DNA of 64,000 bases, from assembly GCA_902801565.1 (NCBI GenBank), contig CADCIX010000007.1, positions 1 to 64,000 of the forward strand. Direction: 5' to 3'. The DNA comes from an uncultured Veillonellaceae bacterium (GTDB taxonomy: Bacteria; Bacillota; Negativicutes; Selenomonadales; Selenomonadaceae). A program made the translations under genes and the position numbers. This document shows, one piece after another, positions 1-64,000 of this stretch. Under the pieces are notes generated by a model. The model was not told the DNA's origin, searched no databases, and worked only from the letters and a program-made list of their open reading frames with translations. Numbering within the stretch: the stretch's first letter is position 1; each line of letters opens with the position of its first letter.

Positions 1-1
1 T

Positions 2-217
2 ATTGCCATTTTCCCCGGAAAGAATCAGAGGGTGGGGGCCGTGCTGGAGTTCAAGGTGGCGGAAAAGGAAGAGGATATGCCGGACCGGGCGGGTGAGGCA
101 CTGGCCCAGATTCGGGACAGGGATTACCTGTCGGAATTTGCCCGGCGGGGAGTGCAGGAGGTCTGGCAGTATGGTATCGCTTTTTGTCGAAAGAAGTGCC
201 TGATAGAGAAGGGATAA
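2..217 (+). CDS. C-terminal fragment of AAA-ATPase-like / PD-(D/E)XK nuclease-superfamily protein (5' cut by window edge)
   Basis: Only the last 71 residues are visible; the reading frame is already open at base 2. The fragment carries the end of a PD-(D/E)XK fold: a hydrophobic strand followed by the Val-Leu-Glu-Phe-Lys motif (the E-x-K part of the active site), then a helix rich in Glu and Ala, and the closing Tyr-Gly-Ile-Ala-Phe-Cys strand. Aligned by eye, about 34 of the 71 residues match the C-terminus of the complete protein at 49689-51368, so the two are family members but not a recent duplication. These proteins pair an N-terminal ATPase-like domain with a C-terminal nuclease-like domain. 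Their cellular role is not established. No function is assigned beyond the family. Confidence 0.8.
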   Translation: MAIFPGKNQRVGAVLEFKVAEKEEDMPDRAGEALAQIRDRDYLSEFARRGVQEVWQYGIAFCRKKCLIEKG

Positions 218-231
218 TTGGAAAAGAAGGG

Positions 232-260
232 TTGACGGCAGCTTTTTTGTGTGTTATAAT
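232..260 (+). promoter_or_regulatory. Promoter of the infC-rpmI-rplT operon
   Basis: A -35 box TTGACG (232-237) and a perfect -10 box TATAAT (255-260) are separated by 17 bases. This is the strongest consensus promoter in the first kilobase. Transcription would begin near 267 and make a leader of roughly 150 nt before infC. Confidence 0.85.
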
Positions 261-282
261 CCTTCCGTGTTAGAAACAAGAA

Positions 283-367
283 GAAGCCACCGCTTCTCAC
301 CTGCTGGCAAGAGCCAGTTGGGTTCATGACAGGGATTCTATGGGTGGCATTATGCCGCCCTTTTTTT
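283..367 (+). promoter_or_regulatory. infC operon leader with candidate attenuator (L20-leader type)
   Basis: The leader contains an early hairpin GAAGC-CACC-GCTTC (283-296). It ends in an intrinsic-terminator shape: GGGTGGCA (342-349) pairs with TGCCGCCC (353-360), followed by seven T (361-367). The loop side of the first hairpin holds GCCACC (286-291), which is the exact complement of GGTGGC (343-348) in the terminator stem, so the two structures can exclude each other. In Bacillus the same operon is autoregulated by ribosomal protein L20 through premature termination in its leader. The structure is seen; regulation by L20 here is inferred. Confidence 0.65.
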
Positions 368-421
368 GTTATAGCGTAAGGAATGGAGTTCGGTTCAGTT
401 ATTTTAGGAGGTGTCTCTACT

Positions 422-997
422 ATTAGCAGGGAATCTTTGAGGATCAATGAGGAGATCCGAATCCGGGAGGTCCGGGTGACAAGCGCTACAGGTGAGCAGC
501 TGGGCATCATGGCGACGCGGGATGCGCTTGCCATGGCCGAGGAACAGCATCTCGATCTCGTTGAGGTGGCGCCGAAGGCGAAGCCTCCTGTCTGCCGCAT
601 CATGGATTTTGGCAAGTACAGATATGAGCAGCAGAAACGGGAGAAAGAGGCAAAGAAGAAGCAGAAGGTCATCACCATCAAGGAAGTCAAGCTTCGCCCC
701 AATATCGAGCAGCATGACTTTGATGTCAAATTGAAGAACGCCCTTCGCTTTGTCCAGGAGGGGAACAAGGTCAAGGTGACCATCATGTTCCGCGGGAGGG
801 AGCTTTCCCATCCTGAGCTGGGCAAGGAGGTATTGGCTCGTGTGGCTGAAAAGCTGGGAGATCTGGTCTCCATTGAGCGCAATGCCAAACTGGAAGGCAA
901 GAATATGACGATGATTCTCGCGCCAAAACCGCAGAAGTCGTCCAAACCCAAACAACAGACAGAATCCAAAGGAGGAAATAGCAATGCCGAAAATTAA
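422..997 (+). CDS. infC: Translation initiation factor IF-3, ATT start
   Basis: IF-3 binds the 30S subunit, keeps it apart from 50S and checks the start codon and initiator tRNA. The 191-residue product has the N-terminal domain (to about residue 65), a Lys-rich linker with a KKKQK run, and the C-terminal domain with the signature around [12 protein letters not shown]. The start chosen is ATT at 422: AGGAGG at 406-411 sits 10 bases upstream, and the next residues ([12 protein letters not shown]) match where IF-3 proteins usually begin. An in-frame ATG at 383 would place the Shine-Dalgarno sequence inside the gene and has no usable ribosome site. An AUU start is the hallmark of autoregulated infC in enterobacteria. 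The 3' end overlaps rpmI by 14 bases, so the two are translationally coupled. Confidence 0.93.
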
Positions 998-1181
998 GAC
1001 GCGCAGAGCTGCAGCAAAACGCTTTACCGTGACGGGAAGTGGTGAATTCAAACGCAACAAGGCCTACAAGAGCCATATTCTGGAGAAGAAGACCCCGAAG
1101 CGCAAGAGGAACCTGCGCAAGGCGGCCATCGTGAATGCAGCGGAGTATGCCCGCGTCAAGCGGATGCTTCCCTATGCCTGA
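984..1181 (+). CDS. rpmI: 50S ribosomal protein L35
   Basis: A 65-residue, very basic protein of the usual L35 length, beginning [13 protein letters not shown] and containing the KRKRNLRKA segment typical of the family. It is a component of the large ribosomal subunit. The ribosome site AAAGGAGG lies inside the end of infC, and the ATG overlaps the last codons of infC. It is the second gene of the infC-rpmI-rplT operon. Confidence 0.97.
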
Positions 1182-1211
1182 TGTCATTTGATTTGTTAGG
1201 AGGAATGAGAC

Positions 1212-1565
1212 ATGCCAAGAGTTAAGTCCGGCGTGACTGCACATAGACGTCATAAAAAGATTTTGAAGCTGGCCAAGGGCTACAAGGGTGCCAAGAGCAA
1301 GCAGTTCAAGAAGGCCAATGAGACCGTAATGAAGGCTCTCTACTACGCACGCCGCGATCGCCGTGCGAAGAAGGGCGAGTTCCGTCGTCTCTGGATTACC
1401 CGCATCAATGCGGCTGCCCGCATCAACGGCATTTCCTATAGCCGTCTGGTCTGCGGTCTCACGAAGGCCGGTGTCGAGGTGAACCGCAAGATGCTGGCGG
1501 ATCTTGCCGTCAACGATGCGGAAGCATTTGCCAAGCTCGTCGCCGTTGCAAAAGAGAATATCTGA
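1212..1565 (+). CDS. rplT: 50S ribosomal protein L20
   Basis: A 117-residue basic protein of standard L20 length, with the N-terminal motif [15 protein letters not shown] and a globular C-terminal half (from about residue 60, [11 protein letters not shown]). L20 binds 23S rRNA early in 50S assembly. In Firmicutes it also represses its own operon by binding the infC leader, which fits the attenuator-like structure at 283-367. TAGGAGG lies 8 bases before the ATG. A strong hairpin follows the stop. Confidence 0.97.
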
Positions 1566-1573
1566 TGAATGTA

Positions 1574-1599
1574 GGGGACTGCTTCGGCAGTCTCCTTTT
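1574..1599 (+). terminator. Terminator-like hairpin after rplT
   Basis: GGGGACTGC (1574-1582) pairs with GCAGTCTCC (1587-1595) around a stable TTCG tetraloop, followed by TTTT. It lies 20 bases before the methyltransferase gene. The short T tract may allow partial read-through. Confidence 0.7.
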
Positions 1600-1619
1600 G
1601 GCATGGAGTAAGGAGAGCC

Positions 1620-2423
1620 ATGGAGAGCAGGATCGAAAGTGCCGGAAATGGAAAAGTAAAACTTGCCGCATCCCTGCGGCAGCGCAAGCATCGGGAAAAG
1701 ACAGGGTTTTTCCTCGCGGAGGGGGTGCGCCTTTGCGAGATGGCAGCGGCCTCGGGATGGAAGATCTCCTTTGGCCTCTATACGCCTTCCGTGGCAGGGG
1801 AAAAACGTGCAGGGGCCTTAATTGGGCGATTGAAAGAGCTTGGCTGCCTGCTTTATGAGGTTCCCGAGAATGTTTTTGCCAGGGCATCCTCCACGGAGTC
1901 TCCACAGGGAATCCTGCTCGTTGTCGAACAGAAGGGAATCTCCCTGGGAGAACTGAGATTGCCGGAAAAACCGTTTCTCATGGTCATGGACGGGATACAG
2001 GACCCTGGAAATGCAGGAACCATGATACGCCTTGCCGATGCAGCGGGGATGGATGGGGTCATCCTTCTGAAGGGCTCTGTGGATGCGTTCTCCGACAAGA
2101 CCGTGCGGGCGACGATGGGTTCTGTTTTCCACATTCCCATTTGCTCCAATACGGACAGGAAAGAGTTCATGGAATTCGTTCGGGAAAAGGGCATCCGGCT
2201 CTATGCGACAACCTTGGATGAAGGGGCGAAGGTATGCTATGAGGCCGATCTTTCCGGCAGCATTGCTTTGGTTTTCGGCAATGAGGCCAATGGGGTATCC
2301 TCCGATATCCTCCGCATGGCAGAGGGGATGTACATTCCGATGTTCGGCAAGGCGGAATCCCTGAACGTGGCCACAGCAGCTTCCGCACTTGCTTATGAGG
2401 CTGTGCGGCAGAGAAGGTATTAG
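1620..2423 (+). CDS. TrmH/SpoU-family (SPOUT) RNA 2'-O-ribose methyltransferase
   Basis: Predicted SAM-dependent methylation of a ribose 2'-OH in rRNA or tRNA. The 267-residue protein has an N-terminal substrate-binding domain (residues 1-100, RKHREKTGFFLAEG) and a SPOUT catalytic domain with its three motifs: DPGNAGTMIR, LVFGNEANGV and the knot-forming SLNVATAASALAYE. The domain order and length resemble Bacillus YsgA, which sits in a similar ribosomal-protein neighbourhood; the exact target nucleotide cannot be read from the sequence. AAGGAG lies 7 bases before the ATG. The stop codon TAG is the first three bases of the inverted-repeat element at 2421-2586, so the present C-terminus was set by that insertion, probably with little or no loss. 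Confidence 0.88.
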   Translation: MESRIESAGNGKVKLAASLRQRKHREKTGFFLAEGVRLCEMAAASGWKISFGLYTPSVAGEKRAGALIGRLKELGCLLYEVPENVFARASSTESPQGILLVVEQKGISLGELRLPEKPFLMVMDGIQDPGNAGTMIRLADAAGMDGVILLKGSVDAFSDKTVRATMGSVFHIPICSNTDRKEFMEFVREKGIRLYATTLDEGAKVCYEADLSGSIALVFGNEANGVSSDILRMAEGMYIPMFGKAESLNVATAASALAYEAVRQRRY

Positions 2424-2586
2424 GGAAACACTGATTAATTCAGCCGCCCATCTTGACGCATCTTGCATGTCCTCCCTGTGTCGACAAATCCTCGACATAG
2501 CACCGCTATGACTGCGGTTTGTCTCCTTGGGAGGAACACGCAATCTACGCCAATCTGGACGACTTCATTTAATCAGTGTTTCCCTA
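2421..2586. mobile_element. Miniature inverted-repeat element A (166 bp, non-coding)
   Basis: The element is bounded by perfect 18-bp terminal inverted repeats, TAGGGAAACACTGATTAA at 2421-2438 and its complement at 2569-2586. It has no coding capacity. Read on the - strand, its centre contains AGTCATAGCGGTGCTATGTC, almost identical to the centre of the element at 14252-14408. Ends of the form TA...TA would suit insertion at TA dinucleotides, as with IS630/Tc1-type transposases, but no transposase is present in the window. It fills the whole gap between the methyltransferase gene and mutS2. Confidence 0.8.
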
Positions 2587-2641
2587 GGAATAGAATGGCG
2601 GAGACGAGTTTGGTTCTGTAATGGATGAGGTATCAGGTTCA

Positions 2642-5011
2642 ATGGAAAAAGACGCGTTGAGGGTTTTGGAATACGACAAGATAAAGGAGATGCTGGAAGA
2701 GCGCGCCGGTTCTGCCTTGGGGAAGGAAAAGGCCGGGGGGCTTTGTCCCAGCAACGATTTCTCCGAGGTGAGCCAGTGGATGGCGGAGACAGAGGAAGCT
2801 GTGCGCATCTATGCGGCATCTGCGCCTCCCCTGGGAGGGATTCGCGATATCCGTCCTTTGCTGAAAAAAGTGGGCATGGGGGCAGTGCTGGGAACCGATG
2901 AGATCGTGGATGTCATGAGCACCATGTATGCTATGCGCAATGTCAAGCGTTTCTTCAAGGAGATGGAAACCGAGGCACCCATGCTGAAGCAGTGGGCGCA
3001 CAGCATCGAAATTCTTGGGCAGCTGGAACGCAATCTGGAGAATGCCATAGACGAGCATGGCGTCCTGCGGGACGATGCCAGTGTGGAACTTCGCCGCATC
3101 CGCCGGGAGATGAGGACGGCGCAGAATCGCATCAAGGAGCGCATCCATGGAGTGCTCCATTCCCAGGAGTACCAGAAGCTCTTTCAGGAAGCCATCATCA
3201 CCGTGCGGGATGAGAGGTATGTCATTCCCATCAAGCAGGAATACCGCTCCCAGTTCCCGGGCATTGTCCACGACCAGTCCGCCAGCGGCTCCACGCTTTT
3301 CATCGAGCCCATGGCCATCGTGGAACTCAACAATGACGTAAAGCAGCTCGCGCTGGCAGAGCATCAGGAAGTCCAGCGCATCCTGCGTTCTCTTTCGGCG
3401 CAGATCGGCAAGCAGGGGGATATCCTTCTGGAAAATACCGGGATTCTCGGGGATATTGATTTTGTCTTTGCCAAGGCTCGTCTGGCCAGGGACATGCATG
3501 GCACGCTGCCCCTGTTGAACACGGAGGGGCGCACGCGGCTCAACAAGGCCCGCCATCCCCTCATCCCGGCGGACCGGGTGGTTCCCATTGACATTGCCTT
3601 GGGAGCGGACTACCGCATGCTCTTGGTGACCGGCCCGAACACGGGCGGAAAAACCGTAAGCATGAAGACACTGGGGCTTCTTGTTCTCATGGCGCAGTCC
3701 GGCTGTTATATCCCTGCGGCCTCGGATTCGGAGGTTTCGGTTTATCATGACATCTATGCCGATATCGGTGACGAGCAGAGCATCGAGCAGAGCCTCAGCA
3801 CATTCTCTTCCCATATGACCCATATCATTGATATTCTGGACAAGGTGGAAGCGGAGGATCTGCTCCTGCTGGACGAGCTGGGGGCGGGAACCGATCCGGA
3901 GGAGGGGGCGGCGCTTGCCACGGCGATCCTGGAGCGATTGCTGGAGATGGGAGCCAGCACGATTGCCACCACCCATTATTCCGCCCTCAAGTCCTTTGCC
4001 TATACCCAGCCGGGCATCGAGAATGCCTGCGTGGAGTTTGACATCGGCACACTCCGGCCCACCTATCGCCTGCTGATCGGCATTCCCGGCGCCAGCAATG
4101 CCTTTGCCATCAGCAAGCGTCTGGGGCTTCCGGATTCCCTGGTGCTGCGGGCAAAGCAGCTTGTCAAGGCAGATCATGCGCAGTTTGAGCACGTCATCAA
4201 CGAACTGGAAAACGAGAAGATGATGTATGAGCAGCGCAATGCGGACATTTTGGAGCGTCAGCAGCGCGTGACCGCCATGGAACAGAAGCTGACGACGATG
4301 AAAGCGGAGCTTTCCAAACAAAAGGGCGACATCATCCGCAAGGCCAAGGAGCAGAGCGCGGCAATGGTGCGGCGCACGCGCCGTGAGTCCGAGGAAATCA
4401 TCAAGGCACTCAAGGAACAGTTCGATGACCAGGGCGTGAAGAAGCGCCAGCAGGCCATGCAGGAAGCGAGGGAGCGGCTCAATGATGCGGCGGACAGGGC
4501 GCATCCCGGCATCATGGCGCAAAAGGGCGTGGGAAAGCGCATCGACCTGAAAGCATTGGAACCGGGGGACATTGTCTATGTGACGAAACTGGACCAGAGG
4601 GGAACGGTGCTTTCTGTCAGGGGAAAAGAACTGGAAGTGCAGATCGGAAGCCTCAAGACCGTCATCGGGGCTTCTGCCTGCCGTTTTGTCGGAAAGGCTC
4701 CCAAGGAGGAGAAGACTGCGACGGAAAAGAGCCGCCAGGCAGGAATGTCTTTGCAGAAGACCGCCACAATCCAAAGGGAAATCGACGTGCGGGGTCTCAT
4801 GGTGAACGAGGCGGAAATGGTGGTGGGGAAATTCCTCGACGATGCCGTGATGGCAGGGCTGGGGCAGGTGCTCATCATCCATGGGAAAGGGACAGGGGCA
4901 CTGCGCAAGGGCCTGCAGGACTACCTGAAGCATCACCGCAATGTCCTCCGCTACGCCTTTGCGGATATTACCGAGGGCGGAACGGGCGCAACGGTGGTGG
5001 ATTTGAAATAA
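2642..5011 (+). CDS. mutS2: Endonuclease MutS2
   Basis: MutS2 is the MutS paralogue that lacks mismatch-binding domain I. It is reported to act on recombination intermediates and on collided ribosomes. The product (789 residues from this ATG) has MutS-type core and lever helices, the ATPase with Walker A GPNTGGKT near residue 331 and Walker B LLLLDELGAGTDP, a long Lys/Glu coiled coil, and a C-terminal Smr nuclease domain (from about residue 713: IDVRGLMVNEAE, then HGKGTGALRKG). An upstream in-frame ATG at 2621 would add seven residues. The 2642 start is preferred because it aligns with other MutS2 N-termini (LEYDKIKEML) and has GAGG 12 bases upstream. The gene begins 56 bases after mobile element A. 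Confidence 0.95.
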   Translation: MEKDALRVLEYDKIKEMLEERAGSALGKEKAGGLCPSNDFSEVSQWMAETEEAVRIYAASAPPLGGIRDIRPLLKKVGMGAVLGTDEIVDVMSTMYAMRNVKRFFKEMETEAPMLKQWAHSIEILGQLERNLENAIDEHGVLRDDASVELRRIRREMRTAQNRIKERIHGVLHSQEYQKLFQEAIITVRDERYVIPIKQEYRSQFPGIVHDQSASGSTLFIEPMAIVELNNDVKQLALAEHQEVQRILRSLSAQIGKQGDILLENTGILGDIDFVFAKARLARDMHGTLPLLNTEGRTRLNKARHPLIPADRVVPIDIALGADYRMLLVTGPNTGGKTVSMKTLGLLVLMAQSGCYIPAASDSEVSVYHDIYADIGDEQSIEQSLSTFSSHMTHIIDILDKVEAEDLLLLDELGAGTDPEEGAALATAILERLLEMGASTIATTHYSALKSFAYTQPGIENACVEFDIGTLRPTYRLLIGIPGASNAFAISKRLGLPDSLVLRAKQLVKADHAQFEHVINELENEKMMYEQRNADILERQQRVTAMEQKLTTMKAELSKQKGDIIRKAKEQSAAMVRRTRRESEEIIKALKEQFDDQGVKKRQQAMQEARERLNDAADRAHPGIMAQKGVGKRIDLKALEPGDIVYVTKLDQRGTVLSVRGKELEVQIGSLKTVIGASACRFVGKAPKEEKTATEKSRQAGMSLQKTATIQREIDVRGLMVNEAEMVVGKFLDDAVMAGLGQVLIIHGKGTGALRKGLQDYLKHHRNVLRYAFADITEGGTGATVVDLK

Positions 5012-5050
5012 AAGTTTATGGCAAATTTATGGAAAATGCATTGTCGATTG

Positions 5051-5059
5051 TGATATACT
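5051..5059 (+). promoter_or_regulatory. Possible extended -10 promoter of alaS
   Basis: TGATATACT is a TG-n extended -10 with TATACT at 5054-5059, about 75 bases before alaS. No convincing -35 is visible. The 124-base gap between mutS2 and alaS has no T-box hallmark, so tRNA-sensing control of alaS is not supported. Confidence 0.35.
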
Positions 5060-5135
5060 ATGGAAGATATTGTAATGAGAGAGGACTTGTGGTGTGAAAT
5101 GCGACAGGCCTTGATTTGCTGGAGGTAGATGAATT

Positions 5136-7763
5136 TTGAAGTATATGACCGGTAATGAACTGCGCGAGGCGTATCTGCAGTTCTTTGCAGAGAAACAAGG
5201 GCATCTTCGCATGCCCAGCTTTTCCTTGATTCCCGAGAACGATCCGACGTTGCTGTTGATCGGGGCGGGCATGGCGCCGCTGAAGCCTTTTTTCACGGGA
5301 AAGGTGAAGCCACCCCGCACCCGTGTGACCACGTGCCAGCGCTGCGTGCGTACGGGCGACATTGAGAATGTCGGGCGCACGGCGCGCCATCAGACCTATT
5401 TTGAGATGCTGGGGAATTTTTCCTTTGGCGACTACTTCAAGTCCGAGGCGATTCCCTGGGCATGGGAGTTCCTCACGGAAGTGGTGGAATTGCCGAAGGA
5501 CAAGCTTTGGGTCAGCGTGTATCCGAAGGATGACGAGGCTGTGGAGATCTGGCTGAAGCAGCCGGGTTTCCCGAAGGATCACATCGTGAAGCTGGAGGAC
5601 AATTTTTGGGAAATCGGCCCCGGTCCCTGCGGCCCGGATTCGGAAATCTATATCGACCTGGGAGAGGAGCGCGGCTGCGGCTCTCCTGACTGCGGTGTGG
5701 GCTGTGACTGCGACCGCTATCTTGAGATATGGAACCTTGTGTTCACCCAGTTCGACAAGCAGGAGGACGGGGAATACAAGCCCCTTGCCCACAAGAACAT
5801 CGACACGGGCTGCGGCCTGGAGCGCCTTGCTTCTGTGGTGCAGAACAAACGCACGAACTTCGAGACGGACCTTCTTTTCCCCATCATCGAGTATGCTTCG
5901 GGGATTTCCGGTGTGAAGTACGGGGAGGATGAGGAGAAGGATGTTTCCCTCAAGGTCATTGCCGACCATGCCCGCAGCATGGCCATCATGATCATGGATG
6001 GCATCCTGCCTTCCAATGAGGGCAGGGGCTATGTCCTGCGCCGCATCCTGCGCCGGGCGATCCGCCATGGCCGCATGCTGGGCATCAAGGACAAGTTCCT
6101 GGAGGGCGCCGTGGATGCTGTGGTGAAGATCTACAAGGATGCCTCCGATTTCCAGGAGCTCGTGAATCATCAGGATTACATCAAGAAGGTCATCCGCCTG
6201 GAGGAGGAACGTTTTGCTGCGACACTGGCGCAGGGCATGGATATGCTGAACAAGCATATCGAAGAGGTCAAGGCGGCTGGGAAGGAAGAGCTTTCCGGCG
6301 AGATCGGCTTCAAGCTTTACGATACCTATGGCTTCCCCTGGGAACTCACCGACGAGATCCTCCACGAGAACGGCCTGCTCCTGGACAAGGAGGGCTTTGA
6401 CAAGGCCATGGATGAGCAGCGCGAGCGCGCCCGCAGTGCGCGTGCAGAGAACCAGCGTGTCGCTGTCCCGGATCTCAGTTCCATTGATACCAGCCAGCTC
6501 AGGATGGACAATGCTGCCACGAAGGCAAATGTCGTTGCCATCTGGAAGGATGGGAAACTGGTGGATGCGCTGGAGGATGGCGAGGAAGCCGGGGTCATTC
6601 TGGATGTCACGCCCTTCTATGCGGAAGGTGGCGGGCAGGTTGGCGACTGCGGACGTTTCATCAGTGAGTTCGGCCATATCCGGGTGGATACTGCCAAGAA
6701 GCTGCCCGATGGCACGGTTTATCATATTGCCTATGTGGAAGAGGGTATGCTGAAGGTTGGCGATGAGGTGGTCATCGAGGTGGACCAGGCCAGCAAGCTG
6801 GCTTCGGCCCGCAATCATACGGCCACGCATCTTTTGCAGGCGGCCCTCAAGAAGGTGGTGGGCGACCAGGTGAACCAGGCGGGTTCTCTTGTCACCCCCG
6901 AGCGTCTGCGGTTTGACTTCACGAATTTCGAGCCGGTCAGTCCGCAACAGCTTGCGGATGTGGAGGAACTGGTCAACGAGGAAATCCTCAAGAGCACCGA
7001 TTTGGAGATTTCCCATATGTCCTTGGAAGAGGCAAAGGCGGCAGGCGCCATGGCGCTTTTTGGCGAGAAGTATGGCGATGTGGTGCGTGTCGTCAAGGTC
7101 CCGGGGTTCAGCATGGAGCTCTGCGGCGGTTCCCATGTGAAGAATGTGGGACAGATCGGCATGTTCAAGATTGTCAGCGAGACGGGCATTGCTTCCGGCG
7201 TGCGCCGCATCGAGGCGATTACGGGCAAGGCCGCCATTGAGCATGCAAACCATGAGATGAAGCTTTTGGAAGATACATCGATTCTCCTGAAGGTTCGCAA
7301 GGAAGATGTTCCTGCCCAGACGGAGAAGATGCTGGCTGCCCAGAAGGACATGCAGAAACAGCTGGAGCAGGTTCAGGAGATGCGCGAGAAGGCGGATGCA
7401 CAGAAGCTGCTCATGGCCGTGCAGGAAATCGGCGAGACTCATTTTGTCTGCGGCAGGGCTGCGGCGAAGGATATGGATGAGCTCAGGAATATCGCGGATC
7501 TGACCTGCGGGAAGCTGGAAAAGGGTATTGTCGTTCTGGCGGCTGTTGTGGATGGCAAGGTAAATCTTGTGGTCAAGGTGGAGAAATCCGTTGTTGGCAT
7601 GGGAGTCCATGCCGGCAAGATAATCAAGGAGGTTGCCAAGGTCGTTGGCGGCGGTGGCGGCGGACGCCCGGATATGGCCCAGGCAGGCGGCAAGCAGCCG
7701 GAGAATCTTCCCCAGGCTTTTGAGAAGGCGGGAGAGATGGTCCGTGCCCAGCTCGGCTGCTGA
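5136..7763 (+). CDS. alaS: Alanine--tRNA ligase, TTG start
   Basis: Charges tRNA-Ala with alanine in the cytoplasm. The 875-residue product has the full architecture: class II catalytic core (motif 2 region around TYFEMLGNFSFGDYF), the tRNA-recognition helices, an editing domain with zinc-binding HTATH near residue 560 and CGGSH near residue 662, and a C-terminal C-Ala domain with a Gly-rich GGGGGGRPDMAQAGG stretch. Translation most likely starts at TTG 5136, with GGAGG at 5121-5125 ten bases upstream; the nearest ATG (5145) is too far from that site. It is a free-standing housekeeping gene followed closely by a HlyD-type gene. Confidence 0.97.
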   Translation: MKYMTGNELREAYLQFFAEKQGHLRMPSFSLIPENDPTLLLIGAGMAPLKPFFTGKVKPPRTRVTTCQRCVRTGDIENVGRTARHQTYFEMLGNFSFGDYFKSEAIPWAWEFLTEVVELPKDKLWVSVYPKDDEAVEIWLKQPGFPKDHIVKLEDNFWEIGPGPCGPDSEIYIDLGEERGCGSPDCGVGCDCDRYLEIWNLVFTQFDKQEDGEYKPLAHKNIDTGCGLERLASVVQNKRTNFETDLLFPIIEYASGISGVKYGEDEEKDVSLKVIADHARSMAIMIMDGILPSNEGRGYVLRRILRRAIRHGRMLGIKDKFLEGAVDAVVKIYKDASDFQELVNHQDYIKKVIRLEEERFAATLAQGMDMLNKHIEEVKAAGKEELSGEIGFKLYDTYGFPWELTDEILHENGLLLDKEGFDKAMDEQRERARSARAENQRVAVPDLSSIDTSQLRMDNAATKANVVAIWKDGKLVDALEDGEEAGVILDVTPFYAEGGGQVGDCGRFISEFGHIRVDTAKKLPDGTVYHIAYVEEGMLKVGDEVVIEVDQASKLASARNHTATHLLQAALKKVVGDQVNQAGSLVTPERLRFDFTNFEPVSPQQLADVEELVNEEILKSTDLEISHMSLEEAKAAGAMALFGEKYGDVVRVVKVPGFSMELCGGSHVKNVGQIGMFKIVSETGIASGVRRIEAITGKAAIEHANHEMKLLEDTSILLKVRKEDVPAQTEKMLAAQKDMQKQLEQVQEMREKADAQKLLMAVQEIGETHFVCGRAAAKDMDELRNIADLTCGKLEKGIVVLAAVVDGKVNLVVKVEKSVVGMGVHAGKIIKEVAKVVGGGGGGRPDMAQAGGKQPENLPQAFEKAGEMVRAQLGC

Positions 7764-7802
7764 AATGATATGATATCCTTATGCCTACAGGGGGCGAATT
7801 GA

Positions 7803-8849
7803 TTGGAAGTTGATATTTCCAAAAACGTAACTTATTTTGTGAAATTTGGCCTTGTGGGGCTCATTGCCCTCGCCCTGCTTTGCTCGGCCGGTGTATGGTT
7901 CTATCAGCATCGCAACACCCATATGAAGGTATATGATGCTCAGGTGACCAGCACCATGGTGGGAGTCAAGACGAAGGCGAACGGCAAGATTGCAGAGATC
8001 AAGGTGGAGGATGGCGATCATGTTGAGGCCGGCACAGTTCTTGCCAGGATTGAAGTGAGTGTGACGGAGGAGCAGATCCAGCAGTTGCAGCAAAACCTGG
8101 AACTTGCACAGCGCAACCTGGCGGAAATCCAAAAAGGGCAGACGATCACGGTGCCCATGCCAAGCGTCGAAAGTGTCGGGAGCAGCAATGCAGCGGCCCA
8201 GGTGGAGTTGGAGAGAGCTGCCTCCCGCTTGCAGCGCATGAACGAGCTTTTCGAGATGGGCGCAATCAGCGCGGTAAAACGTGACGAGGCCGCTGCAGAG
8301 TATGCCGCTGCCCAGGCAGCCGCTGCTGCTGTCCCGAGTGCCCCGCCGAGTGTCAGCTATCAGACGATGGTGCAGCCAAGCAGCCCGGAAGTCATAAAAA
8401 ATGCGGAAATCCAGGTTCGGCAGGCGGAAGCGGCACTGGAAAATGCCAAAAAGGATTCCCAGGCAACGGAAATCGTTGCTCCTGTTGCCGGTACCGTATA
8501 TCTTGCAGAGCTTGCGGAAAACAGTGAGGTCACAGCCGGCCAGACCATCATGAATATCGGTGATGCAGGCAATATCTGGGTGGAAGCCCGGGTGACACCG
8601 GAACAGAAGAGCAAGATCCGGCTGGGGCAGTTTGCAGAATATACCATTGAGGGGCGCAAATTCCAGGGAACCGTGCAGGAAATCGAAACAGATGATGACG
8701 AGAATGCGGAAGGAATGGCGAATACGGAAGGACGTGCGCCAAAGGAGGATGACGGAAAATTCTTCGTGAAGATTTCCCTGCCGACAGAGGCTGCTCTTGA
8801 GATGAAACCGGGGATGAAGACTGTCGTGGAGTTTGCTATGGATAATTGA
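7803..8849 (+). CDS. HlyD/EmrA-family membrane-fusion (periplasmic adaptor) protein, TTG start
   Basis: A 348-residue adaptor of the kind that bridges an inner-membrane transporter to the outer membrane. It has one N-terminal membrane anchor (residues 14-33), a biotinyl-lipoyl half-motif (KANGKIAEIKVEDGDHVEAG), a coiled-coil hairpin (about residues 85-215, rich in Gln and Ala), the returning lipoyl half (ATEIVAPVAGTVYLAEL) and a beta-barrel segment. The start is TTG with AGGGGG upstream. No ABC, MFS or RND partner lies next to it, so its transporter and substrate are unknown. It ends in its own strong terminator. Confidence 0.85.
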   Translation: MEVDISKNVTYFVKFGLVGLIALALLCSAGVWFYQHRNTHMKVYDAQVTSTMVGVKTKANGKIAEIKVEDGDHVEAGTVLARIEVSVTEEQIQQLQQNLELAQRNLAEIQKGQTITVPMPSVESVGSSNAAAQVELERAASRLQRMNELFEMGAISAVKRDEAAAEYAAAQAAAAAVPSAPPSVSYQTMVQPSSPEVIKNAEIQVRQAEAALENAKKDSQATEIVAPVAGTVYLAELAENSEVTAGQTIMNIGDAGNIWVEARVTPEQKSKIRLGQFAEYTIEGRKFQGTVQEIETDDDENAEGMANTEGRAPKEDDGKFFVKISLPTEAALEMKPGMKTVVEFAMDN

Positions 8850-8856
8850 ATGAAGT

Positions 8857-8890
8857 TAGCCTCGCGAAAGCGGGGCTATTTTGTTTTTTT
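8857..8890 (+). terminator. Intrinsic terminator after the HlyD-family gene
   Basis: TAGCCTCGC (8857-8865) pairs with GCGGGGCTA (8870-8878) around a GAAA tetraloop, followed by a T-rich tract to 8890. Confidence 0.9.
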
Positions 8891-8902
8891 GACTTTTACC
8901 TA

Positions 8903-8931
8903 TTGACTTTTTCTCAAAAAGAGGTTATCCT
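8903..8931 (+). promoter_or_regulatory. groESL promoter
   Basis: TTGACT (-35, 8903-8908) and TATCCT (-10, 8926-8931) with 17-base spacing, directly upstream of the CIRCE operator. This is a SigA-type heat-shock promoter arrangement. Confidence 0.8.
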
Positions 8932-8942
8932 AGAAACTGTAG

Positions 8943-9292
<350 letters not shown>

Positions 9293-9337
9293 GAAACATC
9301 AGTAAGGTAGTTCCTGAGATAGAATTTGGAGGCTTAA

Positions 9338-10972
<1,635 letters not shown>

Positions 10973-10995
10973 AAAATAAAGCCAAACTGCGTAAT

Positions 10996-11040
10996 CCCAG
11001 GAACTCCACGGAATTTTAGTGGGTTCCTGGGGTTTTTCTT
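10996..11040 (+). terminator. Intrinsic terminator after groEL
   Basis: CCCAGGAACTCCAC (10996-11009) pairs with GTGGGTTCCTGGG (11019-11031), with one internal irregularity, followed by TTTTTCTT. Confidence 0.9.
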
Positions 11041-11041
11041 G

Positions 11042-11071
11042 TTGGCAAAAATGGATGGCTTGTGGTACAAT
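11042..11071 (+). promoter_or_regulatory. Promoter for the 11.15-12.4 kb envelope gene trio
   Basis: TTGGCA (-35, 11042-11047) and TACAAT (-10, 11066-11071) with 18-base spacing, plus a TG-G extension just before the -10. It sits right after the groEL terminator. Confidence 0.65.
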
Positions 11072-11149
11072 TATGTGCAATTCGATGAGTCGGGGGTTAC
11101 GGTTGGCATCATGGGGCAAGGAGAATGTATGGAATGAAGAAGGAAAACG

Positions 11150-11659
11150 ATGACAGGCAGGAATTGGCAAAGTCTGGTTGATGGCCTGTCATCCTGTGTT
11201 GACGGGATTCATCCATATGCCTGGCTGGTCATGACGGTATTTGTTGCCTTTTTTTCTGTGGTCATGAGGCCGGTGGCACTGGACGCTGCCGACTACTGGC
11301 GCAGGAGTGGCATGACGCCCCAGGAACGGCAGGAGTCCTATGGGATGCCTTTTCCAGTGTCGAAGCCCCCGGCAGGCGTGAGGCATATCTTGAACCGTGA
11401 GCAGCTGCGATGGGTTTTGCTGCAGGAGATCCGCATGGATGCCATGAAGTCCTGCCTCAATCATGACAATGAGGAAGCAGTGAGGGGATTCATGCGGATG
11501 GTGGATGATTACAATGCGCACGGTGCAAGCTATCTGTGCGAAGCATCCGAATTGCGGGCTGCCCGGCGCGATATCGAGGAATATCAGGAGGAAATCCGTG
11601 AAAACGCCATTGCGGAGGCAGAAGCCATGGGATGGAATCTGCCTTTGCAGGACAAATGA
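11150..11659 (+). CDS. Hypothetical protein with one membrane segment
   Basis: A 169-residue protein I do not recognise. Residues about 25-45 form a single hydrophobic segment (AWLVMTVFVAFFSVVM). The remainder is hydrophilic and helical, ending in an acidic, Glu/Ala-rich helix. AAGGAAAA precedes the ATG. The two following genes also encode exported or membrane proteins and follow at 25 bases and a 4-base overlap, so the three look like one transcription unit. No domain assignment is made. Confidence 0.75.
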   Translation: MTGRNWQSLVDGLSSCVDGIHPYAWLVMTVFVAFFSVVMRPVALDAADYWRRSGMTPQERQESYGMPFPVSKPPAGVRHILNREQLRWVLLQEIRMDAMKSCLNHDNEEAVRGFMRMVDDYNAHGASYLCEASELRAARRDIEEYQEEIRENAIAEAEAMGWNLPLQDK

Positions 11660-11684
11660 GTTTTGTAGAAAGAAGAGGGTTTGT

Positions 11685-12224
11685 ATGAAGAAATTATGTA
11701 TGGCTCTGCTGGCTGTTTTTTGTGCAATTGCCATGACGGCACCGATTGCACAGGCGGCAGAGACGAAGGTGCAACTGCATGATTCCCTGTCCCTGGATGA
11801 TTTCGTCGCGGGCTATAACAAGTCAGCCGAGTATCCTGTGACGGATTATTCCAGCCACAGCACGAGGGGAGACTATGAGGCATATATCGCCGTCGTGGAC
11901 CAGAATAATATCATGCTTGTCAACACCAATACGGCAGGTCTGATTTCGAATATCATCCTCATGCATCGGGGGGATATTTCCGCGGAGGACCAGAAAAAAC
12001 TCCTGTCCATATTTGTGGGCATGAATGTTGCGTTGGGCTATCCGGCTACGGATGAGGGGATGCTCTTTATGGTGGAAGCATTCAACCGGCTGGATATCAC
12101 CTCTCCGGAAGTCATGGCATCCATGCTGGAGCGCACGGATATCCATCGGGACTATACCTTCCTGAAGTCGGAAAATCCGGCACAGCAGGCACATCTTATC
12201 CTTATGGAGGCTGTTGTGGAATGA
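11685..12224 (+). CDS. Hypothetical exported protein
   Basis: A 179-residue product beginning with a clear Sec signal peptide: Met-Lys-Lys, a hydrophobic core LCMALLAVFCAIAMT, and an Ala-Gln-Ala cleavage site near residue 22. The mature part is mildly acidic with no recognised domain. The start at 11685 is chosen because it opens exactly at the signal peptide and has AGAGGG upstream; the frame is open further upstream but only inside the preceding gene. Its stop overlaps the next start (ATGA). Function unknown; probably periplasmic. Confidence 0.78.
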   Translation: MKKLCMALLAVFCAIAMTAPIAQAAETKVQLHDSLSLDDFVAGYNKSAEYPVTDYSSHSTRGDYEAYIAVVDQNNIMLVNTNTAGLISNIILMHRGDISAEDQKKLLSIFVGMNVALGYPATDEGMLFMVEAFNRLDITSPEVMASMLERTDIHRDYTFLKSENPAQQAHLILMEAVVE

Positions 12225-12421
12225 GGGAAGTATGGAAGTCCATCAAATGGATCGATGGGCTCATTTTGGGCATGGCAATCTGGATTCTGGTGGGCATTGA
12301 CTTTCATAATATGTCAACCATGGACCAGATTTATCTTATGACGTTTACCATCTGGATCGTTCTGTTTGTGCTTCGTTTGTTTATCGTGTACAGAAAAACG
12401 CGACAGGATGGTGATGTATAG
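12221..12421 (+). CDS. Hypothetical small membrane protein
   Basis: A 66-residue protein with two hydrophobic helices (about residues 12-26 and 38-58) joined by a short loop, and a basic tail KTRQDG. It starts in the ATGA overlap with the preceding exported protein, which implies coupled translation and perhaps a joint role in the envelope. No family recognised. Confidence 0.7.
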   Translation: MREVWKSIKWIDGLILGMAIWILVGIDFHNMSTMDQIYLMTFTIWIVLFVLRLFIVYRKTRQDGDV

Positions 12422-12472
12422 CTGCTTTTTCGACAAGAGGCAAGTTGTTTTGTTGGATAGGAGTTGTTTGTT

Positions 12473-13525
12473 TTGTCAAGTAAGTTGTTCCGGCTGCTGG
12501 CTTTTGTGGCATTGATTCTCTGCATGACCGTATCGGAAGGCTTTGCCGCCAGTCAGCCAATGCATAAACTGAATTATTTTCAGACCAGCACGATACAGAA
12601 GGATGGACAGGATGTGCTGCTCGTTGAGATTGGCATGAACAAGGATGGATTGGAATATGATGTTCTGGTCAAGCCGTACATGCAGAACCGGCTGATTATC
12701 AATCTTCAGCGCACGACGCCGGGAAAGATTGACCGGGATATTCCATTAAAGAATGATCTGGCAAAACGTGTAAAGATACAGGAAGTGGAAACAGGCCGTA
12801 CACAGATCAGCGTTGACCTGGCACATGCGGCAGTGGAAGGGTCTTCCTATAACGTCTACACGCTTCCGGAGGACCGCAAGGCAAAGAAGCCCTATCGCCT
12901 GGTCATAGAAGTCATGTCACCTGCGTCTGCTGTTGGTGGCAAGGTGGAAGGTGTCAAGGGGCATGCCATTGTGCTGGATCCGGGACATGGGGGCAGTGAT
13001 TCAGGGGCGGTTGGCCCCGATGGTGTGACGGAAAAAGAGGTCACCCTGGCGGTGTCGAAAAAAGTGCAGGCGCTTCTGCAGGCGGGGGGTGCCCGTGTGA
13101 TCATGACACGGGAGACCGACCGGGATGTCTATGGCATTAACGCCACGGACACCCAGGAATTGCAGGCGAGGGTAAATGTGGCACTCTATGCGCCGGAATC
13201 GGAGCTCTTCGTCAGCATCCATTGCAATGCATTTTCCAATCCGGCCGCCCATGGAATGGAAACCTACTATTATGACGGATCCTATCGCGGGCAGCGTTTG
13301 GCGGCGCTTCTCAATGAGGAACTGGCGGCGGAGGGCGGCCTGTTCAACCGCGGAGTGAAGACGGCGAATTTCTACGTCATAAAGCATACCAATGTCCCGG
13401 CTTCCCTTATAGAACTGGGATTCATCACGAACTATCAGGAAGAGCACCTGTTGATGGACGATGCATATCAGGATAAGCTGGCTTTGGCGGTCGCCAAGGC
13501 AATCGGGCGTTATTTTCAGGAATAG
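12473..13525 (+). CDS. N-acetylmuramoyl-L-alanine amidase (Amidase_3 family) with AMIN-like domain, TTG start
   Basis: A zinc amidase that cuts the bond between muramic acid and the peptide stem in peptidoglycan. The 350-residue protein has a signal peptide (to about residue 25), an AMIN-like beta domain (about 30-145), and the catalytic domain with zinc ligands in LDPGHGGSDSG, the Glu of VTEKEVTLAV and the His of FVSIHCNAF, plus the catalytic Glu in SLIELGFITN. All active-site residues are present. TTG 12473 is the best start: GGAG (12460-12463) is nine bases upstream, whereas an earlier TTG at 12464 touches the ribosome site. Likely in cell separation or wall remodelling. Followed 24 bases later by the GerMN lipoprotein gene. 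Confidence 0.92.
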   Translation: MSSKLFRLLAFVALILCMTVSEGFAASQPMHKLNYFQTSTIQKDGQDVLLVEIGMNKDGLEYDVLVKPYMQNRLIINLQRTTPGKIDRDIPLKNDLAKRVKIQEVETGRTQISVDLAHAAVEGSSYNVYTLPEDRKAKKPYRLVIEVMSPASAVGGKVEGVKGHAIVLDPGHGGSDSGAVGPDGVTEKEVTLAVSKKVQALLQAGGARVIMTRETDRDVYGINATDTQELQARVNVALYAPESELFVSIHCNAFSNPAAHGMETYYYDGSYRGQRLAALLNEELAAEGGLFNRGVKTANFYVIKHTNVPASLIELGFITNYQEEHLLMDDAYQDKLALAVAKAIGRYFQE

Positions 13526-13549
13526 CAGGGAACAGGAGATGTAATCTAA

Positions 13550-14155
13550 ATGAAATTGAAAAAGTATATTCTTTGCATGTTTGCTCTTGCAATCCTTCTC
13601 GTGGCAGGAGGATGCGATCCCCAAGGCGAGAAGCAGACGCCTTCCTCTTCGTCATCCTCTTCTTCTGCAGTGAGTTCCTCTGGAAGTTCGGCTTCTTCCA
13701 GCAGCACATCGACGGTTGCGAAACCGGTTGAGACAAAAGAGATGACGGTCAAGGTATACTATCCGAATGACGAGGGAGAACGTCTGGTGGCGGTTTCCCG
13801 CAAGGTGAAGCTTTCCGATGGGGCGGATAAGTATACGGCGGCATTGAAATCCCTTATGGAGGGAACAAAGGAGAAGGGGCAGAGCACCATTATTCCACGG
13901 CAGACGAAAATCAGAAGCGTCAAGGTGAAGGATGGTGTTGCAACCGTTGATTTCTCCGGTGATATCCTCAAGCATTTTGTGGGAGGGTCTACCGGAGAGG
14001 AAATGCTGGTCGGATCAGTGGTAAACACGCTCACGGAATTTCCGGAGGTAACATCTGTGCAGATCCTTATTGACGGGAAGCCGGTGGAAAGCCTTGCAGG
14101 ACATATGGACCTCACCGTGCCGATCAAGCGCATGGAATCCATTTTGCCGAAATAG
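13550..14155 (+). CDS. GerMN-domain lipoprotein
   Basis: A 201-residue lipoprotein: signal peptide ending in the lipobox LVAGGC (Cys 24), a low-complexity Ser linker (about residues 33-55), and one GerMN domain (about 65-195, with LMEGTKEKGQSTIIP and VATVDFSGDIL). GerMN domains were first named in the spore protein GerM but are widespread in non-sporulating bacteria. Next to a wall amidase, a role at the peptidoglycan is plausible. The Ser tract is an ordinary surface tether. A terminator begins nine bases after the stop. Confidence 0.87.
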   Translation: MKLKKYILCMFALAILLVAGGCDPQGEKQTPSSSSSSSSAVSSSGSSASSSSTSTVAKPVETKEMTVKVYYPNDEGERLVAVSRKVKLSDGADKYTAALKSLMEGTKEKGQSTIIPRQTKIRSVKVKDGVATVDFSGDILKHFVGGSTGEEMLVGSVVNTLTEFPEVTSVQILIDGKPVESLAGHMDLTVPIKRMESILPK

Positions 14156-14163
14156 GGAGGATG

Positions 14164-14198
14164 AAACACAGCGAAACCCTTGTGCTTCGCTGTGTTTT
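14164..14198 (+). terminator. Intrinsic terminator after the GerMN lipoprotein gene
   Basis: AAACACAGCGAA (14164-14175) pairs perfectly over 12 bp with TTCGCTGTGTTT (14186-14197) and ends in TTTT. The loop and the 3' arm also carry the -35 of the putative tig promoter. Confidence 0.8.
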
Positions 14199-14208
14199 GT
14201 GGTATGAT
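14180..14208 (+). promoter_or_regulatory. Putative tig promoter
   Basis: TTGTGC (-35, 14180-14185) and TATGAT (-10, 14203-14208) with 17-base spacing and a TG-G extension. If used, the transcript runs through the miniature element at 14252-14408 before reaching tig at 14456. Confidence 0.5.
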
Positions 14209-14251
14209 GAATTTTGTATGGCATATCAGGCGCGGATCGATGTTTCCAGTA

Positions 14252-14408
14252 AGGAACTGTGCGAAAATAATCACTGTAGTATGCGCCGGATGAATTCGCA
14301 AGGACAAGGCGGAGGAGTGAGTCATAGCGGGGCTATGTCGAACGACGACAACGTAGTCATGGCGAATTCAGACAAGCAGAATGAAGTGATTATTGATGCA
14401 TAGTTCCT
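14252..14408. mobile_element. Miniature inverted-repeat element B (157 bp, non-coding)
   Basis: The ends AGGAACTGTGCGAAAATAAT... (14252-14275) and its imperfect complement (14385-14408) match at about 20 of 24 positions. The centre has AGTCATAGCGGGGCTATGTC, the same core as element A at 2421-2586, itself a small palindrome (CATAGC/GCTATG). A second short inverted pair (GAATTCGC/GCGAATTC) lies inside. A spurious 80-codon frame overlaps it and is not a gene. The 300-base gap between the GerMN gene and tig is filled by the terminator, the promoter and this element. Confidence 0.75.
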
Positions 14409-14455
14409 AAGCCGGCATGCGTGACAAGAGATAAAACAGGAGGTCATTTCAGACA

Positions 14456-15745
14456 ATGAAAGTTTCGGCAGAGAAAATAGAAAACCAGCAGGTTGTGCTC
14501 ACCATCGAGGTTGAGGCGGCGGAAGTGAGCAAGGCAGAAGACCGTGCTTGCAAGCGCATTGCCGGACGGGTAAACATTCCGGGATTCCGCAAGGGCAAGG
14601 CCCCGAAGAAGGTTGTTGAGGGCCATGTGGGCAAGGAATACATCATGGATGAGGCATTTGACCTTATCTATCCGAAGGCATTTGCGGATGCCTTGAAGGA
14701 GCAGGAACTTGAGCCGGTGACGCGCCCGGATGTGGATGTTGTAACCCTTGAAAGCGGCAAGGATCTTGTTTTCAAGGTAACCTTTACGAATCGTCCCGAG
14801 GTGACTCTTGGCGAATACAAGGGACTCAATGTGGAGAAGAAGGTTGCCGAGATAAAGGACGAGGATGTTGACAAGCAGCTTGCGAATTTCCAGGATCGTC
14901 AGGGCAAGCTGGTGGATGTTCCTGAGGGGACGGCTGTTTCCGATGGCGATTTCACTACGCTGGACTTCAAGGGATTCGTTGACAATGAACCCTTCGAGGG
15001 CGGCGAAGGCAAGGATTATCCCTTGCAGATCGGTTCCAAGAGCTTCATTCCCGGGTTTGAGGATCAGCTCATTGGCGCGAAGATCGGTGAGGAAAAGGAA
15101 GTCAATGTGACCTTCCCTGAGGATTATCATGCCGAGGCTCTGGCAGGAAAGCCGGCTGTGTTCAAGTGCACCATCCGCAGCATCAAGCATAAGGAACTTC
15201 CGCCCATCGATGACGAATTGGCGAAGAAGGTCAGCACCTTCCAGACTCTGGAGGAGCTCAAGGCGGATATCCGCAAGAATCTGCAGGAGAATGCGGAGCG
15301 TGTGGCTGAAAACGAGCATAGGACCAAGATTATCGAGATGGCAACGAACAATATCACGGTGGATATTCCCCCTGTGATGATTGACAACCGTGTGAACACC
15401 ATGGTCCAGGAGATGGCCATGCGGATCGAGCAGCAGGGCCTGAATATGGAGCAGTACCTCCAGTATGCCGGTACGGATATTGCGAAGATTCGCGAGGAGT
15501 ACCGTGAGACGGCAGAGAAGAACGTGAAGACGGATCTTATGCTGGAAGAGGTCGCCAAGGCAGAGAACATCAAGGTGGAGGCTGCAGACCTCGACGCAGA
15601 GGTTGCGGCAATGGCTGCTGCCTATGGGGCTACCCCCAAGCAGGTCCGGAAGATTATCACGGAGCAGGGACGTCTTACAGACCTTACCTATACCGTGCTT
15701 CACAAGAAGACGATACAGTTCATCATCGACCATATCGCCGGCTGA
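14456..15745 (+). CDS. tig: Trigger factor
   Basis: A ribosome-bound chaperone and peptidyl-prolyl isomerase that meets nascent chains at the exit tunnel. The 429-residue protein has the ribosome-binding N-domain with the signature [13 protein letters not shown], the FKBP-type PPIase domain (about 150-245, [16 protein letters not shown]) and the helical C-terminal chaperone domain. AGGAGG precedes the ATG. It begins the proteostasis run tig-clpP-clpX-lon, a common Firmicute gene order. Confidence 0.97.
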
Positions 15746-15776
15746 GCTATCTGCTTTCGATAACGGGGTGATTTTC

Positions 15777-16388
15777 ATGAATTACGTACCAATGGTAGTA
15801 GAGCGTTCCAGCCGTGGGGAACGGGCATATGATATTTATTCCCGCCTTTTGAAAGACAGGATCATCATCCTCGGCGGCCCCATTGATGATAGTGTGGCAA
15901 ATTCCATTGTGGCTCAGATGCTCTTTTTGGAATCCGAGGATCCGGACAAGGACATCTATCTTTACATCAACAGTCCGGGCGGGGTTGTGACGGCAGGACT
16001 TGCCATTTATGACACGATGCAGTACATCAAATCGGATGTTTCCACCATTTGTATCGGGCAGGCAGCCAGCATGGGATCCCTGCTTTTGACCGCAGGGGCG
16101 AAGGGAAAGCGTTTTGCCCTGCCCTTGGCGAGGATTATGATTCATCAGCCCTTGGGCGGAGCCCAGGGGCAGTCGACGGATATCCAGATCCAGGCAAAGG
16201 AGATTCTGCGTCTGCGCGAAGTGGGGAATGATATCCTTGTCAAGCACACGGGGCAAAAGAGGGAGACCATCATTGCCGATACAGAGCGTGACAATTTCAT
16301 GACGGCAGAGGATGCCAAGGCATACGGCCTCATCGATGAGGTCATAACCCGTCCGAAGAAAAGCAAGAAAGCGGACTCCAAGGACTGA
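15777..16388 (+). CDS. clpP: ATP-dependent Clp protease proteolytic subunit
   Basis: The serine peptidase barrel of the ClpXP/ClpAP machines. The 203-residue protein has the catalytic Ser in [11 protein letters not shown], the His in MIHQPLGG and the Asp in the ERDNFM segment. The start at 15777 gives [19 protein letters not shown], the usual ClpP N-terminus, with GGGGTG upstream; the frame is open further upstream inside tig but that is not used. Lies 31 bases after tig and 11 bases before clpX. Confidence 0.97.
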
Positions 16389-16399
16389 GGGGTGATGTC

Positions 16400-17677
16400 A
16401 TGTTGAAGTTTGGGGATGAAAAAGGACAACTGAAATGTTCTTTCTGCGGAAAGACACAGGAACAGGTACGCAAGCTTGTCGCAGGCCCTGGTGTCTATAT
16501 CTGTGACGAGTGCATAGAGCTCTGCAATGAGATCATTGAGGAGGAGTTCAGCGAGGATGTTGAGGTTGAACTGAAGGATGTCCCGAAACCAAAGGACATC
16601 CGGGCAATCCTGGACCAGTATGTCATTGGGCAGGACGAGGCCAAGAAGACCCTCTCTGTGGCTGTCTATAACCATTACAAGCGCATCAATATGGGGACGG
16701 CGAAAACGGATGATGTGGAACTGCAGAAATCGAACATCTTGATGATCGGTCCCACGGGTAGCGGCAAGACACTCTTGGCGCAGACCCTGGCACGTATCCT
16801 CAATGTTCCCTTTGCCATTGCAGATGCAACTTCCCTGACGGAAGCAGGCTATGTGGGCGAGGATGTAGAGAATATACTTCTCAAGATCATCCAGGCAGCT
16901 GATTATGATGTGGAGAAAGCGGAACGCGGCATCATTTACATCGACGAGATTGACAAGATTGCCCGCAAATCGGAGAATCCTTCCATTACGAGGGATGTTT
17001 CCGGCGAGGGTGTCCAGCAGGCGCTTCTGAAGATTCTGGAAGGGACGACTGCTTCGGTACCACCCCAGGGCGGGCGCAAGCATCCCCATCAGGAACTCAT
17101 CCAGATCGACACGACGAATATTCTCTTTATCTGCGGTGGTGCTTTTGATGGCATCGAGAAGATCATTGAATCCCGTCTTGGCGAGAAGCAGATGGGGTTC
17201 GGCGCTACGGTCACTTCCCGGAAAAATCGGAACATCGGCGAGGTTTTGCGGCAGGTGATGCCGGAGGATCTGCTGAAGAACGGGTTGATACCGGAATTCA
17301 TCGGGCGTCTGCCTGTGGTGGTCACTCTTGATGCATTGGATGAGGCAGCCCTGGTGAGCATTCTCACCCAGCCGAAGAATGCCTTGGTCAAGCAGTACCG
17401 GAAGCTTCTGGAGATGGATGGGGTCAAGCTTTCCTTTGAGGAGGAGGCGCTCCAGCTGATTGCCAAGGAAGCCTTGAAGAGGAAGACCGGTGCCAGAGGG
17501 CTTCGTTCCATTCTGGAAAAGATCATGCGAAATGTTATGTACGATGTTCCTTCTGCTGAGGATGTGACTTCCTGTTTGGTAACGAAGGAGACCATTACGG
17601 AGAAGAAAGATCCGGTTCTCACCGTTGAAAAGAAGAAAGCGAAGAAGGTCATGAGCAGCAGGGAAGTATCTGCATAA
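16400..17677 (+). CDS. clpX: ATP-dependent Clp protease ATP-binding subunit ClpX
   Basis: A hexameric AAA+ unfoldase that feeds substrates to ClpP. The 425-residue protein has the N-terminal C4 zinc-binding domain (CSFCGKTQ... and CDECIELC), Walker [12 protein letters not shown], Walker [11 protein letters not shown], and the GYVGEDVE pore-loop region. Full length. Same operon as clpP. Confidence 0.98.
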
Positions 17678-17708
17678 CAGGTTTTGTAGAGCAATTTGTT
17701 GATGTTAG

Positions 17709-17730
17709 GGCGTTGCCGTAGTGCAGCGCC
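17709..17730 (+). terminator. Weak hairpin between clpX and lon
   Basis: GGCGTTGC (17709-17716) pairs with GCAGCGCC (17723-17730). The downstream TTATTTAT is not a clean T tract, so it may only attenuate or stabilise the message. Confidence 0.4.
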
Positions 17731-17757
17731 TTATTTATGAATAGGAGGAAGAACATT

Positions 17758-20070
17758 ATGGCAGATGTCCGTACACTGCCTCTCCTGCCCTTGCGCGGGA
17801 TGATGGTATTTCCCTATATGATTATCCACCTGGATGTTGGACGTGAGCGTTCCGTAGCTGCCTTGGAGCAGGCAATGGTGAGTGACCGGCAGGTTGTGGT
17901 GACGGCCCAGAAGGATGCGGAAGTTGACGAGCCGACAAGGGAAGAACTTTATGATGTCGGGACTGTGGTGGAGATCCGCCAGGTGTTGAAGCTGCCCGGC
18001 GGGACCGTGCGTGTTCTCGTGGAAGGCCTTCACAGGGCCCTTATCATGGATTATCGGGAATTGGATGACCATGCGGAAGTGGATGTGCAGGAATATCAGG
18101 ACGAGATTGATGATTCCATGAAGATGGAGGCCCTGACCCGGGCAGTGGTCCATCAATTTGAGGAATGGGTGCGTCTCAGCAAGAAGATACCTGCGGAGAC
18201 CTTTGTTTCCGTGGCAATCCTGGATGATGCGGGACGCCTTAGTGATTTGATTGCCAGCCATCTGAACCTGAAGCTTGAGGTGAAGCAGGAACTCCTTTCC
18301 CGCATCGACCTGAAAGAGCGCATGGAGAAGCTCTATGAGGTCTTGACCAGGGAACTTGAGATTCTTGAGATCGAGCGCAAGATCGGAAACAGGGTGCGCA
18401 AGCAGATGGAGAAGATACAGAAGGATTATTATCTTCGAGAGCAGATCAAGGCCATCCATAAGGAACTCGGTGATGAGGAAGACAAGGAAGCGGAAATCGA
18501 GGGATATCGCAAGAAGCTTTCGGAAGGCGGTTATCCGGAGGCGGTGGTCAAGGTCATCGAGAAGGAGCTTCATCGCATGGAGCTGATGTCCGGCATGTCG
18601 CCGGAGCTTACGGTTGTCCGGACCTATCTGGACTGGCTCATTGACCTTCCTTGGGAGAAGATGTCCGAGGACAATGTGGACATTGCATCTGCGGAAAAGA
18701 TACTGGAACGGGATCATTACGGACTGAAGAAGGTAAAGGAGCGCATCCTGGAATATCTGGCAGTGCATCAGCTCACCAAGGACAAGAGCGCTCCAATCCT
18801 GTGCCTCGTGGGGCCGCCCGGTGTGGGTAAGACTTCCCTGGCGAGCTCTGTTGCACGGGCAACCGGACGGAAGTTTGTCCGCGCCTCTCTGGGCGGTATA
18901 CGGGATGAGGCGGAGATCCGCGGTCACCGTCGCACTTATATCGGGGCAATGCCGGGGCGTGTCATTGAGGGAATCCGCAATATTGGGACAAAGAATCCGG
19001 TCTTCCTCCTCGATGAGGTGGACAAGCTGGCCATGTCCTACAATGGGGATCCTTCCGCTGCTTTGCTGGAAGTTCTGGATCCGGCACAAAATTCTACATT
19101 TAGCGATCATTATGTCGAGCTTCCCTTTGACCTTTCCAAGGTTCTTTGGATTGTCACGGCGAACAATATGGGGAACATTCCCCGTCCCCTTCGGGACAGG
19201 ATGGAAATCATCACTTTGTCCAGCTACACCGAGGTGGAAAAGTACGAGATTGCCAAACGGTATCTTGTGCCGCGCCAGCGTGAGAAGAACGGGCTGAAGG
19301 CAAAAGATATCCATTTTGGTGCCGGCGTCCTGCAGAAGATTATTGCTGAGTATACAAGGGAAGCGGGTGTGCGTGAGCTGGAGCGTGTCATCGGGCACGT
19401 CTGCCGCAAGGCAGCCCGCCAGATCGTGGAAGGCAAGGCTGAGGTGGTAAAGGTCTCGAAGAGCAACCTGGTGGATTTTTTGGAGAAGCCCAAATATCTC
19501 GGGAAAAAGGCAGAAAAGAAACCACAGGTTGGCGTTGCGACAGGCATGGCATGGACAGAGGTGGGCGGGGATATCCTTCCCACGGAGGCCACTGTGCTCA
19601 AGGGGAAGGGAAAACTCATCCTCACGGGGCAGCTTGGCGATGTCATGCAGGAGTCCGCACGGGCAGGTCTTTCCTATGTGCGGAGTCGTGCCGACAAATT
19701 CAAGCTGGAGGAGGATTTCTATGAGAAATACGACCTCCATATCCATCTGCCGGAGGGGGCAATCCCGAAGGACGGCCCTTCCGCCGGAATCACCATGGCC
19801 ACAGCGATGATCTCAGCCCTGACAAAGAAAAAGGTGCGCAGCGATGTGGCCATGACGGGTGAGATCACACTGAGAGGCAATGTCCTGCCCATCGGCGGCC
19901 TCAAGGAAAAGGTTTTGGCGGCTTATCGCGAGGGAATGCATACCATTGTCCTTCCCAAGGAAAATGAACGGGATATCGAGGAAATCCCTGATTTCGTCCG
20001 CGAGAAGCTGGAGTTTGTTCCCGTTGAGAACATGGATGAGGTTTTAGCGGTTGCATTGACGAAGCGATGA
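17758..20070 (+). CDS. lon: ATP-dependent protease La (Lon)
   Basis: An AAA+ serine protease that degrades damaged and regulatory proteins. The 770-residue product has the LAN substrate-binding domain (residues 5-195), central coiled coil, Walker [12 protein letters not shown] near residue 351, Walker [11 protein letters not shown], and the proteolytic domain with catalytic Ser in GPSAGITM (near 675) and Lys in GLKEKVLA (near 714). The start at 17758 has AGGAGG at 17743-17748; an earlier in-frame ATG at 17737 lies before that site. Follows clpX and precedes engB, as in Bacillus (lonA-ysxC). Confidence 0.98.
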
Positions 20071-20081
20071 TGTTGTATATG

Positions 20082-20110
20082 GGGCTGCTGATGTTGGGCA
20101 GCCCTATTTT
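20082..20110 (+). terminator. Weak hairpin between lon and engB
   Basis: GGGCTGC (20082-20088) pairs with GCAGCCC (20098-20104), then TATTTT. It sits in the 57-base gap and may limit read-through into engB. Confidence 0.45.
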
Positions 20111-20127
20111 CATGGAAAGGATAATCT

Positions 20128-20751
20128 ATGGAAGAGCGTGTGATCATAACGCAGGGGAGGTATATCGCCTCTGCGGTGAAGAAGGAGCAGTATCCGGCCG
20201 GGGGGCTGCCGGAAATTGTCTTCATGGGGCGTTCCAATGTTGGGAAATCATCCCTGATCAATTCCCTGACCCGGGTGAAGAATCTTGCCCGTGTTTCCTC
20301 GCAGCCGGGCAAGACGCAGACCATCAATTTCTATGAGGTGGGGGCGAAGGTCCTTCCGGAGGAGGAACGGAAAGCCTTCTATCTGGTGGACCTTCCCGGA
20401 TACGGATATGCAAAGACGGGAAAGGAACGGCGCAAGATATGGGCCAAGTTTATTGAGGAATATCTGCTGGAAGCCCAGGAGCTTCGTTTTGTGTGCCAGC
20501 TCATCGACATCCGCCATGAGCCGATGTCCTCGGACGTGGAGATGTTCCAATGGCTGGTCGGCCACAATATTCCTGTGCTCATTGTAGCCACCAAGGCGGA
20601 CAAGATTGGAAAGAATGCCCGACAGAAACAGATCGCCCAGATAAAGAAGAGCCTGGGGGTCCAGGAACTCTCCGTGCTGCCATATTCGTCCTTAAAAAAT
20701 GAAGGTCGTTCAGATTTACTTGACGTAATAGCGGAAAGTTTGGTAAAATAG
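20128..20751 (+). CDS. engB: Ribosome biogenesis GTPase EngB/YsxC
   Basis: An essential TRAFAC GTPase for 50S subunit assembly. The 207-residue protein has G1 GRSNVGKSSLIN, G3 DLPGYGYA and G4 TKADK in order, and normal family length. Directly after lon, its usual Firmicute neighbour. Its final codons contain the promoter for the next gene pair. Confidence 0.95.
   Translation: MEERVIITQGRYIASAVKKEQYPAGGLPEIVFMGRSNVGKSSLINSLTRVKNLARVSSQPGKTQTINFYEVGAKVLPEEERKAFYLVDLPGYGYAKTGKERRKIWAKFIEEYLLEAQELRFVCQLIDIRHEPMSSDVEMFQWLVGHNIPVLIVATKADKIGKNARQKQIAQIKKSLGVQELSVLPYSSLKNEGRSDLLDVIAESLVK
20720..20749 (+). promoter_or_regulatory. Promoter of ahbA-ahbB, inside the 3' end of engB
   Basis: TTGACG (-35, 20720-20725) and TAAAAT (-10, 20744-20749) with 18-base spacing and a TG-G extension. 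The whole promoter overlaps the last ten codons of engB. Confidence 0.7.
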
Positions 20752-20812
20752 AATAGAAAAGTGAACCGGCTTCAGAAAACTACTTTCATGTTTATTTTAG
20801 GAGATGGAGAAA

Positions 20813-21271
20813 TTGACAGCGCTCTCAGCATTTGACAAGGCTCTCTTGAACGTCCTGCAGGGTAATCTGCCTCTTTGCAGCCATCCTTTTGCTGCACTGG
20901 CGGAGCAGCTTGGCACCGATGAAGATACTGTATTGGACAGGCTGCGCACCTTGAAACGGGAAGGTTATCTTCGCCGTATCGGCACCTTCTTCGATTCGAA
21001 CCGTTTGGGCTACCGGGGAACGCTGGTGGCGCTTCAGGTGTCGCCGGAGCATATGGCTCCTGTGGCAGAGGCCATCAACCTCTATCCGGGTGCAACACAT
21101 AATTACGAGAGGGAAGGACGCTACAATCTCTGGTTTACCCTGCTGTCCCCGGATCTGGAGCACGAGGAGCGCGTCCTTGACGAGATACGTGCATTGCCTG
21201 GCGTGGATGACATGCTGAATCTCAAGGCAAAGAAAAAGTACAAGATCAATGTCCAGTTTCGGCTGAGGTAG
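20813..21271 (+). CDS. ahbA: Siroheme decarboxylase subunit AhbA-like (Lrp/AsnC fold), TTG start
   Basis: AhbA and AhbB together decarboxylate siroheme to 12,18-didecarboxysiroheme in the alternative (siroheme-dependent) heme pathway. The 152-residue protein has an Lrp/AsnC-like winged helix (residues 1-60) and an effector-like domain with the family motif THNYEREGRYNLWFTL. This motif separates the enzymes from true Lrp regulators. TTG 20813 is chosen because AGGAG (20799-20803) is nine bases upstream; an ATG at 20804 abuts the ribosome site. The partner gene follows after eight bases. No other heme or siroheme gene is in the window. Confidence 0.82.
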   Translation: MTALSAFDKALLNVLQGNLPLCSHPFAALAEQLGTDEDTVLDRLRTLKREGYLRRIGTFFDSNRLGYRGTLVALQVSPEHMAPVAEAINLYPGATHNYEREGRYNLWFTLLSPDLEHEERVLDEIRALPGVDDMLNLKAKKKYKINVQFRLR

Positions 21272-21279
21272 GTGACCAG

Positions 21280-21768
21280 TTGGTGGAGATGAAGGATCTC
21301 AGCGAATTGGACAAGCGTATCGTTCGGGCCTTGCAGGGAGATTTTCCCTTGGTGGAGGAGCCCTACAAGGTATTGGCGGAACAGGTCGGAATCTCTGAGG
21401 AAGAATTTCTGGAGCGCGTGAAGGCCTTGTCAGAGGAAAAATGCATCCGAAAGATGGGAGCGGTTCTCCGGCACAGGGAAGTCGGATTTTCCTCGAATGT
21501 CCTGTGCGCATGGGAAGTCCCGGAAGGCCAGCTGGAGCAAGTGGCATTGAAGATGAGTGCCAATCCCGCGGTTTCCCACTGCTATGACCGGACCACTGCG
21601 CCGGGATGGCCTTACAACCTTTACACGATGATCCATGGCCACAGCCGGAAGGAATGCGAGCAGATTGCCGATATGTTGGGGAAAGCAAACGGGATCACGA
21701 ATCGCATGATGCTGTATTCGAAGAAGGAATGGAAGAAGACAAGCATGAAGTATTTTTGTGAATCATGA
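21280..21768 (+). CDS. ahbB: Siroheme decarboxylase subunit AhbB-like (Lrp/AsnC fold), TTG start
   Basis: Second subunit of the predicted siroheme decarboxylase. The 162-residue protein shows the winged-helix domain and the diagnostic segments GAVLRHREVGF, VSHCYDRTT and WPYNLYTMIHGHS, as in AhbB/NirDLGH proteins. Translation could begin at TTG 21280 (TAGGTGA upstream) or at ATG 21289 nine bases later. It is translationally close to ahbA and probably forms a heterodimer with its product. Confidence 0.82.
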   Translation: MVEMKDLSELDKRIVRALQGDFPLVEEPYKVLAEQVGISEEEFLERVKALSEEKCIRKMGAVLRHREVGFSSNVLCAWEVPEGQLEQVALKMSANPAVSHCYDRTTAPGWPYNLYTMIHGHSRKECEQIADMLGKANGITNRMMLYSKKEWKKTSMKYFCES

Positions 21769-21828
21769 GATTTGGCACGCTATGAGAGGAGTCATGGCGT
21801 GTTTTTCTTTTCACTTGATTCATTGTGT

Positions 21829-21836
21829 GTTATACT
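21829..21836 (+). promoter_or_regulatory. Possible extended -10 promoter of the aminotransferase gene
   Basis: TG-T-TATACT, with TATACT at 21831-21836, about 70 bases before the ATG. The -35 is weak (TTTTCA). It lies in the 137-base gap after ahbB. Confidence 0.4.
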
Positions 21837-21905
21837 AACTGTGCACTATTTTACTGCGCGTGAGCGCAATGGGAAGAGTCATAAAGGCGAAGGGGTGTTG
21901 TTTTT

Positions 21906-23093
21906 ATGGTTGCAGAAAAAATGTATGAGCTTGGTACGAAAAAATCTACGATACGCACGATTTTCGAATTTGGGCGGAAGCGTGCCGCGGAAGTCGGGGA
22001 GGAAAATGTCTTTGATTTCAGCCTTGGCAATCCCAATGTCCCGACACCGGAATTCGTGAAACAGGCCGTGCTGGATATCCTTGGGGAGATGGAGCCCAGC
22101 GCAATTCATGGCTATACGATTGCTCCCGGCAACCCTGAGGTGCGGGAGGTATTGGCAAAGAGCATCAATGAGCGTTTTGGCACGAATTTTGCAGGAAAGA
22201 ACCTTTTCCTCACGGCAGGAGCCGCGGCGGCCATTACCATTTCCTTCAAGGCACTTTGTGAGCCGGGAGACGAGTTCATCGCCTTTGCTCCCTTTTTTCC
22301 GGAATACCGCTGTTTTGTGGAGTCCGTGGGAGGGAAGCTGGTTGTCGTTCCCGCAAAGCCGGAGGACTTCCAGATTGATTTTGCGGCCTTCGAGAAGTGC
22401 CTGACACCGCAGACGAAAGCCGTCATTGTCAATTCCCCGAACAATCCCAGTGGCGCGGTCTATTCCGAGGAAACCATCAAGGGATTGGCAGAAATTCTTC
22501 GTGGGAAAGAGAAGGAATACGGGCATCCGATCTTCATCATCTCCGATGAACCCTACCGGGAGATTGCCTTTGAGGGATATACGGTGCCCTATGTGCCGAA
22601 ATACTATGCGAACACACTGGTATGCTATTCCTACAGCAAGTCCTTTTCTTTGCCGGGAGAGCGCATCGGCTATATCGTGGTTCCCGATGAGATTGCTGAT
22701 TTTGGAAAGGTCTATGGCGCTATTGCAGGGGCTGCCCGTGTGCTCACCCATGTCAATGCCCCTTCCCTCTGGCAGCTCGTGATTGCCCGTTGCGCCGGCC
22801 GTCCTTCGGATATCAGCACCTATGTGAAGAATGGGCAGCTTTTGTACCAGGGGCTTGTGGATGCCGGTTTCAAATGCGTGAAGCCCCAGGGTGCCTTTTA
22901 TCTCTTCCCACAGTCCTTGGAGCCGGATGACTACGCATTCTGTGAGCGGGCAAAGAAATACGATCTTCTGCTGGTCCCCGGCACGGATTTCGGCTGCTCC
23001 GGGCATTTCCGCGTGGCCTATTGCATCAAGACGGAGACGATTGAACGTTCCCTTCCCTTGTTCAAGAAGTTGGCGGCGGAGTATGCACAGTAA
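21906..23093 (+). CDS. Pyridoxal-phosphate-dependent aminotransferase (class I/II, AspC-like)
   Basis: Predicted transamination of an amino acid with a 2-oxo acid. The 395-residue fold-type I protein has the substrate-arm Gly loop, NSPNNPSGAVYSEE, the Asp that binds the PLP pyridine nitrogen (ISDEPYREI), and the Schiff-base Lys in YSYSKSFSLPGERIGY. The substrate cannot be fixed; family members act on aspartate, aromatic or branched amino acids. AAGGGGTG is upstream of the ATG. It stands alone between the ahb pair and the penicillin-binding protein gene. Confidence 0.9.
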   Translation: MVAEKMYELGTKKSTIRTIFEFGRKRAAEVGEENVFDFSLGNPNVPTPEFVKQAVLDILGEMEPSAIHGYTIAPGNPEVREVLAKSINERFGTNFAGKNLFLTAGAAAAITISFKALCEPGDEFIAFAPFFPEYRCFVESVGGKLVVVPAKPEDFQIDFAAFEKCLTPQTKAVIVNSPNNPSGAVYSEETIKGLAEILRGKEKEYGHPIFIISDEPYREIAFEGYTVPYVPKYYANTLVCYSYSKSFSLPGERIGYIVVPDEIADFGKVYGAIAGAARVLTHVNAPSLWQLVIARCAGRPSDISTYVKNGQLLYQGLVDAGFKCVKPQGAFYLFPQSLEPDDYAFCERAKKYDLLLVPGTDFGCSGHFRVAYCIKTETIERSLPLFKKLAAEYAQ

Positions 23094-23146
23094 GCGTACA
23101 ATCGTTTCATGAAGCGCCTTCTTTGTACATTATGGAAAAACATCTA

Positions 23147-23176
23147 TTGCAAAAGATATGCCATTGGTAGTAAAAT
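23147..23176 (+). promoter_or_regulatory. Promoter of the class A PBP gene
   Basis: TTGCAA (-35, 23147-23152) and TAAAAT (-10, 23171-23176) with 18-base spacing, 57 bases before the ATG. Confidence 0.6.
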
Positions 23177-23232
23177 GAACGGGTATACATTGTGGAACCT
23201 GCAAATTGGAATGGCTCTCGAGGAGGACGCTC

Positions 23233-25368
23233 ATGGAGAAACGCACCCAGACGAACCGGAAGCGGCAGGCAGCAAAAAGCAGCGGAAATACCGCAAAACG
23301 AGTATTTCTTGGAATGATTGTGGTTGTGGTTGTCATGGTCACAGGCATTGGTTGTGGCTTTTTGACCGCCAGCATGAATACGAAGCCGGATATCGCAAAC
23401 GATATACGGCCGCCGGCCACATCGACCATCTATGATATCAACGGCAATGAGATCGCCAATGTGCATGCGGCGGAGAACCGCATGCCGGTAAAGATTTCCC
23501 AGGTGCCGAAGGATCTGCAGAATGCCTTTGTTGCCGTCGAGGACAATCGTTTTTATGAACACATAGGGATCGATCCCAAGGGACTCCTGCGTGCGGTTTG
23601 GGCAAATATCAGCGACCGCACGATTTCCGAAGGCGGTTCCACGATTACCCAGCAGTTGGCGAAGAATGCCTATCTCACACAGGACCGTACCCTGAAACGC
23701 AAGATACAGGAGATTTTTCTTGCGTTGCAACTGGAGCGCCAGTATACGAAGCAGGAAATCCTGGAGCTGTACCTGAACCAGATTTATTTCGGACAGGGCG
23801 CATATGGAGTTCAGGCAGCAGCCAGGACGTATTTCAACAAGGATGTCGAGGACCTGACACTCAATGAATGCGCCATGCTGGCGGGCATTCCAAAGAGCCC
23901 GAACTACTATTCCCCCCTCAACAACCTTCAGGCCGCACAGGAGCGGAAAGGGGTTGTTCTCGACCAGATGGTGAAGTACGGATATGTGAACCGTCAGGAA
24001 GCGGCAAAGGTCAAGCGTCAGGACATGGTTTTGGCGCAGCCGGTAAAGAAGAACACGAGCGGGGAATCCTATTTCATCGATTATGTGACACAACTCCTCA
24101 TCGACAAATATGGGGCAGACGCTGTCTACAAGGACGGCCTCAAGATATATACCACCATTGATATGGACATGCAGCGTGCTGCTGAGGAGGCAATGCAGTT
24201 ATTGCCTGACTATTCCACGGACAGCAATGGGATTGTGCAGCCCCAGGGGGCGCTTGTGGCAATCGATCCCCATAATGGTTACATCAAAGCAATGGTCGGG
24301 GGGCGCGGAACGGATCAGTTCAACCGTGCCACCATGGCGGAACGTCAGCCTGGGTCTGCTTTCAAGCCCTTTGTGTTTGCAGCGGCATTGGAAAACAAGT
24401 TCACGCCGTCCACGATCATCGATGACAGTCCTGTGACGATTGATGATTGGGAACCGCAGAATTACGACCGAAGTTTCCGCGGCAAGGTCTCTTTGCGCAT
24501 GACGGCAGAGCAGTCCCTGAATGTGCCCACGGTCAAGATTGCCCAGAAACTTGGCATGGACAAGCCTATCTATTATGCTCAGGAAATGGGAATCAGTACC
24601 TTTGTTCTCGATGGCCCCCAAAATGACCGCAACTTGTCAACCGCCCTGGGCGGGTTGACGAAAGGCGTTACGCCCCTGGAACTTACAAGCGCCTATGGAA
24701 CCTTTGCGAATAAGGGCGTGCATGTGTCCTCGGTTGCCATCGTGAAGGTATTGGACCGCAACGGCAAGGTATTGGAACAGGCACAACCGGAGCAGCGCAG
24801 CGTCATCAGCGAGGCAAGCGCCGAAGATCTGACGAGCATGCTCATGGGTGTCATTCTGCATGGTACGGGTACCCGCGCCAATATCAATCGCCCTGCAGCT
24901 GGAAAGACAGGAACGACGAGTGATTACCATGATGCATGGTTCGTTGGCTATACCCCGGACCTTGTTGCCGGTGTCTGGATTGGCAATGACGATAATACGA
25001 GCCTTGGCGGCATGGGTGGCGGAAATCAGCCAGCCCAGATATGGGGGGCATTCATGTCGAAGGCCCTTGCCAATGTCCCTGCAAGGGATTTCGATGGGGT
25101 GTCAGCACCGCGAGGGGCATCCATCGGGGAACTGGAGGATGACTCCGGAAGCAGGAGCGAAAGGACCAGCAACGAAAAGAAAACGGATGATGGGGACAAG
25201 AAGAATGACAAACCACAGAATCAGCAGCCCCAGCCTGCACCGACACCACAGGATACACCACAGAAGACCCAACAGGAAGCACCTTCTGCACCTGTGACGC
25301 CTGAACCGGCAGCACCGGCACCTGCTGCTCCCTCGCCGGGCGGAGGAGTTTCCAAGGGCAGGGATTGA
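23233..25368 (+). CDS. Class A penicillin-binding protein (PBP1A-type)
   Basis: A bifunctional peptidoglycan synthase. The 711-residue protein has a basic cytoplasmic start, one membrane anchor (about 20-45), a GT51 glycosyltransferase domain ([12 protein letters not shown] with the catalytic Glu, then [12 protein letters not shown]), and a transpeptidase domain with SxxK in PGSAFKPF (near 372), SLN (near 427) and KTGT (near 557). The C-terminal tail, about 90 residues, is low-complexity and rich in Pro, Gln and Ala. The start at 23233 follows GAGGAGG; an earlier in-frame ATG lacks one. Its stop is 32 bases before the tyrS start used here. Confidence 0.94.
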
Positions 25369-25400
25369 CGAAGGAATGTGAAATCAAAGGAGCGAGTTTG

Positions 25401-26618
25401 TTGGTAAATGTTTTTGATACATTGAAGGAGCGCGGTTTTATTGCGCAATGCACGAATGAGGAAGAACTGAGAAAGCTCTTCGATGAAGAGCAGGTTACCT
25501 TTTATATTGGTTTCGATCCCACGGCGGACAGCCTTCATGCGGGGCATTTCATTGCTCTCATGGCAATGGCGCACATGCAGCGCGCAGGGCATCGTCCCAT
25601 CTGTCTTGTAGGCGGCGGCACGGGAACCGTGGGGGATCCTTCAGGGCGCACGGACATGCGTCAGGTGCTCACGGATGACATCATTGCCCATAATTGCGAT
25701 TGCTTCCGGAAACAGATTGCCCGGTTCATTGATTTCAGCAACGATAGGGCCATCATGGTGGACAATGGGGACTGGCTTCGCAAGCTCAACTACATTGACC
25801 TTTTGAGGGAAGTCGGGGCACAGTTCACCGTCAACCGCATGTTGTCGGCGGAATGCTACAAGCAGCGCTGGGAAAAGGGGCTGACCTTCCTGGAGTTCAA
25901 TTATATGGTCATGCAGGCCTATGACTTCCTTGAACTCAACCGCCGTTACGGCTGCAAACTGCAGATGGGCGGAGATGACCAGTGGTCCAATATCATTGCT
26001 GGCGTTGAACTCTGCCGCCGCAAGGAGAACAAGGCTGTCTACGGCCTCACGAACAAGCTCCTGACCAAGAGTGACGGCAAGAAGATGGGAAAGACCGCAG
26101 GAGGGGCGCTTTGGCTGGATGCAGAGAAGGTTTCCCCCTATGAGTTCTACCAGTATTGGCGCAATGTGGATGATGCAGACGTGGAGAAGTGCCTGTCCCT
26201 GCTCACTTTCTTGCCCATGGACGAGGTTCGCCGCCTGGGTGCGCTTGAGGACCAGAAGATCAATGAGGCAAAGACGGTGCTTGCCTATGAGGTCACGAAG
26301 ATTGTGCATGGAGAGGAAGAGGCTGACAAGGCAAAGAAAGCGGCAGAGACCATCTTTGGGGGACAGGGCAGTGCAGAGAATATGCCCACCTTCCAGGTCG
26401 GAGATCAGGCCATTGGCAGGAAGCTTCTCGACATTATGGCGGAACATGGTATGGTTGCCTCCAAGAGCGAGGGTCGCCGCCTTATCCAGCAGAGCGGTAT
26501 AAGCCTCAATGACGGAAAGATCTCTGATGTGGATTACGTCATGCAGGAAAGTGATTTTGTGGATGGTGCAGCCATCCTCAAGAAGGGCAAGAAAAAGTTC
26601 TATAAATTGACGAAATAG
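25401..26618 (+). CDS. tyrS: Tyrosine--tRNA ligase, TTG start
   Basis: Charges tRNA-Tyr. The 405-residue protein has the class I signature ([12 protein letters not shown]), the tyrosine-binding region [12 protein letters not shown] and [11 protein letters not shown], the KMSKS-equivalent [13 protein letters not shown], and a C-terminal S4 RNA-binding domain. The start TTG 25401 has AAGGAG 8 bases upstream (25387-25392); TTG 25398 is the near alternative, and an upstream TTG at 25365 overlaps the stop of the PBP gene. No T-box leader is present, unlike many Firmicute tyrS genes. Confidence 0.96.
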
Positions 26619-26660
26619 ATAACAGTGATAGTTTTATAGAGATAGGAGAGATTTTCTTTT

Positions 26661-27395
26661 ATGTCAGGACATTCAAAATGGGCGAATATCAAGAGGAAGA
26701 AAGGTGCCAATGACGCAATCCGCGGCAAGATCACGACGAAGATTGGCCGAGAGATCACCATCGCTGTCCGCATGGGCGGCGCAGATCCCACGGGCAATAT
26801 GCGCCTGAAACTGGCACTTTCCAAGGCAAAGGCCAACAACATCCCGAAGGACAACATCAATCGTGCCATCCAGAAAGGGCTTGGCGCAACAGAAGGCAGC
26901 AACTACGAGGAGATTACCTATGAGGGCTACGGGCCCGGCGGTTCTGCCATCATGCTGGACATCCTCACGGACAACCGCAACCGCACGGCAGCAGATGTGC
27001 GTCATCTCTTTTCACGTTTTGGCGGGAATCTCGGCGAGACGGGCTGTGTCGGCTGGATGTTCAAGCAGAAGGCGGTCTTTGTCGTGGAAAAGGAAACCTT
27101 TGGCGATGAGGACGCGCTCATGGATATCGTCCTGGAGGCTGGTGCCGAGGATATGCGCTCGGAGGATGATGTCTTCGAGATCACGGCAGAGCCTGCAGAT
27201 TTTGATGCCATTGAGGCAGCCCTGGGAGAAAAGGGAATTGAGACAGCTTCGGCAGAGATCACCATGGTTCCTGACAACACGGTGAAGGTGGAAGGAAAGG
27301 ACGCTGAAAAGCTGCAGAATCTCGTGGATGCGCTGGAAGAGAATGATGATGTCCAGAACGTCTATGGCAATTATGAGATGGATGAGGAAGAATGA
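26661..27395 (+). CDS. yebC: YebC/PmpR-family protein (transcriptional or translational regulator)
   Basis: A 244-residue protein with the typical start SGHSKWANIKRKKGAND and the three-domain YebC fold. Family members have been described as DNA-binding regulators and, more recently, as factors that relieve ribosome stalling at proline stretches. It precedes ruvCAB here, a widely conserved order. TAGGAGAG is upstream. Confidence 0.93.
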   Translation: MSGHSKWANIKRKKGANDAIRGKITTKIGREITIAVRMGGADPTGNMRLKLALSKAKANNIPKDNINRAIQKGLGATEGSNYEEITYEGYGPGGSAIMLDILTDNRNRTAADVRHLFSRFGGNLGETGCVGWMFKQKAVFVVEKETFGDEDALMDIVLEAGAEDMRSEDDVFEITAEPADFDAIEAALGEKGIETASAEITMVPDNTVKVEGKDAEKLQNLVDALEENDDVQNVYGNYEMDEEE

Positions 27396-27449
27396 GTCTT
27401 GCGGGCGGCCATATGGTCGCTCGTATTCTTGTATGGGAAGGGGTATGGG

Positions 27450-27953
27450 ATGCTGGCATTAGGGATTGACCCTGGGACTGCCATTTGCGGCTATGGTTTC
27501 GTGGAGTCCGTGGGAAGCCGTCTGGTTCCCCATGCATACGGTGCCATCACCACAAGCCCCAAGGCGCGTATGGAAGACCGGCTCATGAAACTCTACGATG
27601 AACTCGATGGGCTCATCAAGAAATATCAGCCGGATATCATGGGCGTGGAACAGCTTTTCTTCAATCGGAATGTGACGACGGCAATCCCCGTGGGGCAGGC
27701 ACGGGGAATCGTTCTCTTGGCGGCGGCAAAGAACCAGCTGGAAATCGTGGAGCGCACGCCGCTTCAGGTGAAGCAGTCTGTGACGGGATACGGAAAGGCC
27801 GACAAGCAGCAGATGATCTATATGGTGACGAAGCTCCTGCATCTTCCGAAGGCACCCCATCCCGATGATGTGGCGGATGCCCTGGCAGTTGCCATATGCA
27901 CGACCCATTGCATGAACAGTGTTGTCTGGCGCAACCAATTGGGCAGCGGATGA
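27450..27953 (+). CDS. ruvC: Holliday junction resolvase RuvC
   Basis: Cuts four-way DNA junctions made by RuvAB branch migration. The 167-residue protein shows the RNase H-like acidic residues: Asp in LGIDPGTAICGYG, Glu in MGVEQLFFNRN and Asp pairs in PHPDDVADALAVA. The start at 27450 has GAAGGGG seven bases upstream; the open frame upstream of it is not used. First of the ruvC-ruvA-ruvB operon. Confidence 0.96.
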   Translation: MLALGIDPGTAICGYGFVESVGSRLVPHAYGAITTSPKARMEDRLMKLYDELDGLIKKYQPDIMGVEQLFFNRNVTTAIPVGQARGIVLLAAAKNQLEIVERTPLQVKQSVTGYGKADKQQMIYMVTKLLHLPKAPHPDDVADALAVAICTTHCMNSVVWRNQLGSG

Positions 27954-27969
27954 ATAATAGGAGTTTGCA

Positions 27970-28569
27970 ATGATAGGATATTTGCGTGGGCGTGTTGCCC
28001 ATCTTTTTGCGGATTACTGCCTGCTCGATGTGCAGGGGGTTGGATATCGCGTCTTCATAGCCTCTTCTGGCCGAAGCCATCTGCACAAGGGAGAGGAAGC
28101 AGAGCTTTTCATTCATACAAGCGTGAGGGAGGATGCCATTCTTCTGTATGGATTCTACAGCCAGGAGGAATACGATGTCTTCCAGCTCCTGATTTCCGTT
28201 TCCGGCATCGGGCCCAAGGTGGCCCTGGGGATGCTCTCTGCTATTTCCGTCGACAGCCTTTGCAAGGCCATTCATCAGAAGCAGTCCGCTGTCCTCACGA
28301 AACTGCCGGGAATCGGCAAGAAATCGGCGGAACGCATCATTCTTGAGCTGAAGGACAAGGTGGCATGGAACGGAGACAAGGAAGAGGAGTCAGCATTGCC
28401 GGATGCGGGGGAAGCCGTTGGTGACGATATGATTTCCGAGGCCATGGCGGCACTGGCATCTTTGGGCTACTCCCAGGCGGAGCTTGCACCTGTGCTGAGG
28501 AATGCAAAGGATTGCAGTTCCGTGCAGGATATCATCAAGTTTGCATTGAAGCATTTGAACCGGTTTTAG
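27970..28569 (+). CDS. ruvA: Holliday junction branch-migration protein RuvA
   Basis: Binds the four-way junction and loads RuvB. The 199-residue protein has the N-terminal OB fold (MIGYLRGRV), two helix-hairpin-helix motifs (ISVSGIGPKVALGML and LTKLPGIGKKSAERI) and the RuvB-contacting C-terminal domain (about 155-199). TAGGAG lies 8 bases before the ATG. Lies 16 bases after ruvC. Confidence 0.97.
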   Translation: MIGYLRGRVAHLFADYCLLDVQGVGYRVFIASSGRSHLHKGEEAELFIHTSVREDAILLYGFYSQEEYDVFQLLISVSGIGPKVALGMLSAISVDSLCKAIHQKQSAVLTKLPGIGKKSAERIILELKDKVAWNGDKEEESALPDAGEAVGDDMISEAMAALASLGYSQAELAPVLRNAKDCSSVQDIIKFALKHLNRF

Positions 28570-28575
28570 GTGGTG

Positions 28576-29628
28576 ATGGTTTTGGGGAATTTGGATACCG
28601 ATACGGATGAGCGCATCATCGCCAGGGATGAGCAGAGCGCGGATGATTGGCAATACAGTCTGCGACCGCGAAAACTTGCGGAGTATATCGGACAGGACAA
28701 GGTGAAGGAAAACCTGTCTGTCTTCGTTCAGGCGGCACTGGCAAGGGGGGAGGCTCTTGACCATGTGCTCCTTTATGGCCCTCCGGGGCTCGGAAAGACA
28801 ACTTTGGCGGGCATCATTGCCAATGAGTTAGGGGTGAACTTCCGCGTAACCTCCGGGCCTGCCATTGAGCGGTCCGGGGATTTGGCGGCACTTCTCACGA
28901 ACCTCCAGGACAGGGATGTGCTTTTCATTGACGAGATCCATCGTCTTTCCCGCAGTGTGGAGGAAATCCTCTATTCGGCCATGGAGGATTTCGCACTGGA
29001 TATCATCATCGGCAAGGGGCCAAGTGCCCGTTCCATTCGTCTGGATATCGCCCCCTTCACCCTGGTGGGGGCCACGACAAAGGCGGGGGCATTGTCGCCG
29101 CCTCTGAGGGATCGCTTTGGGGTGATTTCCCGTCTGGAATACTACACGCCGGATGCCCTGGTGCATATCATCAAACGTGCCGCGGAAATCCTGAAGATTT
29201 CCATTGAGGAAAAGGGTGCAATGGAAATTGCGCGGCGCTCCCGCGGTACGCCCCGCATCGCCAACCGTCTTTTGAAACGGGTGCGGGATTTTGCCCAGAT
29301 TGAGGGGCAGGGCATCATCACGGACGCCATCGCCGACAAGGCTCTTCGGATGCTGGAAGTGGACAAGGCTGGGCTGGATCACACGGACCGACGCATGCTC
29401 GATACCATGATCAAGAAATTCGCAGGGGGGCCTGTCGGCCTTGATACCCTGGCGGCAGCCATCAGCGAGGCCACGGATACCATTGAGGATGTTTACGAGC
29501 CCTATCTCATACAGTTGGGATTCATCAACCGCACGCCAAGGGGGCGTGTGGTGACAAAGGCGGGATATGAGCATATGGGCGTGCCCTGTCCCGATGATTC
29601 TTCGCCATATGCCCCTCTTGGATTTTGA
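28576..29628 (+). CDS. ruvB: Holliday junction branch-migration ATPase RuvB
   Basis: The AAA+ motor of branch migration. The 350-residue protein has Walker [12 protein letters not shown], Walker B LFIDEIH, sensor segment VGATTKAG and the winged-helix C-terminus ([13 protein letters not shown]). The ATG at 28576 follows AGGTGG closely; the two GTG codons before it are alternatives. It starts six bases after the ruvA stop. Confidence 0.97.
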
Positions 29629-29652
29629 AATTGCAAATGGGTGGTTATGCCA

Positions 29653-31515
29653 ATGAAGATATCCGCATGTGTGATTGTGAAAAATGAAGAAAAGAACATA
29701 CAGCAGTGGCTTTCTTGCATGAAGGACATTGCGGATGAAATGATTGTTGTCGATACAGGTTCCGGAGACCGTACTGTGGAACTCGCAAAAGCGGGAGGAG
29801 CCAGGGTGTATCATTTCAAATGGCGCAATGACTTTTCGGCGGCAAAGAATTATGCCCTGGATCGGGCAACCGGCGATTGGATTTTCTTTCTGGATGCAGA
29901 TGAATATTTCAGTGAATCGACAAGAAAGCGGATTCGTTCCCTTTTGGAGCGTGCCCATGGGAATCATAGGATCATAGGCATCAACAGTACGTTATACAAT
30001 ATCGATGTGGATCGTAACAATGAAATCAACAGTACCGCCATCCAGCAAAGGATTTTCAGGCGCAACAAGCATTTGCGGTATGAGGGGAGAATCCATGAAT
30101 ACCTTGTCTATCATGGAAAAAAGACAATGGATTTTGCCATGTCCGACATCGTCATCTACCATACCGGATATTCCTCCGGTTTGACGCGAAAGAAGAATAT
30201 ACGAAATCTTTTGCTGATACTTTTGGATGTCCAGGCCCAGGGAAGTGTGACGGAGAAGCATTATTCGTATCTTTCGGTTACGTATTTCAATCTGCTTCAG
30301 TATGATAAGGCCATTCATTATGCGAAACTGGCAATCCAGGCAAAGGGAAAAGGGGCAGAAAGTACCTTTGTCAAGCAGTATTGGATATGGATAAGGGCGG
30401 AACAGAGGAAAGGAACCTCAAAGGAAGAGATACAGAAAATTATTGACAAAGCCCTTATTGATGTGCCGGGACATCCGGATTTCATGTGGGAAAAGGCAAA
30501 GCTTGCATTGCAGCGGCATGACTATGTGCTGGCGGAAGAGCAGATGATAAAAATACTGGAGCAGGCAGGGGACAAAAAACGTATGTCTCAGTATGAGACG
30601 ACCATTTACGGACAGTTTCCCATCATCTATGCTGCCCTTGGAAAGATTTATGACACGCAGGGGGAAAAAGAAAAGGCAGAAAATTATTACAAGTTGGCGC
30701 TTCAGAAGGATTTCCGCAAACTGAATGTCTTGCATGATCTGTTGAATCTTCGTTCCGATGATGATGCAAAGGAAACCATTCAGCTGCTTGACGAAATCTA
30801 TGCCAAGGAATCGGAACAAAATTTCTTGAGGAAATGTCTGGAGGCTCGTCCGAGAGATGAGATTTATCTGTATTACATGCATCCGGAAAAGGGTTCCTAT
30901 GAAGACCTGATGGGAAGGAAGAACTATCTTGAGGCTGCAGGGATTGCAGCAAAGGAATTTTCTGTTTTCCTGGATTCCGGCAGGGCACAAGAAGAAAGCG
31001 AACAGTTCGAGAAATTGGGACGGAATCTCGTGCTGGCGCTTCTTTATCTGCCGGATGAAAAATTCAAGGAAGCCTTTGAAGCGCTTTCCGTCCTTCCGCA
31101 GGAGCTGAAGAACTGTATCTTGCGCTTCCATGACGACAACTATGTATTGCCCATAGAAAATGCAGTTACATACCATGCCATGCTGGATGTGGTGCTGCAG
31201 TATGGGGCTCCGGAAATCATCGATCGGTTTGGACGCATTGCAGGGGCTTTCATTGAACAGGATATCCTGGAAGTATCTGTGAGGCTTTTTGGAAGAGGGC
31301 GCTGGCAGGCGGTCCTTGATCTTTACAAGGAAATCTCTGAGAAAACAAGGGCAGTTCTTCCGGGCATTTGGTACTATACAGGTGTATGCCTGTTCCATCA
31401 GGGGAAAAGAAAGGAAGCCTTTGAGTGTCTTACGAGGGCACAACAGATGAATATGCAGTCTCCGGATCTTTCCGTGTATCTTGCCTGGTGTGAAAAAAAG
31501 GGGCTGTCGTCATGA
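29653..31515 (+). CDS. Family 2 glycosyltransferase with TPR-like helical region
   Basis: A 620-residue protein. Residues 1-220 are a GT-A glycosyltransferase 2 domain (MKISACVIVKNEEKNI, VVDTGSGDRTVELA, and the metal-binding DADEYF). The rest is all-helical with repeated 34-residue-like units (for example YAALGKIYDTQGEKEKAENYYKLAL), typical of TPR. Such proteins glycosylate proteins or surface polymers, with the TPR part guiding partners. The acceptor is unknown. Base use is more A-rich than its neighbours, which may indicate later acquisition. It starts with ATG 29653, eight bases after GGGTGG, and its stop overlaps queH (ATGA). Confidence 0.87.
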   Translation: MKISACVIVKNEEKNIQQWLSCMKDIADEMIVVDTGSGDRTVELAKAGGARVYHFKWRNDFSAAKNYALDRATGDWIFFLDADEYFSESTRKRIRSLLERAHGNHRIIGINSTLYNIDVDRNNEINSTAIQQRIFRRNKHLRYEGRIHEYLVYHGKKTMDFAMSDIVIYHTGYSSGLTRKKNIRNLLLILLDVQAQGSVTEKHYSYLSVTYFNLLQYDKAIHYAKLAIQAKGKGAESTFVKQYWIWIRAEQRKGTSKEEIQKIIDKALIDVPGHPDFMWEKAKLALQRHDYVLAEEQMIKILEQAGDKKRMSQYETTIYGQFPIIYAALGKIYDTQGEKEKAENYYKLALQKDFRKLNVLHDLLNLRSDDDAKETIQLLDEIYAKESEQNFLRKCLEARPRDEIYLYYMHPEKGSYEDLMGRKNYLEAAGIAAKEFSVFLDSGRAQEESEQFEKLGRNLVLALLYLPDEKFKEAFEALSVLPQELKNCILRFHDDNYVLPIENAVTYHAMLDVVLQYGAPEIIDRFGRIAGAFIEQDILEVSVRLFGRGRWQAVLDLYKEISEKTRAVLPGIWYYTGVCLFHQGKRKEAFECLTRAQQMNMQSPDLSVYLAWCEKKGLSS

Positions 31516-32141
31516 AATTGTTGTTGCATATGTGCTGTGGGCCTTGTTCCTGCTATCCTGTGAAGAAGCTGAGGGAGTCGGGCATTGAGCCTGTGGGGTA
31601 TTTCTTCAACCCCAATATCCATCCTTATAAGGAATGGGAACGGCGATTGCTGACGGCAAAGGAGTTTGCGGAGAAGGTCCATATGGAAATGCATGCGGAC
31701 GAAAATTACATGCTGCGTGATTTCCTGAAAAAGGCGTTGCCGGCAGAGGCGGTTCCCAATGGGAGATGCCGCATGTGCTATACCTGGCGCCTGGAGCAGA
31801 CAGCGAGATTTGCGGCGGAGAACGGCTTTGATGCATTTACTTCGACGCTTTTCTACAGCATTTACCAACAGCATGAGCTCATGAAAGAGACCTCGGAGTT
31901 CTTTGCCCGGAAATACGGTGTGGCCTTCTACTATGAGGATTTTCGTCCCGGCTGGCAGGAAGGGATCGATATCAGTCATGAACTGGAGCTTTATCGGCAG
32001 CCCTATTGCGGCTGCATCTTTTCTGAGGAGGAGCGCTACAGCAAGGCGATAAGGAAGCAACGAAAGAAGGAAGCGAAAGCGAAGAAGCGGGCCCGCCAGG
32101 AATTGGAAGCAAAAGAGGCGGTCATGGGAAGGGTGGATTGA
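31512..32141 (+). CDS. queH: Epoxyqueuosine reductase QueH
   Basis: Reduces epoxyqueuosine to queuosine in tRNA, replacing QueG in many anaerobes. The 209-residue protein has the adjacent-cysteine motif HMCCGPCSCYP at the start, later Cys residues in GRCRMCYTWRLEQ, and the closing YRQPYCGCIFSEEERY. These Cys are cluster and redox ligands in the family. A long basic tail follows (about residues 170-200). It overlaps the glycosyltransferase stop by four bases and is one gene away from queA, which makes the preceding intermediate. Confidence 0.93.
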   Translation: MKLLLHMCCGPCSCYPVKKLRESGIEPVGYFFNPNIHPYKEWERRLLTAKEFAEKVHMEMHADENYMLRDFLKKALPAEAVPNGRCRMCYTWRLEQTARFAAENGFDAFTSTLFYSIYQQHELMKETSEFFARKYGVAFYYEDFRPGWQEGIDISHELELYRQPYCGCIFSEEERYSKAIRKQRKKEAKAKKRARQELEAKEAVMGRVD

Positions 32142-32142
32142 T

Positions 32143-33315
32143 ATGTCATTGCGTTCCATATTTGTTGCAGGAGTGGCAGTTGTTGCTGTTTTTGCCTTCC
32201 TGCCCTTCGCCTGTGCTGCAGAGAATCAGAAAGGCGGCTGGCAGCCGGAGCTTCGCGTCGGGCTTTTCAGCGGGCAGAAAACGGTGAGTTTTCATGTGAA
32301 CAAGGACTGTGACCTGTCTCTTTCCTCAAGCAAGAAGAGCAAGGTTTCCGTGGGCAAGGGGGAGACTGTCACGGTAAATCTGTCCGGAAAGGGATTCCAG
32401 GTGAAGGGAAAGAACTTGTCCGGCGAACTGCTGGAACTCCGTACGCCCGATCCGAGGGATCTCAAGGATCTGGTCACGACAGTCAACGGAAAGCAATATC
32501 GCGGCGGCCTCCAATTGCTCCAGCGGGGCGGAGGCATGACGGTGATCAACATTGTGCCCTCAGAGCAGTATCTGCGCGGGGTCCTTCCGGAGGAGATGCC
32601 TCCCTCATGGCCCAAAGAGGCTGTGAAGTCCCAGGCTGTGGCGGCACGGACCTTTGCCCTCAAGAACAGGAAGCGTCATGAATCCGAGGGCTATGACCTC
32701 TGCAGCACCACACATTGCCAGCTCTATACAGGCATGGCCGAGGAAGATCCTGATGCGGATGCGGCCATCAAGGAAACCTATGGTGAGGTTCTTTTTTCCA
32801 AGTCGGGCGGCTCCCTCATCGATGCTCCCTTTCATACGGATTCCGGCGGCATGACGGAAAACAGCGAGGAAGTCTGGGGAAATCCCTCGCCTCATCTTCG
32901 GGCGGCAAAGGAACTGCAAACAGGAACACAGCCCTGGAGCAAGTCTGTTCCGCTGGATGTCTTCCAGTCGAAATTCGATGTCGGCAGTATCAAGAAAATT
33001 GAGCTTTCACCTCTGGAAATCGGGAAGAAGACGAAGGACAGGACGACTTCCGGCAGGGTCAAGACCGTGTGCATTGTGGGAAGCAAGGGCAGCAAGATCG
33101 TTTCCGGCACGGATATGCGTTCCCTCTTTGGCTTGAAGAGCACACTGTTCTCCATGAAACTTAGCGGAAAACAGGTGACGTTTTCCGGGTTTGGATGGGG
33201 GCATGGTATCGGTATGTCCCAGTGGGGAGCCAAGGCTTTTGCGGAACGCGGCGACGACTATAAGAAAATACTCGCCCATTATTATCAAAACATAATGATC
33301 AAGAAACTTTACTGA
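32143..33315 (+). CDS. SpoIID/LytB-domain protein
   Basis: A 390-residue secreted or membrane-anchored protein: signal sequence (residues 1-26, with an Ala-rich end CAAEN), a beta-rich N-terminal region, and the SpoIID domain (about 130-350) with PSEQYLRGVLPEEMP, SQAVAARTFAL, HCQLYTG and the closing FGWGHGIGMSQWGA. SpoIID is a lytic transglycosylase in spore-forming Firmicutes; LytB-type members act on vegetative walls. Here it lies one base after queH and ten before queA, so it shares a transcript with two tRNA-modification genes. Confidence 0.92.
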   Translation: MSLRSIFVAGVAVVAVFAFLPFACAAENQKGGWQPELRVGLFSGQKTVSFHVNKDCDLSLSSSKKSKVSVGKGETVTVNLSGKGFQVKGKNLSGELLELRTPDPRDLKDLVTTVNGKQYRGGLQLLQRGGGMTVINIVPSEQYLRGVLPEEMPPSWPKEAVKSQAVAARTFALKNRKRHESEGYDLCSTTHCQLYTGMAEEDPDADAAIKETYGEVLFSKSGGSLIDAPFHTDSGGMTENSEEVWGNPSPHLRAAKELQTGTQPWSKSVPLDVFQSKFDVGSIKKIELSPLEIGKKTKDRTTSGRVKTVCIVGSKGSKIVSGTDMRSLFGLKSTLFSMKLSGKQVTFSGFGWGHGIGMSQWGAKAFAERGDDYKKILAHYYQNIMIKKLY

Positions 33316-33324
33316 GGTACAACG

Positions 33325-34359
33325 ATGCTTTTATCTGATTTTGATTATGATTTGCCGGAGGAACTGATTGCCCAGACGCCGATCGAGCCACGCAATGCCT
33401 CGCGGCTCATGGTATTGGATCCCCGGAATGAGACCATTCGTCATGAGCATTTTTATGATCTTGGGAAATTTTTGGAGCCGGGGGACACTCTGATTTTCAA
33501 TGATACCCGTGTCATGCCTGCAAGACTGATTGGACATAGGGAAGGAACCGGGGGCAAGGTGGAGATTTTCCTGTTGCACCGCATCGATGCGACCCATTGG
33601 GAGACCCTGGCAAAACCCGGAAAAAAAGCTCAGATAGGCAATGTTATCGAATTTGGCGAAGAGCTTTCCTGCAGGATTACGGGCCATACGGATTTTGGCG
33701 GGCGCATCGTGGAATTCATGTTTCAGGGTGTGTTTGAGGAAATCCTGGACAGGCTCGGGGAAACACCCCTTCCTCCCTATATCCATGAGAAATTGGAAGA
33801 CAGGGAGCGCTACCAGACGGTATACAACAGGGAAGAAGGCTCGGCGGCAGCGCCTACGGCAGGCCTCCATTTCACGAAAGAGCAGATGAGGGATCTGGAA
33901 AAAGAAGGCATCCATCTCGGTTTCGTGACGCTCCATGTGGGTTTGGGAACCTTCCGTCCCGTCAATGTGGAGAACATCGAGGAGCATGTGATGCACAAGG
34001 AATATTATTCCATTTCCGATGAGACGGCAGAGCTTATCCGCAGGACAAAAGAGGAGGGGCATCGTGTGGTTGCCGTGGGAACGACCTCCATTCGTACATT
34101 GGAATCCGCCGCCTCCGGAAAGAATGAGATTTCCGGCGGCAGCGGCTGGACGGATATTTTCATCTATCCCGGCTATGAGTTCAAGATTGTCGATGCCATT
34201 GTCACGAATTTCCATCTGCCGAAATCCACGCTCATCATGTTGATCAGCGCCTTTGCCGGCAGGGAATTCATCTTGAAAGCGTATCGGGAAGCCGTGGAGA
34301 AAAAGTATCGATTTTTCTCTTTTGGGGATGCCATGTATTGTTCTTGCGCCCATTTTTGA
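33325..34359 (+). CDS. queA: S-adenosylmethionine:tRNA ribosyltransferase-isomerase QueA
   Basis: Transfers the ribosyl part of SAM to preQ1 at tRNA position 34, giving epoxyqueuosine. The 344-residue protein has the expected [15 protein letters not shown] start, [18 protein letters not shown], the [10 protein letters not shown] motif and [11 protein letters not shown]. Full length. With queH it supplies two consecutive steps of queuosine synthesis. Its stop overlaps the -35 box of the rpsO promoter. Confidence 0.97.
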
Positions 34360-34388
34360 TTGACGTGCCATTCACGATATGCTATACT
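34360..34388 (+). promoter_or_regulatory. rpsO promoter
   Basis: TTGACG (-35, 34360-34365) immediately after the queA stop and TATACT (-10, 34383-34388), spacing 17. A leader of about 100 nt follows, with a perfect small hairpin GCGGA-CGAA-TCCGC at 34409-34422 that may serve S15 autoregulation (inference). Confidence 0.8.
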
Positions 34389-34495
34389 TCATACAGTTCG
34401 TGTGTGTTGCGGACGAATCCGCGGCAGGGATGGCGAGTTCTCCGACGTCTTCTTCGCTGCTGGATATTATTGTATTTAAATAGGAGGAAGAAACA

Positions 34496-34762
34496 ATGTT
34501 GACACAGGAAGCAAAACAGGAAATCATCGCAAAGTATGCAGTGCATGAGGGCGACACGGGATCCCCGGAGGTACAGATTGCCGTCTTGACGGCCCGGATT
34601 TCGTATCTCACGGAGCACCTCAAGGAGCACAAGAAGGACCATCATTCCCGTCGCGGCCTTCTGAAGATGGTAGGGCATAGGCGCCGCCTGCTCAGCTATC
34701 TCAGCAAGAAGGACATTGAACGTTACCGCGCGATCATTTCCAAACTGAATCTCCGTAAATAA
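34496..34762 (+). CDS. rpsO: 30S ribosomal protein S15
   Basis: An 88-residue protein of standard length with the S15 signature ([16 protein letters not shown], then [22 protein letters not shown]). It binds 16S rRNA helices 20-22. AGGAGG is eight to nine bases upstream. Directly before pnp, the classical order. Confidence 0.98.
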
Positions 34763-34795
34763 GAGAAGTGCCAAGGCGCGCTTCCTTGCAGAAAA

Positions 34796-34820
34796 GAAGC
34801 GGGCGGCTCCCGCTTCTTTT
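34796..34820 (+). terminator. Terminator-like hairpin between rpsO and pnp
   Basis: GAAGCGGG (34796-34803) pairs with CCCGCTTC (34809-34816) then TTTT. As in other bacteria, it may let part of the rpsO transcription continue into pnp. Confidence 0.75.
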
Positions 34821-34865
34821 CATATAGAATAATAGGAATCTATGAGAATTTTTGGAGGAAACTAT

Positions 34866-36935
34866 ATGCACAGTTTTGAGATGCAGTTGGGTGGACGCAC
34901 CTTGACCATCGAGAACGGCAAGATGGCGAAGCAGGCCAATGGCGCAGTTCTCGTGCGCTATGGCGATACGGTGGTGCTGGTGACGGCCACGGCTTCCGCA
35001 GAACCCAGGGAAGGGGTCGATTTCTTCCCGCTGACGGTTGATTATGAGGAAAAGATGTATGCGGCCGGCAAGATTCCCGGCGGATTCATCAAGCGGGAGG
35101 GACGTCCCTCCAGTGATGCTGTTCTCTGCGCCCGTCTCATTGACCGCCCGATTCGCCCGCTGTTTCCCGAGGGTTTCCGGAATGATGTGCAGATTGTTGC
35201 CACGGTGCTCTCCGTGGAGCAGGACAATGCGCCGGAACTGGCGGCGATGATTGGCGCCTCCTGCGCCCTGACGGTATCGGATATCCCCTTCATGGGGCCC
35301 ATTGCCGGTGTGCGTGTGGGACGTGTGGATGATGCTTTTGTCATCAATCCCACGGAGGAACAGAGGGAGAAGTCCACGCTGAACCTTACGGTGGCGGGTT
35401 CCCATGATGCTGTCATGATGGTGGAAGCCGGTGCCAATGAGCTGCCTGAGGATGTCATCCTCGATGCCATCTTGTTCGGCCATGAGGAAATCAAGAAAAT
35501 CGTTGAGTTCCAGCAGGAGATACAGTCTGTTTGCGGCAAGGAGAAGAGGGAAGTGAAACTCTTTTCCGTTCCCGAGGAGCTGGAGAAGTCCATCCGTGAG
35601 TTTGCCGAGGCAAAACTGGATGCGGCGACGCGCAATCCCGACAAGCTGGACCGCGATGCCCATATTGCAGATGTCAAGGCGGAGACCATGGAGAAGTTCC
35701 TCGTGGACTATCCGGAGGCAGATAAGGAGATTGCCTATATCCTTCATAAAGTGGAGAAGGAAATTGTCCGCCGCATGATCACCCATGAGAAGATTCGTCC
35801 CGATGGGCGCGGCGTGGAGGAAGTTCGTCCCGTGAGCTGCGAGGTGGGGCTCTTGCCGAGAACCCATGGATCCGGGCTCTTTACCCGCGGACAGACCCAG
35901 ATATTGACGGTCACGACTCTGGGATCGATTGGCGATGAGCAGATCATCGATGGGCTTGGCCCGGAGACGACGAAGCATTATCTCCATCATTACAATTTCC
36001 CCGGTTACAGTGTCGGCGAGGCTCGTCCCATGCGTAGCCCGGGCCGTCGCGAGATTGGTCATGGCGCGCTGGCGGAACGGGCGCTCGTTCCGGTGATTCC
36101 CTCCATCGAAGAATTCCCTTACACGGTCCGCCTCGTTTCCGAGGTCCTGGAGTCCAACGGTTCCAGTTCCATGGGAAGCGTTTGCGGCAGCACTCTTTCC
36201 CTGATGAACGCAGGTGTTCCCATCAAGCGTCCCGTTTCCGGCGTTGCCATGGGTCTTGTGAAGGATGGGGATGCCTATACCATTCTCACGGACATCCAGG
36301 GTATGGAGGATGCCCTGGGGGATATGGATTTCAAGGTGGCCGGTACGGAGCTTGGTGTCACGGCAATCCAGATGGATATCAAGGTGGCCGGCATCAGCCG
36401 GGAAATCCTGTCCTCGGCTTTGCAGCAGGCGAAGCGTGGGCGTGCCTTTATCCTCGGCAAGATGCTGGAGTGCATCTCGAAGCCTGCAGATGACCTTTCA
36501 CCCTATGCGCCCCGTGTGGAGACCATTCAGATCAAGGTGGACAAGATCCGTGAGGTCATTGGTACCGGCGGCAAGGTGGTCAAGAAGATCATCGACGAGA
36601 CCGGCGTGGATATCGATATCCATGAGGACGGGAATATCTTCATCACTTCTGCAGATGCGGAAGGCATGAAAAAAGCCCGCCAGATGATCGAGGACATCGT
36701 GCGGGAAGTTGAGGTTGGCGAGGTCTATACAGGGACTGTCACCCGCCTTATGAAATTCGGTGCTTTTGTTGAGGTCCTGCCCGGCAAGGAAGGCCTCTGC
36801 CATATTTCTCAGCTCGCAAAGCGGCGTGTGGAGAAGGTGGAGGACGTGGTGCAGGTCGGCGACCAGCTTGAGGTCAAGGTCGTGGAGATCGACGAAAAGG
36901 GCCGCATCAATGTGAGCCATAAAGCAGTGCTTTAA
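34866..36935 (+). CDS. pnp: Polyribonucleotide nucleotidyltransferase (PNPase)
   Basis: A phosphorolytic 3'-5' exoribonuclease of the RNA degradosome. The 689-residue protein has two RNase PH domains ([28 protein letters not shown], and the second from about 320), the KH domain with [14 protein letters not shown] near 561, and S1 domain with [16 protein letters not shown] near 620. The start at 34866 has GGAGGA nine bases upstream. Its TAA stop overlaps the stop of the convergent response-regulator gene within the four bases TTAA. Confidence 0.97.
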
Positions 36936-37633
36936 GCCTGGTCAAAGGCATTGATCAGGGTGTATTCTATGGAGGGCCGTCCGCCGGTGGAGTAATTCAC
37001 GCGGCTGACGGCTCTTTTTTGTTCGATGAGGTAGTTCATGTAACGGCGAACTGTCACCTTGGAGAGCTTTGTCTCATGGGCAAGCTGGTCACAGGAAAGG
37101 TATTGTGCCTGGTAATCCTCGGAATTCAGGCAGGAGGTGATGCGGTCCAGGGTCTGCTGCTGGATTCCTTTTTCCAGGTCGGCGCAGGAGTGGGAAGGCA
37201 TTTCCTGTTTCATGTACATCAGGCGGTCAATGTCGGACTGGGTATAGGAATCTTTTTCCTTGAAGGAGCGGCGCAGGAGGAATTTCTGCATGGCTTCCTG
37301 GAAGCGCTCGTAAGTAAAGGGCTTGACAAGATAGTCCACGATGCCCAGATGCAGTGCGCGTTCCACATCTTCTCCGTCATTGGCGGCGGTGATGAGGATG
37401 GCCTCGATGGTATTCCCATGTTTCCGCAACTCTGTCAGAAGTTCCAGACCGGAACAGTCAGGAATATAGACATCCAGCAGAAGGAGCTCTATGGCATTCT
37501 TCTTGAGGAAATCAAGGGCTTCCTGCCCGTTGCGGAAGATGGCAACGACATCCAGCCCTGGAGTCTTCATGGCGAAGGTCCGGTTGATGGATGCGACCAT
37601 CATATCATCTTCAACAATTACAGTCTTTATCAT
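36932..37633 (-). CDS. Response regulator of the CitB/DcuR type
   Basis: A 233-residue regulator: receiver domain (1-120) with acidic pocket EDD at 8-10, phospho-acceptor Asp 54 in LLLLDVYIP and Lys 104 in YLVKPF, then a linker and a C-terminal helix-turn-helix ([21 protein letters not shown]) ending in a wing with TGGRPSIEY. The CitB/DcuR family controls uptake and use of C4-dicarboxylates or citrate. Here the nearest targets are lactate genes, starting about 1.8 kb away beyond the kinase. The start at 37633 has GGAGG six bases upstream and lies inside the end of the kinase gene. Confidence 0.9.
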
Positions 37634-39191
37634 TGGTTGTCCTCCCATCGGATGTTGCCTTAATATTGATTGTTATGGATGTCCCGGTGCCCGGCTCGGA
37701 ATCGATCTGCAGGAATCCGTCGTGTTTCCTGACGATTTCCTGGATGAGCCGCATCCCATAGCCATGCCCTGCGCCCTTGCTGGTATATGGCCCCTTGAGG
37801 AGCTGCTGTATCTGTTCCGGCAGCATGCCGCAGCCGGTGTCGTCCACGGTGATGGTCATTCCCTGCTGGTCGGCGCGGAGGAAGAGCTCGACCTGCCGCA
37901 CCTCGGAGGTCTTGTCCATTGCCTCGAAAGCATTTTCCACCAGGTTTCCGACGATGGTCACGATTTCCTTGGTGGAGAGGTAAGGATTGTCCTGGGCCAG
38001 CTTGCTGTCCGGCCGGAAATAGAAATCAATGTTCATCTCGCAGGCGCGGTTGGCCTTTCCCAGAAGCAGCGCGGCCACGGTCTTGTCCTCGATGATCTGG
38101 AGGATGTGCTGGTCAGAGAGTTCCAGGGCCTTGTCGCTGAGGAAGGACATGGCCTGCTTTATCTCGCCCAGCTGGAGGAGGCCGTAAAGCACGTGCAGTT
38201 TGTTGCGGAATTCATGGGTGTTGGCGCGCAGGGCATCGATGATGTGGTTCATACCCGTCAGCTGTTCCGTCAGCTGCACGAACTCTGTCCGGTCCCTCAG
38301 GACCACCATGATGGCATCCGGTCCCTCCAGGGGATGCAGAGGGACGATGTGCACAAGAAAGGCATTCCCTTGCAGCTCCGCCATGTACCATGGGATTGGG
38401 CGGTTGGAGCGGAAGCCCTCCTCGATGCCCGGATACAAAGGAAAGTCCTCTGACAGGACATCTTCATTTACATAAATGCTCACCGATGCATTCTTGTAAA
38501 GGATCTCGTACTTCTGGTTGACGATGATGATGCCCTCGCTCAGGTTGTCCAGAAGCTCCCCACGCTGCAGGTACATCCTGGCAAAGGTGAGAGGATTGTA
38601 GCCCAGCAGGATATGACGAATGTTGCGGGAGATGCCCCATGCCAGAAGGATCCCGGCAAGGAGCACGATGACGAAGAAGCCAAGGACATGCTTGATGATC
38701 TGCGTTTGGTGCATTTCAATGTGCTTTGTGGAGGTGCTGGCCATGACAAAGCCGATGACCTCGCCATCTTCGTCCCATATGGCATGAAAGGCCCGTTTCT
38801 GCACATCGGGATCTCCGAGATGCGTGGTGATGTACTCGCTTTTTCCCGCCAAGGCATCCACTTCGTCGCCGCCGATAAAGTGTTCCCCGATATGGCCGGG
38901 ATCCGGGTGGTAGAGACGGATGCTGTCCGTGTTTGCAACCACAAGGTAATCGATGCTGACGCCGCCGCGTTTCGTGATGCCGTCCAGCCGTTCGCGAAGA
39001 GCCGGGGAAAAGGAACCGGCCTTCAGCCCCTGGATGATTTCCTGGTCATATGCCAGAATGTAGACCGTGCGGGACAGCGTCTGCTCCAGGGAGTCTTCCA
39101 TCTGTTCCAGTTCCCTTGGCAGGATCAGCAAGACGGATAGTGCTGCAACGATGACTACCAGAAGGATGTAGGATGCCAGCAGTTTGGTCAT
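37611..39191 (-). CDS. Sensor histidine kinase of the CitA/DcuS type
   Basis: A 526-residue membrane kinase: TM1 (about 5-25), an extracytoplasmic Cache/PDC-like sensor domain (about 30-165) with the GRP-like segment YHPDPGHIGEHFIGGD, TM2 (about 172-195), a cytoplasmic PAS domain (about 210-310), phospho-acceptor His near 326 in NTHEFRNKLHVLYG, and an ATPase domain with N box NLVENAFEAM, G1 DTGCGM and G2 GHGYGMRLI. CitA/DcuS kinases sense small carboxylates outside the cytoplasmic membrane. Divergent from the lactate operon, so lactate or a related hydroxy acid is the likely signal (inference). AGGAGG precedes ATG 39191. It overlaps the regulator gene by 23 bases. Confidence 0.92.
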   Translation of the reverse strand: MTKLLASYILLVVIVAALSVLLILPRELEQMEDSLEQTLSRTVYILAYDQEIIQGLKAGSFSPALRERLDGITKRGGVSIDYLVVANTDSIRLYHPDPGHIGEHFIGGDEVDALAGKSEYITTHLGDPDVQKRAFHAIWDEDGEVIGFVMASTSTKHIEMHQTQIIKHVLGFFVIVLLAGILLAWGISRNIRHILLGYNPLTFARMYLQRGELLDNLSEGIIIVNQKYEILYKNASVSIYVNEDVLSEDFPLYPGIEEGFRSNRPIPWYMAELQGNAFLVHIVPLHPLEGPDAIMVVLRDRTEFVQLTEQLTGMNHIIDALRANTHEFRNKLHVLYGLLQLGEIKQAMSFLSDKALELSDQHILQIIEDKTVAALLLGKANRACEMNIDFYFRPDSKLAQDNPYLSTKEIVTIVGNLVENAFEAMDKTSEVRQVELFLRADQQGMTITVDDTGCGMLPEQIQQLLKGPYTSKGAGHGYGMRLIQEIVRKHDGFLQIDSEPGTGTSITINIKATSDGRTTNDKDCNC

Positions 39192-39327
39192 GGCAGATCG
39201 CCTCCTTGGTATATGGTTCCTGGGCAAACCATAAATCAGTCCTATCAGACGTATAAAATAACATAAATAATTATATATAAAAAAGTTTATAAAATCAAGA
39301 CGAAACTGTTTTTAATTTTTTTACCTT

Positions 39328-39341
39328 TTAAAGCGTTTCCT
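39328..39341 (+). promoter_or_regulatory. Possible catabolite-repression (cre-like) site
   Basis: TTAAAGCGTTTCCT matches the CcpA cre consensus at 11 of 14 positions, with the central AAAGCG present. It lies 22 bases upstream of the lactate-operon -35. The whole gap 39192-39445 is very AT-rich, so chance similarity is possible. Confidence 0.3.
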
Positions 39342-39362
39342 TATTTAAAAAAACTTTTCTTT

Positions 39363-39391
39363 TTGCGTCCCAAACTGTATTCTTTTATAGA
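39363..39391 (+). promoter_or_regulatory. Promoter of the lactate-oxidation operon
   Basis: TTGCGT (-35, 39363-39368) and TATAGA (-10, 39386-39391) with 17-base spacing, 55 bases before the first gene. The remaining AT-rich gap back to 39192 must also hold the divergent kinase promoter and regulator sites, but no clear dyad for the regulator was recognised. Confidence 0.55.
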
Positions 39392-39445
39392 GCATTGTGT
39401 ATTGTTTTAATTCAATTATCTTTATCTAAAAAAGGAGAGCATGAA

Positions 39446-40066
39446 ATGGAAAAAGTCTGTCAAAATTGGCCGGGAGAAGCCTTTGATGACACCTTGGTAA
39501 ACCCGAACTCCTGGAAGGAATTCGAGGAAAATGCCAAGGCGGCGGCGGCTGAGATTTACCGTCTGCCTGACATGAAAGCTGCCAAGGCAAAGGTGGAGGA
39601 GCTTCTTCAGGAGCTGGAAGTAAACAAGACAGTAGCTGTGGGAGGCGATGAGTATCCCGCTCTTGCGAAGCTGTTCAGCGATTTGAAGGCAGAGGGCAAG
39701 GAGATATATACAGACAAGTTCGAGATTGCCGAGGAAGTTCCCACGGCGGATCTTGGCATTTCCACGGCAGAGTTCTGCATTGGCGAGACCGGCAGCCTTT
39801 GCGTGGATAATTACTCCTATGAGGCACGTGTCACGAGCATGATGCCTATCACGAATCTTGTATTCGTGAATGCCAATTACACGACAAAAGATGTGGATAC
39901 GGCATTTCAGGTCATCTCCAAGGTGTTTGACAAGGGTTATATGGGCTTTGTCACCGGTCCTTCCCGTACGGCGGATATCGAGCGCGTACTGAGCCTTGGC
40001 GTGCATGGTCCGAACCGTCTCATCATCTTCGCGATGGAGAGCGGTCTGGAAAGGGGGAGTAACTGA
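39446..40066 (+). CDS. lutC: LUD-domain protein (LutC/YkgG-like)
   Basis: A 206-residue LUD-domain (DUF162) protein, the LutC-type subunit of the LutABC lactate utilisation system. Visible family segments are NKTVAVGGDEYPAL, TADLGISTAEFCIGETGSLCVDN and FVTGPSRTADIE near the end. LutC homologues lack their own Fe-S motifs. The start at 39446 is preceded by AAAGGAGAG; another ATG five bases earlier is out of frame. Its stop overlaps the next start (TGATGG). Confidence 0.88.
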   Translation: MEKVCQNWPGEAFDDTLVNPNSWKEFEENAKAAAAEIYRLPDMKAAKAKVEELLQELEVNKTVAVGGDEYPALAKLFSDLKAEGKEIYTDKFEIAEEVPTADLGISTAEFCIGETGSLCVDNYSYEARVTSMMPITNLVFVNANYTTKDVDTAFQVISKVFDKGYMGFVTGPSRTADIERVLSLGVHGPNRLIIFAMESGLERGSN

Positions 40067-42249
40067 TGGCAGTAGAGCATCGTAACTTACATAATGAAAT
40101 CAAGGAAAAATTACAGGACGATATCATGCAGGATGCCCTGTCCCGTTTTGCAGACCAGTATCCGGGAGCACGTCTGAAGTCTTATGAGAATGTAGAGAGC
40201 ATCGATGCCTTGCGTGACAGGCTGCGTGACATGAAGCTCTATACTGCCGACCACATCGAGAAGGTGGCGGATGATTTCGAGGCTCAGATAAAGGCCCGTG
40301 GCGGCCAGGTTTATCGGGCAAAGGACGGCGATGATCTCAAGCAGTGTCTCCTGAAGATCTGCCAGGAGAACCATGTGCAGCGCATCGTCAAGTCGAAATC
40401 CATGGCAACAGAGGAAATTCACCTCAATAAATTCCTGGAAGCACAGGAAGTGGATGGACAGAAGCTTCATGTGCGTGAGACGGATCTTGGTGAGTGGATG
40501 CTGGCAGTGGCAGGGCAGAAGCCTTCTCACATGGTTATGCCCGCTATCCATCTCAATCGTCAGCAGTGCGCAAAGTTCTTCTCCAAGGAACTCCATGAGG
40601 AGATTCCCAGCGATATCCCCTTCATGATCCAGACGGCCCGCCGCATTCTGCGCGAGGAATTCATGACGGCCGACATGGGGATTACGGGAGCGAACTTCGG
40701 TATTGCCGAGAACGGTGCTATCGGCCTCGTGACCAATGAGGGCAATGCACGTCTCGTGACGACGTTGCCGCGTGTCCACGTGGTTATCATGGGCTATGAG
40801 AAGCTCATCCCGAAGATCGAGGATGCGGCAAAGATTGTCCGCCTCCTTCCGAGAAACGGCACCTGCCAGCGCATGACCAGCTACATGACCATGGTGGACG
40901 GTCCTACGGTTGTCATGCAGAAGGAAAATGGCAAGTGGGTTGAGAGCAAGCGCAAGCAGTACGTCATCCTTTTGGACAATGGCCGCCTGAAGGCAGCTCA
41001 TGACCCGAAGATGAAGCAGGCGTTCCAGTGCGTGCGCTGCGCTTCCTGCCTCAATGTCTGCCCCATCTGGACTCTGGTAGGCGGACACGTTTATGGACAT
41101 ATCTATTCCGGTGGTATCGGTGCAATCCTTACGGGCCTTTTGGGCAACATGGAGGCATTTGGCCAGTTCAGCGATCTCTGCATTGGCTGCCGCAAGTGCG
41201 TTTCCATCTGCCCGGGCAAGGTGCCGATCCCCGATCTCATTGACGAACTGCGCGCCCGCTATGTGAAGCAGTATGGCATGGCGTTCCCGGAGAAGATTGC
41301 CTTCCGCAAGATTCTCACGAACCGCGGCATCTTCCATAAGTTGCTGCGCATCGGCTCCATGGCGCAGGCACCTGTCAAGTCCGGCAAGTTTATCCGGCAT
41401 CTCCCGCTGTTCTTCGCGGGCATGACGAAGGGCAGGAGCCTTCCCGCCATCTCGGATAACCCGGTGCGTGACCGCATCAGCCGTCTTGCCAAGAACAATC
41501 CGTCGAATCCTGTGATGACGGCAGCGTTCTTTGCCGGCTGCAACATCGACTTCGTGTTCCCGGATACCGGCGAGTCGGTCATCAAGGTCCTGCAGGATCT
41601 CAACATTGCCGTGGTATTCCCGGAGGCACAGAGCTGCTGCGGAAAGCCCGCACTTGGCATGGGTGACCGCGAGTCCGGAAAGGCTGTGGCAAAGCAGAAC
41701 ATCGAGGCATTCGAGAAGGCCGGGGCAGATGTCATCATCAGCACGTGCCCGACCTGTGCAGAGACTCTGGAGAAGACCTATGCCGAGCTCTTCCAGGACG
41801 ATGCAGAGTGGAGGACCCGCGCCGAGCTCTTTGGAGCAAAGGTTCGCGAGTTCACGAGCTTTGTGGCAGAGCAGTATGAGAAGGCTGGCCGCTTGAAGCC
41901 GACACCCGGCGGCGAGAAGATCACCTACCACGATTCCTGCCATATGCGCCGCGGCCTTGGTGTCTGGGAGCAGCCCAGAAAACTCCTTCAGGCAGCAAAG
42001 GGTCTGGAGTTCGTAGAGATGAAGAACTGCGACAAGTGCTGCGGAATGGCCGGCGCCTTCGGTATGAAGTACAGCGATATTTCCCTGCCGCTTCTCAACG
42101 AGAAGCTTACCAATATCAAGAACACGGGTGCTACGACTGTGGCTGTGGCTTGCCCTGCCTGCATGATGCAGATTGGCGGCGGCCTTGACCAGCAGATGCC
42201 CAATGTCAAGATCAAGCATGTTGCCGATATCCTTGCGGAAAGGCTTTGA
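40066..42249 (+). CDS. Fused LutB-LutA (LdhH-like) iron-sulfur lactate oxidation protein
   Basis: A 727-residue fusion of two proteins that are separate in Bacillus. Residues 1-300 are a LUD domain (TADMGITGANFGIAENGA). Then come two ferredoxin motifs for [4Fe-4S] clusters, CVRCASCLNVCP near 322 and CIGCRKCVSICP near 372. The C-terminal half (480-727) carries two CCG domains, with FFAGCN...CCGKPALG and CHMRRGLG...CDKCCGMAG, as in LutA and heterodisulfide-reductase subunit B. The same fused layout occurs in LdhH of Desulfovibrio lactate operons. It would relay electrons from lactate oxidation. Overlaps lutC by one base. Confidence 0.9.
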   Translation: MAVEHRNLHNEIKEKLQDDIMQDALSRFADQYPGARLKSYENVESIDALRDRLRDMKLYTADHIEKVADDFEAQIKARGGQVYRAKDGDDLKQCLLKICQENHVQRIVKSKSMATEEIHLNKFLEAQEVDGQKLHVRETDLGEWMLAVAGQKPSHMVMPAIHLNRQQCAKFFSKELHEEIPSDIPFMIQTARRILREEFMTADMGITGANFGIAENGAIGLVTNEGNARLVTTLPRVHVVIMGYEKLIPKIEDAAKIVRLLPRNGTCQRMTSYMTMVDGPTVVMQKENGKWVESKRKQYVILLDNGRLKAAHDPKMKQAFQCVRCASCLNVCPIWTLVGGHVYGHIYSGGIGAILTGLLGNMEAFGQFSDLCIGCRKCVSICPGKVPIPDLIDELRARYVKQYGMAFPEKIAFRKILTNRGIFHKLLRIGSMAQAPVKSGKFIRHLPLFFAGMTKGRSLPAISDNPVRDRISRLAKNNPSNPVMTAAFFAGCNIDFVFPDTGESVIKVLQDLNIAVVFPEAQSCCGKPALGMGDRESGKAVAKQNIEAFEKAGADVIISTCPTCAETLEKTYAELFQDDAEWRTRAELFGAKVREFTSFVAEQYEKAGRLKPTPGGEKITYHDSCHMRRGLGVWEQPRKLLQAAKGLEFVEMKNCDKCCGMAGAFGMKYSDISLPLLNEKLTNIKNTGATTVAVACPACMMQIGGGLDQQMPNVKIKHVADILAERL

Positions 42250-42271
42250 TCGCATGAATTAGTTGGCCGTG

Positions 42272-42300
42272 ACGGTGCGGCAAAAGCCGCACCGTTCTTG
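42272..42300 (+). terminator. Strong intercistronic hairpin before etfB
   Basis: ACGGTGCGGC (42272-42281) pairs perfectly with GCCGCACCGT (42286-42295) around AAAA, then TTCTTG. The T tract is imperfect, so partial termination or message processing between the LUD genes and the etf genes is possible. Confidence 0.55.
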
Positions 42301-42324
42301 AACTGAATAGAAGGGAGAGCAATG

Positions 42325-43116
42325 ATGGAAATTCTGGTATGCATCAAACAGGTTCCAGGTTCCAACAAGGTGGAAGTTGATCCCGTAACGGGTGTGCTGA
42401 AGCGCAACAGCGCGGATGCAAAGATGAACCCTTACGATCTGTTCGCCTTGGAGACTGGGCTCAAGCTCCGGGAGGAGTATGGAGGGAACGTTAGTGTTCT
42501 GACCATGGGACCGCCTCAGGCAAAGGCTGTGCTTTACGAAGCATTCGCCATGGGCGCAGACAAGGGCGCGCTCATCACGGACCGCAAGTTTGGCGGCGCG
42601 GACGTGCTTGCCACGAGCTACACGCTTTCGCAGGGCATTCGGAAGTTCGGCAAGTTTGACCTCATCATCTGTGGCCTGCAGACCACAGACGGGGATACGG
42701 CCCAGGTCGGTCCCGAGGTTTCAGAGGCTTTGAACATCCCCTGCGTCTGCAATGTCCACAAAGTCGACAAGGTTGAGGATGGCAACATCATCGTGGACAT
42801 GGAGATGTCGGAGGACATCGAAAAGCTGAAGGTTCCGTTCCCTTGCCTGATTACGGTGCAGAAGGACATTCTTGAGCCGCGCCTGCCTTCCTACAAGAAG
42901 AAGAAGGCAACGGCAGACCGTGGGATCGATCAGTACACCTTGAACGATATGGAGGACAAGGACGAGAAGCATTACGGTCTCAATGGCTCCCCCACCCAGG
43001 TGCAGCGCATTTTCCCGCCAACCTCGGACAAGGTTCAGGAAACCTGGACGGGCACGGGCGAGGAACTGTCCAACAAGATCTATGAGGTGCTGAAGAAGAA
43101 GAAGTTTACGGCGTAA
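42325..43116 (+). CDS. etfB: Electron-transfer flavoprotein beta subunit
   Basis: A 263-residue EtfB-family protein with the MEILVCIKQVPG start, NPYDLFALE, and the nucleotide-binding GLQTTDGDTAQVGPEVSEAL. In electron-bifurcating Etf proteins this subunit binds the bifurcating FAD; in plain Etf it binds AMP. Together with the next two genes it resembles the LctBCD lactate dehydrogenase of Acetobacterium, where lactate oxidation with NAD+ is driven by ferredoxin. ATG 42325 is preferred (seven bases after GGAG); ATG 42322 is the alternative. Confidence 0.92.
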   Translation: MEILVCIKQVPGSNKVEVDPVTGVLKRNSADAKMNPYDLFALETGLKLREEYGGNVSVLTMGPPQAKAVLYEAFAMGADKGALITDRKFGGADVLATSYTLSQGIRKFGKFDLIICGLQTTDGDTAQVGPEVSEALNIPCVCNVHKVDKVEDGNIIVDMEMSEDIEKLKVPFPCLITVQKDILEPRLPSYKKKKATADRGIDQYTLNDMEDKDEKHYGLNGSPTQVQRIFPPTSDKVQETWTGTGEELSNKIYEVLKKKKFTA

Positions 43117-43129
43117 CGGGAGGTCAATC

Positions 43130-44323
43130 ATGGGAAAATTGGTTGTGCACCAGGAAAAGGTGCAAGACATTCAGGCGCTCATAAAAATCTGTCCCTTCGG
43201 CGCCATGGAGGAGAAGGACGGCAAGATTGAGATCAATGCGGCCTGCAAGCTTTGCAAGCTCTGCGTGAAAAAAGGCGGCGGAGCGATGGAGTACGTGGAA
43301 GAAGAGACGGGCCCGAAGGTCGACAAGTCGCAGTGGAAGGGCATTGCTGTCTATGTGGACCATGTGGACGGCAGGATCCATCCTGTCACCTACGAGCTCA
43401 TCGGCAAGGCAAGGGAACTGGCAGGAAAGATCAACCATCCCGTTTATGCAATCTTCATGGGAAGCAACATCGAGAAGCAGGCAGAGGAAATCCTCCATTA
43501 TGGTGTGGACAAGGTATTTGTCTGCGACAAGAAGGAACTGGAAGCCTTTAATATCGAAAACTATACCACAGCTTTCGAAGAATTCATCAATAAAGTAAAG
43601 CCCTCCGCTATTCTGGTAGGTGCGACTCCGGTGGGACGCCAGCTTGCCCCGCGCGTTGCTCAGCGTTTCCATACGGGTCTTACGGCAGACTGCACGATTC
43701 TCGACATGCATGAGAATACGGATCTCGTTCAGATCCGCCCGGCTTTCGGCGGCAACATCATGGCAGAGATCCTTACGCCGAACAACCGTCCGCAGATGGC
43801 GACTGTTCGTTACAAGATCATGGATGCGCCCAAGCGCAATGACCAGCCTTCCGGCAGCATTGAGAAATTGGATTTCGCGTCCGACAAGTTCACCAGCCGT
43901 GTTCAGGTTCTCGGCATTACGAAGAAGCCCAAGGAGACGAGCATTGAGAATGCCGATGTCCTGGTTGTGGCAGGTCGTGGCCTCAAGAAGAAGGAAGACC
44001 TGGAGCTGGTCAAGCAGCTGGCCGAGGCACTGGATGGCGACGTTGCATGCACGCGTCCTCTTGTGGAGGGCGGCTGGATGGATGCAAAATGTCAGATCGG
44101 CCTTTCCGGTCGTACCGTTCGTCCGAAGCTCATCATCACTTGCGGCGTGTCCGGAGCGATTCAGTTCGTGGCAGGCATGGAGCATTCCGAGCAGATCTTC
44201 GCGATCAACAGCGATCCGAAGGCATCCATTTTCAAGGTTGCCAACTATGCCGTGGTCGGCGATCTCTATGAGATTGTTCCGAAGCTCATTGAACAGATCA
44301 AACAAGGGAGGGGCGTCGCATGA
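43130..44323 (+). CDS. etfA: Electron-transfer flavoprotein alpha subunit with N-terminal ferredoxin-like domain
   Basis: A 397-residue EtfA. Residues 1-60 form a small Fe-S module: one Cys in KICPFGAM and three in CKLCKLC, enough for one [4Fe-4S] cluster. The rest is the Etf alpha domain and the C-terminal FAD-binding domain ([39 protein letters not shown]). Such an N-terminal cluster is known in the LctC subunit of the bifurcating lactate dehydrogenase. It starts 13 bases after etfB and overlaps the next gene by four bases (ATGA). Confidence 0.93.
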
Positions 44324-45726
44324 GTGCATATAAGAAAGTGGACGAGAAAGACCTGGAGGTCATTTCCACATTTCTCGATCGTGACCGCATTCTCTGGAAG
44401 GACGAAATCAACGAGGAGTACAGCCATGACGAGCTGGCTTTTGAGCGGTCCTATCCGGATTTGGTTGCGCGCGTAGTTTCGGCAGAGGAAGTATCGAAGA
44501 TTCTCGCCTATGCCAACAAGGAACATATCGCTGTAACGCCGCGTGGCGCAGGCACCGGCCTCGTAGGGGCTTCTGTGGCAATCGAGAAGGGCATCATGAT
44601 TGATACGACCCTCATGAACCACATCCTGGAACTGGATGAGGAGAACCTGACTCTTACGGTGGAGCCCGGCGTGCTCATCATGGAGGTTCGCGCCTTTGCC
44701 GAGGAGAACGGCTTCTTCTATCCGCCGGATCCGGGCGAAAAGTCCGCAACGATTGGCGGCAATATCAGCACGAATGCCGGCGGCATGACGGCTGTAAAAT
44801 ACGGTGTCACCCGTGATTTCGTCCGTGCCCTTGAGGTCGTTCTGGCCGATGGCACGATCCTGCAGCTTGGCGGCAAGGTCGTCAAGAACAGCTCCGGTTT
44901 CGATCTCAAGAACATGATCATCGGTTCCGAGGGAACGCTGGCATTCATCACGAAGGCCGTCCTTCGTCTTGTGCCGCTGCCGAAGTGCAACGTGACCCTC
45001 CTGATTCCGTTCCCGACTTTGGCTCAGGCTATCCGTACCGTTCCGCTCATCATCAAGTCCAAGGCAATCCCGACGGCGATTGAGTTCATGGAGCGCGAGG
45101 TTATCCTGGATGCTGAGGAGTATCTTGGCAGGAAGTTCCCGGACAACCAGGCGGATGCTTATCTGCTGCTCAAGTTTGACGGCAATACCAAGGAGGAAAT
45201 CGAGAAGTACTACGACGATGTCGCCCAGATCTGCCTGGAGCAGGGTGCCATTGACCTCCTGATTGCCGACACCGAGGAGCGCAGCACTCCGGTCTGGAAG
45301 ACCAGAGGTGCATTCCTCGAGGCCATCAAGGGAACGACGACCATGATGGACGAGGTGGATGTTGTTGTGCCGCGTAACCGCGTCAATGACTTCGTTGAGT
45401 TCGTCCATGATCTCCGCCAGGAAATCGGCATCCGCATCAAGTCCTTCGGTCATGCCGGTGACGGCAACCTGCATGTCTACATCCTGCGGGATGATCTGCC
45501 CGAGGACAAGTGGAACGAGCTCATGAATGTTGCCATGGATCGTATGTACGAGAAGGCACGCGAGCTGAAGGGCCAGGTGTCCGGCGAGCATGGTATCGGC
45601 CTTGTCAAGCAGCCGTACCTCAAGGAGTCCCTGCCGGAAGCCAGCCTGGAGCTTATGCGCGGTGTCAAGAAGGCATTTGACCCGAACAATATCCTGAATC
45701 CGGGCAAGGTATGCTACGCTTCCTAA
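44320..45726 (+). CDS. FAD-linked lactate dehydrogenase (GlcD/LctD family)
   Basis: A 468-residue flavoprotein of the GlcD/Dld family, predicted to oxidise lactate to pyruvate in the cytoplasm. The PCMH FAD domain shows [36 protein letters not shown] and YGVTRDFV. The C-terminal domain has [13 protein letters not shown] with metal-binding His and GEHGIGLVK. Size and neighbours (etfB, etfA) match LctD of the bifurcating lactate dehydrogenase. Glycolate or another 2-hydroxy acid cannot be excluded from sequence alone, but the adjacent permease supports lactate. Confidence 0.92.
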
Positions 45727-45757
45727 AATATGATGTTTGATTTGCTTTGATTCTAGG

Positions 45758-45790
45758 CTGGGGCGTGTTGAATCATTCAACACGCCCCAG
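45758..45790. repeat. Perfect 15-bp inverted repeat between the lactate dehydrogenase and permease genes
   Basis: CTGGGGCGTGTTGAA (45758-45772), three-base loop, then its exact complement (45776-45790). There is no following T tract. The apex GAATCATTC (45770-45778) recurs at 45796-45804, 26 bases downstream. It could be a partial terminator, an RNA-stability hairpin, or a DNA site. Confidence 0.75.
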
Positions 45791-45830
45791 ATAGTGAATC
45801 ATTCTCCAATTCTTATAAGGAGTGAAACGT

Positions 45831-47462
45831 ATGCTAGCATTGATAGCAGCCATACCAATTATTCTCACCATCATTTTGACGGTGGGATTGAACATGGCAG
45901 CGAAAAAGGTGCTCCCTATCTCTTGGCTGTCCATCGTTATCATCGGGCTTGGCTACTGGGGCATGGATTTCCAGCATGTCGCAGCCTACACAGTCATGGG
46001 ATTTCTTGGTTCTATTGACGTCTTGTTCATCATCTTTGGCGCAATCCTCGTCATGAACACGTTGAATGTTGCCGGTGCCATGAAGCGCATTGAGGGCATG
46101 TTCAACAGTATCTCTGAGGATGCCCGCATCCAGCTGATCATCATCGGCTTTGCCTTCAGTGCCTTCATCGAGGGTGCTGCAGGATTTGGTACGCCGGCAG
46201 CCCTTTGCGCGCCGCTTCTCATCGGTCTGGGATTCCCTCCGATGGCTGCAGCGATTTCGTGCCTGATCCTCAACTCGACACCTGTTCCCTTTGGCGCGGC
46301 GGGGACGCCGACCAATGCGGCAATTGCTGCTGTGGCATCGGAGCTTCCTGCCATGGGCATCAATCCTGACGAGTGGACTTTGGCACTTGCCTTCATTTCC
46401 ACCTTCAGCATGTGTATCGGTGGATTCTTCATTATCTTCTTTGTTGTGGGTCTCATTACGAAGATGTTCGGCAAGAACAAGTCTTTTGCCGATGCTATGC
46501 CGGTTCTTCCCTTCTGCCTGTTCACTGCTCTCGTGTTCAGCGCCGTCTCGCTTCCCATTGCCCGTTTCATCGGCACGGAGCTCACCTCGCTGACCGCTGC
46601 GGCAGTTACCATCTTTGTCCTGCTGGGCTGTGCAAAGGCAGGATTCCTGATGCCGAAGACCATTTGGCGTTTCGATGACAAGAAGACGGAGACGAAGGCG
46701 AGCTCGAGCAACGTGCCCCAGATGTCCCTCTTCAAGGCATGGATTCCCTATCTCTTCATTTCTCTCTGGCTCGTGGTTACGCGTATTCCGCAGCTTGGCA
46801 TCAAGCCGATCATCCAGTCTTTCTCGGTCGGCCTCACCAATCTTCTCGGCGTTCCCAATGCCACCTGGTCCTTCAAGTTCGTCAACAACCCGGGCATTGC
46901 GCCCTTCATCCTGGCAGTGCTTGTTGCCATCGTGCTTTACGGCTTGAAGGGTGATCAGGTCGCTTCCATTGTGAAGAAGTCCTGGAACCAGTGCGTCGGT
47001 GCATTCATCGCGTTGCTTTTCGGCTTTGCGCTGGTGTACATGTATCGTTATTCGGATGCAAACTCCACGGGTTTTGCTTCCATGCTCATCACGATGGCTC
47101 GTGGCATGGCAGATCTCGCAGGTGCAAACTACTTCTATGTGGCTCCGTTCATCGGTACGATTGGCGCATTCATGTTCGGCTCGAACACGGTGTCGAACGT
47201 CATGTTCACGCCGCTCCAGTTTGAGACCGCAAGGATCCTCGATCTGCCGACGCTGCTCATTGTGGCTATGCAGAACCAGGGCGGTGCTATCGGTAACATG
47301 GTCTGCATCAACAACATCGTTGCTGTTTGCGCGACCACAGGCATCTCCGGCGTAGAAGGCAAGCTCATACGGACAGACTTTATCCCATGGTTGTGTTACT
47401 ACGCCATTCTGATTGTTTCCGCATTGGTAATCCTGAATTTTGGCATCCTGCCAGAGTTCTAA
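45831..47462 (+). CDS. lctP: L-lactate permease (LctP family)
   Basis: A 543-residue inner-membrane lactate:proton symporter with about 12-13 hydrophobic helices. Family-typical segments are [44 protein letters not shown] and [27 protein letters not shown] 45831 follows AAGGAG by eight bases. Last gene of the lactate operon, ended by a strong terminator. Confidence 0.96.
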
Positions 47463-47501
47463 ATCGCCGGACGGCAAACATCACGACATAAGCAAACATA
47501 T

Positions 47502-47547
47502 AATCCCTGCAATCCCTTGTTATATGGGATTGCAGGGATTTTGCTTT
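47502..47547 (+). terminator. Terminator after lctP
   Basis: AATCCCTGCAATCCC (47502-47516) pairs over 15 bp with its exact complement at 47526-47540, followed by TTGCTTT. It lies between lctP and the unknown gene at 47584. Confidence 0.9.
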
Positions 47548-47583
47548 AGGGATGCTTTTTTGATAAGAAAGGAGGCAAATGAA

Positions 47584-48147
47584 ATGGATGGTATGAATTT
47601 CGCAGTCGGCGAACGGTTCCCGCTTCCCATCCAGGCCATGGGGGATGGAGGAATGTTGCAGGCGGATGCCAACGGCATCATGTTCCTTCTTCAGCTTTCC
47701 CGTGCCGATGTCATTGCGGTGGAGGCATTCCGCACGGGGAAGATGGAACTGGCGCTTTACGAGCAGGATGGGCTTCTGTTCTTCCTCTATAAGATCGATG
47801 GAATATTCAAGGAGGGCTGGGGGGATGCGCCTGTGGGCCTGCACCGCTTGAAACGGGAAGCGTGGCCCACGGAAAAGAGCCTCGCCGATCCGACCCTTCA
47901 TCTTTATCTGGTAGATACGAATCTGCAAATCATCCTGGCCATGCGGCAGGTTACGATGTGCAGAGAATTTCACACTGTGCTGAAAAAGAACCTTGAGGCA
48001 CAAATGGCAGATCCCATGGAAAGCAAAGATTTTGTCCAATCGGTCCAATGCATCTGGAAGGAACGGACACCGGAACAGATGAGGGAAAAGGCTTCCGCGG
48101 TGCAAGAGGTCCCGTTGGAGCTTGCTGCACAAAAGATGCTGCACTAG
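47584..48147 (+). CDS. Hypothetical protein
   Basis: A 187-residue protein that I do not recognise. No signal peptide or membrane helix. The first 130 residues look like a mixed alpha/beta fold (MFLLQLSRADVIAVEAF, MELALYEQDGLLFFLYKIDG), and the last 50 are helical and charged. AGGAGG is eight bases before the ATG, so translation is well supported. The frame is open further upstream, but only across the lctP terminator. It could be transcribed by read-through from lctP or from an unseen promoter. Its 3' end contains a 12-bp palindrome around ACTAGT. Confidence 0.7.
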   Translation: MDGMNFAVGERFPLPIQAMGDGGMLQADANGIMFLLQLSRADVIAVEAFRTGKMELALYEQDGLLFFLYKIDGIFKEGWGDAPVGLHRLKREAWPTEKSLADPTLHLYLVDTNLQIILAMRQVTMCREFHTVLKKNLEAQMADPMESKDFVQSVQCIWKERTPEQMREKASAVQEVPLELAAQKMLH

Positions 48148-48228
48148 TGCAACAGATTTTAAATACATTCCAGAATCAGTCTATGGATTCTGTACTTGGC
48201 GTAGAGATTGTCTCGTATATCACATGCT

Positions 48229-49197
48229 TTACCAGTTGGCCTGGACAGCAGCAAGGGCATCCTCTTGTGAGAGGGAATAGCGTTTCATTACCTGCTCGAC
48301 AGCCTGTGTTTGATTGACGGACAGTTCCTTCATCGTGGCAATCAGGGCACGGATGCCGTTTGCTTTGCCTTCGGCACGGCCCTTGGCTCGACCAGCCTTC
48401 AATCCCTTGCGCATCATTTTTTCCGAGTGGAGCTCCAATATTTTGCCTCCCATGATGGATGATACCTCCTTTTTCGTTTTTCGCTGGTTTCTCAGCAGAT
48501 GATCCGTGATTTTCTTTGTGAGCTGCATGAGATCTGTACGAATGTTCTCATGTCTTGTATCGCCCATGCGCTCCTCAAGTATCCCTACCATCTCGCGAAG
48601 CTCTTTGAGCATGGCCTCCCGCTTGGCAGGGTCGCGCTCCATAGCATCGAAGTCCTTTTCGTAGCGCATGATGTAGTAGGGGAGGAAAATCCAAAGGTTT
48701 TTTCGGGAGATATCCTCCGGGGAGTAGTTTTGTACCTTGATGATAGGAACGCTGTAGCTGACGGTTTGGCTGTCGGGGAAGATTACCTTGAGTGCCAGTC
48801 TGTCTGGAGTGGTGCTGCTATGGCGCAAGTAAATCACGGCAGACAGGGGAAACCTTACGCAATCTGGAACATTGCTCTTGCGGGCTTCCTCCAAGGCAAT
48901 GGCGAAGTCGTATTCGAACATTCGTATGACCATCGTTCCGTCGGGATTGCTTTGGCATTCCAGATGATAGAGGATATCGCCCAGCCGAATGATGGAGTCT
49001 GTGATGATTTTCCCCGCCAGTTCCAAATGCTCATTGCGAAGCTGCTCTATGGCAGTGTGCTCATCGTAGTTCGTCCCGAAAGCCTCGTTGATGGCAGGGA
49101 TGATGAGGATGGTCAGCTTTTGGAGTATTGTCCGATAGACATCGTCAAAGATGGTGCCGACGGGAGGAGCAAGGGCTGCTTTTCGTGTTTTTTTCAT
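48229..49197 (-). CDS. Rpn/YhgA-like PD-(D/E)XK nuclease-family protein
   Basis: A 322-residue protein of the Rpn (recombination-promoting nuclease, PD-(D/E)XK) group, often annotated as putative transposase. An aspartate-containing helix (DSIIRLGD) leads to YHLECQSNPDG, where the Glu-x-Gln stands in for the catalytic E-x-K, followed by RMFEYDFAIA. The C-terminal third is highly charged and has the Gly-Arg-Ala-Lys repeats (GLKAGRAKGRAEGKANG) typical of the family. Whether it still cuts DNA is uncertain. AAGGAG lies eight bases before ATG 49197. It is opposed to its neighbours, with a strong own promoter. Confidence 0.8.
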   Translation of the reverse strand: MKKTRKAALAPPVGTIFDDVYRTILQKLTILIIPAINEAFGTNYDEHTAIEQLRNEHLELAGKIITDSIIRLGDILYHLECQSNPDGTMVIRMFEYDFAIALEEARKSNVPDCVRFPLSAVIYLRHSSTTPDRLALKVIFPDSQTVSYSVPIIKVQNYSPEDISRKNLWIFLPYYIMRYEKDFDAMERDPAKREAMLKELREMVGILEERMGDTRHENIRTDLMQLTKKITDHLLRNQRKTKKEVSSIMGGKILELHSEKMMRKGLKAGRAKGRAEGKANGIRALIATMKELSVNQTQAVEQVMKRYSLSQEDALAAVQANW

Positions 49198-49232
49198 GGC
49201 ACGACTCCTTCTTGTGGAATTTTCTTACATTT

Positions 49233-49260
49233 ATTGTAGCATGTCTGGGGAGGTTGTCAA
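49233..49260 (-). promoter_or_regulatory. Promoter of the Rpn-like gene (- strand)
   Basis: On the - strand: TTGACA (-35, 49260-49255) and TACAAT (-10, 49238-49233), spacing 16, with a TG-C extension before the -10. Confidence 0.75.
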
Positions 49261-49341
49261 TATGGGAAAAGGATGGCAGAGGCTGGGCTGGCGTATAAAT
49301 TTTACATCTCCTTAGGGAAAAAGGAAACAAAGGATTTATTT

Positions 49342-49482
49342 ATGAAGAATATTCTTACAGGTGAAGTTGCGGATTATATATTCGCTGATGAACTTCGCTA
49401 TGATTATCATGTAGAAACTTTCACAAGGGAGGCTCTTTTTATTGGATTATCGAACTTAATAGATGAATTAGAAGCGAGTTAA
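49342..49482 (+). CDS. Small AT-rich reading frame, possible gene remnant
   Basis: A 46-residue frame (MKNILTGEVADYIF... ELEAS) with AAGGA seven bases upstream. The frame remains open to 49273, giving 69 residues. It is much more AT-rich than the surrounding genes and matches nothing I recognise. It may be a real small protein, or the tail of a gene lost from this patch. From 49483 to 49641 I see no feature. Confidence 0.35.
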   Translation: MKNILTGEVADYIFADELRYDYHVETFTREALFIGLSNLIDELEAS

Positions 49483-49641
49483 GAATGGATTAAGATGAAG
49501 TGGAGATTATGCTATTATTTTTGTGATTGGAATGTCCTCTCTCCCCAATATCTCGATGCCCAGGGTGTGGACATTGTGGAGGATGCTGTTTTCTTCCTTT
49601 GGGGCCCTCGAAGGCGCGGGGTGGTTCCATGAGAAAAACTA

Positions 49642-49650
49642 TGCTATACT
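49642..49650 (+). promoter_or_regulatory. Extended -10 promoter of the AAA/PD-(D/E)XK gene
   Basis: TG-C-TATACT with TATACT at 49645-49650, 39 bases before the ATG. The -35 region is weak. Confidence 0.5.
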
Positions 49651-49688
49651 GAACGCAAGGGGAAGTGCATGTATGGGAGGTGCTCGGG

Positions 49689-51368
49689 ATGCAGGAAAGA
49701 AAACGCCCCATGCCTGTGGGCATTGAGGATTTTGGGGAATTGATCCGGAGGGAGTATTGCTTCGTTGACAAGACTAGGTTCATCCGGGAATTATTGGATT
49801 CTCAGGGGAAGATTACCTTGATTACTCGTCCCCGCCGTTTCGGCAAGACACTGACTCTTTCCATGCTCCAATACTTTTTCGCCTTGGAGAACGCGGAGGA
49901 AAACAGGGAGCTCTTCCTTGGGCTGGACATCGAGCGTGCAGGAGAGAAGTACATGCGGGAACAGGGAACAAGGCCCGTGGTGTTTCTCACGCTGAAGGAA
50001 GTTCAGGCAGGAACATTTGCGGAGATGCAGGTAATTTTGGCAGAGTTCCTGCGAGCCCTTTACGGACAATCTCAATATCTGGAACACAGCGAATCTCTTT
50101 CCAAGCAGGAGAGACAGTATTTCACTGCTATCCTGAATGAAGCCTGTGATATGGGAAAAATGAGGTTTTCCCTTTCAAATCTTATGAAAATGCTGGAAAA
50201 ACATCACGGGAAAAAGCCGGTTCTCCTTCTGGACGAGTACGATGCCCCCATTCTCTCCGCCTGGGAGAATGGATATTACAAGGAAGGTATCGACTTCATG
50301 CGGGGATTTCTTGGCTCTGCCCTCAAAACGAATCCCTCTCTAGGGTTGGCTGTTCTGACAGGGGTGACGCGGATCTCCAAGGAGAGTATTTTCAGCGGCC
50401 TCAACAATCTCAGGGTCTGCTCTGTGCTGTCGGAGGCCTACTGCGATATTTTTGGCTTTACCCAGGAGGAAGCGGCAAGGCTTATGAAGGGATGCGGGGT
50501 AGAGGACAAACTGCCGGAGCTCAAGCGATGGTATGACGGCTACCAATTTGGCTGGGCAGAAATCTACAATCCTTGGTCGGTCATTCGCTACATTGACGAG
50601 GGCTGCAGGTTTCGCCCCTATTGGCTGAACACTTCCGGCAATTCGATTTTGAGGGTGCTGTTAGAGCAGGTGGACGGTCGCAGGAAGGAGGAACTGGAGG
50701 GCTTGCTCAAGGGGAAGCCGGTGGAGGCTCCTGTTCTGGAGAACATCGTCTATGCCGATATCCATTCCAATCGCAATGCCCTCTTCATGATGCTCCTGAC
50801 CACGGGCTATCTGAAGGCGGTGGACATTTGGCAGGACGAGCGGGATATGGAATGGGCCAGTCTGCAGATCCCCAACAAGGAAATTCGCCGCGCCTTTCAG
50901 GATGAGATTCTGGTGAACATTGCTCCACGGCAGGGGATGATTCTGTGCCGTGATATGATGGAAGCCATGGCCAAGGGAACCACTGAGGATTTTGCCAAAT
51001 ATCTTTCGGAACTCCTGCGGGACTTCGTGAGTTATCATGATGCTGCCCAGCCAGAGTCTTTTTATCACGGTCTTATCTTGGGATTTAGCGTCCTGATGGA
51101 AGACGAATATCGCGTGGAGTCCAATCGCGAGAGCGGCTATGGACGTTTTGACATCGCCTTCTTTCCTCTGAAGGATGGGGCCCCCGGTGTTGTCCTGGAA
51201 TTGAAATCCGTCAAGTCCGAGGATGCCATGGAGGAAACGGCAAAGGAAGCCCTTCGCCAGATCGAGGAGAAAGCATATTTCACGGAACTCTCCCGGCAAG
51301 GGGTGAGGGCGGTCTGGAAGTACGGCATTTCCTTTTGTGGGAAGAAGGTATGGCTGGAGCAGGGATAG
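49689..51368 (+). CDS. AAA-ATPase-like / PD-(D/E)XK nuclease-superfamily protein, complete
   Basis: A 559-residue two-domain protein. The N-terminal AAA-ATPase-like domain (about 5-300) has VDKTRFIRELL, a P-loop variant TRPRRFGKTLTLSML, Walker B PVLLLDEYDAPI and a sensor-like TGVTRISKESIFSGLNN. The C-terminal PD-(D/E)XK domain (about 470-559) has YGRFDIAFFP and GVVLELKSVK. This family is expanded in anaerobic gut bacteria, often in many divergent copies; its biological role is not established. The start at 49689 has GGGAGG eight bases upstream. A second family member ends at base 217. Neither copy shows frameshifts. Confidence 0.88.
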   Translation: MQERKRPMPVGIEDFGELIRREYCFVDKTRFIRELLDSQGKITLITRPRRFGKTLTLSMLQYFFALENAEENRELFLGLDIERAGEKYMREQGTRPVVFLTLKEVQAGTFAEMQVILAEFLRALYGQSQYLEHSESLSKQERQYFTAILNEACDMGKMRFSLSNLMKMLEKHHGKKPVLLLDEYDAPILSAWENGYYKEGIDFMRGFLGSALKTNPSLGLAVLTGVTRISKESIFSGLNNLRVCSVLSEAYCDIFGFTQEEAARLMKGCGVEDKLPELKRWYDGYQFGWAEIYNPWSVIRYIDEGCRFRPYWLNTSGNSILRVLLEQVDGRRKEELEGLLKGKPVEAPVLENIVYADIHSNRNALFMMLLTTGYLKAVDIWQDERDMEWASLQIPNKEIRRAFQDEILVNIAPRQGMILCRDMMEAMAKGTTEDFAKYLSELLRDFVSYHDAAQPESFYHGLILGFSVLMEDEYRVESNRESGYGRFDIAFFPLKDGAPGVVLELKSVKSEDAMEETAKEALRQIEEKAYFTELSRQGVRAVWKYGISFCGKKVWLEQG

Positions 51369-51393
51369 TGGATTTTACTTGGGGGATGATAGG

Positions 51394-52158
51394 ATGCGTC
51401 TGATTATTACAAACTCGTATGAGCAAATGGGCTTTGAGGCGGCCAATATCGTGGCCGGACAGATCTATCTGAAGCCTGACAGCGTGCTGGGGCTGGCGAC
51501 GGGGAGCACTCCTGTTTCCATGTATGAGCGGCTGGTGGCGGTGCACAGGACGGTGGGGCTGGATTTTTCTGAGGTGACGACCTTCAACCTGGATGAATAC
51601 ATTGGCATGGGGTCGGACAATCCCCAGAGCTATCACTATTTCATGCAGGATAAATTCTTTCGGCATATCAATATCAAGCCGGAAAATGTCCATCTCCCGG
51701 ATGGTATGGCCGAGGATATGGAAGCGGAGGGGGAGCGTTACGAGAAACTCATTGCTGCCAAAGGCGGCATAGACCTGCAGGTGCTGGGCATCGGACAGAA
51801 TGCCCACATTGGATTCAACGAGCCTGATGTGAAGTTTGCTGCCACCACCCACAAGGTGGAGCTGGATGAGGAAACCATCATGGCCAATTCCCGCTTCTTC
51901 AATCATGCCGACGAGGTGCCGCGCTATGCCATCAGCATGGGAATCAAGACCATCATGATGGCCGGGCACGTCATCCTGCTGGCCAACGGCAGGAACAAGG
52001 CAAAGGCGGTGTACAAGGCCCTTTGCGGGGATGTGACACCGGAGGCTCCGGCTTCCATCCTGCAGCTGCACAGGGATGTGGTTGTCATCGTGGACAGGGA
52101 GGCGGCAGAAATGCTGCCGTCCGAGATCCGGGGCGTAACGATTGCCAGAAAAGGATAG
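51394..52158 (+). CDS. nagB: Glucosamine-6-phosphate deaminase
   Basis: Converts glucosamine-6-phosphate to fructose-6-phosphate and ammonia. The 254-residue protein has GLATGSTPVSMYERL, FNLDEYIGM with the catalytic Asp and Glu region, and LGIGQNAHIGFNEP with the active-site His. Typical Firmicute length without the enterobacterial C-terminal extension. GGGGG is eight bases upstream. Its TAG stop touches the stop of the convergent thiamine pyrophosphokinase gene with no gap. Confidence 0.95.
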   Translation: MRLIITNSYEQMGFEAANIVAGQIYLKPDSVLGLATGSTPVSMYERLVAVHRTVGLDFSEVTTFNLDEYIGMGSDNPQSYHYFMQDKFFRHINIKPENVHLPDGMAEDMEAEGERYEKLIAAKGGIDLQVLGIGQNAHIGFNEPDVKFAATTHKVELDEETIMANSRFFNHADEVPRYAISMGIKTIMMAGHVILLANGRNKAKAVYKALCGDVTPEAPASILQLHRDVVVIVDREAAEMLPSEIRGVTIARKG

Positions 52159-52857
52159 TCAAGGGCTGCGGAAGCAAAAATAGATTCCCAGGATTCCCCG
52201 TTTCAGGGCAACGGGGAATCTTTTTTTCCCTTCGGGCACGTTGCTGATGGTGTTGGGCATGTGCTGATGCAGAGTGGCATCCTTCAGGGGCCAGTGGACG
52301 CCGGAGATGGTGACGCCGCTGCATTCTGCGGTGAGGGGGAGGAGGGAGATGGCAAGTGGTTCCTGGTGGCAGTTGATCCGGATTTCCATGTCGTCTTTCA
52401 GGAAGAGGAGGAGTTCCTGCTCGTCGGCAAGGCAGCAGGAGGGCTTGGCATTGGCGCAGGAAAAGATGTTGGCGAAGGCATGGTCAAAGCGTCCCCCGAA
52501 GGCTCCCGTGACGATGGCGAAGGCGGTGGGGGGCAATTTTTCCAGGGCAAGCTGTGTATCGGTGAGATCTTTTTCTGAGGGGTAGGTGTCGGTTGCGGAG
52601 GAAAAGGAACTGCCCCATTCCCATGCTTCCCTGGAGGCGCTGTCCCTGTCGCCCAGCAGGTGTTCGGGGCGGATTCCGGCTTTTTGGCAGATGTCGATTC
52701 CATGGTCGATGGCCCAGGGAATGCGTCCAACGGCAGCCTGCCTCAGCCATTCGACGGCAGGAGGCCGCCCTCCGATGACGAGGATATGCTGTTTTTCGGG
52801 AAGCGCATGGGGGTATTCTATTGTTGCCTGGGGAAGTTCCAGTCTGCATTCGTTCAT
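52159..52857 (-). CDS. Thiamine pyrophosphokinase
   Basis: Phosphorylates thiamine to thiamine diphosphate. The 232-residue protein has the TPK landmarks: AIDHGIDICQKAGI, LLGDRDSAS, the SEKDLTDTQLAL motif, TGAFGGRFDHAFAN, and TISNVPEG in the thiamine-binding C-terminal domain. Length fits the family. GAGG lies upstream of ATG 52857. No TPP riboswitch is visible upstream. The last coding bases also form a rho-independent terminator for nagB on the other strand. Confidence 0.88.
   Translation of the reverse strand: MNECRLELPQATIEYPHALPEKQHILVIGGRPPAVEWLRQAAVGRIPWAIDHGIDICQKAGIRPEHLLGDRDSASREAWEWGSSFSSATDTYPSEKDLTDTQLALEKLPPTAFAIVTGAFGGRFDHAFANIFSCANAKPSCCLADEQELLLFLKDDMEIRINCHQEPLAISLLPLTAECSGVTISGVHWPLKDATLHQHMPNTISNVPEGKKRFPVALKRGILGIYFCFRSP
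52192..52227 (+). terminator. nagB terminator embedded in the 3' coding end of the thiamine pyrophosphokinase gene
   Basis: GATTCCCCGTT (52192-52202) pairs perfectly with AACGGGGAATC (52210-52220), followed by seven T. It lies 34 bases after the nagB stop and wholly inside the opposing gene. Confidence 0.85.
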
Positions 52858-52892
52858 AATGTTGCCTCGATTCGCATAATATGGGGAAAGTG

Positions 52893-52911
52893 TGATATAA
52901 TGTGGTATAAT
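52893..52911 (+). promoter_or_regulatory. Two tandem extended -10 boxes before the MBL-fold hydrolase gene
   Basis: TGATATAAT (52893-52901) and TGGTATAAT (52903-52911) both give TG-n plus perfect TATAAT, ten bases apart. The -35 regions are weak. Either could drive the hydrolase-miaA run. Confidence 0.6.
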
Positions 52912-52976
52912 AGATATCTAAAGAATAGCATGGATTCATGGGTTGAGCAATACGAAGGCAGAAAGGATTTGATGAA

Positions 52977-53672
52977 ATGGTGAAGTTTTCCTATTACGGT
53001 CATGCATGCTTCCTTTTGGATGATGGCAAGTACAAGGTCCTGGCAGATCCCTTTCTTACAGGGAATCCGGCAGCGTCCATCAAGGCGGAGGATGTGGAGT
53101 GCGATTATATCCTTGTCACCCACGCCCATGGCGATCATATCGGGGATGCGGCTGCAATTGCTGCCCGTACCGGAGCGGAGGTCGTCGGCATACCGGAAGT
53201 TCTCGGTCTCTGCGAGGGGACATCGGGGAATTTCAAGGGGCATGGCATGAACATTGGAGGCTCCCTGACGCTTCCCTTCGGAAAGGTTCGCATGGTCTTT
53301 GCCCAGCATAGTTCCGGGGTTCCCGGCGGCATCGCTTGCGGATATGTCATATACATCGGTGGTCTTGTCATATATTTTGCCGGGGATACGGCGCTCTTTT
53401 CCGATATGGAGCTGATCGGAAAGAAAGACAATATTGACTTTGCCCTGCTGCCCATCGGCGATAACTACACCATGGGGCTGGAGGATGCGGCAATGGCGAC
53501 GAAGCTTCTGGGCACGCGCCATGTCATTCCCATCCATTATGACACCTGGCCGGTGATCCAGCAGGATGTGAAGCATTTCAAGGAGATCACGGAATCCCTT
53601 TCCCGTGCATCCGTCCATATCGTGAAGCCCGGCGAGGATCTGGAACTGGAACTCTGTGATGCCAAGGCATAG
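52977..53672 (+). CDS. Metal-dependent hydrolase, UPF0173 / metallo-beta-lactamase fold
   Basis: A 231-residue MBL-fold protein with FSYYGHACFLLDD, the metal motif THAHGDHIGD, FAQHSSGVPGG, FAGDTALFSDM and IPIHYDTWP. These match the UPF0173 (YtkL) family, whose physiological substrate is unknown; distant relatives include ascorbate-6-phosphate lactonase. AAGGA precedes the ATG. It overlaps miaA by 14 bases. Confidence 0.9.
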   Translation: MVKFSYYGHACFLLDDGKYKVLADPFLTGNPAASIKAEDVECDYILVTHAHGDHIGDAAAIAARTGAEVVGIPEVLGLCEGTSGNFKGHGMNIGGSLTLPFGKVRMVFAQHSSGVPGGIACGYVIYIGGLVIYFAGDTALFSDMELIGKKDNIDFALLPIGDNYTMGLEDAAMATKLLGTRHVIPIHYDTWPVIQQDVKHFKEITESLSRASVHIVKPGEDLELELCDAKA

Positions 53673-54603
53673 GCTCATTGTCATCCTCGGGCCGACTGCC
53701 GTTGGGAAGACGGCCCTATCCATCGGGCTTGCACGGCATCTGGGAACGGAAATCCTTTCCGGGGATTCCATGCTTGTCTATCGTGGGCTCGATATCGGTT
53801 CCGCCAAGCCAACGGTGGAGGAAAGGATGGGGATAATCCACCATCTCATCGATATACGCGAGCCCTGGGAAGGCTACAATGTGGTGGACTTCAAGACGGA
53901 AGCGGAGCAGGTGATCGCGGAGATCAATGCCAAGGGGAAGATTCCCATACTGGCCGGGGGTACAGGGCTTTATGTGAAATCTCTGCTGGAAGGGTACCGG
54001 TTCAATGAAAGGGCTGCGGATGAAGGATATCGGCAGCATTTGGAGGAACTCGCAAGGCTCCATGGAAGGGAATACGTGCTTGGGATGCTGGCAAAGGAAG
54101 ACCCCGATGCGGGGGCGCGGCTTCATGTGAATGACTTCCGGCGCATTGTCCGGGCTCTGGAGGTGGCGGCCTCGGGAGAGGAGCATATTTCCAGGCAGAA
54201 AGCATGGGAGGAAGAGGGCACACTCTCCTATGATGCCTATGTCATCGGGCTGAGGCGGGACAGGCAGAAACTCTATGAGCGCATCAACCGGCGGGTGGAT
54301 GTTATGGTTTCGGAGGGCCTGTTTGAGGAAACGGAGAGGCTTTTGCAGCAGGGCATCACCAGGGACATGCAGGCAATGAAGGGAATCGGGTATCGGGAGG
54401 CTGTCATGTTCCTGGAAGGATCGGCCAGCCGTGAGGAGGCAGTGGAGAAGATCAAGCTTTCCACGCGGCATTTTGCCAAGCGGCAGATGACCTGGTACCG
54501 CAAGATGCCCTATATCCATTGGTATGATATCGATGGTTTGGCGGAGGAGAAACTTCTTTCCATGGTATCGGGGGATCTGGAAGGATATTTTGGACAGATG
54601 TAG
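53659..54603 (+). CDS. miaA: tRNA dimethylallyltransferase
   Basis: Adds a dimethylallyl group to A37 of tRNAs that read UNN codons. The 314-residue protein has P-loop GPTAVGKTALS, the substrate segment GDSMLVYRGLDIGSAKP, LAGGTGLY and the terminal RHFAKRQMTWYRK. The start lies in the end of the hydrolase gene; GTG 53656 is the alternative. Directly upstream of hfq, the classical neighbourhood. Confidence 0.96.
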   Translation: MPRHRLIVILGPTAVGKTALSIGLARHLGTEILSGDSMLVYRGLDIGSAKPTVEERMGIIHHLIDIREPWEGYNVVDFKTEAEQVIAEINAKGKIPILAGGTGLYVKSLLEGYRFNERAADEGYRQHLEELARLHGREYVLGMLAKEDPDAGARLHVNDFRRIVRALEVAASGEEHISRQKAWEEEGTLSYDAYVIGLRRDRQKLYERINRRVDVMVSEGLFEETERLLQQGITRDMQAMKGIGYREAVMFLEGSASREEAVEKIKLSTRHFAKRQMTWYRKMPYIHWYDIDGLAEEKLLSMVSGDLEGYFGQM

Positions 54604-54618
54604 AAGCTTGTATATATA
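54590..54618 (+). promoter_or_regulatory. Possible hfq promoter, overlapping the end of miaA
   Basis: TTGGAC (-35, 54590-54595) and TATATA (-10, 54613-54618) with 17-base spacing, 23 bases before the hfq ATG, so the leader would be short. Confidence 0.4.
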
Positions 54619-54640
54619 AAGCATTGGAAGGAGTGGGCAT

Positions 54641-54892
54641 ATGCCAGCGAAGGTCATCAATCTGCAGGACAGCTTTTTGAATCAGGTGCGCAAGGAGAAT
54701 GTGGCGGTCAGCATACATCTTGTGAACGGTTTCCAGTTGAAAGGGAATGTGAAGGGCTTCGACAACTTTACGATTGTCCTTGAGTCCATGGGAAAGCAGC
54801 AGCTCGTCTACAAGCATGCGGTGTCTACCATAACGCCGTCAAGGCCCATCACAGGAAATTTCGGTGCAGCAGAGAAAAAGGAAGAGGCATGA
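54641..54892 (+). CDS. hfq: RNA-binding protein Hfq
   Basis: An Sm-like hexameric RNA chaperone for small-RNA pairing. The 83-residue protein has the Sm1 segment [34 protein letters not shown] and the Sm2 YKHAVSTI motif (usual form YKHAISTI). Short acidic C-terminal tail. AAGGAG is upstream. Confidence 0.97.
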
Positions 54893-54897
54893 ATCAG

Positions 54898-54923
54898 AGA
54901 GAGCTTCCCTACGGAGGCTCTCT
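54898..54923 (+). terminator. Hairpin after hfq
   Basis: AGAGAGCTTCC (54898-54908) pairs with GGAGGCTCTCT (54913-54923), one G-T pair, then TGTTG. The T tract is poor, so termination may be partial. Confidence 0.5.
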
Positions 54924-54948
54924 TGTTGCGTGAAAGGATTTGGACAGG

Positions 54949-55404
54949 ATGCGGGAAAGAGGGTTTGAGGTCGTCCGGGCTTACGAGGGCAGGGGCATTC
55001 ATATCCCGGAACGCCGCACGGCAGGGAGTGCGGGCTATGATATCGAGGCGGCAGAGGATGTAGAGATAGCTCCGGGAGAGCTGGCGGTGGTTCCTACGGG
55101 ACTGAAGGCCTATATGAAGATGGATGAGGTGCTCCAGTTGCACATACGCTCCAGCATCGCCCTGAAAAACAAATTGTCTCTGTCCAACAGTGTCGGCATC
55201 ATCGATGCAGATTACTTCAATAATGAAGAGAATGAGGGGCATATCATGGTGGCCTTCCTGAATCATGGAACAAAAACCGTGCGCTTCGAGAAGGGCATGC
55301 GCATTGCCCAGGGAATCTTCGTGAAGTATCTGACTGCAGATGGGGATCTGGCAGGCAGGGGCAGGGAACGACAGGGGGGCTTTGGCTCCACGGGGGAAGG
55401 TTGA
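54949..55404 (+). CDS. dut: dUTP diphosphatase
   Basis: Hydrolyses dUTP to dUMP. The 151-residue trimeric-type dUTPase shows motif 1 AGSAGYDIEA, motif 2 RSSIALKN, motif 3 in the Firmicute-style insertion form (GIIDADYFNNEENEGHI), motif 4 GMRIAQGIF, and the C-terminal motif 5 GGFGSTG. ATG 54949 is ten bases after AAAGGA; a TTG at 54940 is too close to it. Ends one base before the rarA ATG. Confidence 0.93.
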   Translation: MRERGFEVVRAYEGRGIHIPERRTAGSAGYDIEAAEDVEIAPGELAVVPTGLKAYMKMDEVLQLHIRSSIALKNKLSLSNSVGIIDADYFNNEENEGHIMVAFLNHGTKTVRFEKGMRIAQGIFVKYLTADGDLAGRGRERQGGFGSTGEG

Positions 55405-55405
55405 T

Positions 55406-56761
55406 ATGAAGATGGATAACAGCATGGATTTGTTTGCCGCAGCGGAGGCGGACACCAGTGCCTCCGGCGCCATGCGGCGCTTCGAGCCCCTGGCACAGCG
55501 CATGAGACCGAGGAATTTTCAGGAGTTCATCGGCCAGCAGGAGGTTGTGGGGCCGGGGAAATACCTGCGGCGCATGATCGAGCAGGATCAGATTCCCTCC
55601 ATGATCCTCTTTGGCCCTCCGGGAACCGGGAAAACTACCCTGGCCCAGATGATCGCGAACCTTACGGGCAGTGTGTTCAAGAAGCTCAATGCGGTGTCGG
55701 CGGGCATTCAGGACATCCGCCAGATCGTCAAGGAGGCAGAGGAGCAGAGGAAGTTTTACCAGAAGCGCACCATCGTGTTCATCGATGAGATTCATCGTTT
55801 CAACAAGAGCCAGCAGGATGTCCTGCTTCCCTACGTGGAAGATGGGAGGCTGGTGCTCATTGGCGCCACGACGGAGAACCCGTTTTTCGAGGTGAACCAT
55901 GCCCTTTTGTCCCGTGTCCGGATCGTGCGCCTTGGTAAGCTGGAGGATGGGCAGCTTGCCGCCGTCCTGCGGAAGGCCTTGGAGGATGGGGAACGGGGCC
56001 TGGGGAACAGGAAGATCCAATGTTCGGAGGAATTGCTTCTGGGCATTGCAAGGATGGCTGGCGGAGATGCCCGCATCGCCTTGAATCTGCTGGAGGAAAT
56101 GGCGGCAATGCTGCCTTTGCAGGGCGGCGAGCTCACCGAGGAAATCTTTCGGAGCATTGTCGGGGAAAGGGTACAGTCCTACGACAAGAAGGGGGACAAC
56201 CACTATGATACCGTCTCAGCCTTTATCAAGAGTATGCGGGGGAGCGATCCCGATGCTGCCATCCATTATCTTGCCCGTATGCTGGCGGCGGGGGAGGACC
56301 TGAATTTCATTGCCCGCCGCATTGCCATCTGCGCGGCAGAGGATGTTGGAAATGCCGACCCCATGGCGCTGGTGGTGGCCATGTCTGCCGTGCAGGCCGT
56401 GCAGTTCCTGGGCATGCCGGAGGCGCGCATCCCGCTGGCGGAGGCTGTGACTTATGTGGCATCTGCGCCCAAAAGCAATGCTGCTTACCTGGCGATTGAC
56501 AAGGCCCTGGCCGATGTGCGCGGCAGGGATTGCGGTGCTGTTCCCGCCCATCTTCGGGATTCTCATTACAAGGGGGCTGCCAAATTGGGACATGGGGTGG
56601 ACTATGTCTATCCCCACGATTATCCGGGACATTTCACGAAGCAGCAGTATTTGCCGGAAAAACTGGAGGGCGTCAGGTATTACAGACCGACAGACAATGG
56701 CAAAGAGAGAGCCATTCGGGACTATCTGCATCAATGCTGGCCGAATCGATACGAAAAATAA
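55406..56761 (+). CDS. rarA: Replication-associated recombination protein RarA/MgsA
   Basis: An AAA+ clamp-loader-like ATPase acting at stalled forks. The 451-residue protein has RMRPRNFQEFIGQQEVV, Walker A GPPGTGKTTLA, Walker B VFIDEIHRFNKSQQD, sensor 1 IGATTENPFFEVN and the C-terminal tetramer domain (DYVYPHDYPGHF). The start at 55406 is five bases after GGGGAAGG; the open frame upstream lies inside dut. Confidence 0.95.
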   Translation: MKMDNSMDLFAAAEADTSASGAMRRFEPLAQRMRPRNFQEFIGQQEVVGPGKYLRRMIEQDQIPSMILFGPPGTGKTTLAQMIANLTGSVFKKLNAVSAGIQDIRQIVKEAEEQRKFYQKRTIVFIDEIHRFNKSQQDVLLPYVEDGRLVLIGATTENPFFEVNHALLSRVRIVRLGKLEDGQLAAVLRKALEDGERGLGNRKIQCSEELLLGIARMAGGDARIALNLLEEMAAMLPLQGGELTEEIFRSIVGERVQSYDKKGDNHYDTVSAFIKSMRGSDPDAAIHYLARMLAAGEDLNFIARRIAICAAEDVGNADPMALVVAMSAVQAVQFLGMPEARIPLAEAVTYVASAPKSNAAYLAIDKALADVRGRDCGAVPAHLRDSHYKGAAKLGHGVDYVYPHDYPGHFTKQQYLPEKLEGVRYYRPTDNGKERAIRDYLHQCWPNRYEK

Positions 56762-56793
56762 AATTATTTTTGCGAATTTATTTTGTTTTCGTA

Positions 56794-56822
56794 TTGATTT
56801 TTTCCTTTCTGGCTACTATAAT
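56794..56822 (+). promoter_or_regulatory. Promoter of the 116-residue unknown gene
   Basis: TTGATT (-35, 56794-56799) and perfect TATAAT (-10, 56817-56822), spacing 17. Confidence 0.8.
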
Positions 56823-56895
56823 GATAGCAGATAGGATTTTGGACCTATAAAAATTGAATAGGCTCTGAAAGATGGGCCAAAAGGAGGCGATTGAA

Positions 56896-57246
56896 ATGCA
56901 TGTCGGTGACAAACATGTTGCCATGGACGGCAGCGTCTTCACGCTGAAGGAGCTGGTTCGTCCAGAGAAACACCTGTACGAGGAAGAGTACTGGGAATGC
57001 GAGAGCGGACTATATCGCACTGCCTGCGAGATTCACTCTGAGGATGGAGTGGTCGTGGGTGAAGGGGATGTGGTGCCGAAAGGTGTTCTCGGCAAACTGT
57101 ATGCAGAACCTGCCCATGGCGCGAGTTTCTGCTATGTTTTCCGTTCCCTGGATGGGAAGCACACACTCTACGACGAACTTGGGGTGGACTTTTTCGGATG
57201 TGCGGGAACGGATCTTGAGCCGGCATTAGAGAAGGCAATTGTCTGA
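56896..57246 (+). CDS. Hypothetical protein, monocistronic
   Basis: A 116-residue acidic protein with no signal, membrane helix or recognised domain. It contains HVGDKHVAMDGSVFTLKELV near the start and LYDELGVDFFGCAGTD near the end, with three Cys (in YWECESG, TACEI and ASFCYV) plus one near the end. AAGGAGG is eight bases before ATG 56896; an ATG at 56872 lies before that site. The strong promoter and terminator show that it is a stand-alone unit. Function unknown. Confidence 0.8.
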   Translation: MHVGDKHVAMDGSVFTLKELVRPEKHLYEEEYWECESGLYRTACEIHSEDGVVVGEGDVVPKGVLGKLYAEPAHGASFCYVFRSLDGKHTLYDELGVDFFGCAGTDLEPALEKAIV

Positions 57247-57258
57247 TATTGGTGGCGG

Positions 57259-57298
57259 AATGTCCGCAGGGCTGCAGAGGCTCTGCGGACATTTTTTT
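57259..57298 (+). terminator. Terminator of the 116-residue unknown gene
   Basis: AATGTCCGCAGGGC (57259-57272) pairs with GCTCTGCGGACATT (57280-57293) with one G-T pair, continuing into T7. Confidence 0.92.
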
Positions 57299-57440
57299 CA
57301 ACAAATTTTCATATTTTGTAAATGGAAGAAGGAATTTTGCAAATAATATCGAATACTATAATGCTATTTAAAATACGGCGTACTGGCGCGAAAGGAGGGC
57401 AGAGTTTTTCCAGTGTATTTCATGTAAGAGGTGAAAAAGA

Positions 57441-58877
57441 ATGGTTACATTTTTGATTGCTTTGTGTGCACTCATTGTTGGCTATCTTGTCTATGGAAAG
57501 ATCGTGGATACTTTCTTTGCACCCACTGACCATCCTACGCCAGCTGTGGTGCATAATGACGGGGTTGACTATATCCCGCTTCCCACCTGGAAGGTGTTCT
57601 TGATCCAGCTGCTCAACATTGCCGGGCTGGGCCCGATTTTCGGCGCCCTGGGCGGCGCCCTCTGGGGACCCAGCGTGTATCTTTGGATCGTCTTTGGTAC
57701 CATCTTTGCCGGCGGCGTGCATGACTACCTGTCCGGCATGATTTCCCTGCGGGAGGATGGCAAGAGCATCTCCGAGGTCGTTGGTCATCATATGGGTCCC
57801 GTGATGCTTCTCATCATGCGCATTTTCTCCGTTGTCCTTCTGGTGCTGGTCGGTACTGTTTTCATGACAGGGCCTGCCGGGCTTCTCGCAAAGCTCACGG
57901 GATTTGCTGTGACTTATGTCCTGCCCTGCGTGCTGCTCTACTATTTCCTTGCAACGCTTCTTCCGATTGACACGCTGATTGCGCGTTTCTACCCGCTGTT
58001 TGGCCTCTGCCTTATCGTCATGGCTCTTGGCATCATGGGAGGCATGCTCTTTGGTGTCGGCGGCCATACGATGCCCGAGATGGAGCTTGCGAATCTGCAT
58101 CCGAAAGGGGATGCCATGCCCATCTGGCCGTTGATGTTCATTACGGTTGCCTGCGGTGCGGTTTCGGGATTCCATTCCACCCAGTCGCCGATCATGGCGC
58201 GCTGCCTGAGGGATGAGCGCCTTGGCCGTCCTGTTTTCTATGGCGCAATGGTGGCAGAAGGCATCATCGCTCTCATTTGGGCTACGGCGGGCATCACGTT
58301 CTACGATGGCACCGGCGGACTTGCCAAGGCGATGGCAGCCGGTGGCGCGGGAAGCGTGGTCTATGATATCTGCGTCGGGTTCCTTGGCGGCAGCGGCATT
58401 GGCGGCTATATCGGCGCAACCCTGGCGATGCTGGGTGTCATTGCCTGCCCCATCACTTCCGGCGATACGGCCTTCCGTTCCGCCCGTCTGACGCTGGCGG
58501 ACTGGATCGGCCTGGACCAGAAGACGGCAGCAAAGCGTCTCACGCTGGCTGTTCCTCTTCTCGCCATCGGCGGCATTCTCTCTCAGATGGACTTCAACAT
58601 CATCTGGAGGTATTTCTCCTGGTCGAACCAGACCCTGGCCATGATTGTTCTCTGGACCGGCGCGGTGTATCTCTACCGCACGAAAAAGGGAAGCAATGCC
58701 TATCTCATTCCGGCCATCCCGGCGACCTTCATGGCGGCGGTTACCTTTACCTACATCCTGCAGGCGCCTGAGGGCTTCAAGCTTCCGACGGATATCACCT
58801 ATCCCGCAGGCTTCGTGTTTGCGGCGGTCTGCGTGATTCTGTTCCTGCGGGCAACCATCATGAAGAAAAATGCATAA
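57441..58877 (+). CDS. cstA: CstA-family carbon-starvation / peptide or pyruvate transporter
   Basis: A 478-residue integral membrane protein with about 12-13 helices and the CstA signatures (FGALGGALWGPSVYLWIVFG, GGVHDYLSGMISLREDG, GFHSTQSPIMARCL, ITSGDTAFRSARL). Enterobacterial CstA and BtsT are near 700 residues and take up peptides or pyruvate; this is the shorter Firmicute form, which lacks the C-terminal extension. The substrate is uncertain; pyruvate or peptides are the best guesses. GAGGTG is upstream. The leader 57299-57440 is AT-rich with a TATAAT at 57357-57362 but a poorly spaced -35. Confidence 0.92.
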   Translation: MVTFLIALCALIVGYLVYGKIVDTFFAPTDHPTPAVVHNDGVDYIPLPTWKVFLIQLLNIAGLGPIFGALGGALWGPSVYLWIVFGTIFAGGVHDYLSGMISLREDGKSISEVVGHHMGPVMLLIMRIFSVVLLVLVGTVFMTGPAGLLAKLTGFAVTYVLPCVLLYYFLATLLPIDTLIARFYPLFGLCLIVMALGIMGGMLFGVGGHTMPEMELANLHPKGDAMPIWPLMFITVACGAVSGFHSTQSPIMARCLRDERLGRPVFYGAMVAEGIIALIWATAGITFYDGTGGLAKAMAAGGAGSVVYDICVGFLGGSGIGGYIGATLAMLGVIACPITSGDTAFRSARLTLADWIGLDQKTAAKRLTLAVPLLAIGGILSQMDFNIIWRYFSWSNQTLAMIVLWTGAVYLYRTKKGSNAYLIPAIPATFMAAVTFTYILQAPEGFKLPTDITYPAGFVFAAVCVILFLRATIMKKNA

Positions 58878-58893
58878 GGAACTATGAATACAG

Positions 58894-58942
58894 GAGGCTG
58901 CCCTATGAAGCGGTAAAAACTTCATAGGACAGCCTCTTTTTT
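58894..58942 (+). terminator. Terminator after cstA
   Basis: GAGGCTGCCCTATGAAG (58894-58910) pairs with CTTCATAGGACAGCCTC (58920-58936), one mismatch, followed by six T. Confidence 0.93.
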
Positions 58943-58978
58943 ATGTTTTTTCTTTTTGTGCAGGAGGATTTTTTTCCT

Positions 58979-59007
58979 TTGACGGCGAATAGTCCTATAG
59001 ATATATG
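58979..59007 (+). promoter_or_regulatory. Possible promoter of the 137-residue unknown gene
   Basis: TTGACG (-35, 58979-58984) and TATATG (-10, 59002-59007), spacing 17; the -10 is a 4/6 match. Confidence 0.4.
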
Positions 59008-59066
59008 TTTTATGATATTCCTGCCGCATCATGATACGGATTTGCACAGGGAAAGAAGGGCTAAGG

Positions 59067-59480
59067 GTGAAAAGGCTGCGTTTCCATGAGCGTCTGGATG
59101 CTGTTATCGAGCAGGCACTGCAGCGTCTGTACAAACGCATGAGATTGGCATATTTTCGTGGCGAGCTCCATGAATACCTTTTGCGTATTGGACTGGCTGT
59201 GAACATGGATGGGAATCTGGATGTGGGCCGGTTCCGGGAGATACAGGAAGAGGCAGGGAAACTCATGGCGAAAAAGATTCAGCGGGCCCGGAAGAATGGA
59301 TATCTGAAGGATTATTTGCGAAAGGTGAATATGCTGGATATCCTTTTATCCTCCCATCATATACGGACAGTGAAGCTCAGGGCTGTTCCGGCGCCAAGGA
59401 CGGGAGCTGTCGGGAAGAAAGAAGGACGGACGGCGGGCAAGGAGGATTTCATTGCTCGGCGCCTTACCCTGGTGAAATAA
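59067..59480 (+). CDS. Hypothetical basic protein, GTG start
   Basis: A 137-residue, Arg/Lys-rich helical protein (VKRLRFHERLDAVIEQ, LYKRMRLAYFRGELHEYLLRIG, AKKIQRARKNGYLKDYL). No recognised domain. Its positive charge would suit a nucleic-acid or ribosome partner, but that is a guess. GTG 59067 has GAAGGG six bases upstream; ATG 59031 has no ribosome site. It is flanked by the cstA terminator and a hairpin shared with the convergent flavodiiron gene. Confidence 0.65.
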   Translation: MKRLRFHERLDAVIEQALQRLYKRMRLAYFRGELHEYLLRIGLAVNMDGNLDVGRFREIQEEAGKLMAKKIQRARKNGYLKDYLRKVNMLDILLSSHHIRTVKLRAVPAPRTGAVGKKEGRTAGKEDFIARRLTLVK

Positions 59481-59484
59481 AGAA

Positions 59485-59545
59485 CCACTGCTCCATGCGC
59501 TTGTCAGGCTTGACGATTGCATGAAGCAGTGGCTCTTGCTTTTTT
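59485..59545 (+). terminator. Terminator region between the 137-residue gene and fprA
   Basis: CCACTGCTCCATGC (59485-59498) pairs with GCATGAAGCAGTGG (59519-59532) with one mismatch, and six T follow at 59540-59545. It lies between convergent genes. Confidence 0.65.
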
Positions 59546-59557
59546 CAGGGAATTCTT

Positions 59558-60718
59558 TTAAATTGCCTTGACTTTTTCGGTGATTTCCGCAAGGAATTCC
59601 TTGGAGGGGACGTTGACGACGCGGATCTTGTCGAGACAGATTTCGCAGCCGGCGGCCTTGAGCTCATCCTCCACGAGGCCGATGCTCTGTCCGCCCCAGC
59701 CGTAGGAGCCGAAGGCGAAGGCCTTATGGTTCTTGGGAGCCAGGCCCTTGAGGTAGCAGAGGAAGGCAGCAACCGTCGGCATCATCTGGTTGTTGATGGT
59801 GGGGGAGCCTACGGCGAGATACTTGCTGGTGAAGATATCCGTCATGATATCGGAAAGCTCATTGGCTTTGAGGTCGTAGTAGACGGCGGGGATGCCTTTT
59901 TCGCGGAAGGCCTCCGTAATGGTCTGCGCCATGGTTTCCGTGGAATGCCACATGCTGTCGAAGACCACGACGGCCCGGTCCTCCACCTCGTAGCTGCTCC
60001 ACTTCTCATAGCAGGCCAGGATGTCGGGGATATGGGAGCGCCAGCTGATGCCGTGTCCTGTGGCAATCATTTCGATGTCAATGCCTGAAAGGGCTTTTAT
60101 GGCAGTCTGCGCCTGTTTTCCGTAAGGCATGAGGATGTTGGCGTAGTATTTCTTTGCCTCCCAGAGCACGGTGGGAAGGTCGATCTCGTCGTCAAAGCGG
60201 CTCGTGGAGGCGAAATGCTGGCCAAAGGCATCATTGGAGAAGAGGATTTTCTCCTCCGGGCAGTAGGTGACCATGCTGTCCGGCCAATGGAGCATGGGGG
60301 TCGTGACGAATTGCAGGGTGCGCTTTCCGATGGAGAGGCTTTCCCCTGCCTTGACGCCCTGATAGTTGAGTTCGCCGTAATGGGCCGTGAGCCCCTTGAG
60401 GCCGTTGGGAAGGCTTGTGATGATGGTGGCATTCGGGCAATGCTTTGCCATGAAGGGAACGCCACCGGAATGGTCCGGCTCCACGTGGCTGGAGATGATG
60501 TAGTCGATCTTGGCAGGGTCGATGATGGAGGAGATGCGCTCCAGAAGCTCCGGTTCAAAGCCTTTTTTCACGGTGTCAATCAAGGTCACTTTCTCGTCCA
60601 GGATGAGATAAGCGTTGTAAGTAGCTCCCCGCCCCGTCTGGTAGCCGTGGAAGCTGCGAAGGGACCAGTCGATGGCGCCCACCCAGTAGATGTCTTTCTT
60701 GAATTCGATTGCTTTCAT
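59558..60718 (-). CDS. Flavodiiron protein (oxygen / nitric oxide reductase, FprA type)
   Basis: Reduces O2 to water or NO to N2O to protect anaerobes. The 386-residue protein has the MBL-like diiron domain with SSHVEPDHSGG (H-x-E-x-D-H), later His ligands in PMLHWPDSM and the GHGISWR segment, and the C-terminal flavodoxin domain (VVVFDSMWHSTETMA, GSYGWGGQS). It has no rubredoxin extension, so it needs a separate electron donor. AAAGGTGG precedes ATG 60718. It diverges from the RND operon across an AT-rich 136-base gap in which no clear -35/-10 pair was identified on either strand. Confidence 0.94.
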   Translation of the reverse strand: MKAIEFKKDIYWVGAIDWSLRSFHGYQTGRGATYNAYLILDEKVTLIDTVKKGFEPELLERISSIIDPAKIDYIISSHVEPDHSGGVPFMAKHCPNATIITSLPNGLKGLTAHYGELNYQGVKAGESLSIGKRTLQFVTTPMLHWPDSMVTYCPEEKILFSNDAFGQHFASTSRFDDEIDLPTVLWEAKKYYANILMPYGKQAQTAIKALSGIDIEMIATGHGISWRSHIPDILACYEKWSSYEVEDRAVVVFDSMWHSTETMAQTITEAFREKGIPAVYYDLKANELSDIMTDIFTSKYLAVGSPTINNQMMPTVAAFLCYLKGLAPKNHKAFAFGSYGWGGQSIGLVEDELKAAGCEICLDKIRVVNVPSKEFLAEITEKVKAI

Positions 60719-60854
60719 TCATATACCACCTTTCGAAAAGAAAATGAAGTCATTTATATCTTTCTATATAATTTTCGATAAAAAAGATGGTTTACCTTTT
60801 TTAAAAATGATAAAATTTTTTTAGAAATTGGAAAAGCCGATTTGAGGGGTGTTT

Positions 60855-62096
60855 ATGAGACACGATTGGAAACAAATGAACTATAAAAAAGCTGCGATTG
60901 CCGCAAGCATCTGTGCTGTGTTGCTGGTGGCGGCGTTGTATTTCTATTTCAGCGGGGGAAAGAGCCTGAAGCCTGAGCTTGCCCAGGGGAAGCCCCTGGT
61001 TCATGTGCAGAGGGTGGTGCGGGCTGATATGATGCGGCATGTGTCCCTTTCGGGGCAGACTGTGGCGGAGGCCAATATATCCCTGGCGCCGAAGTACACG
61101 GGTCGCATTGTGGCGGTGAATGCGGAACTTGGGGATGAGGTTCGGGCAGGAGACATTCTCATGGTACAGGATACGGAAGACCTGGATATTTCCATTCGCC
61201 AGAATTCGGCGGCTGCAAGAGCGGCGGAGGAAAATGCCCTTGAGGCGGAGGTTTCCTATGATGCGAATTACATCATGGCAAGGAATGCCTTGAGTTTGGA
61301 GCAGGGAAAGTATGAAAGGAACCAGTATCTGTTCAGCATCGGGGCAATCTCTCAGGATACGCTGGATTCCGTGGAACAGGAATACTTGGCGAAAAAGGCT
61401 GCCTTTGAGGTGCTGGAGAACCAGGCGGAAAACGGCAGTCCTGCCAGCGTGGAGGCGAAACGCTATACGGCGCAGCAGCAGGGGGTTGCGACAGAGGCAC
61501 TTCGAAAGCAGCGGGAAGACCTTATCCTGCGGGCACCGAGGGATGGGATCATCGGCTACCGGAATGCGGAAGTTGGGGCGATGGTGACGGCAGGGACGAG
61601 GGTGTTTTCCCTGGTGGATACCAGACGCCTTTATGTGGACTGCATGATGTCGGAGAATGACGCTGCCATCCTGGAAGCTGGGCAGGACGTTGTTATGACG
61701 ATTGACGCATTGGGAAGAGAGGTCGCAGGGAGGATTATCTATGTGAGTCCTGCCATGGACGAATCCTCCAAAACCTATACGGTGCGTGTGCAGATGGATG
61801 AGACGGAGGGAAATATCAAGGCGGGGCTTTTTGCGCGCGGGCAGATCGACATCCTGCAGAGGCCGGGGACGATTGCCGTGCCGAAAGCAGCGGTATTCAA
61901 CCGCAACGGGCACAGTGCGGTGTTCCTTGTCAGGGATGACGGGACCGTGGAGGAGCGCGAGGTGCGTACAGGGTTGATCAATGATTCGGAATCCGAGATC
62001 CTGTCCGGCATTGCGGAGGGGGACGTGGTGGTCCTCAACAATCAGGACAAACTGAGGAATGGGGATGCAGTGGAACAGGCGGAGGATGCGTCATGA
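60855..62096 (+). CDS. RND efflux periplasmic adaptor (MFP) subunit
   Basis: A 413-residue adaptor. It has one N-terminal membrane helix (about 13-34), the lipoyl motif APKYTGRIVAVNAELGDEVRAGD, a coiled-coil hairpin (about 105-215), the second lipoyl half (LILRAPRDGIIGY), beta-barrel and membrane-proximal domains (TVRVQMDETEGNIKAGL). It would link the RND pump in the inner membrane to an outer-membrane channel. ATG 60855 is five bases after GAGGGG. It overlaps the pump gene by four bases (ATGA). Confidence 0.93.
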   Translation: MRHDWKQMNYKKAAIAASICAVLLVAALYFYFSGGKSLKPELAQGKPLVHVQRVVRADMMRHVSLSGQTVAEANISLAPKYTGRIVAVNAELGDEVRAGDILMVQDTEDLDISIRQNSAAARAAEENALEAEVSYDANYIMARNALSLEQGKYERNQYLFSIGAISQDTLDSVEQEYLAKKAAFEVLENQAENGSPASVEAKRYTAQQQGVATEALRKQREDLILRAPRDGIIGYRNAEVGAMVTAGTRVFSLVDTRRLYVDCMMSENDAAILEAGQDVVMTIDALGREVAGRIIYVSPAMDESSKTYTVRVQMDETEGNIKAGLFARGQIDILQRPGTIAVPKAAVFNRNGHSAVFLVRDDGTVEEREVRTGLINDSESEILSGIAEGDVVVLNNQDKLRNGDAVEQAEDAS

Positions 62097-64000
62097 ACAT
62101 CACTCGCTTTTCCATCCATCGGCCTGTCGGCATCAGCATGATCGTGGCTTTTTTTGTGGTGCTCGGCCTTTACAGCTATTACCGCATCGGTGTCGAATTG
62201 CTGCCGGCCCTCAATACCCCCTATGTGACGGTGACGGTGAAATACCCGGGAGCAAGTGCGGAATCTGTGGAGCAGGAAATCGTGAAGCCCGTGGAAGATG
62301 CCCTGTCTTCCGTGTCCAACGTGAAGAAGATCACTTCCACGGCGAGCTATGAGCGGGCAAGGGTTGCACTGGAACTGGAATTTGATGCCAATGCGGATAC
62401 GGCAGCCATCGAGGCAACGAAAAAGGTGGAGGCCATCAAGAACAGGCTGCCGGATGAGGCGGATTCCCCTGTGGTCATAAAGAGGGACATCAATGCCAAG
62501 CCCATCGTGGAGCTGGCTGTCGTGTCGCCCTATTCCCTGGCGGATACCTATTCCTGGACGGAACATGTCTTTCAGGAGGTCATCCAGCAGGCAGGCGGTG
62601 TTTCCGAGATTGAGCTCCATGGCGGGCGGGACAAGGAAGTTGCCATAGAGGTCGACCGGGACAAGATGGCGGCCTACAAACTCACACTGCCCCAGATTGC
62701 CTCCTCCGTGAAGAATGAGAACCAGCTTTTGCCCTCCGGCTCTGTCTATACCGCGACAACGAAATCCGATGTGCGGGTGATTGCGCAGTATCAGTCCGTG
62801 GAAGATATTCGCGGCGTACAGGTGAAGAATGCGGATGGTGCGCTCATTCCCCTTACGGCAGTGGCGGAGGTGCGGGAGCAGGATGCCCGCATAGAGCGCT
62901 ATGGCCGCATCAATGGCGAGGATGCCGTGACCATGCTGGTATACAAGAACAGTGATGCCAATGTGGTGGAAACAGCCAACAACATCCTTGCCAATGTGGA
63001 GAGACTGCGCAGGGATTATCCGGAATACCAGTTCATCGTCGTGAGCAACGATGCGGAGTACGTGAGCACTTCCCTGCACAATACCCTTGGGACCCTGGCG
63101 GAAGGGCTCATCACCACGGGGCTGGTTCTCTTCCTGTTCCTTCGCGGCTGGCGCTCCACGGCGGCAGTCATGATTGCCATACCGACCTCGCTGGTTTCTG
63201 TCTTTTTCGTCATGTATGTGGCAGGGTTCACCTTCAACATGATGTCCCTCATGGGCATGACACTCTGCGTGGGCATTCTTGTGGATGACTCCATTGTGGT
63301 GCTGGAGAATATCACCCGTCATCTTCGGATGGGGGAGGATTCCTTTGCGGCAGCGGAGAACGGGCGCATGGAAATCGGTATGGCGGCGGTGGCCATCACC
63401 CTCTGCGATGCGGCGGTCTTTGTGCCCATTGCCTTTATGGAGGGAATGACGGGGCAGTATTTCCGGCAGTTTGGCCTGACCATTGTCTTTGCGGGAGCCT
63501 TTTCCCTGTTTGTCTCCTTTACCCTGACGCCCATGCTGGCGGCGCGTTTTTTCCGGGGAGGATGGAAGCCGGACAGGAAGCCTTTGTGGGAATTCATGGA
63601 CCGCTTGGAAAACAGGGCTGTTGATTCCTATGAAAAAATCCTTCGGTGGAGTCTGGAGCATCAGAAACGGGTGATTCTGACAGGGCTTCTCGTCTTCCTT
63701 GGCATCATGGCATTTGTGCCGCTGGGGCTTGTGGGCATGGAATACATGCCCCAGACGGACGAGAGCAGTTTCACCATCAATATACAGGCGGACCCGGGCA
63801 GTTCGGCGGAGCAGACAAATGCTGTGGCAAAGCGTATCGAGGAGAAATTGGCGGAGATTCCGGAGGTGAAGTATTACCTGACCCATGCGGGAGGATCTTC
63901 TGCCAATGAGGGTCGCATCAAAGTGCAGCTTTATGACAGGCAGGAGCGTTCCCGTTCCGTCTGGGCGGTGGCAAATGAGGTGCGCGATTTTTCTGCCGGC
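62093..64000 (+). CDS. RND (AcrB/HAE1-family) efflux transporter, 3' end beyond window
   Basis: 636 codons are visible. The protein starts MNITRFSIHRPVGISMIVAF (TM1), followed by the porter domain (PYVTVTVKYPGASAESVEQEI) and TM2-TM6 with the proton-relay Asp pair in GILVDDSIVVLENITRH, then SFTLTPMLAARFF and the start of the second periplasmic half (EYMPQTDESSF). It is proton-driven, with unknown substrates. Pumps of this type need an outer membrane, supporting a diderm host. The gene is intact up to the window edge. Confidence 0.95.
   Translation, partial: MNITRFSIHRPVGISMIVAFFVVLGLYSYYRIGVELLPALNTPYVTVTVKYPGASAESVEQEIVKPVEDALSSVSNVKKITSTASYERARVALELEFDANADTAAIEATKKVEAIKNRLPDEADSPVVIKRDINAKPIVELAVVSPYSLADTYSWTEHVFQEVIQQAGGVSEIELHGGRDKEVAIEVDRDKMAAYKLTLPQIASSVKNENQLLPSGSVYTATTKSDVRVIAQYQSVEDIRGVQVKNADGALIPLTAVAEVREQDARIERYGRINGEDAVTMLVYKNSDANVVETANNILANVERLRRDYPEYQFIVVSNDAEYVSTSLHNTLGTLAEGLITTGLVLFLFLRGWRSTAAVMIAIPTSLVSVFFVMYVAGFTFNMMSLMGMTLCVGILVDDSIVVLENITRHLRMGEDSFAAAENGRMEIGMAAVAITLCDAAVFVPIAFMEGMTGQYFRQFGLTIVFAGAFSLFVSFTLTPMLAARFFRGGWKPDRKPLWEFMDRLENRAVDSYEKILRWSLEHQKRVILTGLLVFLGIMAFVPLGLVGMEYMPQTDESSFTINIQADPGSSAEQTNAVAKRIEEKLAEIPEVKYYLTHAGGSSANEGRIKVQLYDRQERSRSVWAVANEVRDFSAG

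Follow-up and report, generated by a model that had tools for sequence, protein, structure and literature searches.

The window, a 64,000-nucleotide stretch of contig CADCIX010000007.1 from an uncultured Veillonellaceae bacterium, carries a patch between the lactate operon (lctP) and nagB in which an earlier note, made from the sequence alone, had listed four frames. The coordinates of all four match, with the complete AAA/PD-(D/E)XK gene ending at 51368 (Table 1). Beside a conserved gene the patch carries two solitary nuclease genes, a full-length Rpn-like gene and a gene of the DUF1703 family, each from a different multi-copy family of patchy distribution, which bears out the description of two nuclease-fold genes of different families. 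The window neighbours of the AAA gene are metabolic genes, and no Rfam RNA was found in the patch.

Table 1. Features of the patch between lctP and nagB (positions are those of the window).
Feature	Position	Strand	Basis
First frame, 187 aa	47584-48147	+	Open reading frame list
One end of a dispersed palindromic (MITE-like) repeat	48144..48169	+	96% to repeat end
rpn, full-length Rpn-like PD-(D/E)XK protein (RpnL-like), 322 aa	48229..49197	-	Motif, NCBIfam score below cut-off
Predicted internal gene, 74-aa RpnS-like antitoxin with four-residue repeats	48229..48453	-	Internal ATG, aa 249
Shine-Dalgarno AGGAGG of the predicted internal rpn start	48465..48470	-	11 nt upstream of ATG
Sigma-70-like promoter of rpn, TTGACA-16-TACAAT, TG before second box	49233..49260	-	11/12 matches
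Tiny frame, 46 aa	49342-49482	+	Open reading frame list
TATACT, -10-like box of the AAA gene, in leader common to paralogues	49645..49650	+	7/10 aligned paralogues
DUF1703 protein, STAND-like ATPase (PF09820) and PD-(D/E)XK nuclease (PF08011), 559 aa (560 codons)	49689..51368	+	Pfam, fold model
Hypervariable exchangeable helical cassette, aa 102-180	49992..50228	+	Paralogue comparisons
Second, milder variable block between ATPase and nuclease, aa 376-440	50814..51008	+	Paralogue comparisons

The first frame had been taken for accessory, but a homologue is carried by 22 of 59 other genomes (one through a weak 49-residue match) and the gene is conserved, single-copy and core-like, standing outside the accessory pair. 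Its 187-aa product matched no Pfam family and one PHROGs family (E 1.9e-15; function unassigned in PHROGs); phage searches gave no match to it and the PDB no noteworthy relative. The region of its stop codon is overlapped by the end of the dispersed repeat, a repeat whose full unit has a folding z of -3.24 and whose opposite end is absent here. The AT-rich 46-codon frame (GC 0.333), which the earlier note had counted as a feature, is probably not a gene, with no homologue in 37 other genomes and no family in Pfam, NCBIfam, PADLOC or PHROGs.

These genes had been thought to interrupt a housekeeping order, but lctP-nagB is not ancestral, the two genes being non-neighbours in the relatives examined. 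In a genome of the same genus (G001) lctP is 88% identical and other genes come after the lactate operon, nagB (89%) lies on a separate contig, and the SpoU methylase-thiN-mbl-miaA-hfq genes form one contiguous block, whereas in the window some 50 kb separates the methylase from thiN. The separate contexts of both genes in G001 rule out an ancestral lctP-nagB slot, and lctP is not near nagB at any of the other loci compared in relatives. The site looks like a rearrangement or synteny breakpoint. Conservation of the same genes here throughout the genus was not observed: the 187-aa gene has no match in either of the two same-genus genomes compared (completeness 88% and 79%), and lctP and nagB stand in other contexts in G001.

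A mobile or defence-like hotspot, that is, a site collecting defence genes through integration, had been suggested by the layout, and the adjoining nuclease-fold genes, the truncated dispersed repeat at one edge and flanks that are not conserved in relatives are in keeping with it. We consider this very unlikely, as no integration hotspot is recognisable: members of the DUF1703 family are dispersed over the genome instead of gathered at one site, a Pfam scan of 17 window proteins gave no integrase or transposase family, and long flanking repeats were not found in the patch, where the dispersed-repeat end sits at the edge of the 187-aa gene and the sole direct repeat pair found (26 nt, 85% alike) falls within the two coding regions.

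Rpn proteins are anti-phage toxin-antitoxin genes by experiment, as reported in PMC10327210, and the earlier statement that no known defence system is recognised is thus outdated for rpn, although PADLOC-DB 2.0.0 still gives no match in the patch. The minus-strand gene, whose main ATG is preceded by AAGGAG, has a PD-(D/E)XK motif that can be read by eye in its sequence as D followed by ExQ (ITD at aa 65-67, ECQ at aa 80-82). It scores 26.8 bits against NCBIfam TIGR01784, below the cut-off of 52.1, whereas two relatives that share its C-terminal module (L123, L117) score 95-96 bits; this module is also present in Rpn-like proteins with different N-terminal nuclease parts. Within the gene, the putative antitoxin (MGGKILELHSEK...) would be translated from an internal start whose arrangement of AGGAGG, 11 nt and ATG recurs in homologues, the combined z of -3.71 over 18 homologues being no probability because these are related to each other. 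The four-residue repeat KGLK begins at aa 264, 15 residues past Met 249, and a distance of 8-20 residues after the internal Met is the published Rpn criterion (PMC10327210). In its predicted features the gene fits the Rpn kind, in which the gene of an anti-phage toxin also contains that of its antitoxin. Its relatives were absent from the phage and plasmid collections, no close one was found among viral contigs, and no solved structure is related to it by sequence.

The proposal that each nuclease gene has its own promoter holds for rpn, where the box at 49260-49233 matches at 11 of 12 positions, in a scan that overall is not above chance (5 promoters found against 3.9 +/- 1.9 expected). It is not confirmed for the AAA gene, where a TATACT box and leader are shared by 7 of 10 aligned paralogues and no convincing -35 was found.

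The AAA gene belongs to DUF1703, a family described in 2007, and is complete as had been claimed, with both Pfam domains above cut-off: PF09820 (AAA-ATPase_like) at 160.2 bits (E 7.6e-47, cut-off 26.1) and PF08011 (PDDEXK_9) at 70.8 bits (E 1.1e-19, cut-off 25.5). It contains a modified Walker A (RPRRFGKT, aa 47), a Walker B (LLLDEYD, 179) and the nuclease signature FDIAF (487), LELK (503) and QIEEK (524). No measured function for any DUF1703 protein was found in the literature searched. ATG 49689, preceded by GGAGG, is preferable as the start, since both it and its leader are common to paralogues. This start also bears on a reading in which the copies are nuclease effectors exported to act extracellularly, an idea raised for Cardinium, where signal peptides are predicted in 10 of 25 cCpun copies (PMC6387759). 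Here the N-terminus (MQERKRPMPVGIEDF) is by eye unlike a signal peptide and the start is the one common to paralogues, and we regard secretion as highly improbable.

No solved structure is related to the AAA protein by sequence. Its AlphaFold model looks like a STAND/NLR ATPase to which a PD-(D/E)XK nuclease has been attached; the alignments A3 and A5 used for AlphaFold drew on 60 and 48 of 69 clean full-length loci. As a predicted fold it has STAND-type nucleotide-binding and helical domains, the modelled ATPase part aligning with 2qen (Z 16.8, rmsd 4.0, 303 aligned), CED-4 (Z 13.4) and RPP1 (Z 13.2). The C-terminus of the model matches the nuclease region of CidB, and the chain ends in the PD-(D/E)XK domain, a C-terminal repeat sensor being absent.

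The ATPase core and the nuclease are retained in the paralogues, which diverge most in a helical cassette of about 60-75 residues that lies between Walker A (aa 47-54) and Walker B (aa 179-185) and comes in different versions. Within genomes identity falls from 0.82-0.98 at the flanking motifs to 0.27-0.48 at aa 106-165 in four genomes and to 0.50-0.67 in G033, and the same pattern of divergence is present in finished Persicobacter and Fusobacterium replicons (pairs above 0.55 amino-acid identity; 17 of 19 matches used). Core and cassette identity are uncorrelated over 273 pairs, and the nearest neighbour by core is that by cassette in 15 of 87 sequences, 7 of which have no usable cassette segment. 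Among within-genome pairs in which each flank reaches 85% DNA identity or more, cassette identity drops under 60% in 17 of 20, as against 2 of 69 control windows, in a set of sequences that excludes the window's own copy; that copy is included in the identity profile, the pS comparison and the core/cassette correlation. G033 L227 and L228 have the same DNA sequence along most of their remaining length and are 40-55% identical in the cassette. Near-identical flanks around unrelated cassettes imply exchange by recombination, and pS is raised in the cassette (0.73 against 0.56-0.59), which demonstrates exchange, and neither a high rate of amino-acid change alone nor positive selection. The cassette is shared in some close pairs (1 of 20 at 75% or more; G027 L247/L248), and it is not the sole variable part because of the second block. 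In the model it forms five helices (pLDDT 92-97), a relative with 43% cassette identity has an identical set of predicted helices, and the cassette has conserved hydrophobic positions. It looks like a specificity cassette, of which the searches made found no description in the literature.

One possible reading makes the cassette a code for insulation or homotypic assembly, so that each paralogue assembles only with itself and no outside ligand is sensed. The STAND-type fold of the model hints at assembly, a cell with many near-identical copies would have to keep them insulated from each other, the cassette keeps one fold while its surface varies, and a precedent exists in the RpnS repeat number that fixes RpnL-RpnS pairing (PMC10327210). 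Single-copy genomes exist, however, which would need no insulation, and we consider such a code rather unlikely.

In this genome the DUF1703 family has 30 nuclease-domain matches, spread over many contigs, and its distribution is patchy, with in-genome expansion and some single-copy genomes (PF08011 matches sampled: 20/27 in G033, 16/17 in G004, 11/20 in G029, 8/11 in G027, 4/13 in G001, 1/7 in G016). Distant homologues of the AAA protein, none reaching 60% identity, occurred in 35 of 50,697 phage-collection records. Phage cargo is ruled out for close relatives of either gene by their absence from viral contigs, and no recurrent partner gene was found beside the AAA copies, the largest shared neighbour cluster comprising 11 of 97 loci. 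Patchiness and expansion, the presence of the family on plasmids (58 of 72,556 records) and the DUF1703 homologue in the Tribolium Medea element, as cited in PMC6387759, could also indicate a selfish, addiction-like family whose copies spread and persist for themselves, the cassette pairing each copy with its own unseen antidote; with 97 loci yielding no antidote gene that recurs as a neighbour, and no close relatives among viral contigs, we judge this improbable.

The account that we favour, at roughly one chance in two, is that of a breakpoint holding a member of a cassette-diversified NLR-like nuclease repertoire engaged in genetic conflict, with rpn as a separate toxin-antitoxin. Each DUF1703 copy would be an NLR-like switch whose ATPase keeps the PD-(D/E)XK nuclease inactive, the cassette setting the partner or ligand bound, most likely from phage, plasmid or rival. 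Binding would lead to ATP-dependent assembly and nucleic acid cleavage, and exchange of cassettes could create new specificities, while the Rpn toxin (RpnL) would be restrained by RpnS, an antitoxin produced from the 3' end of the same gene. We counted for the conflict role a Cetobacterium plasmid copy that lies between type I R-M genes. Against the account we counted the lack of a recurrent partner gene and of a PADLOC match, the contexts looked at, most of which are not defence islands, the Rpn match (26.8 of 52.1 bits), the cassettes shared in some close pairs, the raised pS and the second variable block.

Placing most DUF1703 variability in one folded, exchangeable segment shows where to seek specificity, and makes that role of the cassette directly testable. 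If the cassette does set the nuclease response, bacteria would have in these repertoires a counterpart to the diversified families of NLR receptors. The variability was located in Bacillota, Bacteroidota and Fusobacteriota, and tentatively, at clearly less than even odds, at least three phyla may keep NLR-like ATPase-nuclease repertoires in which a single swappable helical cassette in the nucleotide-binding domain determines recognition, with renewal by paralogue recombination, a combinatorial innate immunity whose sensor is not a C-terminal repeat domain.

Compared with Rpn/COG5464 (RpnL/RpnS), the minus-strand gene is alike in its PD-(D/E)XK motif, predicted internal ribosome-binding site and start, patchy distribution, variable C-terminal domain and four-residue repeats about 16 residues past the internal Met. 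It differs in falling below the TIGR01784 cut-off, in the wider gap of 11 nt that separates the Shine-Dalgarno sequence and the internal ATG, and in a C-terminal module found also in proteins of other N-terminal nuclease families. The AAA protein is like known DUF1703 members (PF09820 with PF08011) in domain order, RPRRFGKT and DEYD motifs and nuclease signature, the motifs compared being RPRRFGK[ST], DEYD, and the nuclease D...ExK and Q (PMC1913061). In-genome expansion and recombination between paralogues have been reported for Cardinium (PMC6387759) and in PMC1913061, whereas the variation here is pinned to one exchangeable helical cassette and a milder block, of which the available portions of those two papers contain no report. 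The predicted fold (model residues about 6-411) is like that of STAND/NLR ATPases (archaeal PF01637-type 2qen and 2fna, CED-4, Apaf-1, plant NLRs, Avs3; Z 16.8 to 9), with low sequence identity (8-17% among the matches listed); unlike these, the AAA protein is without a C-terminal repeat sensor, and its variable element lies inside the nucleotide-binding domain.

The AAA protein upstream of nagB belongs to a multi-copy family (DUF1703; PF09820 plus PF08011) shown here, in three phyla, to carry an exchangeable cassette between Walker A and Walker B (aa 102-180), the predicted fold of which is kept. It contains the RPRRFGKT and DEYD motifs and the nuclease signature, and its closest named matches come from uncultured Selenomonas and Selenomonadaceae, many of them titled as rumen samples. 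PDDEXK_9 was present in 17 of 60 genomes (own included), with 30 matches in the genome carrying the window (2.71 Mb in 69 contigs) and 27, 20, 17, 13 and 11 in those with the next largest counts; the AAA copy counts are minima, given that tandem copies occur and that a number of contigs break off within a copy. The unit common to the paralogues is the gene together with a short leader that has a TATACT box (7/10 paralogues).

Close paralogues align without gaps across aa 102-180. Within-genome identity was 0.82-0.98 in the flanking motifs versus 0.27-0.48 at aa 106-165 (genomes G000, G004, G029 and G027), and in genome G033 it was 0.50-0.67 at aa 106-165. A second, milder variable block lies at aa 376-440. 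Among 12 paralogues of the window's own genome, the cassette had a mean pN of 0.43 and a pS of 0.73, compared with 0.35 and 0.66 for the second block and 0.11-0.14 and 0.56-0.59 for the other parts of the gene. Core and cassette identity were not correlated (273 pairs, core ≥ 0.75). Twenty of the 278 within-genome pairs with all segments have both flanks at ≥ 85% DNA identity, and the cassettes of these were below 60% identical in 17, at 60-75% in two and higher in one; the control, centred on seven other places, gave 2/69. Two neighbouring copies in G033 (L227/L228) have cassettes 40-55% identical and most of their remaining DNA identical, and some cassettes are, conversely, common to diverged backbones, as in another pair there (L211/L223; cassette 0.97, core 0.76). 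Exceptions to this decoupling exist (L247/L248 in G027). Twenty copies in the own genome fall into 12 cassette types at 70% identity, and the GC content of the window copy is 0.44 in the cassette versus 0.52 for the whole gene. On complete Persicobacter plasmids, two copies (L371/L372) are ~50% identical at codons 101-160 and 100% identical over all codons from 181 onwards. Cassette divergence at the same place with the same boundaries is seen between L377 and L379 of a Fusobacterium vincentii replicon. Draft assembly is thus not the explanation of this pattern.

An AlphaFold2 model of the AAA protein (61 sequences; mean pLDDT 86) predicts the cassette as five helices (pLDDT 92-97) preceding the Walker B strand, and the same helices are predicted for a relative with 43% cassette identity; hydrophobic positions of the cassette are conserved while others vary. 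The modelled ATPase part best matches the archaeal STAND-type ATPases 2qen (Z 16.8) and 2fna (Z 15.6), followed by CED-4, Apaf-1 and plant NLRs; for the predicted C-terminal part, the match is to the nuclease region of CidB (Z 11.9). The top Foldseek match of the model was Avs3 (E 4.7e-5) at a low TM-score. The cassette may set the specificity of the AAA protein, with the PD-(D/E)XK nuclease as its putative effector, and the target would most likely be a mobile element or a rival.

Genomic context lends thin support to such a conflict role. A DUF1703 copy on a Cetobacterium plasmid is flanked by type I R-M genes, an ATPase-only relative on Selenomonas pSRC6 lies near Fic and methyltransferase genes, and AAA/DUF1703 arrays alternate with RHS genes in Persicobacter; in three other plasmid contexts, RelB and YoeB genes in one of them were the only features of this sort. 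In the Cetobacterium case (L387, NZ_CP092521.1) hsdS and hsdR border the DUF1703 gene, in a type I R-M locus with a Fic gene as a further member, and at L384 (Persicobacter, NZ_AP025300.1 57412-68994) small hypothetical genes accompany the alternating AAA/DUF1703 and RHS-core genes.

The TIGR01784 match of the rpn protein falls short of the curated cut-off. Compared with the gene anatomy given in portions of PMC10327210, it has the ITD/ECQ motif, an internal ATG (MGGK, aa 249) with AGGAGG 11 nt before it, and four-residue repeats starting at aa 264, the predicted layout of an Rpn toxin-antitoxin gene with a putative toxin role. Most homologues likewise have an internal MGGK-like start preceded by a Shine-Dalgarno, and the motif scan flagged none in L098. 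Under a synonymous-codon null, Shine-Dalgarno pairing at the internal start was stronger than expected (combined z -3.71 over 18 homologues related to each other; mean +0.15 at 669 control positions). The N-terminal 245 residues match 3/12 other proteins (L098, L099, L120), and the C-terminal 52 residues match 10/12 (E < 1e-8). Nine of these ten lack similarity to the N-terminal part, three of the nine being fragments or short frames, and a profile scan of four gave two PDDEXK_2 and two YhgA-like proteins (one just under cut-off). Since the C module occurs with other N-parts, and L099 (same genus) shares the N-part only (64% identity, C-part different), the two modules have undergone reshuffling. 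Locus L134 (G004:C4, ~4653-6584) has two rpn C-terminal remnants in a row and then a full rpn, as from tandem copies with internal deletions, and at L100 (G030:C85) a full rpn is accompanied by another copy of its C-terminal portion, with a different number of four-residue repeats.

The four frames listed for this patch in the earlier note are all present. The note had also counted the 187-aa gene as accessory; this is instead a conserved gene, found in 22/59 other genomes (a single match in each, one of them weak), with no lctP, rpn, AAA or nagB in the flanks examined there (up to 1.5 kb). Profile searches assigned its protein no Pfam, NCBIfam or PADLOC family; the family occurs in Selenomonadaceae and other relatives and is related to phrog_12389 (PHROGs, function unassigned there). 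The 46-aa frame is probably not a gene, since it has no match among 37 other genomes and a GC content of 33%. Nor does the patch interrupt a housekeeping order, as had been proposed: in G001 (same genus) lctP is 88% identical but other genes follow the lactate operon, and nagB (89% identical) is on a different contig. The SpoU methylase, thiN, mbl, miaA and hfq cluster in G001, G004 and G018, and in the window the methylase and thiN are ~50 kb apart. The patch is thus at a rearrangement junction, not within a conserved gene order. Methylase and thiN are neighbours in those three genomes, so the genome with the window has undergone either a large insertion or a rearrangement between them. An AAA gene lies near nagB in one of 29 other nagB loci (G004; flanks up to 1.5 kb), in a different orientation. 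Upstream of nagB in G001 (L127, 2788-3213) is a 141-aa protein that appears PIN-domain-like by eye. A dispersed palindromic (MITE-like) repeat, present with one end in the window and also noted at L062, L064, L065 and L066, has 31 matches genome-wide, six of them ~100 bp or more; its core occurs in many copies. It reaches 189 bp and often sits exactly at a stop codon (CTAG).

Coordinates of features in the window
Feature	Position	Strand	Remark
SpoU methylase	1620-2423		
Segment between methylase and thiN	2423-52159		
187-aa gene	47584-48147	+	
Palindromic (MITE-like) repeat, one end	48144-48169		overlaps end of 187-aa gene; opposite end missing in window
rpn	48229-49197	-	322 aa
46-aa frame	49342-49482	+	
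AAA gene	49689-51368	+	559 aa; nagB starts 22 nt after stop
thiN	52159-52857		

Among the papers listed for DUF1703/PF09820/PF08011, Rpn, AAA ATPase-nuclease paralogue recombination and STAND NTPases, the listings gave no description of the cassette. The DUF1703 proteins treated in sections of PMC1913061 share the RPRRFGKT, DEYD and nuclease signatures of the window protein. PF09820 is listed among the domains of RADAR, PARIS 1 and Old-tin (excerpts of PMC10952713), and passages of PMC6387759 report expansion and intragenic recombination of DUF1703 genes in Cardinium and cite a DUF1703 homologue in the Tribolium Medea element.
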